NCBI GenBank assembly: GCA_035489715.1
Contig: DATHAP010000227.1
Span: 1 to 32,291, forward strand
Direction of reading: 5' to 3'
DNA length: 32,291 nt
Source: Actinomycetes bacterium
GTDB taxonomy: Bacteria; Actinomycetota; Actinomycetes; JACCUZ01
Part shown: in pieces, positions 1 to 32,291 of the stretch
Position numbering within the stretch: position 1 is the stretch's first letter
How the letters are laid out: every line of letters starts with the position of its first letter
The notes under the pieces: generated by a model
Databases searched by the model: none
The model's input: only the letters and a program-made list of their open reading frames with translations
Told to the model about the DNA's origin: nothing
Position numbers and translations under genes: made by a program

Positions 1-390
1 TGGGCGATCTTCAACTACGTCGGCATCCGCAGGCACGGCTTCGTCGGCTACTTCAAGGCGATGATGTTCCCGCCTGGCCTGCCCAAGCCGATCTACGTGC
101 TGCTGGCGCCGCTGGAGTTCCTGTCGACCGTCATCATCCGCCCGATCACGCTGACCCTCCGTCTCACCCTCAACATGTTCGCCGGGCACCTCGTGCTGCT
201 GCTGACCGTGCTCGGCGGCGAGTACCTCCTGGTCGAGAAGGGCGGCGCTCTGGCGTTCCTGTCCGTCGTCCCCTTCGCCTTCTCGATCGTCCTCACCTTC
301 TTCGAGGCCTTCGTCCAGGTCCTGCAGGCGTACGTCTTCGTGCTGCTGTCGGCCCTGTACATCGCCGGCGCGCTCGCCGAGGAGCACTGA
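1..390 (+). CDS. atpB: ATP synthase F0 subunit a (AtpB), 3' part only
   Basis: Subunit a forms the proton half-channels of the membrane F0 sector and contacts the rotating c-ring. The reading frame is open from base 1, so the N-terminal half lies outside the window; 129 residues are visible. The visible part has hydrophobic helices and the family hallmark [11 protein letters not shown], whose arginine (codon at 160-162) corresponds to the essential Arg210 of the E. coli subunit. The protein ends with a typical hydrophobic helix and a short acidic tail. It is followed after 80 nt by atpE, so it is the upstream part of the atpBEFHAGDC operon. The internal methionine at 61 is not the start, because the residues before it (including [10 protein letters not shown]) already look like subunit a. 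Confidence 0.95.
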
Positions 391-470
391 CCGCGACACC
401 GACAGCTGGACGACTGCCAGCACGACGGCACCCCAGACCGCAACACCCAGGGAAAGGAACCCGAAGAACA

Positions 471-674
471 ATGGAAGGCAACCTGAACATGGTGGGCTAC
501 GGCCTCGCGGCCATCGGCCCGGGTGTGGGTATCGGCCTGATCTTCGCCGCCTACATCAACGGTGTGGCACGCCAGCCGGAGGCGCGCGGCGTCCTCCAGG
601 GCATCGCCATCCTAGGCTTCGCCCTCGCCGAGGCGCTGGCCATCATCGGCATCGGCCTCGCGTTCGTCCTCTGA
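471..674 (+). CDS. atpE: ATP synthase F0 subunit c (AtpE)
   Basis: Subunit c forms the proton-driven rotor ring. The product is 67 residues, two transmembrane hairpin helices joined by the polar loop RQPE (residues 35-38). The glycine-rich packing motif of helix 1 (GPGVGIG, about 16-22) is present, and helix 2 carries the proton-binding glutamate (about E54 in ALAEALAII). The chosen ATG at 471 is preceded by an AAAGGA-type ribosome-binding site in the 80-nt atpB-atpE spacer. A second ATG six codons downstream (489) is possible but has no better site. The protein is shorter than mycobacterial AtpE (about 81 residues) because both termini are trimmed. It lies in the ATP synthase operon. Confidence 0.96.
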
Positions 675-687
675 CGAGCGGACCGAC

Positions 688-1317
688 ATGACGTACGCCA
701 GCACCAGCCTCCGACACCTTCAGGTGCTCGCAGCCGAGGAGGAGCCCAACCCCCTGCTGCCGCACCTGTCCGAGATCATCGTGGGGGCGGTCGCCTTCGC
801 CCTGCTGCTGTGGTTCCTGCAGAGGATGGTCTTCCCCGTCTTCGAGAAGACCTTCGCGGAGCGGCGGGACGCCATCGAGGGCGGCATGGAGCGCGCCAAG
901 GAGGCGGAGGAGGAGGCGAAGGAGACGCTCGCGCAGTACCGGGAGCAGCTCGCCGACGCCCGCCACGAGGCCGCCCGGCTGCGCGAGGACGCCCGCGAGC
1001 AGGGTGCAGGGATCATCGCCGAGATGCGCGAGCAGGCGCAGGCCGAGGCTCGTCGGCTCACCGAGCAGGCGCACCAGCAGATCGAGGCCGACCGGGTGCA
1101 GGCCGTCATCTCGCTGCGGTCCCAGGTGGGCACGCTGGCCACCGACCTCGCCGGCCGCATCGTCGGCGAGTCGCTCGAGGACGACGCCCGGCAGCGCCGG
1201 GTGGTCGACCGCTTCCTCGACGAGCTCGAGGCGCGCGCCGACGAGCAGGGCGCCGCCACGTCCGCGACGGCCTCGACATCAGGGACGCCGGTGGTCCAGG
1301 AGGACCCGACACCGTGA
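688..1317 (+). CDS. atpF: ATP synthase F0 subunit b (AtpF)
   Basis: Subunit b is the peripheral stalk that holds F1 static against the rotor. The product is 209 residues: a short N-terminal segment, one transmembrane helix at about 28-46, then a long charged helix rich in E, A, R and Q (about 55-185) that would form the right-handed coiled-coil stalk, and a low-complexity Ser/Thr/Ala tail. It begins 13 nt after atpE. Its stop codon overlaps the GTG start of atpH (GTGA), which suggests translational coupling. The length is somewhat above the usual 156-185 because of the tail and an extended N-terminus. Confidence 0.94.
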   Translation: MTYASTSLRHLQVLAAEEEPNPLLPHLSEIIVGAVAFALLLWFLQRMVFPVFEKTFAERRDAIEGGMERAKEAEEEAKETLAQYREQLADARHEAARLREDAREQGAGIIAEMREQAQAEARRLTEQAHQQIEADRVQAVISLRSQVGTLATDLAGRIVGESLEDDARQRRVVDRFLDELEARADEQGAATSATASTSGTPVVQEDPTP

Positions 1318-2144
1318 CCTCAGCCGGGATGCAGGGTGCGAGCCGCGAGTCGCTCAAGGCGGCCCGGGAGACCCTCGCTGCCCTGATCAGCTCGAGCGAC
1401 AACGACCTCGCACGGCTCAGCGACGAGCTGTTCTCGGTGACGGCGCTGCTCGACCGCGAGCACCCGCTGCGCCGGGCGCTCACCGACCCCTCCCGCGACG
1501 GGGACGCGAGGGTCGGTCTGGCCCGCGCCGTGCTCGGCGAGCAGGTGGGCGGCGCGACGGCCGACCTGCTGGCCTGGGTGGTGCGGGCCCGCTGGTCCGT
1601 GCCGCGCGACCTCGCGACGGCGCTCGAGCTGCTCGCTGTGGAGGCGCAGGTGGCCGCGGCCGAGCGCGCCGGCCGCCTCGACGAGGTCGAGGACGAGCTG
1701 TTCCGCGTCAGCCGTGCGGTGGCCGGCGCCCCCGAGCTGCGCACCGCGCTGTCCGACCTGTCGGCGCCGGTCGAGAGCCGGGCCGCCCTGATCGAGGGTC
1801 TGCTCGGCGGCCGGACCACCGAGGAGACCCGGCGCCTGGTGCGCCAGGCCGTGGTGGCGCCCCGCGGGCGCACCTTCGACCGCACCGCGGAGACCTACGG
1901 CCAGGTGGCCGCCGACCGGCGCAGCCGTCTGGTCGCGACCGTCACCGCCGTGGATCCCCTCACCGAGGAGCAGCGCGGCCGGCTGGCCGCCGCGCTGCAG
2001 CGGATCTACGGTCACGAGGTGCACCTCAACGTCCAGCTCGACCCCACCCTCGTCGGCGGCATCCGCGTCGAGCTCGGTGACGAGGTCATCGACGGCTCGG
2101 TGGAGAGCCGCCTGGACGACGCCCGACGACGGCTCGCCGGCTGA
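1314..2144 (+). CDS. atpH: ATP synthase F1 subunit delta (AtpH)
   Basis: Delta connects the peripheral stalk to the top of the F1 head. I place the start at GTG 1314, which overlaps the atpF stop (GTGA) and has a perfect AGGAGG at 1298-1303. ATG 1329 is possible but has no comparable site. The reading frame is open further upstream, but that part only shadows atpF. From 1314 the product is 276 residues, with the six-helix N-terminal region (about 10-110) and a C-terminal alpha/beta region ending in the family-typical stretch IRVELGDEVIDGSVESRL. The long form (about 270 residues) is usual for actinobacteria. A 96-nt spacer follows; I see nothing there but the atpA ribosome-binding site. Confidence 0.92.
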   Translation: MTSAGMQGASRESLKAARETLAALISSSDNDLARLSDELFSVTALLDREHPLRRALTDPSRDGDARVGLARAVLGEQVGGATADLLAWVVRARWSVPRDLATALELLAVEAQVAAAERAGRLDEVEDELFRVSRAVAGAPELRTALSDLSAPVESRAALIEGLLGGRTTEETRRLVRQAVVAPRGRTFDRTAETYGQVAADRRSRLVATVTAVDPLTEEQRGRLAAALQRIYGHEVHLNVQLDPTLVGGIRVELGDEVIDGSVESRLDDARRRLAG

Positions 2145-2240
2145 CACCGGCCTGACGACGTACGACGTGATGGAACGAGCACAGCAGAACTTCAGAGCAT
2201 CACCACCGAGCAGGACCGAGAAGAGAGCAGGGAGCGCGAC

Positions 2241-3893
2241 ATGGCCGAGCTGACCATCCGGCCGGAGGAGATCCGGGACGCACTCGAGCGCTTCGTCTCG
2301 TCGTACGAGCCGGAGGCCGCCGGGCGCGAGGAGGTCGGGCACGTCACCGAGGCCGGCGACGGCATCGCACGCATCGAGGGCCTGCCCTCGACGATGACCA
2401 ACGAGCTGCTCGAGTTCGAGGACGGCACGCTGGGCATCGCCCTGAACCTCGACGTCGGCGAGATCGGCGCAGTCGTGCTCGGCGAGTTCCGCGGCATCGA
2501 GGAGGGCCAGCCGGTCAAGCGCACCGGCGAGATCCTCTCGGTGCCGGTCGGCGACGGCTTCCTCGGCCGGGTCGTCGACCCGCTGGGAAACCCGCTCGAC
2601 GGCAAGGGTCCGATCGAGACCACCGAGCGGCGCGCCCTCGAGCTGCAGGCGCCCTCGGTCGTCCAGCGCCAGCCGGTCAAGGAGCCGATGCAGACCGGCA
2701 TCAAGGCGATCGACGCGATGACCGCCATCGGCCGGGGCCAGCGCCAGCTGATCATCGGCGACCGGCAGACCGGCAAGACCGCCGTCTGCCTCGACACGAT
2801 CATCAACCAGAAGGCGGACTGGGAGTCGGGCGACCCCAAGCGCCAGGTCAAGTGCGTCTACGTCGCCGTCGGTCAGAAGGGCTCGACCATCGCGTCGGTC
2901 CGCCAGGCGCTCGAGGAGAACGGCGCGCTGGAGTACACGACGATCGTCGCCGCGCCCGCCTCCGACCCGGCCGGCTTCAAGTACCTCGCCCCCTACACCG
3001 GCTCGGCGATCGGCCAGCACTGGATGTACCAGGGCCAGCACGTGCTCATCGTCTTCGACGACCTGTCGAAGCAGGCTGACGCCTACCGCGCGGTGTCGCT
3101 GCTGCTGCGCCGCCCGCCGGGCCGCGAGGCCTACCCGGGCGACGTCTTCTACCTGCACTCGCGGCTGCTCGAGCGCTGCGCGAAGCTCTCGGACGAGATG
3201 GGCGGCGGGTCGATGACCGGCCTGCCGATCATCGAGACCAAGGGCAACGACGTGTCGGCGTTCATCCCGACCAACTGCATCTCGATCACCGACGGGCAGT
3301 GCTTCCTCGAGACCGACCTCTTCAACTCGGGCGTGCGGCCGGCCATCAACGTCGGCATCTCGGTCTCCCGCGTGGGAGGCTCGGCCCAGGTCAAGGGCAT
3401 GAAGAAGGTCGCCGGCCGCCTGCGGCTCGACCTGGCGCAGTACCGCGAGCTCGAGGCGTTCGCCGCCTTCGGCTCGGACCTGGACGCGGCGTCCAAGGCC
3501 CAGCTGGCCCGCGGGTCCCGGCTGGTCGAGCTGCTCAAGCAGGGCCAGTACTCGCCGTTCTCGGTCGAGAACGAGATCGTGTCCATCTGGGCAGGGACGA
3601 CGGGCAAGCTGGACGACGTGCCGGTCGAGGACATCCGCCGCTTCGAGAGCGAGCTGATCGACTACCTGCACCGGGAGCAGAAGGGCCTGGTCGACAGCAT
3701 CCGCGAGACCAAGGACCTGGGGGACGACACCGTGTCCTCGCTCGAGGACGCGGTCGACGCCTTCAAGCGCCAGTTCGAGACCTCCGCCGGCGAGCTGCTC
3801 GTCAACGACGAGCCGGTCGGCTCGATGGACGAGGACGAGGTCGAGCAGGAGACCATCAAGAAGCACGTGCGCAAGCCGGCGCAGCAGGGCTAG
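2241..3893 (+). CDS. atpA: ATP synthase F1 subunit alpha (AtpA)
   Basis: Alpha is the non-catalytic nucleotide-binding subunit of the F1 hexamer. The product is 550 residues, the normal length for actinobacteria. The beta-barrel N-terminal domain is followed by the P-loop GDRQTGKT (173-180), with the glutamine typical of alpha rather than beta, then by the [11 protein letters not shown] region and the conserved segment with [10 protein letters not shown]. The C-terminal tail (about 510-550) is acidic and then basic, as in mycobacterial alpha subunits, where the extension has been linked to low ATP hydrolysis; that link is family knowledge, not shown here. The ATG at 2241 follows an AGGGAG ribosome-binding site. 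Confidence 0.98.
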
Positions 3894-3896
3894 CGG

Positions 3897-4829
3897 ATGG
3901 GTGCCCAGCTGCGGGTCTACCGCCGTCGGATCAGGACGGTCAACTCGACCAAGAAGATCACCAAGGCGATGGAGCTCATCGCCGCGTCGCGCATCGTCAA
4001 GGCGCAGCAGCGGGTCGCCGCGTCGACCCCCTACGCCGAGGCGATCACGCGCGCGGTCTCCGCCGTGGCGAGCTTCTCCGAGGTCGAGCACCCGCTGACC
4101 GGCACCGTGCCGGCCTCCGAGCAGGAGGGTCACGAGGGCCCCGCGCGGGCCGCCCTGCTGCTCATCACCAGCGACCGCGGGCTGGCCGGGGCGTACTCCT
4201 CCAACGCCATCAAGGAGGGGGAGCGGCTCTCCAACCTGCTGCGCGACAGGGGCAAGGAGGTCGTGCCCTACGTCGTCGGCCGCAAGGGCGTCGGCTTCTA
4301 CCGCTTCCGCCAGCGCGAGATCGCCGGCGAGTGGACCGGCTTCTCCGAGGCGCCGACCTACGCCAACGCCAAGGAGGTCGCCGACGCGGTCATCGACGCG
4401 TTCCTCACGCCGGACGACGAGGGCGGTGTCGACGAGATCCACATCGTCTACACGCAGTTCGTCAGCAGCGTCACCCAGCGCACCGTGACCCGACGGCTGC
4501 TGCCGCTCGAGGTGGAGGAGACGGACGAGGAGCCGGAGGGCGGGTCCTTTCCGCTCTACGAGTTCGAGCCGAGCGCGGAGGCGGTGCTCGACGCGCTGCT
4601 GCCGCGCTACGTGGAGAGCCGGGTCTACAACGCCCTGCTGCAGTCTGCAGCCTCCGAGCTCGCAGCGCGTCGCCGGGCGATGAAGTCCGCCACGGACAAC
4701 GCCACCGAGCTCATCAAGACGTACACCCGTATGGCCAACGCGGCCCGCCAGGCCGAGATCACCCAAGAGATCAGCGAGATCGTCGGTGGCGCGGACGCGC
4801 TCGCCAGCGCGAACGCCGGGAGTGAGTGA
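3897..4829 (+). CDS. atpG: ATP synthase F1 subunit gamma (AtpG)
   Basis: Gamma is the central rotor shaft inside the alpha3beta3 head. The product is 310 residues. The N-terminal coiled-coil helix carries the family signature [18 protein letters not shown], and the C-terminal partner helix carries [20 protein letters not shown] and [15 protein letters not shown]. The central Rossmann-like domain includes the [11 protein letters not shown] motif. An acidic insertion around residues 205-216 ([12 protein letters not shown]) is typical of actinobacterial gamma. The gene starts 3 nt after atpA and ends 3 nt before atpD, so translation is probably coupled along the operon. Confidence 0.97.
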
Positions 4830-6681
<1,852 letters not shown>

Positions 6682-6719
6682 CCGGTGGGCGCGACGGGGC
6701 CGGCGGGCAGGCGGGCGCG

Positions 6720-7157
6720 ATGAGCCTCGTCGTCGTGCTGGACGCCCTCGCCGCCGTCGTCGTCGTCGCCCTGCTCGGGCTGGTGATGCTCGCCCTGCGT
6801 CGCCGGTTCATCACCCGGCGCGGCGGAACGTTCGACTGCAGCCTGCGTGACGGCGCCGGCCAGCAGCACGGCAAGGGCTGGGTCCTCGGTGTCGGCCGCT
6901 ACGCGGGCGACGTGCTGGAGTGGTACCGCGTCTTCAGCTACTCGACCCGACCCCGCCGAGTCATCGACCGGCAGCGCCTGCAGGTCCTCGACCGGCGCGA
7001 ACCGAGCGGCATCGAGGCGTTCTCGCTGCTCGCCGGTGCCGTCGTCGTCGCGTGCCGCGACGGCTCCTCCGACATCGAGCTCGGGATGAGCCCGGAGACG
7101 GCCACCGGGTTCCTCAGCTGGGTCGAGTCCGCCCCGCCCGGCCTGCCGCGCAGCTGA
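6720..7157 (+). CDS. DUF2550 family membrane-anchored protein
   Basis: The product is 145 residues with one N-terminal transmembrane helix (about 3-26), a basic stretch (LRRRFITRR) and a soluble beta-rich domain with the pattern GGTFDCSLR, KGWVLGVGRYAGDVLEWYRVFS and a C-terminal IELGMSPETATGFLSWVES. This pattern and its position directly after atpC match the DUF2550 family of actinobacteria. The molecular function of the family is unknown to me. The start at ATG 6720 has only a weak purine-rich region ahead. Co-transcription with the ATP synthase genes is likely because the gap is 38 nt and carries no terminator. Confidence 0.82.
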   Translation: MSLVVVLDALAAVVVVALLGLVMLALRRRFITRRGGTFDCSLRDGAGQQHGKGWVLGVGRYAGDVLEWYRVFSYSTRPRRVIDRQRLQVLDRREPSGIEAFSLLAGAVVVACRDGSSDIELGMSPETATGFLSWVESAPPGLPRS

Positions 7158-7167
7158 CCGGCTCGAC

Positions 7168-7575
7168 ATGGGGGCGGACGTCGGGCTCGTCGCGGCGTCG
7201 GCGCTGCACGCCGGCTTCCAGCTCGTCGTCACCGTGCTCGTCTACCCGGCGTTCCGGACGGTGCCGGTCGAGCTCTGGGCGGCCCACCACGGCCGGCACA
7301 CCCGACGAGTCACCTGGCTGGTGGTGCCGGTCTACGGGCTGCTCGCGTTGGCCGGCCTGGCCACGCTGCGCTCCGGTGCGGACGCGTGGCAGCTGGTCGC
7401 CCTGGGGCTGCTCGTCGGGTGCGTGGTCGTCACGGCGACAGTCGCCGGGCCGGCGCACTCCCGGCTCGCGGCCGGTCGTGACCCTGCCGCGCTGGCTCGC
7501 CTGCTGGTCGCCGACCGGCTCCGGTGTGTCGCCGCCGTGCTGGCCGGCCTCGCGGCGCTGGTCGCTAGCTCTTGA
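7168..7575 (+). CDS. small four-helix membrane protein, unknown function
   Basis: The product is 135 residues with about four predicted transmembrane helices (roughly 5-25, 50-68, 75-96 and 112-132). Short charged loops include an AAHHGRHTRRV segment between helices 1 and 2. The His/Tyr-containing first helix (LHAGFQLVVTVLVYPAFR) resembles small integral membrane proteins of the DUF1772-like type, but I cannot assign a family with confidence. The gene begins 10 nt after the DUF2550 gene, so it probably belongs to the same transcript. Its 3' end overlaps the 3' end of the convergent phosphatase gene by 11 nt. Confidence 0.7.
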   Translation: MGADVGLVAASALHAGFQLVVTVLVYPAFRTVPVELWAAHHGRHTRRVTWLVVPVYGLLALAGLATLRSGADAWQLVALGLLVGCVVVTATVAGPAHSRLAAGRDPAALARLLVADRLRCVAAVLAGLAALVASS

Positions 7576-9808
7576 TGGCCGGGCGGCTCGGCAGCCGGAC
7601 GCTCGGCCAGCTGCAGGCCGCCAGCCGGGACTTGAGCACCGTGCGCTCGGCCCCGTCGACGGCGAGCCGCCACCGCCACTTCACGGCGACGTACTGCGCC
7701 AGGTAGGAGCAGCGGAACGCCTTGCGCGGCAACCAGTCGGTGGGCTCCCGCCCGGCCTTGGCCGTGGCCGATGCCTTGGTGACGCCGATCAGCGTGCTCG
7801 GATAGCCCAGGTCGTTGCGCAGCTGTCGACGGGTGAGCGTCGACCAGCGGTGGGCCCCGGACTGCCACGCCTCGCGGAAGCCGACCACCGGGTCGGCGAC
7901 CAGGTCGTTGATGCTGGTGCGCGTGGCGCCGTCGTAGCGTGAGAGCCACTTCCCGCGGGTGAGCGTGCAGCCGCTGCGGACCTGTGGGGCGGAGACCGCC
8001 TCGGCGATGAACACCTCGCGCGGGGTCGCGCACCGGTCGCCGTCGGCGTCGGTCCACCCGGAGAACCGCCTGGCCGTGTAGCCCTTGCGGTGCTCGGTGG
8101 CGGTCCGCAGGTCGGCGAGCAGACGCTTGGTGCTGCGCATCGGCATCGGGGTCGTGGCGGTGGCCGGCGCCGAGAGCGCGGACCGGTTGCCGGCCGCGTC
8201 GACGGCCTCGACGGTCCACCGGTAGGTGCGGCCCTGAGCGAGGCCACGGTCGCGCCACGACGTGGTGCCGCCTCCGAGGGTGGCGACCACGGCGCCGTTG
8301 CGACGCACGACGTAGGCCGTCACGCCGACGTCGTCGCTCGACGCCTGCCACGACACCTGTGCGGCGGTGGGTGACACCGGCCGTGCGCTGAGGCCGGTCG
8401 GCGTGCTCGGCGCGGTCGTGTCCGGCGGCGGCGGGATGGCGCCGGCGATCCGCTGGCGGCAGGTGACTGTGCCCTGGTCGACGGTGCTCGGTGGGGAGAC
8501 GTCGCTGACCTGGGTGTAGGCGAAACTGGCGTCGTCCTGGCCGAGGTCCAACCGCAGAGCACCGATGCTGCCACGCGCTGCGACCCGGCTGTCCTGCGCC
8601 ACCATCGGGTTGACCGGTTCCCGGCCGCCGCCACCGGCGACGATCTGGGTGAGGCCGCCGCCGACAGGGTTGCCGGCCGCGTCCATCGGGGTCCAGCGCT
8701 CGTACCGGTGCACGTGGCCGGCCAGCATCAGCGTCACGCCGCGGTAGTACGCGAGCGACCAGAGGTCCTGCAGGTACGCCCTAGCGCCGGGTGCCTCGGC
8801 GTAGCGCGGCTGGTGCTGCATCAGGATGGTGCACTTGCCCGCGTTCGCGCGCAGGTCGGCGTCGAGCCACTGGTACTGCTCGGTACCCGCTGCAGTCTGG
8901 GGAGTGGCACCGCCTCGGAGATCGTCGAGACTGTTGCTGTCGATTACTGCGACGTGCCAGCCGCCGATGTCGTAGCTGTACCAGCGCGGGACTCCTCCCC
9001 AGTACTGGAAGTAGGGCGCCGCTCCGGGCTGGCGGTACTCGTGGTTGCCGATGACCGGGTTGGTGATATCGCGTAGGTCGCCGTATCCGCCGTCCTCGCC
9101 GTACCAGTTGTCGAACTCATAGGCAGTTGCGTCGGTGTAGACATCGCCGAGGTAGCCGAAAGAGCTGGGGTTCCAACTATTGATGACGTCGACCACCTGG
9201 TGCGACTGCGGCGAACCGTCCGCCCCGTCACCGACGGCCGCCATCGTGTAGCGCGCCCCTGGAGCCGGCGGCGTGCCGGTGCGCGGGGCGAAGTTCGGGT
9301 ACTGCGGAAGCGGCGTCACCGTGTCGGGGGTGACAGAGGCTCCGGGCGAATCGGCGGTCGCGTCGTTGCTGGCGCCGTCGAACTGGTTGTTGTCCAGCAC
9401 GGCCCTGGCGGTCAGGTTGCCGGTGGCCGTTCCCACTCGGCGGCTGATGAGGCGCATGCTGAACGAGCCGTCGGGCGACGGATCGTTGTCCACGAGCAGC
9501 GGATGGTCGAAGTCGCCGTTCCAGACGAACCGAACTCGCTGCACCATCGCCTGAGAATCGTTGACGGTGACCTTGGCCGTGACATCCACAGGATCGGGCT
9601 GGTCCGGCACTGTCAGACACACCCGCACCGTGTAAGGCGCATACACGGCGTTGACCGTCCGAGGCACCTGCGTGTCGGCGCAGACCTCGGGCGCGGCGCT
9701 GGCCGGACCGGCTCCGGTGGCGAGCAGGCCGAGGGTGAGTGCCCCCGTCAGGACCGAGATGGTGGCCGCTCTCAGACGGCTTGTGGACGTCGTACCGGAT
9801 CCCCGCAT
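7565..9808 (-). CDS. secreted metallophosphatase / fibronectin III / degenerate HNH fusion
   Basis: The product is 747 residues. A signal peptide (about 1-38, cut at ASA) leads into a beta-rich domain (about 40-180). A calcineurin-like metallophosphoesterase follows, of the purple-acid-phosphatase-like type: GD at 193-194, GDVYTD 221-226, GNHEY 254-258, QHQP 331-334, GHVHRYE 364-370. Next come one fibronectin III domain (about 466-554) and a C-terminal domain (about 561-735) resembling actinobacterial secreted HNH nucleases (GmrSD C-terminal/DUF1524-like), with SGWTDADGDRC, LSRYDGAT, EAWQSGAHRW and DWLPRKAFRCSYL. The HNH catalytic positions are lost: the usual DH is D639-P640, and the usual Asn before the conserved Lys (K684) is Ala681. 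The phosphatase half should be active and the nuclease-like half probably is not, perhaps binding only. The start at ATG 9808 is chosen because the signal peptide follows directly; no good ribosome-binding site precedes it. The part coding the phosphatase has clearly lower GC than the 3' part. Confidence 0.85.
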   Translation of the reverse strand: MRGSGTTSTSRLRAATISVLTGALTLGLLATGAGPASAAPEVCADTQVPRTVNAVYAPYTVRVCLTVPDQPDPVDVTAKVTVNDSQAMVQRVRFVWNGDFDHPLLVDNDPSPDGSFSMRLISRRVGTATGNLTARAVLDNNQFDGASNDATADSPGASVTPDTVTPLPQYPNFAPRTGTPPAPGARYTMAAVGDGADGSPQSHQVVDVINSWNPSSFGYLGDVYTDATAYEFDNWYGEDGGYGDLRDITNPVIGNHEYRQPGAAPYFQYWGGVPRWYSYDIGGWHVAVIDSNSLDDLRGGATPQTAAGTEQYQWLDADLRANAGKCTILMQHQPRYAEAPGARAYLQDLWSLAYYRGVTLMLAGHVHRYERWTPMDAAGNPVGGGLTQIVAGGGGREPVNPMVAQDSRVAARGSIGALRLDLGQDDASFAYTQVSDVSPPSTVDQGTVTCRQRIAGAIPPPPDTTAPSTPTGLSARPVSPTAAQVSWQASSDDVGVTAYVVRRNGAVVATLGGGTTSWRDRGLAQGRTYRWTVEAVDAAGNRSALSAPATATTPMPMRSTKRLLADLRTATEHRKGYTARRFSGWTDADGDRCATPREVFIAEAVSAPQVRSGCTLTRGKWLSRYDGATRTSINDLVADPVVGFREAWQSGAHRWSTLTRRQLRNDLGYPSTLIGVTKASATAKAGREPTDWLPRKAFRCSYLAQYVAVKWRWRLAVDGAERTVLKSRLAACSWPSVRLPSRPAIKS

Positions 9809-9816
9809 GGGGCACC

Positions 9817-9822
9817 AGTATG
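9817..9822 (-). promoter_or_regulatory. possible -10 element for the phosphatase fusion gene
   Basis: On the minus strand CATACT lies 8 nt before the ATG at 9808, the spacing expected if transcription begins at or next to the start codon. It differs from the TANNNT pattern at the first base, so support is modest. The absence of a Shine-Dalgarno sequence next to the ATG agrees with a leaderless message. Confidence 0.3.
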
Positions 9823-9970
9823 CCCGGAAGATCCGCACTCCTTTCACCCGGCGGCCTCGGCGGGCCGCACCTTGCGTCGTCGTCGATCTTGTCGGGGCCG
9901 GCGGCGTGGAGCAGGGTGAGGGCGCCGCGCCGACGGGTGGCCGGTCTTCGATGCGAGGTGGGTGGTCACG

Positions 9971-10444
9971 GTGCGCGCAGGTCACGGGACTGGGGCGGCA
10001 GCCGGTCGGCGGTTCGCCGCCGCGGTCGGGGCGGTGGGGCTCTCGTTCGGGATCGTCGCGGCGACGGGGGCGCCCTCGGCGGGCGCACCGGGCGACGACG
10101 GGCTCGCGCAGTCCTTCGTCGCCGCCGGCCGGTGCGACGGCGGTCCGGGCTTCCGGGTGGACTTCCACAACGAGACGACCGAGGAGGGGCCGGTCGTGAC
10201 CGCCGACCTCAGGCTGAAGCGGGCCGGCGACCGGGCCCGGTGGGACTTCACGTCGACGGCGACCACCACCTTCACCGACGGCACCACCGTGACCCTGGTC
10301 GGCGACTTCGGCCGGGCGCGCAGCACCCGCAGGGGGGTCGTCGAGATCTCCACCTCGACCCCGGCCGGCGTGCGGCACAGCGTCGGCTTCGGGCTCACCC
10401 GGCGCGGCGACGGCGCCGCCTGCGCGGTCCGGGTCCGCGGCTGA
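9971..10444 (+). CDS. small secreted beta-rich protein, unknown function
   Basis: The product is 157 residues from GTG 9971; an earlier in-frame GTG at 9962 is possible. A run of basic residues and a hydrophobic core (about 13-34) ending in APSAGA looks like a signal peptide. The mature part (about 120 residues) is rich in Thr, Val and Gly with alternating hydrophobic residues, suggesting a beta-sandwich, and has two cysteines (in GRCDGG and GAACAVR) that could form one disulfide joining its ends. I recognise no family. It is transcribed divergently from the secreted phosphatase fusion across about 160 nt, so both may share regulation and act outside the cell. Confidence 0.65.
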   Translation: MRAGHGTGAAAGRRFAAAVGAVGLSFGIVAATGAPSAGAPGDDGLAQSFVAAGRCDGGPGFRVDFHNETTEEGPVVTADLRLKRAGDRARWDFTSTATTTFTDGTTVTLVGDFGRARSTRRGVVEISTSTPAGVRHSVGFGLTRRGDGAACAVRVRG

Positions 10445-10499
10445 GCGCTCGAACGGCCGCCGGATCACGCTGTCGGTGCGTCCCACGAGGCTGGCGGTC

Positions 10500-10940
10500 A
10501 TGGACATCCAGATGATCGCCAGCTTCGCCGTCATCAGCAGCGACCCGGGCGCTGACCGCGCGCTGTTCGTGGACGCGATGGGACTGGGTCTGCACGGACC
10601 CGAGGGCCTCCGCGGTTCGGACTACCTCTTCTCCGACGACCTCGCGGGCGCCAAGCATTTCGGCGTGTGGCCGCTGGCCGAGGCGGCCGAGTCCTGCTTC
10701 GGCAGCGATCGCTGGCCGGACACCCATACGGTGCCGCAGGCGAGCATCGAGCTCGAGGTGGGCAGCGCCGACCAGGTCGACCGCGCGGTCGCCGAGCTGG
10801 CCGAACGCGGCCATCGGCTGCTGCACGGCACGCGGACCGAGCCCTGGGGCCAGGTCATCGCTCGTCTCCAGTCCAGCAGCGGTGTCCTGGTGGGGGTGTG
10901 CTGGACACCGTGGTACCACGCCGGACCGGCCGACGGGTGA
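10500..10940 (+). CDS. VOC (glyoxalase/bleomycin-resistance fold) protein
   Basis: The product is 146 residues from ATG 10500, which follows ACGAGG at a good distance; an upstream in-frame GTG at 10476 is less likely. The beta-alpha-beta-beta-beta layout and phrases such as [41 protein letters not shown] and the terminal WTPWYH segment are typical of VOC-superfamily proteins that bind small molecules or carry out metal-dependent chemistry. The substrate cannot be read from the sequence. It lacks the His-containing first strand (DHIGIAV-like) of methylmalonyl/ethylmalonyl-CoA epimerase, so I do not assign it to the nearby acyl-CoA pathway. Its stop is 2 nt from the stop of the convergent DUF1905 gene. 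Confidence 0.75.
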
Positions 10941-10942
10941 CC

Positions 10943-11233
10943 TCAGCGCTTGATGCGTTCCTGGAGGTGGACCGTCACCTCGTCACCGAGGGTCTTGCCG
11001 ATCGCCTTCCGCACGTCCGCCTTCACCGGGAGCATGTGCGTCCCGTCGCCGAGGGCCATGAAGGAGCTCTGGAACGGATGGCCGTCGATCGTGCCCCGGA
11101 CCTTCACCAGGCCGCGGGTGCCGAAGAAGTTCACCGAGTCGGGCCATTTCACGCAGGTCCAGGCGCCCTTGCTGTCGCTGCTGGGCTGCAGGGTCGCGCT
11201 GAACGTCGTGTCGAGGGTGCTGTCGTGCCTCAT
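10943..11233 (-). CDS. DUF1905 domain protein
   Basis: The product is 96 residues. The order of motifs (FSATL, then [51 protein letters not shown], and GDEVTVHLQ) matches DUF1905, a small beta-barrel found alone or fused to YdeI-type domains. The C-terminal YdeI-like part is absent here. The function is unknown. It starts 45 nt downstream of the cobalamin adenosyltransferase stop on the same strand, so it is probably the second gene of that transcript. Confidence 0.82.
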
Positions 11234-11278
11234 GTCACTGCAGACCGCCTGACACCGTTCGGCTCATCGCCTTTGCCC

Positions 11279-11851
11279 TCAGCGGTTGGCGCCGGGCACC
11301 CACAGCGCGTCGCCGTCCGCCCGGTTGGCGTGGCGGGCCAGGACGAAGAGCAGGTCCGAGAGCCGGTTCAGGTAGCGGGCGGTCAGCGGGTTGACCGTGT
11401 CGCCGTGCGCCGCGATGGCGGCCCAGGTCGAGCGCTCGGCGCGACGTACGACCGTGCGGGCGACGTGCAGGTGCGCGGCGGCGGGCGTGCCGCCGGCCAG
11501 GACGAACGACCGGAGCTCGGACAGGTCGGCGTTGTAGCGGTCGATCTCGTTCTCCAGCGCGTCGACCTGCTCCTGCACGATCCGCAGCGGGGGGTAGGCC
11601 GGGTCCGGCTCGACCGGCGTGCACAGGTCGGCGCCGACGTCGAAGAGGTCGTTCTGCACACGGGTGACCAGCGCGGCGACGTCGGGCTCGAGGCCGCCGG
11701 CGGCGAGGGCGAGCCCGAGGAAGGCGCCCGCCTCGTCGCAGTCGGCGTAGGCCTGCAGCCGGAGGTCGTTCTTGCCGATCCGGCCCCGGCCGCCGTAGCC
11801 GGTCGTCCCGTCGTCGCCGGTCCGGGTGTAGATCCGCGTCAGGTTGACCAT
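11279..11851 (-). CDS. cob(I)yrinic acid a,c-diamide / cob(I)alamin adenosyltransferase, PduO type
   Basis: This enzyme transfers the 5'-deoxyadenosyl group of ATP to Co(I) corrinoid, making adenosylcobalamin. The product is 190 residues, normal for the PduO family. It has the N-terminal ATP-binding signature [19 protein letters not shown] (about 8-26), the [16 protein letters not shown] helix (the family more often has VDELN at this place), the conserved RRAERS helix and the C-terminal [12 protein letters not shown] signature. AdoCbl is the cofactor of the mutase meaA encoded about 3 kb away, so the two probably serve the same pathway. The ATG at 11851 has no clear Shine-Dalgarno site; a TAGGGT hexamer 7 nt upstream suggests a leaderless transcript, divergent from murA. 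Confidence 0.93.
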
Positions 11852-11858
11852 GTCGGAG

Positions 11859-11864
11859 ACCCTA
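11859..11864 (-). promoter_or_regulatory. -10 element of the cobalamin adenosyltransferase gene (leaderless)
   Basis: On the minus strand TAGGGT is separated by 7 nt from the ATG at 11851. This TANNNT-N7-start layout places the transcription start at or within a base of the initiation codon. No ribosome-binding site is present. Confidence 0.55.
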
Positions 11865-11877
11865 GGACCCGCGACCC

Positions 11878-11883
11878 TACGAT
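11878..11883 (+). promoter_or_regulatory. -10 element of murA (leaderless)
   Basis: TACGAT is followed after 7 nt by ATG 11891, the layout of a leaderless promoter. This favours ATG 11891 over the ATG at 11882, which lies within the hexamer. It faces away from the opposing hexamer at 11859-11864 across only 13 nt. Confidence 0.55.
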
Positions 11884-11890
11884 GCTCGCC

Positions 11891-13162
11891 ATGGAGCGCT
11901 TCCGGGTCGTGGGCGGGGCCCGTCTCGAGGGCGAGGTGCGGGTCACCGGCGCCAAGAACAGCGTCCTCAAGGTGATGGCTGCGGCCCTGCTGGCGCAGGG
12001 CCGCACCACGCTCACCCAGGTGCCGCACATCCTCGACGTCGAGATCATGGGGGAGCTGCTCCGGCGGCTGGGGTGCCAGGTGGACTACGACGCCGCGGCG
12101 GCGACCGTCGCGATCGACGTGCCGGAGGTGCTCGGGCACCAGGCGGACTACGACCTGGTACGTCGCATCAGGGCCTCGATCTGCGTCCTCGGCCCGCTGA
12201 CCGTCAGGTCCGGCCGGGCGGAGGTCGCCATGCCGGGCGGCGACGCCATCGGCAGCCGCCCCCTCGACTTCCACGTGGCGGGGCTGGCCAAGCTCGGTGC
12301 CGAGCTGGACAACGAGCACGGCTACATCGTCGCGCGGGCCCCGCACGGGCTGACCGGCGCGACCGTCTGGCTCGACTTCCCGAGCGTCGGGGCGACAGAG
12401 AACATCCTGATGGCGGCGGTGCTCGCCACCGGTACCACGGTCATCGACAACGCCGCGCGCGAGCCGGAGATCGTCGACCTCTGCCAGATGCTGCAGCAGA
12501 TGGGCGCCAAGATCGACGGCCTGGGCTCCTCGACGCTCACCGTCGAGGGGGTCGACCACCTCTCGCCGACGACGCACGAGATCGTCCCCGACCGCATCGT
12601 CGCCGGGACCTGGGCCTTCGCCTCCGCGATGACCCAGGGCGACGTGACCGTGCACGGCGCCCGGGCCGAGCACCTCGAGATCGCGCTCGACAAGCTGGTG
12701 GGGGCGGGGGCGACGGTGCACGTGACCGAGGACGGCTTCCGGGTCGTGATGACCGGCCGACCGACGGCCGTCGACGCGGTGACGCTGCCCTACCCGGGCC
12801 TGGCGACCGACCTGCAGCCGCTGGTGATGGCGCTGGACGCGATCGCCGACGGCGCGGCGATGATCACCGAGAACATCTTCGAGGGCCGCTTCGTCTTCGC
12901 CAGCGAGCTGGCCCGCCTCGGTGCCCACGTGCGCACTGACGGCCATCACGCGGTGGTGCGGGGCGTGCCACGGCTCTCCGGGGCCCCGGTGCGGGCCAGC
13001 GACATCCGCGCGGGTGCCGCCCTCACGCTGGCCGGCCTGGTGGCCGACGGGGTGACCTACGTCAGCGACGTCTCGCACGTGGACCGCGGCTACCCGGGCT
13101 TCGATGCCCAGCTGCGCGAGCTGGGGGCGGACGTGACCCGCGAGCCCGACCCGGACGTCTAG
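11891..13162 (+). CDS. murA: UDP-N-acetylglucosamine 1-carboxyvinyltransferase (MurA), Cys-to-Asp type
   Basis: MurA transfers enolpyruvate from PEP to UDP-GlcNAc, the first committed step of peptidoglycan synthesis. The product is 423 residues, the normal length. It begins [27 protein letters not shown] with the invariant Lys-Asn pair, and has the [10 protein letters not shown] segment and the C-terminal [13 protein letters not shown] motif. At the catalytic loop the usual PGGC is PGGD (D118). The same replacement makes mycobacterial MurA naturally resistant to fosfomycin, so this enzyme should be too. The ATG at 11891 is preferred because a TACGAT hexamer lies 7 nt upstream and the resulting length fits the family. 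The stop overlaps the stop of the opposite DUF2007-like gene by 4 nt (CTAG). Confidence 0.96.
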
Positions 13163-13464
13163 GTCGCCAGCAGCCGGCGGGCCCGGGCCTCGTCGGGCTC
13201 GAGCACCATCAGCCGAGGCCCGTCGGCCGTGGTCACCAGCGAGGCCCGGATGCCGGCACCCTGGAGCCGCTGCCGGGCCACCTCGCCCTCGATGAAGGTC
13301 CCCGGCGCCGACACCGCGACCATCAGGCCGTACTCGTCCTCGTGCCCCGCCCGGGCCCTGCGCTCGACGAGCGAGCGGCTGCGCCCGCCGAAGGCCCAGC
13401 GCAAGAGCAGCATGAGCACCCCGACGACGGCCAGGGCGATCGCGTAGCTGCGCCAGTCGAGCAC
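13159..13464 (-). CDS. membrane-anchored DUF2007-like protein
   Basis: The product is 101 residues from GTG 13464: a single N-terminal transmembrane helix (about 6-24), a basic linker ([15 protein letters not shown]), then a small domain of about 60 residues ([20 protein letters not shown]...GIRASL...[15 protein letters not shown]). This alpha/beta pattern resembles the DUF2007 fold, a putative signal-transducing domain. The match is by pattern only. Upstream of the GTG there is CACAAT at 6 nt, a weak -10 candidate. The gene is divergent from the hydroxyacyl-CoA dehydrogenase gene (81 nt between starts) and convergent with murA. Confidence 0.65.
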
Positions 13465-13545
13465 GGCTGGATTGTGCCCCTGCCCCGGCTGGATAGGCTC
13501 CCGCGGTCCCGCCGAACGCCGGTCCACTCCGAGGGAGCACCCCAG

Positions 13546-14466
13546 ATGAGCACGTCGAGCCCGTCCACCGCCGGAGCCGTCGTACCTGCCGGACCTGCCG
13601 GTCGTGCCGGAGTCGTCGGTGTCGTCGGTGTCGTCGGCGCCGGCCTGATGGGCGCGGGCATCGCCCAGGTCGCCGCGGTCGCCGGCCACCGGGTGGTCCT
13701 GCGCGACGTCACCGACGAGGCGCTCGGCCGCGGCCGCGCCGGGATCGAGCGGTCCCTGTCCCGGTTCGTGGCCAAGGGGCAGCTCGAGCAGGTCGCCGCG
13801 GACGAGGCGCTGGGCCGGATCACGACGGTGACCGACCTCGACGCGGTCGGGGACGCCGACGTCGTGGTCGAGGCGGTGTTCGAGGACATCGAGGTCAAGC
13901 ACGAGGTGTTCCGGGTGCTGGACCAGGTCTGCCGGGACGGCGCGGTGCTTGCCACCAACACCAGTGCCATCCCGATCACCCGGATCGCCGCGGTGACCGA
14001 CCGGCCGGAGGCCGTGGTCGGCACCCACTTCTTCTCCCCGGTCCCGATGATGGGGCTGTGCGAGCTGGTCCGCGGCCACCGCACCAGTGACGAGACCCTC
14101 GCTGCCGCGCGGGCGTTCGCCGAGGGTGTCGGCAAGACCTGCGTGGTGGTCACCCGCGACGTCGCCGGGTTCGTGACCACCCGGCTGATCTGCGCGCTGG
14201 CGATGGAGGCGGTGCGGCTCGTCGAGACCGGAGTCGCGACCGCCGAGGACGTGGACACGGCCTGTCGCCTGGGCTTCGGGCACGCCATGGGGCCGCTCGC
14301 GACGACCGACCTGACCGGCGTCGACATCCTGCGCAACGCGACCATGAACATCTACGCCGAGACCGCGGACGAGAAGTTCTTCCCGCCCGAGTCGCTGACC
14401 CGGATGGTCGCCGCGGGCGACCTGGGCCGTAAGTCCGGCCGTGGCTTCTACACCTACGATCGGTAG
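13546..14466 (+). CDS. 3-hydroxyacyl-CoA (3-hydroxybutyryl-CoA) dehydrogenase
   Basis: This family oxidises or reduces 3-hydroxyacyl-CoA/3-ketoacyl-CoA with NAD(P). The product is 306 residues from ATG 13546, which has GAGGGAG 8 nt upstream. A Ser/Ala/Pro-rich N-terminal extension (about 22 residues) precedes the Rossmann motif GAGLMGAG. Strand 2 ends in an acidic residue (VVLRDV), indicating NAD(H). The catalytic histidine is in HFFSP, with the partner glutamate in CELV. The Asn of the usual GFIVNRL motif is Thr212 here (GFVTTRL), as seen in a subgroup of homologues, so the substrate may differ from the classical enzyme. Three 9-nt repeats code the VVG-VVG-VVG just before the Rossmann loop. 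A strong hairpin follows the stop. Confidence 0.87.
   Translation: MSTSSPSTAGAVVPAGPAGRAGVVGVVGVVGAGLMGAGIAQVAAVAGHRVVLRDVTDEALGRGRAGIERSLSRFVAKGQLEQVAADEALGRITTVTDLDAVGDADVVVEAVFEDIEVKHEVFRVLDQVCRDGAVLATNTSAIPITRIAAVTDRPEAVVGTHFFSPVPMMGLCELVRGHRTSDETLAAARAFAEGVGKTCVVVTRDVAGFVTTRLICALAMEAVRLVETGVATAEDVDTACRLGFGHAMGPLATTDLTGVDILRNATMNIYAETADEKFFPPESLTRMVAAGDLGRKSGRGFYTYDR
13612..13638 (+). repeat. three in-frame 9-nt tandem repeats (VVG)3
   Basis: The unit gtcgtcggt occurs twice and is followed by gtcgtcggc, coding Val-Val-Gly three times at the first Rossmann strand of the dehydrogenase. Slippage here would add or remove three residues without breaking the frame. Confidence 0.8.
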
Positions 14467-14508
14467 CACGCACGCCCCGCTAGTCACATAGGTCACTTCG
14501 GTCGCATC

Positions 14509-14532
14509 CGCCACGCTGGCCCCAGCGTGGCG
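14509..14532. terminator. perfect GC-rich hairpin after the dehydrogenase gene
   Basis: CGCCACGCTGG and CCAGCGTGGCG form 11-nt perfect complementary arms separated by 2 nt, 42 nt after the dehydrogenase stop. The stem would be about 9-10 bp with a tight loop. No T-run follows, as is usual for high-GC actinobacterial terminators. It separates the dehydrogenase from the STAS/meaA unit. Confidence 0.65.
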
Positions 14533-14644
14533 TCAAGAATTCTGCAAGTCCGGTCCGTACCGTCCTGACCGAGGACGACAGGAGCCATCCTGGAGGCAAC
14601 CAGATGGCCGCCTCGCGCGTCTTGTCTGGTAAGGGGGTGGGGAG

Positions 14645-14953
14645 ATGGTCGTCAGCATGGCCTCGGGGTGCGAGATCGCCCTGGCCGGGCGCTTGGACGT
14701 GCGGTCGGTCGCCGACGTGCGCTCGGCGCTCTACGCCGCCATCGACGCCGGCACCGGGGACCTGGTCGTCGACGTCTCGGGCGTGGAGACGATGGATGCC
14801 ACCGGCCTCGGGATGCTGCTGGGCGCCGACCGCCGGGCCAAGCTGGCCGGACGCCGGGTCGTCCTGCACGACGCCGGACCGCGCCTGCTGCGCCTGCTGC
14901 ACGCCACCCGCCTGCACCGGGTCCTCACCGTGGACGAGGCCGTCCCGGCCTGA
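14645..14953 (+). CDS. STAS-domain anti-sigma factor antagonist-like protein
   Basis: The product is 102 residues, a complete single STAS domain: EIALAGRLDV (strand), an Ala-rich helix, LVVDVSGVETMDATGLGML and VVLHDAGPRLLRLLHATRLHRVL. STAS proteins of the SpoIIAA/RsbV type bind anti-sigma kinases and are switched by phosphorylation of a Ser/Thr at the loop before the helix; here DATGLG gives Thr53 as the candidate. The ATG at 14645 has AAGGGGG 7 nt upstream and an in-frame TAA just before. A second ATG at 14604 with an excellent GGAGG lies upstream in another frame. meaA starts 33 nt downstream. No anti-sigma partner is in the window. Confidence 0.82.
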   Translation: MVVSMASGCEIALAGRLDVRSVADVRSALYAAIDAGTGDLVVDVSGVETMDATGLGMLLGADRRAKLAGRRVVLHDAGPRLLRLLHATRLHRVLTVDEAVPA

Positions 14954-14972
14954 GGACCTGGTTACCGGCGAG

Positions 14973-14978
14973 TAGTAT
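14973..14978 (+). promoter_or_regulatory. -10 element of meaA (leaderless)
   Basis: TAGTAT lies 8 nt before ATG 14987, with no Shine-Dalgarno sequence between. TGAGGA at 14951-14956, 16 nt upstream of the hexamer, is a possible -35. The layout implies that the mutase gene has its own leaderless promoter in the short gap after the STAS gene. Confidence 0.55.
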
Positions 14979-14986
14979 CGCCGGGC

Positions 14987-17017
14987 ATGAGGACCCCGCC
15001 GCCTCCCGAGCGGGACCGCCCCTGGGTGATGCGCACCTATGCCGGGCACTCCTCCGCGGCCGAGTCCAACGCGCTCTACCGGCGCAACCTGGCCAAGGGC
15101 CAGACCGGCCTCTCGGTCGCCTTCGACCTGCCGACCCAGACCGGCTACGACCCCGACCACGAGCTCGCCCGCGGCGAGGTCGGCAAGGTCGGCGTGCCGG
15201 TCTCGCACGTCGGTGACCTGCGGGCCCTCTTCGACGGCATCCCTCTCGCCGGGATGAACACCTCGATGACCATCAACGCGCCGGCCATGTGGCTGCTCGC
15301 GCTCTACGAGGTGGTCGCCGAGGAGCAGGGGGCCGATCCGGCCGACCTCAGCGGCACGACGCAGAACGACATCATCAAGGAGTACCTCTCCCGCGGGACC
15401 TATGCGTTCCCGCCGGCAGAGTCGATGCGCCTGACGACCGACCTGATCGCGTACACCGTGCAGCGGATGCCGCGGTGGAACCCGATCAACATCTGCAGCT
15501 ACCACCTCCAGGAGGCAGGCGCGACGCCGGTGCAGGAGCTGGCGTTCGCGATGTCGACGGCGACCGCGGTGCTGGATGCCGTCCGCGACGCCGGCCAGGT
15601 GCTGCCGGAGCGCTTCGCCGACGTGGTGTCGCGCATCTCCTTCTTCGTCAACGCCGGTGTGCGGTTCGTCGAGGAGATGTGCAAGATGCGCGCGATGGTG
15701 CAGCTCTGGGACGAGCTCACTGCCGAGCGGTACGCCGTCAGCGACCCCATGGCCCGCCGCCTGCGCTACGGCGTGCAGGTCAACTCGCTCGGACTCACCG
15801 AGGCCCAGCCCGAGAACAACGTCCAGCGCATCGTGCTCGAGATGCTCGCGGTGACGCTCTCGAAGGACGCCCGGGCCAGGGCGGTGCAGCTGCCGGCCTG
15901 GAACGAGGCGCTCGGCCTGCCGCGGCCGTGGGACCAGCAGTGGTCGCTGCGGATCCAGCAGGTGCTCGCCTACGAGTCCGACCTGCTCGAGCACGACGAC
16001 CTCTTCGCCGGCTCGCACGTGGTCGAGGCCAAGGTCGCGGAGCTGGTCTCCGAGGCCCGGGCCGAGATGGCCCGGATCGAGGAGATGGGCGGCGCCGTCG
16101 CGGCGGTCGAGAACGGCTACCTCAAGGGTGAGCTGGTCGCCTCGCACGCGCGCCGCCGCGCCCGGGTCGAGTCCGGCGAGGACGTCGTCGTCGGCGTCAA
16201 CCTGTTCACCGAGACCGAGCCCAGCCCGCTGACCGCCGACCTGGACGCGGTGATCCAGTCGGTCGACCCGCAGGTCGAGGAGCGGGCGGTCACGGCGATC
16301 CGGGCCTGGCGCGAGCAGCGCGACGCGGCGGCCGTCGACGCCGCTCTGCGGGGGCTGCGCGACGCCGCCAAGATCGCCGACAACTTGGTGCCCGCCACGC
16401 TGGCCTGCGCCCGGTCCGGGGTCACGACCGGCGAGTGGGCCGAGGTGCTGCGCGAGGTGTTCGGCTCGTACCGCGCACCGACCGGCGTGTCCGGCAGCGT
16501 GGGGACGGCGCCCGCGGGGGAGGACCTGCAGGCGGTGCGCGAGGCGGTACGGCGCACCGGCGCCGAGCTGGGCACCCGCCTGCGGCTGCTCGTCGGCAAG
16601 CCCGGCCTGGACGGTCACTCCAACGGGGCCGAGCAGATCGCGGTGCGAGCTCGCGACGCCGGCTTCGAGGTCGCGTACCAGGGCATCCGGCTGACCCCGG
16701 CGCAGATCGCCGCGGCCGCCGTCGAGGAGGGCGTGCACTGCGTGGGGCTCTCGATCCTGTCCGGGTCGCACCGCGAGCTGGTGCCGGAGGTGCTGCGGCT
16801 GCTGCGCGAGGCCGGGGCCGGCGACGTGCCGGTCGTGGTCGGCGGCATCATCCCGGACGCCGACGCCCGCTGGCTGGAGGAGCAGGGCGTCGCCGCCGTC
16901 TTCACGCCGAAGGACTTCGAGATCACCGGCATCATCGGCCAGATCGTCCGGGTGGTGCGCGTCGCGCACGACCTGCCGACTGACGACGGCGCCGTGCATG
17001 GTACTACGACATCGTAG
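14987..17017 (+). CDS. meaA: ethylmalonyl-CoA mutase (MeaA/Ecm), AdoCbl-dependent
   Basis: This mutase rearranges (2R)-ethylmalonyl-CoA to methylsuccinyl-CoA in the ethylmalonyl-CoA pathway. The product is 676 residues, a single-chain acyl-CoA mutase. The N-terminal substrate-binding TIM barrel (about 10-520) contains GLSVAFDLPTQTGYDPDH, GMNTSMTINAPA, GTTQNDIIKEY and NICSYHLQEAGA. The C-terminal B12 domain (about 530-665) has GKPGLDGHSNGAEQIA, with the cobalt-ligand His544 in DxHxxG. The DGHSNGAEQ form and the NDIIKEYLSRGTYAFPPAESMRL stretch resemble the MeaA/Ecm branch rather than methylmalonyl-CoA mutase (DGHDRGAKVIA). That subfamily call is from memory of the motifs. A leaderless promoter precedes it, and an 18-bp palindrome overlaps its stop codon. 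Confidence 0.9.
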   Translation: MRTPPPPERDRPWVMRTYAGHSSAAESNALYRRNLAKGQTGLSVAFDLPTQTGYDPDHELARGEVGKVGVPVSHVGDLRALFDGIPLAGMNTSMTINAPAMWLLALYEVVAEEQGADPADLSGTTQNDIIKEYLSRGTYAFPPAESMRLTTDLIAYTVQRMPRWNPINICSYHLQEAGATPVQELAFAMSTATAVLDAVRDAGQVLPERFADVVSRISFFVNAGVRFVEEMCKMRAMVQLWDELTAERYAVSDPMARRLRYGVQVNSLGLTEAQPENNVQRIVLEMLAVTLSKDARARAVQLPAWNEALGLPRPWDQQWSLRIQQVLAYESDLLEHDDLFAGSHVVEAKVAELVSEARAEMARIEEMGGAVAAVENGYLKGELVASHARRRARVESGEDVVVGVNLFTETEPSPLTADLDAVIQSVDPQVEERAVTAIRAWREQRDAAAVDAALRGLRDAAKIADNLVPATLACARSGVTTGEWAEVLREVFGSYRAPTGVSGSVGTAPAGEDLQAVREAVRRTGAELGTRLRLLVGKPGLDGHSNGAEQIAVRARDAGFEVAYQGIRLTPAQIAAAAVEEGVHCVGLSILSGSHRELVPEVLRLLREAGAGDVPVVVGGIIPDADARWLEEQGVAAVFTPKDFEITGIIGQIVRVVRVAHDLPTDDGAVHGTTTS

Positions 17018-17019
17018 TA
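17002..17019. promoter_or_regulatory. perfect 18-bp palindrome, probable repressor operator
   Basis: TACTACGA-CA-TCGTAGTA has perfect 8-bp arms with a 2-bp centre. It overlaps the meaA stop codon, and its right arm contains TAG-TA(T) (TAGTAT, 17015-17020), a plausible -10 for the small gene at 17059. An operator covering the -10 would repress. The sequence resembles operators of the BlaI/MecI/CopY winged-helix family (TACTAC...GTAGTA); this resemblance is an inference from memory. No such regulator gene lies in the window. Confidence 0.6.
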
Positions 17020-17058
17020 TCGTGGTCGCGTCGTGCCGCCGGCGCCGAGGGGGAGAAC

Positions 17059-17235
17059 GTGACCGGACTGATCGGATGGCTGCGTCGGGTGGCGACGACG
17101 ACGGCACAGGATTGCGCCGGGTGCGGCGCAGCGATGGCAGCCACCGAGCTGGCCTGCCCGCAGGGCTGCGGCTTCGACCGGCGCAACGAGCGCCGGCTCT
17201 CCGGCGGCGCCTGGTCCCGTCTCGACCGGATGTGA
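17059..17235 (+). CDS. 58-residue zinc-ribbon protein
   Basis: A short gene that ordinary length cut-offs would miss. GTG 17059 follows GGGGGAG with 5 nt spacing, an excellent ribosome-binding site. The product has a short amphipathic start (TGLIGWLRRVATT), then CAGC (C19, C22) and CPQGC (C33, C37), a CxxC-x10-CxxxC layout that could bind one zinc, and a basic tail (FDRRNERRLSGGAWSRLDRM). I know no named family; it looks like the small zinc-ribbon proteins common in actinobacteria. The perfect palindrome 40 nt upstream, covering a possible -10, suggests it is specifically regulated. The convergent ABC permease ends 17 nt away. Confidence 0.7.
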   Translation: MTGLIGWLRRVATTTAQDCAGCGAAMAATELACPQGCGFDRRNERRLSGGAWSRLDRM

Positions 17236-17252
17236 GCTGCGGGCCGTCCGGC

Positions 17253-18092
17253 TCAGAGCTCGTCGCGCCGCTGCCAGCGGAAGCCCCGCATCGCGAGCAG
17301 GAGCGCCAGCACGGTCCAGGCCACCAGCACCAGAGCCACCCGGCCGAGCTCCCACGAGCCGGCGAGCTCCTGGCGCTGGAAGCTGTCGGGCAGGAAGACC
17401 GATCGCATGCCCTGGCAGAGCCACTTCAGCGGGAACAGTGCCGCCATCTGCTGCATCCACGAGGGCAGCTCGTCGTACTGGAAGAACACCCCGGACGTGA
17501 ACTGCAGGACGAGGACGACCGGTGACACGAGGGCCGGCGTCCCGCGGCCGGTGCGGGTCAGCCCGGTGAACGCGACTCCCAGCAGCGTGCAGCAGACCAG
17601 GCCGAGCACGCTGACCCAGGTCAAGGTCCACCAGTCGGTGGCTTCGTCGGGCAGGTGCACGTCGAAGAGCGCCACGCCGATGGCGAGCAGCAGGGCGACC
17701 TGCCCGACGTACAGCACGAGGACCTGACCGATCTTGCCCACGAAGTAGGCCGCCTTGGGCATCGGCGTGCCCTGCAACCGCTTCAGGGTGCCGTCGTCGC
17801 GCTCCTGGGAGATGGTGATCGCGAGGTTCTGGAAGGCCGTGTAGACGACGCCGGAGGCGATCATGCCGGCGACGAAGTACTGGCTGAAGGACACACCGGG
17901 CGCCACGTTGCCGGTGAAGGCCGATCCGAACACCACCAGGAGCAGGACCGGCAGGACCAGGGTGAAGAACGCCGCCTCGCGGTCCCGGGTGAAGGTGAGC
18001 AGCTCGATGCGGATGCGGCGCAGGCCGATCGCGAGAACGCCGGGTGTCGCGAGGTGCGCGCCGCCGCGGGTGGCGGGACCTGTAGCGCTCAT
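17253..18092 (-). CDS. ABC-2 type transporter permease
   Basis: The product is 279 residues with a short N-terminal cytosolic segment, a first transmembrane helix at about 41-58, and about five further helices, as in DrrB/YadH-type ABC-2 exporter permeases. Family-like features are the ERDDGTLKRLQGTPMP segment between helices 2 and 3 and the amphipathic FFQYDELPSWMQQMAALFPLKW segment before the last helix. Its ATG overlaps the TGA of the ATPase gene (ATGA), so the two subunits are translationally coupled and form one exporter. The substrate is unknown; drug, lipid or glycolipid are typical for this class. Confidence 0.9.
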   Translation of the reverse strand: MSATGPATRGGAHLATPGVLAIGLRRIRIELLTFTRDREAAFFTLVLPVLLLVVFGSAFTGNVAPGVSFSQYFVAGMIASGVVYTAFQNLAITISQERDDGTLKRLQGTPMPKAAYFVGKIGQVLVLYVGQVALLLAIGVALFDVHLPDEATDWWTLTWVSVLGLVCCTLLGVAFTGLTRTGRGTPALVSPVVLVLQFTSGVFFQYDELPSWMQQMAALFPLKWLCQGMRSVFLPDSFQRQELAGSWELGRVALVLVAWTVLALLLAMRGFRWQRRDEL

Positions 18093-18952
18093 GCCTCACC
18101 GACCATGCGCAGGTAGGTCTCCTCGAGCGTCGGCCGGGCGACGGTCAGGCCGGGCACCTCGCCGTCGAAGCGCCCGGCGAGCTCGGTCACCGTGCGGGTC
18201 GGCTCCGCCGACGTCGTGCTGCGCCGGGTGCCGTCGGGCTCGGTCCAGGTGACCGTGGCGAGCTCCTGCTGACGGCCACCGAGCGAAGCGGGCGGCGCGA
18301 CGTCGAGGAAGCGGCCGTCGGACATGACGGCGACCCGCTGGGCCAGCCGCTCCGCCTCGTCGAGGTAGTGGGTGGTCAGCAGGATCGTCGTCCCCTCGGC
18401 CGCCAGGTCCTCGACGAGGCGCCAGAAGGTCCGCCGGGCGGCCGGGTCGAAGCCGGTCGTGGGCTCGTCGAGGAAGAGCAGCTCGGGGCGGCCGAGGATG
18501 CCCAGAGCCACGTCGAGCCGGCGCCGCTGCCCGCCGGAGAGCAGCCGCGAGCGCTGGTCGGCGCTGCCGGTCAGGCCGACCGTCTCGACGACCTCGTCGG
18601 GGTCGCGCGCCGACGGGTAGTAGCCCGCGAAGTGCCGCAGCGTCTCGCGAACCGTCAGCTCGGACAGGTCGTTGACCGACTGCAGGACGATGCCGACCCG
18701 GGCCCGCCAGGCGGGGGTCGCCTGGGCCGGGTCGGTGCCCAGGACGCTGACCTCGCCCGCGTCGCGGGCCCGGTAGCCCTCGAGGATCTCGACCGTCGTC
18801 GTCTTGCCCGCCCCGTTGGGGCCGAGCAGCGCGACGACCTCGCCGGTGGCCACCTCCAGGTCGACCGCGTCGACGGCCGTACGCTCGCCGTAGCTCTTGC
18901 GCAGCCCGCGGACGACCACGGCTGCGCCCTCGTGACCCACGGGCACGAGCAT
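18089..18952 (-). CDS. ABC transporter ATP-binding protein (DrrA-like)
   Basis: The product is 287 residues from ATG 18952. All nucleotide-binding motifs are intact: Walker A GPNGAGKT (44-51), Q-loop Q91, signature LSGGQ (138-142), Walker B LLFLDEP (158-164) and H-loop H195 (TTHYLDEAE). The C-terminal 70 residues (about 220-287) are the extra domain of DrrA-type exporters, ending PTLEETYLRMVGEA. It powers the permease encoded immediately downstream. The gene is head-to-head with the MFS exporter gene, with only 30 nt between the start codons, so the two export systems may be co-regulated. Confidence 0.93.
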   Translation of the reverse strand: MLVPVGHEGAAVVVRGLRKSYGERTAVDAVDLEVATGEVVALLGPNGAGKTTTVEILEGYRARDAGEVSVLGTDPAQATPAWRARVGIVLQSVNDLSELTVRETLRHFAGYYPSARDPDEVVETVGLTGSADQRSRLLSGGQRRRLDVALGILGRPELLFLDEPTTGFDPAARRTFWRLVEDLAAEGTTILLTTHYLDEAERLAQRVAVMSDGRFLDVAPPASLGGRQQELATVTWTEPDGTRRSTTSAEPTRTVTELAGRFDGEVPGLTVARPTLEETYLRMVGEA

Positions 18953-18982
18953 GCCGGACGACTGCGACGCGGAAGGACGCGG

Positions 18983-20266
18983 GTGACGAACCTCCTCCGG
19001 CGGGTCGCGGTCGACGTCCGTCCGTTGCGGCACGGCGCCTTCCGCCGGCTGTGGCTCGGGCAGAGCGTGTCGGTCGTCGGCTTCCAACTCACCGGGGTCG
19101 CCGTCGCGGTCGAGATGTTCGCCATCACCTCCTCGTCGCTGTGGGTCGGCCTGATCGGGGTCGCGGCGCTCGTGCCGCTGGTGGTGTTCGGGCTGTACGG
19201 CGGGGCGGTGTCCGACGCGGTCGACCGGCGCCGGCTGCTGGTCGCGTCGTCCTACCTGACCTGGCTCAGCACGTTCGGGCTGCTCGCCCAGGCGCTCCTG
19301 GGGCTGGAGCAGCGCTGGGTGCTGCTCGGGCTGGTTGCGCTGCAGTCGGTCGGCTTCGCCTTCACCTCGCCGACCCGTGGGGCGGTCGTGCCGCGGATCG
19401 TCCCGCGAGACCTCGTGCCGTCGGCCAACACCCTGGTGTCCACGGCCCTGGGTGTCGGTGCCGTGGTGGGTCCGCTGCTCGCCGGGGTGGTGCTGGCCCG
19501 CGGCAGCTATGCACTGGCCTACGGGATCGACGCGGCGCTGTTCACCGCGGCGCTCTACGCCGCCCACCGGCTGCCGCCCATCCTGCCGCTGGGCGAGGTC
19601 ACCCGGCCGGGGCTGCGATCGGTGGTCGCGGGCCTGGCCTTCATCCGACGGCACCCGGTGTTGATGATGTCCTTCGCCGTCGACATCGCCGCGATGGTGC
19701 TGGCGATGCCGAGGGCGCTGTTCCCGGAGGTCGCGGAGGAGCGCTTCGGTGGCCCGGCCGCGGCCGGCTGGCTGTTCGCCGCCATCGCGATCGGCTCGGT
19801 GGTCGGGGGCCTGCTCTCGGGCTGGATCGGGCGGGTGCGCCGCCAGGGCGCGGCGCTGGTGGCGGCGGTGGTCGTGTGGGGACTCGCGGTGGCGGCCGCC
19901 GGGCTGGCCGGCGACCTGTGGCTGGTCGTGGCGCTGCTGGCCGTCGGCGGCGCGGCCGACCTGGTGTCGGCGGTCTACCGGCAGACCATCCTGCAGACCT
20001 ACGCGCCGGACGAGATGCGCGGCCGGATGCAGGGCGTCTTCATCGTGGTCGTCGCGGGCGGCCCCCGGCTGGGTGACCTGCGCGCGGGGGCGAGCGCCGC
20101 GGCCTTCGGCGTCACCTGGTCGTGGGTGGGCGGCGGCATCGCCTGCGTGGTCGTCGTGCTCGCCCTGGCGGCCGCGGTGCCGGCGCTGGTCCGCTACCGG
20201 GCCGGCGACGGCCCGGTCGCCGAGGACGACGAGAACTCCGTGGAGGGCGCGGTCGAGCCCCGGTAG
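18983..20266 (+). CDS. MFS transporter (EntS-like exporter family)
   Basis: The product is 427 residues from GTG 18983, which follows GGAAGGA with 5 nt spacing. About 10-12 hydrophobic helices are visible. The N-terminal HGAFRRLWLGQSVSVVGFQLT, the loop GGAVSDAVDRRRLL between helices 2 and 3, and FTSPTRGAVVPRIVPRDLVPSANTL match the MFS_3/EntS-like exporters (enterobactin exporter and relatives). The C-terminus is a short acidic tail. The transported molecule is unknown. The head-to-head ABC exporter suggests export or resistance functions. The next gene starts 12 nt downstream, but with its own -10-like hexamer. Confidence 0.9.
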   Translation: MTNLLRRVAVDVRPLRHGAFRRLWLGQSVSVVGFQLTGVAVAVEMFAITSSSLWVGLIGVAALVPLVVFGLYGGAVSDAVDRRRLLVASSYLTWLSTFGLLAQALLGLEQRWVLLGLVALQSVGFAFTSPTRGAVVPRIVPRDLVPSANTLVSTALGVGAVVGPLLAGVVLARGSYALAYGIDAALFTAALYAAHRLPPILPLGEVTRPGLRSVVAGLAFIRRHPVLMMSFAVDIAAMVLAMPRALFPEVAEERFGGPAAAGWLFAAIAIGSVVGGLLSGWIGRVRRQGAALVAAVVVWGLAVAAAGLAGDLWLVVALLAVGGAADLVSAVYRQTILQTYAPDEMRGRMQGVFIVVVAGGPRLGDLRAGASAAAFGVTWSWVGGGIACVVVVLALAAAVPALVRYRAGDGPVAEDDENSVEGAVEPR

Positions 20267-20269
20267 CGT
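20264..20269 (+). promoter_or_regulatory. -10 element of the GNAT gene (leaderless)
   Basis: TAGCGT lies 8 nt before GTG 20278 and includes the stop codon of the MFS gene. There is no ribosome-binding site. The same hexamer and spacing precede nucS on the other strand. Confidence 0.5.
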
Positions 20270-20277
20270 CGCGCCGC

Positions 20278-21153
20278 GTGCGGACAACGACGAGCTGGGG
20301 CGGGCGCACTTCGGCGGACGAGACCGTCGCGGTGCTGCGGCGGTGGGAGCGCCCGGGCGACTGCGCGTGGCAGCTGCACGCGGGCGACGTCGGGTGGCAC
20401 CTGCGCCTCGACGACGACGCGGTCGACCACACGCTGCTGCAGGTGCGGGACGACGGTGACCTGGTCGGGGTAGGGCTGCTGGACGGCCCCGCTGTCGTCC
20501 GCCTGGCACTGGACCCTCGGCTGCTGCACGACGCCGACCTGGCGAGGGTCGTCGCCGAAGCCGTGGAGGACCGGCTCGGGCGTCCCGGCGCCGCCGAGGC
20601 GTACGTCGACGGGCCGGGCGCGTCCCGGTGGCGCGCCGAGCTGGCTCGTCGTGGCTGGGACCTCGACCCGGACCCGTGGGTTCACCTGTGGCGGCCGCTC
20701 GGTCCCGCCGACGCCGCTCGTGACGTGCCGGGGGTCGCGGCGGTGTCCGGCCCGGCCGACGTGACCGACAGGGTGGCGGTGCAGCGTGCTGCCTTCGCCA
20801 ACTCCACGTTCACCGAGAGCCGGTGGGCGCAGATGGCCGGCTCGACGGCGTACGACCCGAGTTTCGACCTGCTGGCTCGCGACGACGACGGGGCTGCGGT
20901 CGCCGCGCTCATGGCGTGGACCGCGGGGGAGGGGCGGTGTGCGCTGGTCGAGCCGATGGGCACCGCAGCCGGGCACCAGCGCGAGGGACACGGACGGCGG
21001 CTGCTCGAGGGAGCGGCCGCGGCGCTGGCCCGGGCCGGCGCGAGCGGGGTCGCGGTGTGGACCGCGGCGAGCAACGAGGTGGCGGTGGCGGCCTACCGCA
21101 GCGCCGGGTTCTCGGCCATCGGCCTGGCCGCGGCCATGTGCTCGACGGCCTGA
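20278..21153 (+). CDS. GNAT family N-acetyltransferase (two-domain)
   Basis: The product is 291 residues from GTG 20278. The C-terminal half is a GNAT domain with the acetyl-CoA pyrophosphate-binding motif Q/R-x-x-G-x-G as QREGHGRRLL (Q234 to G239), preceded by RCALVEPMGTAAGH and followed by ASNEVAVAAYRSAGF. The N-terminal half (about 1-150) is a degenerate GNAT-like or unrelated alpha/beta region, giving a two-domain enzyme. The substrate is unknown. The start is chosen from the TAGCGT hexamer 8 nt upstream and the absence of a better start. Its last 61 nt overlap the convergent flavoprotein gene. Confidence 0.8.
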   Translation: MRTTTSWGGRTSADETVAVLRRWERPGDCAWQLHAGDVGWHLRLDDDAVDHTLLQVRDDGDLVGVGLLDGPAVVRLALDPRLLHDADLARVVAEAVEDRLGRPGAAEAYVDGPGASRWRAELARRGWDLDPDPWVHLWRPLGPADAARDVPGVAAVSGPADVTDRVAVQRAAFANSTFTESRWAQMAGSTAYDPSFDLLARDDDGAAVAALMAWTAGEGRCALVEPMGTAAGHQREGHGRRLLEGAAAALARAGASGVAVWTAASNEVAVAAYRSAGFSAIGLAAAMCSTA

Positions 21154-22070
21154 AGGACGTCTTCGGCGCAGCCCCAGGACAGCGTGACGCCGGCGCCACC
21201 GTGGCCGTAGCAGTGCACGACCCCGCCGGGCGCGCCGTCGGGGTGCGGGACCGCCTCGAGGCGGACCGTGGGTCGCGCCGGGCGCAGGCCGACCCGGTGG
21301 CCCAGGACCCGGGCGCCGGCGAGCTCGGGCACCAGGGCGGTGGCCCGGGCGAGCACCTCGTGCGCCGTCACCGGGTCCGGCGTGCGGTCCCACGAGCCGC
21401 GGTCGGCGGTGCCTCCGACGACGACGTCGCGCTCGCGCGGCACGACGTAGAGCGGCCGCGCCGGGTCGGAGTCGTCGAGCAGCCACTCCTCCAGACCGAC
21501 CTGCGCCACCCGCAGCACCTGCCCGCGCACCGGCGTCAGGCTCTCGTCGCCGGCCAGCGCGCGCGAGGCCAGGCCGGTGGCGTTGACGACGTAGCCGTTG
21601 TCCGGCAGGTCGGCCAGCCAGGCGCGGCTCAGGGTGCCGCCGGCCGCGGCCAGCCGGTCGACGAGGAACGAGAGGTACGTCGCCATGTCGGCCACGGGCA
21701 CGGTCATCCGCCAGCCCGAGCCGTAGCCGTCGCGCGGCCCGGTCACCGTCTCCAGGCTCGGGACCGCGTCGCGCCACCAGGGGTCGACCGGCCGGCCGGT
21801 CGAGAGCAGCTCGGTGCCGGCCCGCATCCGGACACCCGACTGCGGGTGGGTGTGCGAGAGCCCCTCGAGCACCTCGAAGGTCCGGGCGGCCCACCGGGTG
21901 ACCGCGTCCCTGGGCTGGGCGAGGTAGGGGTACCACATCGCCGCCGCCACGGCGGACGTCGTCTCCAGCGGCAGGTCGCGGGCCAGGACGTGGGTGTCGT
22001 GCCCCGCCTCGGCGAGCCGCACCGCGCAGGTCAGGCCCACGACCCCGGCACCGACCACGACGACCCGCAC
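21093..22070 (-). CDS. FAD-dependent D-amino-acid oxidase-like protein
   Basis: The product is 325 residues from GTG 22070; a TTG at 22124 would add 18 residues with no supporting motif. FAD is bound by the N-terminal GAGVVG (7-12) followed by the SAVAAAMWYPY segment typical of DAAO (loop contacting the flavin). The C-terminal half has GHRVGLRPARPTVRLE (substrate carboxylate arginine region) and HCYGHGGAGVTLSWG (second flavin motif). DAAO oxidises D-amino acids to 2-oxo acids, ammonia and hydrogen peroxide. A peroxisomal-type signal is not expected. Its 3' end overlaps the GNAT gene by 61 nt. A 57-nt inverted-repeat structure lies between it and nucS. Confidence 0.9.
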   Translation of the reverse strand: MRVVVVGAGVVGLTCAVRLAEAGHDTHVLARDLPLETTSAVAAAMWYPYLAQPRDAVTRWAARTFEVLEGLSHTHPQSGVRMRAGTELLSTGRPVDPWWRDAVPSLETVTGPRDGYGSGWRMTVPVADMATYLSFLVDRLAAAGGTLSRAWLADLPDNGYVVNATGLASRALAGDESLTPVRGQVLRVAQVGLEEWLLDDSDPARPLYVVPRERDVVVGGTADRGSWDRTPDPVTAHEVLARATALVPELAGARVLGHRVGLRPARPTVRLEAVPHPDGAPGGVVHCYGHGGAGVTLSWGCAEDVLQAVEHMAAARPMAENPALR

Positions 22071-22121
22071 CCGGCCAGCCTGGCGCACGACTGATCGTCG
22101 CGGAAGTGGATCCGCGTGCCG

Positions 22122-22178
22122 CAAGTGGTGGAACTAGGGGCGTTCAGCGCGGGGAACAGCCCCGACCTCCACCACTTG
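22122..22178. repeat. long inverted repeat with inner hairpin between nucS and the oxidase gene
   Basis: CAAGTGGTGGA (22122-22132) and TCCACCACTTG (22168-22178) are perfect 11-nt complements separated by 35 nt. Inside lies a smaller hairpin, CGGGG-AACAG-CCCCG. The element lies downstream of nucS and upstream of the flavoprotein gene on the same strand, so it could act as a terminator, an mRNA processing or stability element, or a dispersed intergenic repeat. Confidence 0.65.
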
Positions 22179-22213
22179 ACGCTCTTGCCGCCGACCAGCC
22201 CCGCCGCGGGGGG

Positions 22214-22873
22214 TCAGAAGAGTCGGTGGCTCGGGTCGTCGAAGCCGCGCAGGGCGTCGTAGTCCAGGGTCACGCAGTCGATGCCGCGGTCGGTGGCGAG
22301 GACCTTGGCCTGCGGCTTGATCTCCTGGGCGGCGAGGACACCGCGGACGGGGGAGAGCAGCGGGTCTCGGTTGAGCAGCCCGAGGTAGCGGGTCAGCTGC
22401 TCGACGCCGTCGATCTCGCCGCGGCGCTTGATCTCGATCGCCACGGTGGCACCGCGCTCGTCCCTGGCCAGGATGTCGACCGGGCCGATCGCGGTGGGGA
22501 ACTCGCGGCGGACCAGCCGCCAGCCGGTGCCGAGGGTCTCGATCTGGTCGGCGAGCAGGGCCTGCAGGTGGGCCTCGACGCCGTCCTTGACCAGGCCCGG
22601 GTCGACGCCGAGCTCATGGCGGGAGTCGTGCAGGACGTCCTCGACGGTGATGACGAGGCGCTCGCCGGCCTTGTTGGTGACCGTCCACGTCTCGCCGTCC
22701 TCGGTGAGGGTGCAGGGCGGGCTCATCCAGTTCAGCGGCTTGTAGGCCCGGTCGTCGGCGTGCACCGAGACCGACCCGTCGGCCTTGACCAGGATCAGCC
22801 GGGTGGCGCTGGGAAGGTGGGCGGTGAGCCGGCCGACGTAGTCGACCGTGCACGTCGCGATGACCAAACGCAC
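22214..22873 (-). CDS. nucS: endonuclease NucS (EndoMS), mismatch-specific
   Basis: NucS cuts both strands at G-T, G-G and T-T mismatches and provides non-canonical mismatch repair in actinobacteria that lack MutS/MutL. The product is 219 residues, the normal length. The N-terminal DNA-binding domain contains [14 protein letters not shown]. The C-terminal RecB-like nuclease has D133 ([10 protein letters not shown]), E147 and K149 (VAIEIKRRG), followed by QLTRYL. The protein ends in HRLF, a short hydrophobic tail that fits a sliding-clamp contact. Start GTG 22873 is preceded at 8 nt by TAGCGT and by no ribosome-binding site, so a leaderless message is likely. The STAS gene on the same strand ends 21 nt upstream. 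Confidence 0.95.
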
Positions 22874-22881
22874 AGCCGCAG

Positions 22882-22887
22882 ACGCTA
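22882..22887 (-). promoter_or_regulatory. -10 element of nucS (leaderless)
   Basis: On the minus strand TAGCGT is separated by 8 nt from GTG 22873. The hexamer and spacing are identical to those before the GNAT gene at 20278. It lies in the 21-nt gap after the STAS gene. Confidence 0.5.
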
Positions 22888-22894
22888 CAGGTGG

Positions 22895-23248
22895 CTACCC
22901 GGCGTCCTCGAGGTCGACCATGTCGGCCAGGTCGAGCAGCCGGATCAGCCGCAGGACGGCCCGGCGGCAGTGCCGCAGCTCGACGAGCCCGCCCCGGCGG
23001 GCGAGCATGGCGCGGCCCAGTAGCAGCGGCGAGATGCCCGAGGCGTCGGCGAAGCCCACGCCGCTCATGTCGACGACCAGGCGCCGGCAGGGCGGGTCTC
23101 GGCGGGCCTGGCACACCTGCTCGACGACGGCCTCCAGCAGCGGCGAGCTCGTGATGTCGAGCTCCCCGCCGAGGCGGACCCGGACGATCTCCGGGTCGTC
23201 CTCGTCCGCCTGGACGTCCACGGACAGCGACGACTGCGCGCTGCGCAC
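22895..23248 (-). CDS. STAS-domain protein (anti-sigma factor antagonist-like)
   Basis: The product is 117 residues from GTG 23248, which has GGAGGGAG a few bases upstream. The STAS fold is clear: IVRVRLGGELDITSSPLLEAV, an Ala/Glu helix, RRLVVDMSGVGFADASGISPLLL and LVELRHCRRAVLRLIRLLDL. The candidate phosphorylation site is Ser70 in DASGIS. RsbV/SpoIIAA-like proteins bind anti-sigma kinases and release sigma factors; no such partner is nearby. Unlike the STAS gene at 14645 it has a 20-residue acidic N-terminal extension. It is divergent from the tandem dehydrogenase gene across a 141-nt spacer that holds only a short GCACC/GGTGC dyad. Confidence 0.83.
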   Translation of the reverse strand: MRSAQSSLSVDVQADEDDPEIVRVRLGGELDITSSPLLEAVVEQVCQARRDPPCRRLVVDMSGVGFADASGISPLLLGRAMLARRGGLVELRHCRRAVLRLIRLLDLADMVDLEDAG

Positions 23249-23389
23249 CGAACTCCCTCCGTGACGAGCCGGCCCCGGTTCTCCGCACCGGCTCGCGAGT
23301 GGGACCTGTCTACCCCACCCAACGCCCCCCATGCACCAGGGGTGCCCACCCGGCGCGGCGTGTCGGGGCAGGCCTGGGAGACTGCCCTC

Positions 23390-25168
23390 ATGGGACGTGA
23401 GTTCGCCACTGTCGGTGTCGTCGGGCTGGGCACGATGGGGGCCGGGATCGTCGAGGTCTTCGCCCGCAACGGGCTCCGGGTCGTGGGCGTCGAGCCCTCC
23501 GAGGAGCTCCTGGAGAGCGGGCGCGGGCACCTGCGGCACTCGACCGACCGGGCGGTGAGCAGGGGCAAGCTCTCCGAGGCAGACCGTGACGAGCTGCTGG
23601 GTCGGGTCACCTTCACGACGTCGATGGAGGACCTGGCCGACGTCGACATGGTGATCGAGGCGGTGCCCGAGCGGCTCGACCTCAAGCAGGAGATCTTCGC
23701 GGCTGCCGACAAGATCTGCCGGCCGGACACCATCCTCGCCACCAACACGTCCTCGCTGTCGGTGACCGAGATCTCGGTGGCGACCAGCCGGCCGTCCAAG
23801 GTCGTCGGGATGCACTTCTTCAACCCGGCCCCGGTGCTCAAGCTGGTCGAGGTCGTGCGCACCGTCGTCACCGAGCCCGAGGTGGTCGCCGACATCGAGG
23901 CGCTCGCCGCCCGGCTCGGCAAGGTGCCTGTGGTCATCGGCGACAAGGCCGGGTTCATCGCCAACGCCCTGCTGTTCGGCTACCTGAACCACGCGGTGTC
24001 GATGTACGAGTCCCGCTACGCCTCGCGCGAGGACATCGACGCCGCGATGCGGTTCGGCTGCGGCTACCCGATGGGCCCGCTCGCGCTGCTCGACCTGATC
24101 GGGCTCGACACGGCGTACGAGATCCTCGACACGATGTACCGCCAGTCGCGCGACCGGCTGCACGCCCCAGCTCCCCTCATCAAGCAGATGGTCACCGCAG
24201 GCCTGCGCGGCCGCAAGACCGGCCGTGGCTTCTACACCTACGAGCGACCGGACTCGCCGGTGGTCGTCGACGACGACCTGACGCCGTCGCCGCACGCCCA
24301 TGAGGGCGGCGGCCGCACGGTGGAGAAGGTCGGCGTGGTCGGGTCAGGCACGATGGCGGTCGGCATCGTCGAGGTGCTCGCCAAGGCGGGCTACGACGTG
24401 ATGTACGTCGCTCGAGGTGACGAGAAGGTCGCCCGGGTGCGCGGCACCCTCGAGCGCTCGCTCGAGAAGGCCGTGCTGCGGGGCAAGCTGTCGGAGGAGG
24501 ACCGCGACGCCGCCCTGGCGCGGGTCACCGGGTCGTCCCGGCTGGACGACCTGGCCGACCGCGACCTGGTGCTCGAGGCCGTGGTGGAGGAGCTGTCGGT
24601 CAAGCAGGCGCTGTTCGCCACCCTGGACGAGATCTGCCGCCCGGGCGCCCTCCTGGCCACCACGACGTCCTCGCTGCCCGTGGTCGAGCTGGCCGCCGCG
24701 ACGACACGGCCGGCCGACGTGGTCGGCCTGCACTTCTTCAACCCCGCACCGGTGATGAAGCTGGTCGAGGTCGTGCGCACGGTGTCGACCGCCGACGACG
24801 TGGTCGCCACCGCGCGGGCGCTGTGCGAACGGGCCGGCAAGCACGCGGTCGAGTGCGGAGACCGGGCCGGCTTCATCGTCAACGCGCTGTTGTTCCCCTA
24901 CCTCAACGACGCGGTCAAGATGCTGCAGGCGCACTACGCGACGGTCGAGGACATCGACTCCGCGATGATCGTCGGGTGCGGCTACCCGCTCGGGCCGTTC
25001 GACCTGCTGGACGTGGTCGGGCTCGACGTGGCGCACGCCATCCAGCGGACGCTCTACCTGGAGTTCCGCGAGCCGGGCTTCGCCCCCGCACCGCTGCTGG
25101 AGCAGCTGGTGACGGCCGGCTACCTGGGCCGCAAGGCCGGCCGCGGGTTCCGCGACTACGGCGCCTGA
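23390..25168 (+). CDS. tandem (two-domain) 3-hydroxybutyryl-CoA dehydrogenase
   Basis: The product is 592 residues made of two complete 3-hydroxyacyl-CoA dehydrogenase units (about 1-287 and 311-592) joined by an acidic linker. Unit 1 has the Rossmann loop GLGTMG (12-17), acidic E35 after strand 2, ATNTSSL, HFFNPAP, KLVEVV and GFIANALL. Unit 2 has GSGTMA (318-323), A341-R342 where the acidic residue should be, ATTTSSL (Asn replaced by Thr425), HFFNPAP, KLVEVV and GFIVNALL. The catalytic His, Glu and Asn are therefore kept in both, but unit 2 looks suited to NADP rather than NAD. ATG 23390 has GGGAG 9 nt upstream. The hydrolase gene starts 11 nt downstream. It probably acts on acetoacetyl-CoA/3-hydroxybutyryl-CoA, upstream of Ccr. 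Confidence 0.9.
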   Translation: MGREFATVGVVGLGTMGAGIVEVFARNGLRVVGVEPSEELLESGRGHLRHSTDRAVSRGKLSEADRDELLGRVTFTTSMEDLADVDMVIEAVPERLDLKQEIFAAADKICRPDTILATNTSSLSVTEISVATSRPSKVVGMHFFNPAPVLKLVEVVRTVVTEPEVVADIEALAARLGKVPVVIGDKAGFIANALLFGYLNHAVSMYESRYASREDIDAAMRFGCGYPMGPLALLDLIGLDTAYEILDTMYRQSRDRLHAPAPLIKQMVTAGLRGRKTGRGFYTYERPDSPVVVDDDLTPSPHAHEGGGRTVEKVGVVGSGTMAVGIVEVLAKAGYDVMYVARGDEKVARVRGTLERSLEKAVLRGKLSEEDRDAALARVTGSSRLDDLADRDLVLEAVVEELSVKQALFATLDEICRPGALLATTTSSLPVVELAAATTRPADVVGLHFFNPAPVMKLVEVVRTVSTADDVVATARALCERAGKHAVECGDRAGFIVNALLFPYLNDAVKMLQAHYATVEDIDSAMIVGCGYPLGPFDLLDVVGLDVAHAIQRTLYLEFREPGFAPAPLLEQLVTAGYLGRKAGRGFRDYGA

Positions 25169-25179
25169 CCCGAGCTGCG

Positions 25180-25989
25180 ATGACCGAGCACCCCAAGACC
25201 GGCCAACGCACCACCGAGCACCACCTGTCGACGTACGGCGGCCCGGAGGAGATCCGGGCCGGCACCGTGCTGCCCGCCACCCGCACGCCGGTCACCCTGC
25301 GCACCGCGGACGGGCTCGCCCTGGTCGGCGAGCTCGCGCTGCCGGTCGACCGGGAGCCGGTGGCGACCCTGGTGACGCTGCACCCGCTGCCCACGCACGG
25401 CGGCTTCATGGACAGCCACGTGATCCGCAAGGCGTCCAACCGGCTGCCGTCACTGGCCGGCGTGGCCGTGCTGCGGTTCAACACCCGCGGCACCTCGTCG
25501 CCGCAGGGCACCAGCGAGGGCGTCTTCGGCGAGGCGGTCGGCGAGCGGTTCGACGTCGCGGCCGCCATCGAGTACGCGGAGTTCCACGAGCAGCCGCACC
25601 TGCCGGAGCGCTGGCTGCTCGGCTGGTCCTTCGGCACCGACCTGGCCCTGATGCACGGGCTCGACCCGTCGGTCACCGGCGCGATCCTGCTGTCGCCGCC
25701 GCTGCGCTACGCCACCGACGAGCACCTCGACGCCTGGGCGGCCAGCGGGAAGCCCGTCGTCGCGCTGGTGCCCGAGCTCGACGACTACCTGCGGCCGGCC
25801 GAGGCCCGGCAGCGCTTCGCCCGGGTCCCGCAGGCCGAGGTCGTCGGGGTCGACGGGGCGAAGCACCTGTGGGTCGGCGAGCCCGCGGTGCGGCGGGTGC
25901 TCGACGAGGTGGTCCGCCGGGTCGCGCCGGCGGCCTACCCGCTCCCCACCCGGGTGCCAGCGACCCCGCCGGTCCCGCCCGACGGCTGA
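25180..25989 (+). CDS. alpha/beta hydrolase (dienelactone-hydrolase-like/DUF)
   Basis: The product is 269 residues. A 45-residue polar N-terminal segment precedes an alpha/beta hydrolase core: LVTLHPLPTHGG (oxyanion region), VLRFNTRGTSSPQGTSEG, nucleophile elbow GWSFG (Ser150), acidic residues D201-D202 after VALVPEL, and His229 in GAKHLWVG. The substrate is unknown; the short form with RGTSSPQG resembles small esterase/peptidase-like hydrolases rather than lipases. It starts 11 nt after the tandem dehydrogenase, so it probably shares its transcript. The Pro-rich tail is likely disordered. Confidence 0.82.
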   Translation: MTEHPKTGQRTTEHHLSTYGGPEEIRAGTVLPATRTPVTLRTADGLALVGELALPVDREPVATLVTLHPLPTHGGFMDSHVIRKASNRLPSLAGVAVLRFNTRGTSSPQGTSEGVFGEAVGERFDVAAAIEYAEFHEQPHLPERWLLGWSFGTDLALMHGLDPSVTGAILLSPPLRYATDEHLDAWAASGKPVVALVPELDDYLRPAEARQRFARVPQAEVVGVDGAKHLWVGEPAVRRVLDEVVRRVAPAAYPLPTRVPATPPVPPDG

Positions 25990-25995
25990 GCCTCC

Positions 25996-26001
25996 TACCG
26001 T
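25996..26001 (+). promoter_or_regulatory. -10 element of the DUF1579-like gene (leaderless)
   Basis: TACCGT lies 6 nt before ATG 26008. The intervening GAGGGT could also act as a very close ribosome-binding site, so a leaderless start is likely but not the only reading. Confidence 0.45.
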
Positions 26002-26007
26002 GAGGGT

Positions 26008-26421
26008 ATGAACGAGCTCGACTTCTGGGTCGGAGACTGGCACGCGGCGTGGGAGGGAGGCGCCGGGCGCAACTCGGTCACCCGCGAGCTCGGCGGCCGC
26101 GTCTACGTCGAACGTTTCGAGGCGCACGGCGACGAGCCGTTCTCGGGCATGAGCCTGAGCGTCCGGCACGCCGGCACGGGGCAGTGGCGGCAGACCTGGG
26201 CGGACTCCGAGGGGAGCTACTGGTCCTTCGTCGGGTCGGTGCTCGCCGACGGGTCCTTCGTCTTCGCCACGCCGGACCGGGTCGACGAGGAGCAGGCGTT
26301 CAAGCGGATGGTCTTCTCCGACGTCACCCAGGACGCCTTCCACTGGCGGTGGGAACGGTCCCAGGACGGCGAGACGTGGGAGCAGCGATGGGCCATCGAC
26401 TACACGAGAAGGCCGCGGTGA
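26008..26421 (+). CDS. DUF1579-like lipocalin-fold protein
   Basis: The product is 137 residues. It begins MNELDFWVGDWHAAWEGG, the FWVGDW opening typical of DUF1579-like proteins, and continues with alternating strands (YVERFEAHG, WRQTWADSEGSYWSFVGSVL, FHWRWERSQDGETWEQRWAIDY), consistent with a small lipocalin-like beta-barrel. The biochemical function is unknown; such proteins often bind small hydrophobic compounds. It starts 18 nt after the hydrolase gene, and its TGA overlaps the GTG of the next hydrolase (GTGA), so it is coupled to that gene. Confidence 0.75.
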   Translation: MNELDFWVGDWHAAWEGGAGRNSVTRELGGRVYVERFEAHGDEPFSGMSLSVRHAGTGQWRQTWADSEGSYWSFVGSVLADGSFVFATPDRVDEEQAFKRMVFSDVTQDAFHWRWERSQDGETWEQRWAIDYTRRPR

Positions 26422-27206
26422 CCGTCCAGCTCGCGGCACAGGTCGTCGGTGACGGCCCGCCGCTGGTGCTGCTGCACGCGTTTCCGCTCTCCGCGGCCAT
26501 GTGGGAGCGGCAGGCGACGGGCCTGGCCGACGTCGCACGCGTCGTGACGCCGGACCTGCGCGGGTTCGGCGACTCGCCGCTCGGGGCCGACGAGCCCTCG
26601 CTGGACCACGCCGCGGACGACGTCGTGGCGCTGCTGGACCGGCTCGGGCTCGGCCCGGTCGTCCTCGGCGGCCTGTCGATGGGCGGGTACGTCGCCATGG
26701 CCCTCCTTCGCCGGCACCCCGGCCGGCTGCGCGGCCTGCTGCTGGCCGACACGAAGGCGGGTGCCGACCCGGCTGCCGCCCGGGACAACCGGCTGCGGAT
26801 CGCCGCCCGCCTCGATGCCGAAGGCAGCCCGGCCGTCCTGGTCGAGGACGTCCTGCCGGGCCTCACCGGCCCGACGACGGCTGCCGAGCGGCCCGACGTC
26901 GTCGCCCGGGTGCGGGCCATGGTCGGGTCGGCCCCTCCCGCCGCGGCCGCCTGGGCCCAGCGGGCGATGGCCGCCCGCCCGGACTCGCTCGACGTGCTGC
27001 GTGGCGTCGACGTACCGGCACTGGTCCTGCGCGGTGACGAGGACGGCCTGGCGGGCTCGGACGAGGTCGCAGCGATGGCCGACGCGCTGCCCCAGGGCCG
27101 GCTCGAGACGCTGCCGCGGGCCGGGCACCTGACCGCGCTGGAGGTGCCGGACGAGGTCGTCCGAGCGGTCCGTGGCCTGCTGGCCCGGGTGGAGCAGCCG
27201 GGCTGA
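26418..27206 (+). CDS. alpha/beta hydrolase (BioH/3-oxoadipate enol-lactonase-like)
   Basis: The product is 262 residues from GTG 26418, which overlaps the previous stop (GTGA) and has GAGAAGG just upstream; an in-frame ATG at 26391 is possible. Motifs of the fold: LVLLHAFPLSAAMW (oxyanion loop), VVTPDLRGFGDSPLG, nucleophile elbow GLSMGG (Ser87), acid D207 or D209 in LRGDEDGLAG, and His237 in RAGHLTALEVPDEV. The arrangement resembles 3-oxoadipate enol-lactonase or BioH-type esterases, but the substrate cannot be fixed. It ends 7 nt from the convergent AI-2E transporter gene. Confidence 0.88.
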   Translation: MTVQLAAQVVGDGPPLVLLHAFPLSAAMWERQATGLADVARVVTPDLRGFGDSPLGADEPSLDHAADDVVALLDRLGLGPVVLGGLSMGGYVAMALLRRHPGRLRGLLLADTKAGADPAAARDNRLRIAARLDAEGSPAVLVEDVLPGLTGPTTAAERPDVVARVRAMVGSAPPAAAAWAQRAMAARPDSLDVLRGVDVPALVLRGDEDGLAGSDEVAAMADALPQGRLETLPRAGHLTALEVPDEVVRAVRGLLARVEQPG

Positions 27207-27213
27207 CCGGTCG

Positions 27214-28341
27214 CTAGGTCTGGTCCATCCGGGGGATCGCCACCTGGCGGACGACCAGCAGCACGGCCGCCGCCACCGGGATCGCGATCAGTGCGCCGAC
27301 GATGCCCAGCAGGGCTCCGCCGAGCAGGACCGCCACCACGGTCACCGGGGCCGGGACGTCGACCGCCCGGCGCATCACGTGCGGGTAGACCACGTAGTTC
27401 TCGAACTGCTGGTAGGCGACGTAGAAGATGATGCAGGCGATGCCCACGCCGGCCGACTGGGTGAAGCCCAGCAGCGAGACGACGATCGCCGCGATCGTGG
27501 CTCCCACCAGCGGGATGAGGTCGAGCAGGCCGACGAAGACCGCCAGCGCGATCGCGTAGGGCATGTCGACGATGCGCAGGAACATGTAGGAGGTGAACGC
27601 GGCGATGAACGCGACGGTCAGCGCTCCGCTGACGAACTGGCCGGTGCGGGCGAGCACCTCGTCGCCGAGCAGGGTCACCCGCTCCCGTCGGGACGCCGGC
27701 ACCAGCCGGTAGGCCTGCCGCTTCATGCTCGGCAGGGCGGCCAGGAAGTACAACGTCATGATCAGGATGGTCAGCGCGCCGAAGACCGCGTTGAGGACGA
27801 CCCGACCCACGCCGAGCAGCCCGCCGAACGCCCGCTGGCCCAGCTCCCCCGACGTGACGTACTTCTGCGCCCGCTCGATGACGCCGTAGTCCTCATCGAA
27901 CTGACGGACCGTCGGGTTGCGTCTCAGGTCGTCGAGGTAGCTCGGCAGCTCCTTGACGAACGCGTTGCTCTGCTCCACGACCGGGGGCACCACAGCGAAG
28001 CCGAAGCCGACGAACGCCCCGATGACCGCGAAGAAGACGATCGCGATGGCCAGCCCTCGGCGCACGTTGTGGGCGGTCAGCCACTCGACCGTCGGGTTCA
28101 GCCCGATCGCCAGGAACAGGGCGATCACGATGAGCACGAGGACGCTGCGGGCGTTGAGGATCGCCTGGGTCAGGAACCAGGCGAGGAACACCCCCAGCGC
28201 ACCGAGGAACCCGATCATGAACGGCGAGTCGCGCCGCAGCGGTCGGCCGAGGCGGCCGAACTGCTCCTCGTCGTGCCAGCTGTGCTGGTCCTCCTCCGGA
28301 CCGCGGTCGGAGGACGAGGCTGCTGCCTCGTCCTCCGTCAC
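27214..28341 (-). CDS. AI-2E family transporter (UPF0118)
   Basis: The product is 375 residues from GTG 28341. A 40-residue acidic cytosolic N-terminus precedes seven or eight transmembrane helices: a pair at about 42-85, one at about 98-118, a long periplasmic or amphipathic section (about 120-180), then five helices to the end. Family signatures are FLAIGLNPTVEWL near the start, VGLLDLIPLVGATI and IIFYVAYQQFENYVVYPHVM in the second half. The family includes TqsA (autoinducer-2 export) and Na+/H+ antiporters; the substrate here is unknown. It lies 43 nt downstream of filP on the same strand. Confidence 0.9.
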   Translation of the reverse strand: MTEDEAAASSSDRGPEEDQHSWHDEEQFGRLGRPLRRDSPFMIGFLGALGVFLAWFLTQAILNARSVLVLIVIALFLAIGLNPTVEWLTAHNVRRGLAIAIVFFAVIGAFVGFGFAVVPPVVEQSNAFVKELPSYLDDLRRNPTVRQFDEDYGVIERAQKYVTSGELGQRAFGGLLGVGRVVLNAVFGALTILIMTLYFLAALPSMKRQAYRLVPASRRERVTLLGDEVLARTGQFVSGALTVAFIAAFTSYMFLRIVDMPYAIALAVFVGLLDLIPLVGATIAAIVVSLLGFTQSAGVGIACIIFYVAYQQFENYVVYPHVMRRAVDVPAPVTVVAVLLGGALLGIVGALIAIPVAAAVLLVVRQVAIPRMDQT

Positions 28342-28384
28342 CGCTCGACCCTCACGTCCGCCGCCGACCGGTGGTCAGTGAGGG

Positions 28385-29506
28385 TCAGCCCTTGGTCGGC
28401 GCGGGCTTCTCGGCCTGCACCGTCGTGGCCTGGTCGCCCTCGGCCGCGACCACGTTGGACGTCGGTGCGGTGGACGCCTTGCCGCCACCCTGCTCGTCGC
28501 CGGCCGGCGCGCCCTTGGCGTCCGTGACGTCCTTGGCGTCCGTGCCGTCAGTGCCGGCAGTGCCGGCAGTGCCGGCTGGCGGCTGCTGCTTGCCCTGGGC
28601 CTCGTCGACCTGCTCGGCCGCCGCCGGGGCGTCCTCACCGATCGGGTCGGGCAGCGAGGCGCCGGTCAGGGTGGCCAGCATCTGACGCACGTTGGTGAGC
28701 TGGGAGTTGATGCTGTCGCGGCGCTGCGTCGCGGCGGAGAGCTCGCGCTCGGACTCGCCGCGGATCCGCTCGGCCTGCGCCTTCGCCTCGGCGATCAGGT
28801 CGTCGGCCCGCCGCTGCGCGTCGTCCATCGTTCGCTTGGACTTGCGGTCGCTGTCGGCGCGCAGCTTCTCGGCCTCCAGCCGCAGCTGCTCGCTGCGCTG
28901 GGTGACGACGGCGAGCTGCTGCTCGTTGGCCTTCATCTGCTCGGTGAAGTCGCGCTCGGACTGCTCCCGGCGCTGGGCCAGCGTCGTCTCGAAGTCGGCC
29001 GCCGCCTGGGCCGCCTTGGCCCGGTTGCGCTCGAAGAGCGCCTCCGCCTCCTCGCGGCGGGCCTTGGCGTCCCGCTCGGAGTCGTCACGGATCTGGTCGG
29101 CCGCCCGCTTGGCCTCCTGGAGCACCCGCTGCGCCTCGGTGTCGGCGTCGCCGCGGCGCTCCTGCGCGTAGGTCTCGGCGTCCTTGCGGATCTTGTCGGC
29201 GTCCTGCTCGGTCAGGGCACGGTGCTGGCTGGCCTCGCCCGCGGCCGCCTCGCGCAGCTCCTTGGCCTCCTCCTCGGCCAGGCCGAGGATCTTTTCGATC
29301 CGGGCGCCCAGACCGGCGTAGGGCGTCGCTGCCCCCTCCTCCTGCGGACCCTGGGCGTGCATCTCCTCCACCCGTCGCTCCAGGTCGGCCTGGCGGGCGC
29401 GCGCCTGCTCGAGCTCACGGGAGAGGGCAGCCAGCTGGCGGTCGACCTGCGTGGGCTCGTAGCCGCGGCGCACGATCTCGAAGGTCTCGCGCGGGGTGTT
29501 GGTCAT
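28385..29506 (-). CDS. filP: FilP-like intermediate-filament-type coiled-coil protein
   Basis: The product is 373 residues from ATG 29506, with GAAGGAA upstream. It opens with a DivIVA-type segment (FEIVRRGYEPTQVDRQLAAL), then PYAGLGARIEKILGLAEEEA and a long coiled coil of Ala/Glu/Arg (about 60-270) containing KAAQAAADFETTLAQRREQ and ending in ELSAATQRRDSINSQLTNVR and QMLATLTG. These stretches are very like Streptomyces FilP, a cytoplasmic intermediate-filament-like protein that assembles near growing tips with DivIVA and Scy. A low-complexity tail (about 280-373) contains GTAGTAGTDGTDAKD repeats. The Scy-like gene is directly upstream, the same order as I recall for scy-filP in Streptomyces. 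Confidence 0.88.
   Translation of the reverse strand: MTNTPRETFEIVRRGYEPTQVDRQLAALSRELEQARARQADLERRVEEMHAQGPQEEGAATPYAGLGARIEKILGLAEEEAKELREAAAGEASQHRALTEQDADKIRKDAETYAQERRGDADTEAQRVLQEAKRAADQIRDDSERDAKARREEAEALFERNRAKAAQAAADFETTLAQRREQSERDFTEQMKANEQQLAVVTQRSEQLRLEAEKLRADSDRKSKRTMDDAQRRADDLIAEAKAQAERIRGESERELSAATQRRDSINSQLTNVRQMLATLTGASLPDPIGEDAPAAAEQVDEAQGKQQPPAGTAGTAGTDGTDAKDVTDAKGAPAGDEQGGGKASTAPTSNVVAAEGDQATTVQAEKPAPTKG
28513..28575 (-). repeat. nested tandem repeats in the filP tail
   Basis: Two 18-nt units (28513-28530 and 28531-28548, one mismatch) are followed by three exact 9-nt units cagtgccgg (28549-28575). On the minus strand they code the Gly-Thr/Asp-Ala-Lys repeats of the FilP tail. 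All units are multiples of three, so copy-number change keeps the frame. Confidence 0.85.
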
Positions 29507-29558
29507 CGATCGTTCCTTCGTAGCAGAGGAGACAACTCGGGGGAGAGGGGACAGTCCG

Positions 29559-31010
29559 TCATCTTGGCACGTCCGCGTGCGACACGTTCAGGGCCTCGAT
29601 GACGCCCGACAGGCGGCCGAGCTCGGCGGCGATCTCGTCTCGCCGGGTGATGAGGGCGGCCACCTCCTCGCGGGCGTCGTGCAGGATCTGACGGGCCTGG
29701 CGGCGCAGCTCGTCGGCTTCGGTCCGGGCGTCGCCGACCAGGCGCACCGCCTCGGCCCGGGCGTCGCGGCGGGCTTCCTCGGACTCGCGCTGCGCCGTCG
29801 CCACCTGCTCGGCGACCCGTTCGCGCAGCGCACGGGCGTTGGCCTCCGCCTCGGCCTCGCGGCGGTCGGCCCGGGACTCGATCGCCCGCACCTTGGTGGT
29901 GGCCTCGTCGACGGTCCGGGACGCCCGGTGGCTCGCGTCGGCCAGCCGGCGCTCGGCCTCGGTCTGCGCCTGGGCAAGGACCTGGTCGGCCTCGGACTCG
30001 ACCGCCGCGGCTCTCGTGGCCGCGTCGGCAAGCCGCGTCTCGGCGCTCTCGCGGCTGCTCACCAGCAGCTCCTCGGCCTGGGCCCGCAGCTCGGCCACCA
30101 CCTTGGCGGCCTCGGCGTGGGCGTCGGAGCGGATCCGCTCCGCGTCGCCCGCCGCGGCCTCGAGCACCTCGTCGACCGTGCGCTTGGCCCAGGCGGTCTG
30201 CTCGGCCGCCGCCGCCAGCACGGTGTCCGCCTCGTCGCGCGCCTCGGCGCGGATCCGCTCGGCGTCGGTGCCCGCCACGTCGGCCAGGCCGGCGACCTGA
30301 CGGCGGACGTGGCCGGCGTCCTCGTCGGCGGCCGCCCTGGTCGCCGCTGCCTGCTCGGCGGCGGCCGTCAGGACCGCCTCCGCCTCGGCCCGGGCGCCTT
30401 CGACCAGGCGGGCGACCTCGCCCTCGACCTCGGCCAACCGCTTGTCGGCCTCGTCCTGCGCCTCCAGTCGGCGGCGGGCGGCGTCCTCGCGGGCCTCGGC
30501 GATGACGCCGTCCGCGTCCTGCTGCGCCTTGTCCCGCACCATCTGCGCCTGCGCCCTGATCGACTCGGCGTCGGCGCCCGCCACGTCGCGCAGGGTGTCG
30601 GACTCCTGCTGGGCCCGGGCCACCAGCTCGTCGGCGTTGGTGGCGGCGGCCGTGACGACCATGGAGGCCTGGTCCGCCGCGTCGGCGAGCAGCTGGCGCG
30701 CCTCCTCGCCGGCCTCGGTGCGCTGGCGCTCCGACTCGGTCAGCGTCTCCTCGAGCCGGCGCGCGGCCTCCTCCAGCGCGTCCGCGCGGCGGCGTACCGC
30801 CTCCTCCTCGAGGCGCGCGGCCTCGCTGTGACGCTCGGCGATGTCGTCGTGGAGGCGCTGGGCCTCCGCGCGCAGCGCCTCGGAGGCGTCGCGGTCGGCA
30901 GCGACCTCGCGCTCGGTCTGCTCGCGCAGCCGGTCGGCCTGGGCCTGGGCGGCGTAGAGCAGTCGGCTCGCGCGCTCGGCGACCGGCTCGTCGGAGGCGT
31001 CGTGCTCCAT
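29559..31010 (-). CDS. Scy-like long coiled-coil cytoskeletal protein (short form)
   Basis: The product is 483 residues, almost entirely one coiled coil from about 10 to 470, made of Ala, Glu, Arg, Asp and Gln with hydrophobic positions in 11-residue and 7-residue spacing. No globular domain or transmembrane helix is seen. The phrase DAE(S/R)IRA recurs at about 147 and 249, 102 residues apart, which is twice the 51-residue period described for Scy/FilP-type coiled coils. Streptomyces Scy, the scaffold of the tip-organising centre, is more than twice as long. Its place just before filP supports a Scy-like role in polar growth or cell shape. ATG 31010 has CACGAT 6 nt upstream. Confidence 0.75.
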   Translation of the reverse strand: MEHDASDEPVAERASRLLYAAQAQADRLREQTEREVAADRDASEALRAEAQRLHDDIAERHSEAARLEEEAVRRRADALEEAARRLEETLTESERQRTEAGEEARQLLADAADQASMVVTAAATNADELVARAQQESDTLRDVAGADAESIRAQAQMVRDKAQQDADGVIAEAREDAARRRLEAQDEADKRLAEVEGEVARLVEGARAEAEAVLTAAAEQAAATRAAADEDAGHVRRQVAGLADVAGTDAERIRAEARDEADTVLAAAAEQTAWAKRTVDEVLEAAAGDAERIRSDAHAEAAKVVAELRAQAEELLVSSRESAETRLADAATRAAAVESEADQVLAQAQTEAERRLADASHRASRTVDEATTKVRAIESRADRREAEAEANARALRERVAEQVATAQRESEEARRDARAEAVRLVGDARTEADELRRQARQILHDAREEVAALITRRDEIAAELGRLSGVIEALNVSHADVPR

Positions 31011-31065
31011 GCCCGCATCGTGTCAGACGACGGACGACCTGTCAGATGCCGCCACCGGGCATTGC

Positions 31066-32291
31066 CTAGACGTTGCGGAAGCGGTTGATCGCCGTCTCGT
31101 GACGGGCGCGCAGCGCCGGGTCGCGGACGCCGAGGCCCTCCTCCGGGGCGAGGCACAGGACGCCGACCTTGCCCTGGTGCATGTTGCGGTGGACGTCGTA
31201 GGCGGCCTGCGCGGTGTCCTCGAGGGCGTACGTCCGGGACAGCGTGGGATGGATCTTCCCGCGCGCCACCAACCGGTTGGCCTCCCACGCCTCGCGGTAG
31301 TTGGCGAAGTGCGAGCCGATGATCCGCTTGAGGTTCATCCAGAGGTAGCGGTTGTCGTACTCGTGCATGAAGCCGCTGGTGCTGGCGCAGGTGACGATGG
31401 TGCCGCCCTTGCGCGCTACGAAGACCGACGCGCCGAAGGTCTCGCGACCCGGGTGCTCGAAGACGATGTCGACGTCGTCGCCGCCGGTGAGCTCGCGGAT
31501 CCGCTTGCCGAACCGCTGCCACTCCTTGGGGTCCTGGGTCGTCTCGTCCTTCCAGAACCGGTAGCCCTCCCCTGAGTCATGGCTGCGGTCGATGATCAGC
31601 TCGGCGCCCATCGAGCGCGCGATCCCCGCCTTGTCCTCGCTGGAGACGACGCACACCGGGGTCGCGCCGCCGTTGACGGCGAACTGCGTCGCGTAGGACC
31701 CCAGCCCGCCGGAGGCCCCCCACACCAGCACGACGTCGCCCTGCTTCATGCCCGCGCCGTTGCGCGAGACCAGCTGGCGGTACGCCGTCGAGTTGACCAG
31801 CCCGGGCGACGCAGCCTCCTCCCACGTGAGGTGGGCCGGCTTGGGCATCAGCTGGTTGGACTTGACCAGGGCGAGCTCGGCCAGGCCGCCGAAGTTGGTC
31901 TCGAAGCCCCAGATCCGCTGCTCCGGGTCGAGCATCGTGTCGTTGTGCCCGTCCGGGCTCTCCAGCTCGACCGACAGGCAGTGCGCCACCACCTCGTCGC
32001 CCGGGGCCCAGGCGTGCACACCGGGGCCGGTGCGCAGCACCACTCCCGACAGGTCGGAGCCGACGACGTGGTAGGGCAGGTCGTGCCGCTTCGACAACGG
32101 GCTGAGCCGGCCGTACCGCTGGAGGAACATGAACGTCGGGACCGGCTCGAAGATCGAGGTCCAGACCGTGTTGTAGTTGATCGCGCTGGCCATCACGGCG
32201 ACCAGGGCCTCGCCCGGGCCGAGCTCCGGCGTGGGCACCTCGTCCAGGTGCAGGCTCTCTCGCGGGTCCTTGTCCCTGCTGGTCCGCCCCT
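31066..32291 (-). CDS. ccr: crotonyl-CoA carboxylase/reductase (Ccr), 5' end outside window
   Basis: Ccr reductively carboxylates crotonyl-CoA with NADPH and CO2 to (2S)-ethylmalonyl-CoA, the key step of the ethylmalonyl-CoA pathway. 407 residues are visible; the frame stays open to the last base, and about 40 N-terminal residues are missing. Codons upstream of 32238 read RDKDPRESLHLDEV, which continues the family, so the GTG at 32238 is not the start. Motifs are AINYNTVW, IWGFETNFGG (Phe-Glu pair), the NADPH loop WGASGGLGSYATQ, VFEHPGRETFG and GFMHEYDNRY. Residues reported to hold CO2 in Kitasatospora Ccr (Asn81, Phe170, Glu171, His365) have plausible equivalents in these motifs, so it should carboxylate. 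The Scy-like gene starts 55 nt downstream. Confidence 0.93.
   Translation of the reverse strand, partial: GRTSRDKDPRESLHLDEVPTPELGPGEALVAVMASAINYNTVWTSIFEPVPTFMFLQRYGRLSPLSKRHDLPYHVVGSDLSGVVLRTGPGVHAWAPGDEVVAHCLSVELESPDGHNDTMLDPEQRIWGFETNFGGLAELALVKSNQLMPKPAHLTWEEAASPGLVNSTAYRQLVSRNGAGMKQGDVVLVWGASGGLGSYATQFAVNGGATPVCVVSSEDKAGIARSMGAELIIDRSHDSGEGYRFWKDETTQDPKEWQRFGKRIRELTGGDDVDIVFEHPGRETFGASVFVARKGGTIVTCASTSGFMHEYDNRYLWMNLKRIIGSHFANYREAWEANRLVARGKIHPTLSRTYALEDTAQAAYDVHRNMHQGKVGVLCLAPEEGLGVRDPALRARHETAINRFRNV

Follow-up and report, generated by a model that had tools for sequence, protein, structure and literature searches.

The gene at positions 7565..9808 on the reverse strand of the window (the whole stretch of 32,291 nucleotides that was analysed) encodes a 747-residue protein, read from its translation, a paralogue and orthologues, in which a secreted purple-acid-phosphatase (PAP)-like metallophosphatase is joined to a C-terminal GmrSD_C/HNH domain that appears catalytically dead. 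Our favoured explanation, held with moderate confidence, is that this domain derives from a GmrSD_C/DUF1524 HNH nuclease secreted by actinobacteria and would now serve the phosphoesterase as a non-catalytic targeting module. Comparison with related proteins suggests that a secreted nuclease fold has been turned repeatedly into a targeting module of this kind, one that would probably bind polyanions.

Domain architecture and the phosphatase core

All features described below lie on the reverse strand. The protein opens with a signal peptide (residues 1-39, 9692..9808), read from the sequence by its Arg-containing n-region, hydrophobic core and ASA-A cleavage site. The Ig-like N-terminal domain that follows (residues ~40-170, 9299..9691) aligns with the Big_7 (PF17957) domains of four homologues (L041, L042, L044 and L045). 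The original prediction had placed a beta-rich domain here and called it unknown; the domain is real, but the Ig assignment replaces that label. Next come the metallophosphoesterase domain (residues 185-455, 8444..9256; PF00149), assigned to the purple acid phosphatases by profile and fold, and a fibronectin type III (fn3) domain (residues 462-552, 8153..8425; PF00041). A Pfam scan of the 747-residue protein matched Metallophos at residues 242-369 and fn3 at residues 468-551. The C-terminal GmrSD_C/DUF1524 HNH-fold domain (residues 553-747, 7568..8152) carries a net charge of about +18. The signal peptide, phosphatase and fn3 domain had all been predicted, and each is borne out by the sequence features or Pfam matches given here. 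The model of the full-length protein, with a pLDDT of 66.7, is too weak to judge contacts between the domains.

The metal-binding blocks of the phosphatase are located at GDGADG 193, GDVY 221, GNHEY 254, H332 and GHVH 364, and all five are recognisable, as had been predicted. The fold matches 1xzw (E 2e-13), and the profile likewise points to a purple acid phosphatase. We therefore describe the protein as a predicted PAP-like metallophosphoesterase of family PF00149 with five metal-binding blocks. The plant enzymes (1xzw, 4dhl; PF00149) similarly combine an Ig-like N-terminal domain with a metallophosphoesterase core containing five blocks, whereas the window protein adds the fn3 and dead HNH domains. 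Canonical block motifs of PAP-like metallophosphoesterases are DXG and GDXXY. Set against the spacing of these motifs, block I of the window protein reads GDGADG, and block II reads GDVY, its Tyr two residues past the Asp.

Next to the phosphatase gene lie genes for F-ATPase, for a DUF2550 protein and for a cobalamin adenosyltransferase. Window positions 688-7154 contain the F-ATPase genes (B, alpha, gamma, beta) and, after them, the DUF2550 gene. No operon partner for the phosphatase gene was found among the window neighbours, and a GmrS (DUF262) domain is absent from the protein and from the neighbouring window ORFs scanned.

Fold and catalytic residues of the C-terminal domain

By itself, the C-terminal domain of the window protein falls below Pfam detection, while sister domains in L004 and L005 score 24.1 and 27.2 bits, above the PF07510 GmrSD_C gathering cut-off of 23. 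An AF2 model of the domain, built with 34 sequences, reached a pLDDT of 96.2, and Foldseek superposed it on a viral GmrSD_C protein with a TM score of 0.77 over 187 columns (E 5e-11). In the PDB, a fold search returned weak matches, mostly HNH domains and chiefly Cas9, and a sequence search with the HNH profile returned chance matches only; the firm fold match therefore came from the viral library. The domain is accordingly modelled as a GmrSD_C/DUF1524 HNH fold, in agreement with the HNH frame proposed originally.

The GmrSD_C/DUF1524 family (PF07510) takes in both the GmrD domain found in Type IV restriction enzymes and the proteins secreted by actinobacteria that are called 'HNH endonuclease family proteins'. 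Besides the fold, the window domain shares with these proteins the conserved cysteines and core, at 30-58% identity across the alignment. It differs from them in P640 and A681, in the loss of the flanking Asp and in its strongly basic character. The window protein also differs from them in its fusion to a phosphatase and in having no GmrS domain.

A modelling study of GmrD assigned the His as the general base, metal binding to the Asp and the second Asn, and a structural role to the first Asn (PMC4619093). Aligned against these roles, the window domain has D639-P640 (codons 7889..7894) where Asp-His is expected, so that the general base is lost, and A681 (codon 7766..7768) where the metal-ligand Asn is expected. 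Judged from the DSSP line of the AF2 model, D639-P640 close the first finger strand and A681 lies in the finger helix. The predicted loss of both catalytic positions thus holds up: D639, P640 and A681, together with K684, are exact in the translation, and the Asn is present in 158 of 168 surveyed HNH copies.

The metal-ligand Asn is gone from all six copies of the phosphatase fusion, where it is replaced by A, V, I, I, L and L, and the Asp residues at 637 and 686 are lost from all six as well. The catalytic His has become Pro in the window protein (DP) and its paralogue (AP) and is kept, as EH or DH, in the other four. Only two His residues, 573 and 653, occur in the window domain; neither is conserved, and no alternative conserved His/Asn pair emerged. 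By sequence, the window domain lacks both the Asp-His and the helix Asn of an active HNH (His-Me finger) nuclease. For the four copies that keep the His, complete inactivity is predicted from the loss of the Asn and flanking Asp.

Recurrence, retention and charge of the dead domains

A second whole fusion, the 49%-identical paralogue, is present in the window genome, and the fusion also occurs in four other genomes of the eight-genome family, giving six fused copies in all. The paralogue and the orthologues in the four other genomes rule out a chance open reading frame or a misassembly. Metagenome-assembled genomes (MAGs) with the fusion include Actinomycetota BP_166 and BP_173 and Sporichthyaceae MGR_bin113. 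A further MAG, CAN_BIN15 (L039), is titled Spirochaetaceae but has the same actinobacterial fusion; it matches G006, a genome grouped with the window's family, and its title is probably wrong. No fusion was found outside the eight-genome family in overlapping samples of the class (395 genomes) and phylum (396 genomes), and no plasmid record covered 80% of the window protein. A widespread fusion is ruled out by its restriction to one family in the class and phylum samples. Only two HNH copies were detected in the window genome, both of them dead and fused.

To place these copies in context, we surveyed 168 non-redundant HNH copies from genomes and viral contigs, fetched top-scoring first and hence not a random sample. 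Intact copies number 158 and broken ones ten; nine of the broken copies belong to the window's family, and no plain stand-alone nuclease is among the ten. The nine clear dead cases all come from uncultured genomes of this one family. Six are the phosphatases. One (L108/L193, L035; G005:C179) is a secreted protein of the heparinase II/III-like type whose dead HNH domain is N-terminal; in that domain the pair reads D-V, the Asn is Ala and the net charge is +9. Another (L109/L192; G004:C174) is a secreted reprolysin-like protease whose dead HNH domain is C-terminal; there the pair reads T-A, Ala replaces the Asn and the net charge is +16 to +17. The last (L013/L036) is a protein with a Thr-Pro-repeat linker whose N-terminal part is cut off by a contig end. 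All six family copies that have no enzyme partner are intact (L033, L034, L037, L104, L110 and L111). The tenth broken copy, L196 (G114:C2), lies in another family; it keeps the DH, has Thr for the Asn, carries a charge of +1 and is fused to an N-terminal domain with an HEWLH motif. It is possibly a further dead-HNH case.

The best tree of HNH copies implies three inactivation events, with a separate origin for the reprolysin-like protease copy. An AU test rejects a single origin for the nine dead copies (p 0.015) but not once the protease is set aside (eight copies, p 0.28); on these sequence comparisons, at least two independent inactivations are therefore secure, and the heparinase-like and phosphatase copies may go back to one event. 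The fusion described at the outset as a single case thus occurs in five family genomes and proved to be one of a recurrent set.

The dead domain has been retained much as its neighbours have. Among the six fusions, mean pairwise identity is 53% for the HNH domain, 53% for fn3, 58% for the phosphatase and 40% for the Ig domain, with invariant columns at 29%, 30%, 31% and 12%, respectively. The HNH domain is thus conserved like fn3 and nearly like the phosphatase, consistent with the retention originally claimed, and its cysteines and core residues are kept in the fused copies.

The dead domains are also set apart by charge. Net charge ranges from +9 to +19 in the nine dead domains, against a mean of -3 in the 158 intact copies. 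With related copies treated as independent, Mann-Whitney tests gave p 1.8e-6 for the ten broken versus all intact copies and, on the same assumption of independence, p 0.0019 for the nine dead versus the six intact family copies. Basic residues have been gained in the dead copies at positions including 645, 661, 699 and 728, and acidic residues have been lost at 637, 649, 661 and 686. The remainder of each fused protein is acidic, from -8 to -37 where computed; in the window protein the Ig domain has a charge of -7 and the phosphatase -12. Genome composition is ruled out as the source of the basic charge, since the protein remainder is acidic and intact copies of the same family are less basic.

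Relatives of the phosphatase carry other modules in the C-terminal position. The Big_7-Metallophos-fn3 proteins of Chloroflexi (L041) and Micromonospora (L044, L045) share the Ig-phosphatase-fn3 core at 35-41% identity and end in CBM96, and L042 ends in polysaccharide-lyase/laminin-G-like domains, whereas the window protein ends in the dead HNH domain. Among plasmid records, a homologue of the phosphatase carries a discoidin-domain annotation. For the fused protease, a homologue search covering eight family genomes found a protein (L287, G001:C143) that ends in three repeats, read as jelly-roll and giving an InhA-like MAM match, in the place taken by the dead HNH domain in L192. As judged from these alignments, the dead HNH domain takes the place of a binding module in several enzymes, in the manner of a carbohydrate-binding module. 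In G003, a tandem phosphatase relative (L038 2-1204) with Ig-like and PxKF domains at its end lies upstream of the fusion. Two proteins with intact HNH domains, L197 and L199, continue into repeats that read as CWB2-type and S-layer-type anchors, respectively.

Proposed targeting module and alternative roles

In the sequence of events that we favour, a secreted GmrSD_C/DUF1524 nuclease would have been joined to an Ig-phosphatase-fn3 enzyme, losing its catalytic residues while keeping its fold. The retained and strengthened basic surface would bind polyanions, extracellular DNA in the first place and anionic wall polymers in the second, and through the bound module the acidic body of the enzyme would stay at the cell surface, in biofilm or on debris. 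A reprolysin-type protease of the same bacterial family underwent this conversion independently, and so, probably, did a heparinase-like enzyme. Such a module would act like a carbohydrate-binding module and not as a substrate-specific partner. The appendage had originally been suggested to bring the phosphatase to its substrate. The targeting role is supported by the basic domain, the binding-module slot and the parallel conversions; because dead domains also occur on a protease and a heparinase-like enzyme, however, it is unlikely that the domain specifically recognises the phosphatase's own substrate.

DNA is favoured as the ligand because of ancestry and charge, and a wall polymer is placed second because the fused enzymes differ in substrate. 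A narrower proposal, that secreted GmrSD_C nucleases were repeatedly turned into non-catalytic modules that bind nucleic acid and anchor exoenzymes as different as a phosphatase, a protease and a polysaccharide lyase to extracellular DNA, as a nucleic-acid equivalent of carbohydrate-binding modules, is one we advance tentatively from the sequence comparisons. The positive charge could instead serve wall retention, with the dead domain fastening the enzyme to its own cell envelope through peptidoglycan or an anionic wall polymer. The differing substrates of the phosphatase, protease and heparinase-like enzymes that carry dead domains, the strongly basic character of the domain and the anchor-like repeats of the intact relatives L199 and L197 agree with such a role, but nucleic acid is the ligand of the ancestral fold and Pfam found no known wall-binding family in the dead domain; we regard it as somewhat unlikely. 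The probabilities behind these gradings overlap with that of the favoured explanation where an alternative, such as a wall polymer as ligand, is a narrower version of it.

Roles other than targeting appear improbable. A role in regulating the phosphatase or in its dimerisation is conceivable in that a basic domain could dock on an acidic enzyme, yet unrelated modules fill the same slot in relatives and unrelated enzymes carry dead domains too. Even less expected is an altered but active nuclease, in which the EH/DH copies hydrolyse phosphodiesters through a rearranged metal site and strip phosphate from nucleic acid. Nuclease and phosphatase would make a sensible phosphate-scavenging pair, and four of the six fused copies do keep the His; against this, the metal-ligand Asn, D637 and D686 are missing from all six, and the window protein and its paralogue lack the His, with His 573 and 653 of the window domain not conserved. 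Least probable in our view is neutral decay, with function lost after fusion and a nuclease remnant tolerated as a structural tail. The old catalytic positions do vary between copies, as relaxed constraint would give, but the HNH domain is as conserved as fn3 and nearly as conserved as the enzyme, its cysteines and core residues are kept, and all nine dead copies are basic.

The favoured targeting module would combine known kinds, namely an accessory module attached to a PAP-like exoenzyme and a domain of the pseudoenzyme type. Pseudoenzymes in general likewise lack the catalytic residues of their enzyme fold and are retained in a non-catalytic role (PMC10211241, PMC5106787). The original prediction had cited no described example, and our literature search likewise returned no description of such a fusion or of a secreted HNH pseudonuclease as an accessory module; as subscription journals were thinly covered, this is weak evidence of absence.

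The holding of exoenzymes in place is usually credited to carbohydrate-binding modules. If DNA or another polyanion is the ligand of the dead HNH module, exoenzymes would have a further means of being held in extracellular DNA or on cell surfaces. For annotation, GmrSD_C or 'HNH endonuclease' matches on multidomain secreted enzymes may mark anchors and not nucleases. If true, the finding would also mean that a nuclease has more than once, and convergently, become a binding domain, leaving a charge signature by which other such cases could be sought.

Follow-up and report, generated by a model that had tools for sequence, protein, structure and literature searches.

Small zinc-ribbon and treble-clef proteins, such as those of the DUF2116 and Zn_ribbon_DUF2089 families, are the described proteins that come closest to the 58-residue (58-codon) reading frame analysed here, termed ORF58 and located at positions 17059–17235 of a 32,291-nucleotide stretch of DNA (the window) from an Actinomycetes bacterium. 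ORF58 shares with them its short length, two cysteine pairs that are each followed by a glycine, and a basic tail. It differs from them in its second knuckle, in which three residues instead of two separate the cysteines, and its matches to DUF2116 and Zn_ribbon_DUF2089 fall far below the family cut-offs, with no relatives found. The second described kind is the lineage-restricted orphan small gene of bacteria, which ORF58 resembles in being short, absent from the relatives examined, weakly adapted in its codons and placed in a variable intergenic stretch; unlike such genes in general, it combines a four-cysteine motif with a Shine-Dalgarno (SD) sequence, which is rare among the chance frames of its own genome. 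The third concerns the DNA upstream. BlaI/MecI-type repressors use TACTAC...GTAGTA-like sites, and a palindrome of similar sequence also stands upstream of the gene in the window, whereas no such repressor was found in the genome itself.

Our analysis suggests that ORF58 is probably a genuine lineage-restricted (orphan) small gene that is translated and has some function. If translated, it would be a small protein gene of a size that length-limited gene callers may miss, found so far in one genome only, with a junction that lacks it visible in a relative. ORF58 is ordinary in kind, and no statement on any new mechanism follows from it yet.

Candidate gene between meaA and an ABC exporter

ORF58 lies on the forward strand with a GTG start, a TGA stop and a basic C-terminal part, and its cysteines are spaced as C19-x2-C22-x10-C33-x3-C37 (CxxC-x10-CxxxC). 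The start codon, the length and the cysteine pattern given in the original prediction are exact in the sequence. Gene and domain calls also confirmed the predicted position between meaA and an ABC exporter. The upstream neighbour is a meaA-type acyl-CoA mutase gene (14987–17017, forward strand) encoding MM_CoA_mutase and B12-binding domains, and genes for a STAS protein and a 3-hydroxyacyl-CoA dehydrogenase lie upstream of it in turn. On the other side, an ABC-2 exporter permease (17253–18092, reverse strand) converges on ORF58, with the exporter ATP-binding subunit at 18089–19048 on the same strand, both assigned by Pfam and NCBIfam; the closest named match of the permease belongs to an Actinomycetota MAG. 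The stop codons of meaA and the permease are separated by 235 bases. The assembly that contains the window (G000) comprises 3.53 Mb in 231 contigs and is 98.5% complete.

The frame remains open for 25 codons upstream of the GTG without a further ATG, GTG or TTG, and the GTG at 17059 is therefore the first start of ORF58. An SD-like GGGGGAG is present at 17049–17055 (forward strand), 3 bases 5' of the GTG; its spacing had been called ideal, but 3 bases is somewhat short. An alternative SD, GAGGGG at 17047–17052, has a spacing of 6.

Codon usage and motif frequency

Codon scores were trained on 237 long ORFs from a sample of 60 stretches of the same genome, amounting to 700,738 bases with the window. 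The comparison sets were 480 real gap ORFs of 40–110 aa, 1185 shadow-frame windows, 20,033 simulated gap ORFs derived from the genome's own gaps, and 948 windows from real genes. In its own frame ORF58 reached a score of +0.093 nats per codon; the other five frames were all negative. This score was equalled or exceeded by 11.9% of the 480 real gap ORFs, which may themselves include real small genes, by 4.5% of the shadow-frame windows and by 0.14% of the simulated ORFs, placing ORF58 above 99.86% of the latter. Just 0.9% of the 948 windows from real long genes scored as low as ORF58. Across 35 called small genes (60–110 aa) the lowest score was 0.18, although these do not form an unbiased set because they were called with a score threshold. 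Judged by synonymous choice alone, ORF58 was matched by 0.18% of 4,000 simulated ORFs (a subset of the 20,033) and ranked at the 6th percentile among 380 windows from genes. The G+C contents at codon positions 1, 2 and 3 are 0.69, 0.67 and 0.86 in ORF58, compared with 0.73, 0.47 and 0.96 in meaA.

The four-cysteine motif occurred in 0.17% of the 20,033 simulated ORFs, a probability that is partly selected because ORF58 was chosen by a reader who had noticed the motif. An SD sequence, as defined by our own short pattern list, preceded 13% of them, and 0.03% had both; none combined the motif and the SD with a codon score as high as that of ORF58. Among the 480 real gap ORFs in 700 kb, the motif was found in four, two of which we take to be ordinary zinc-ribbon proteins, and ORF58 alone of the 480 combines the motif with an SD. 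A glycine after both knuckles is a feature of three stop-to-stop frames out of 4257 (50–150 residues), one of them ORF58. Together, the codon and motif statistics favour ORF58 as coding.

These codon and cysteine statistics argue against a different explanation, in which ORF58 is a chance frame in a fast-changing intergenic stretch and the palindrome upstream of it serves the meaA transcript as a terminating or protective RNA hairpin. We consider this explanation rather unlikely. In its favour, the codon score of ORF58 is low for a gene, and stop-free frames abound at a G+C content of 72%, as the 480 gap ORFs of 40–110 aa in 700 kb illustrate.

Relatives and the junction in other genomes

No relative of ORF58 was found in a 98-genome relatives set, its 7 other same-family genomes included, or in 396 phylum genomes, two overlapping sets that both count the own genome. 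No other congeneric genome is among those listed for the relatives set and for the class. Contigs of named genomes and viral contigs likewise gave no relative, in scans that reach only close relatives because a locus is recognised only if it contains one of six 8-residue stretches of ORF58 unchanged. Plasmids and phages contained no relative, and NCBIfam, PHROGs and the PDB sequences yielded no match. Matches at E 0.0038–0.0049 in G008 (two), G013 and G087 and at E 3.1e-4 in G660 were aligned to ORF58 and dropped, as none of the weak matches (loci L002–L005 and L218) retains more than two cysteines out of four. The match in G660 lies within a 744-residue open frame that is presumably a PurL-like enzyme. 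As no relative was found, purifying selection on ORF58 cannot be shown.

In G003, the nearest relative examined, meaA and the permease are 84% and 79% identical to those of the window and converge in the same way, with their stop codons 9 bases apart, and ORF58 and the palindrome are therefore absent there. In G006 (locus L008), the end of meaA is kept, and a stretch coding for the permease ending RWQRRDE is still present beside the start of an MFS gene; as just this stretch remains, the exporter is all but absent. The meaA end and the permease remnant are separated by about 276 bases, which contain no ORF58-like frame. The meaA–permease pair is kept in G026, with about 446 bases between the two genes and no match to ORF58. 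Among 80 named exporter loci, meaA was detected at E 1e-20 or better in seven (L073, L076, L078, L084, L085, L086 and L088), and a search of these seven for ORF58 returned matches at chance level only, the best at E 0.29 (L086) and 0.54 (L076). An ORF58-like frame was thus seen in none of the relatives examined. The 235-base stretch may have been gained in the own lineage or lost in G003; either is possible.

The chance-frame explanation gains from these comparisons: no relatives were found, and the stretch between the stop codons measures 9 bases in G003 and, at about 276 bases, is without a matching frame in G006. Codon and motif statistics favour the predicted real small gene, whereas conservation lends it no support, given that no relative was found and that the stretch is absent in G003.

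Another explanation, which we regard as improbable, sees ORF58 as the non-functional, decayed remnant of a longer gene that arrived by recombination; the terminal part of a zinc-ribbon protein would be an example. Its codon choice, intermediate between genes and gaps, and its insertion-like position relative to G003 would fit such an origin. Against this, ORF58 is complete with start, SD and stop, and no longer homologue was found.

Predicted product and expression

For ORF58 as a genuine small gene, the cysteines are the main guide to the product. The first knuckle, CAGCG, fits the CxxC(G) type, and the second, CPQGCG, is one residue longer. Pfam gave matches below the cut-offs only, to DUF2116 (E 0.051, 14 bits against a cut-off of 26.8) and Zn_ribbon_DUF2089 (E 0.11, 13 bits against 27.6). 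A single-sequence AlphaFold2 prediction produced a poor model (mean pLDDT 65.5, pTM 0.34) with helices at residues 3–29 and 41–55; this low-confidence, all-helical model contains neither strands nor a ribbon. The zinc-ribbon assignment of the original prediction is thus suggested by the cysteine pattern; the sub-threshold Pfam matches and the helical model, which is too poor to be decisive, lend it no support.

Judging from the sequence, the product, if translated, would most likely be a small zinc protein that binds nucleic acid or protein. A single zinc ion may be coordinated by C19, C22, C33 and C37, with CAGCG and CPQGCG forming two short knuckles behind a putative N-terminal helix (LIGWLRRVATT), and the basic tail could interact with RNA, DNA or another protein. 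Translation of ORF58 would draw on one of two routes of expression. Transcription may read through from the upstream 3-hydroxyacyl-CoA dehydrogenase, STAS and meaA genes. Alternatively, a promoter with the -10 element TAGTAT inside the palindrome may drive ORF58 and be covered by a repressor encoded elsewhere.

Palindrome at the end of meaA

The perfect, AT-rich 8-2-8 palindrome TACTACGACATCGTAGTA lies at 17002–17019 (arms and spacer TACTACGA-CA-TCGTAGTA), a candidate operator or RNA-hairpin core, and overlaps the meaA stop codon (TAG, 17015–17017). It is unique in the window at up to 3 mismatches (0.00 expected from 100 shuffles), occurs once in the own genome at up to 2 mismatches, and has exact copies in two class genomes out of 393, the own one and G318. 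It was not seen at the meaA–exporter position in any relative examined. The 700 kb contain 10 AT-rich palindromes of this class (arms of at least 8, spacer of 0–8, A+T content of 50% or more), compared with 4, 2 and 3 in the three first-order resamplings; the one at 17002–17019 is among the two richest in A+T of the 10. The upstream operator-like palindrome of the original prediction is perfect, AT-rich and unusual, but it is a single site.

Folding predicted an RNA hairpin of 28 bases at 16997–17024 (forward strand), with 12 pairs, two of them G-U, and a loop of 4, which extends across the meaA stop with an energy of -15.2 kcal/mol. This fold would suit a chance ORF next to a hairpin at the end of meaA. 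However, 1.8% of 20,000 random 28-base windows of the own genome fold as well, and such hairpins show no enrichment at stop codons, as they occur in 18.2% of 435 stop regions and 19.1% of 435 intragenic stretches. The larger stretch 16985–17060 has only a slight folding advantage over shuffled versions of itself, 18 of 200 of which folded equally well (z -1.56). A role as a terminator is disfavoured, as a scan of 16900–17300 for intrinsic terminators was negative and the AT-rich palindrome is followed by no T run. Rfam gave no match for 16800–17400 at E up to 1.

On the operator side, TAGTAT at 17015–17020 (forward strand), read from the sequence within the palindrome, is a possible but weak -10 element, and a promoter scan around the palindrome detected no hexamer pair. 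None of the 25 window proteins scanned matched a regulator family above the Pfam cut-off; the dehydrogenase at 13414–14463 matched AbiEi_4 at 22.2 bits, below the cut-off of 25. Four of the 25 (7168–7575, 10476–10940, 26008–26421 and 29559–31010) were without any family, and at least three called genes (61–390, 471–674 and 26400–27128) lay outside the scan, so that a nearby regulator is just unlikely. A full-text literature search on both half-sites revealed, by title and among the matches listed, no operator of such kind. The regulation of ORF58 proposed earlier is possible in view of the palindrome, but among the 25 proteins scanned no regulator family was found, and a hairpin is possible as well. 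The palindrome may be an operator or an RNA hairpin; both are possible.

That the palindrome is a BlaI/MecI-type operator controlling ORF58, an idea that concerns regulation only and is compatible with the other explanations, is very improbable: the shape of the site and the 10 AT-rich palindromes against 4, 2 and 3 in the resamplings support it, but the repressor family PF03965 has no match in G000 while 7 of 14 control genomes were positive, and the site's single occurrence in the genome and its presence in only 2 class genomes also count against it; as far as an assembly that is 98.5% complete allows, the idea is largely refuted.

For ORF58 as a lineage-restricted gene, we tentatively propose a more specific form, which is possible but less than probable: a newly arisen, genus-level gene for a small metal-binding protein, with its own single-site promoter/operator between meaA and the exporter.

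Additional observations

The second exact copy of the palindrome, in G318, is located at 1501–1518 of locus L042, directly before the ATG at 1519 of an unrelated ORF, and the gene preceding it there is presumably MarR-like. A MarR link for the palindrome is an idea resting on this one case. The looser pattern ACTACG-N4-CGTAGT, at up to 2 mismatches, has 161 forward matches in the own genome against 61 for the backward control, and its seven one-mismatch sites all carry a change from A/T to G/C. One guess is that coding sequence causes this excess.

Elsewhere in the same genome, a 49-residue ORF (locus L185, 4872–5021, reverse strand) with a CxxC-x16-CxxC pattern and a score of 0.29 per codon is a candidate for a zinc-ribbon-like small gene.

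The order dehydrogenase–STAS–meaA (13342–17017 in the window) is kept in 11 of 23 meaA loci (L006–L028) from six families, a count that includes the own locus and some incomplete loci. The conserved STAS protein within this acyl-CoA gene set is worth attention. Farther downstream, the window encodes at 23261–25168 a 635-residue protein in which the N domain and the C domain of 3-hydroxyacyl-CoA dehydrogenase are each matched twice, apparently a tandem fusion.
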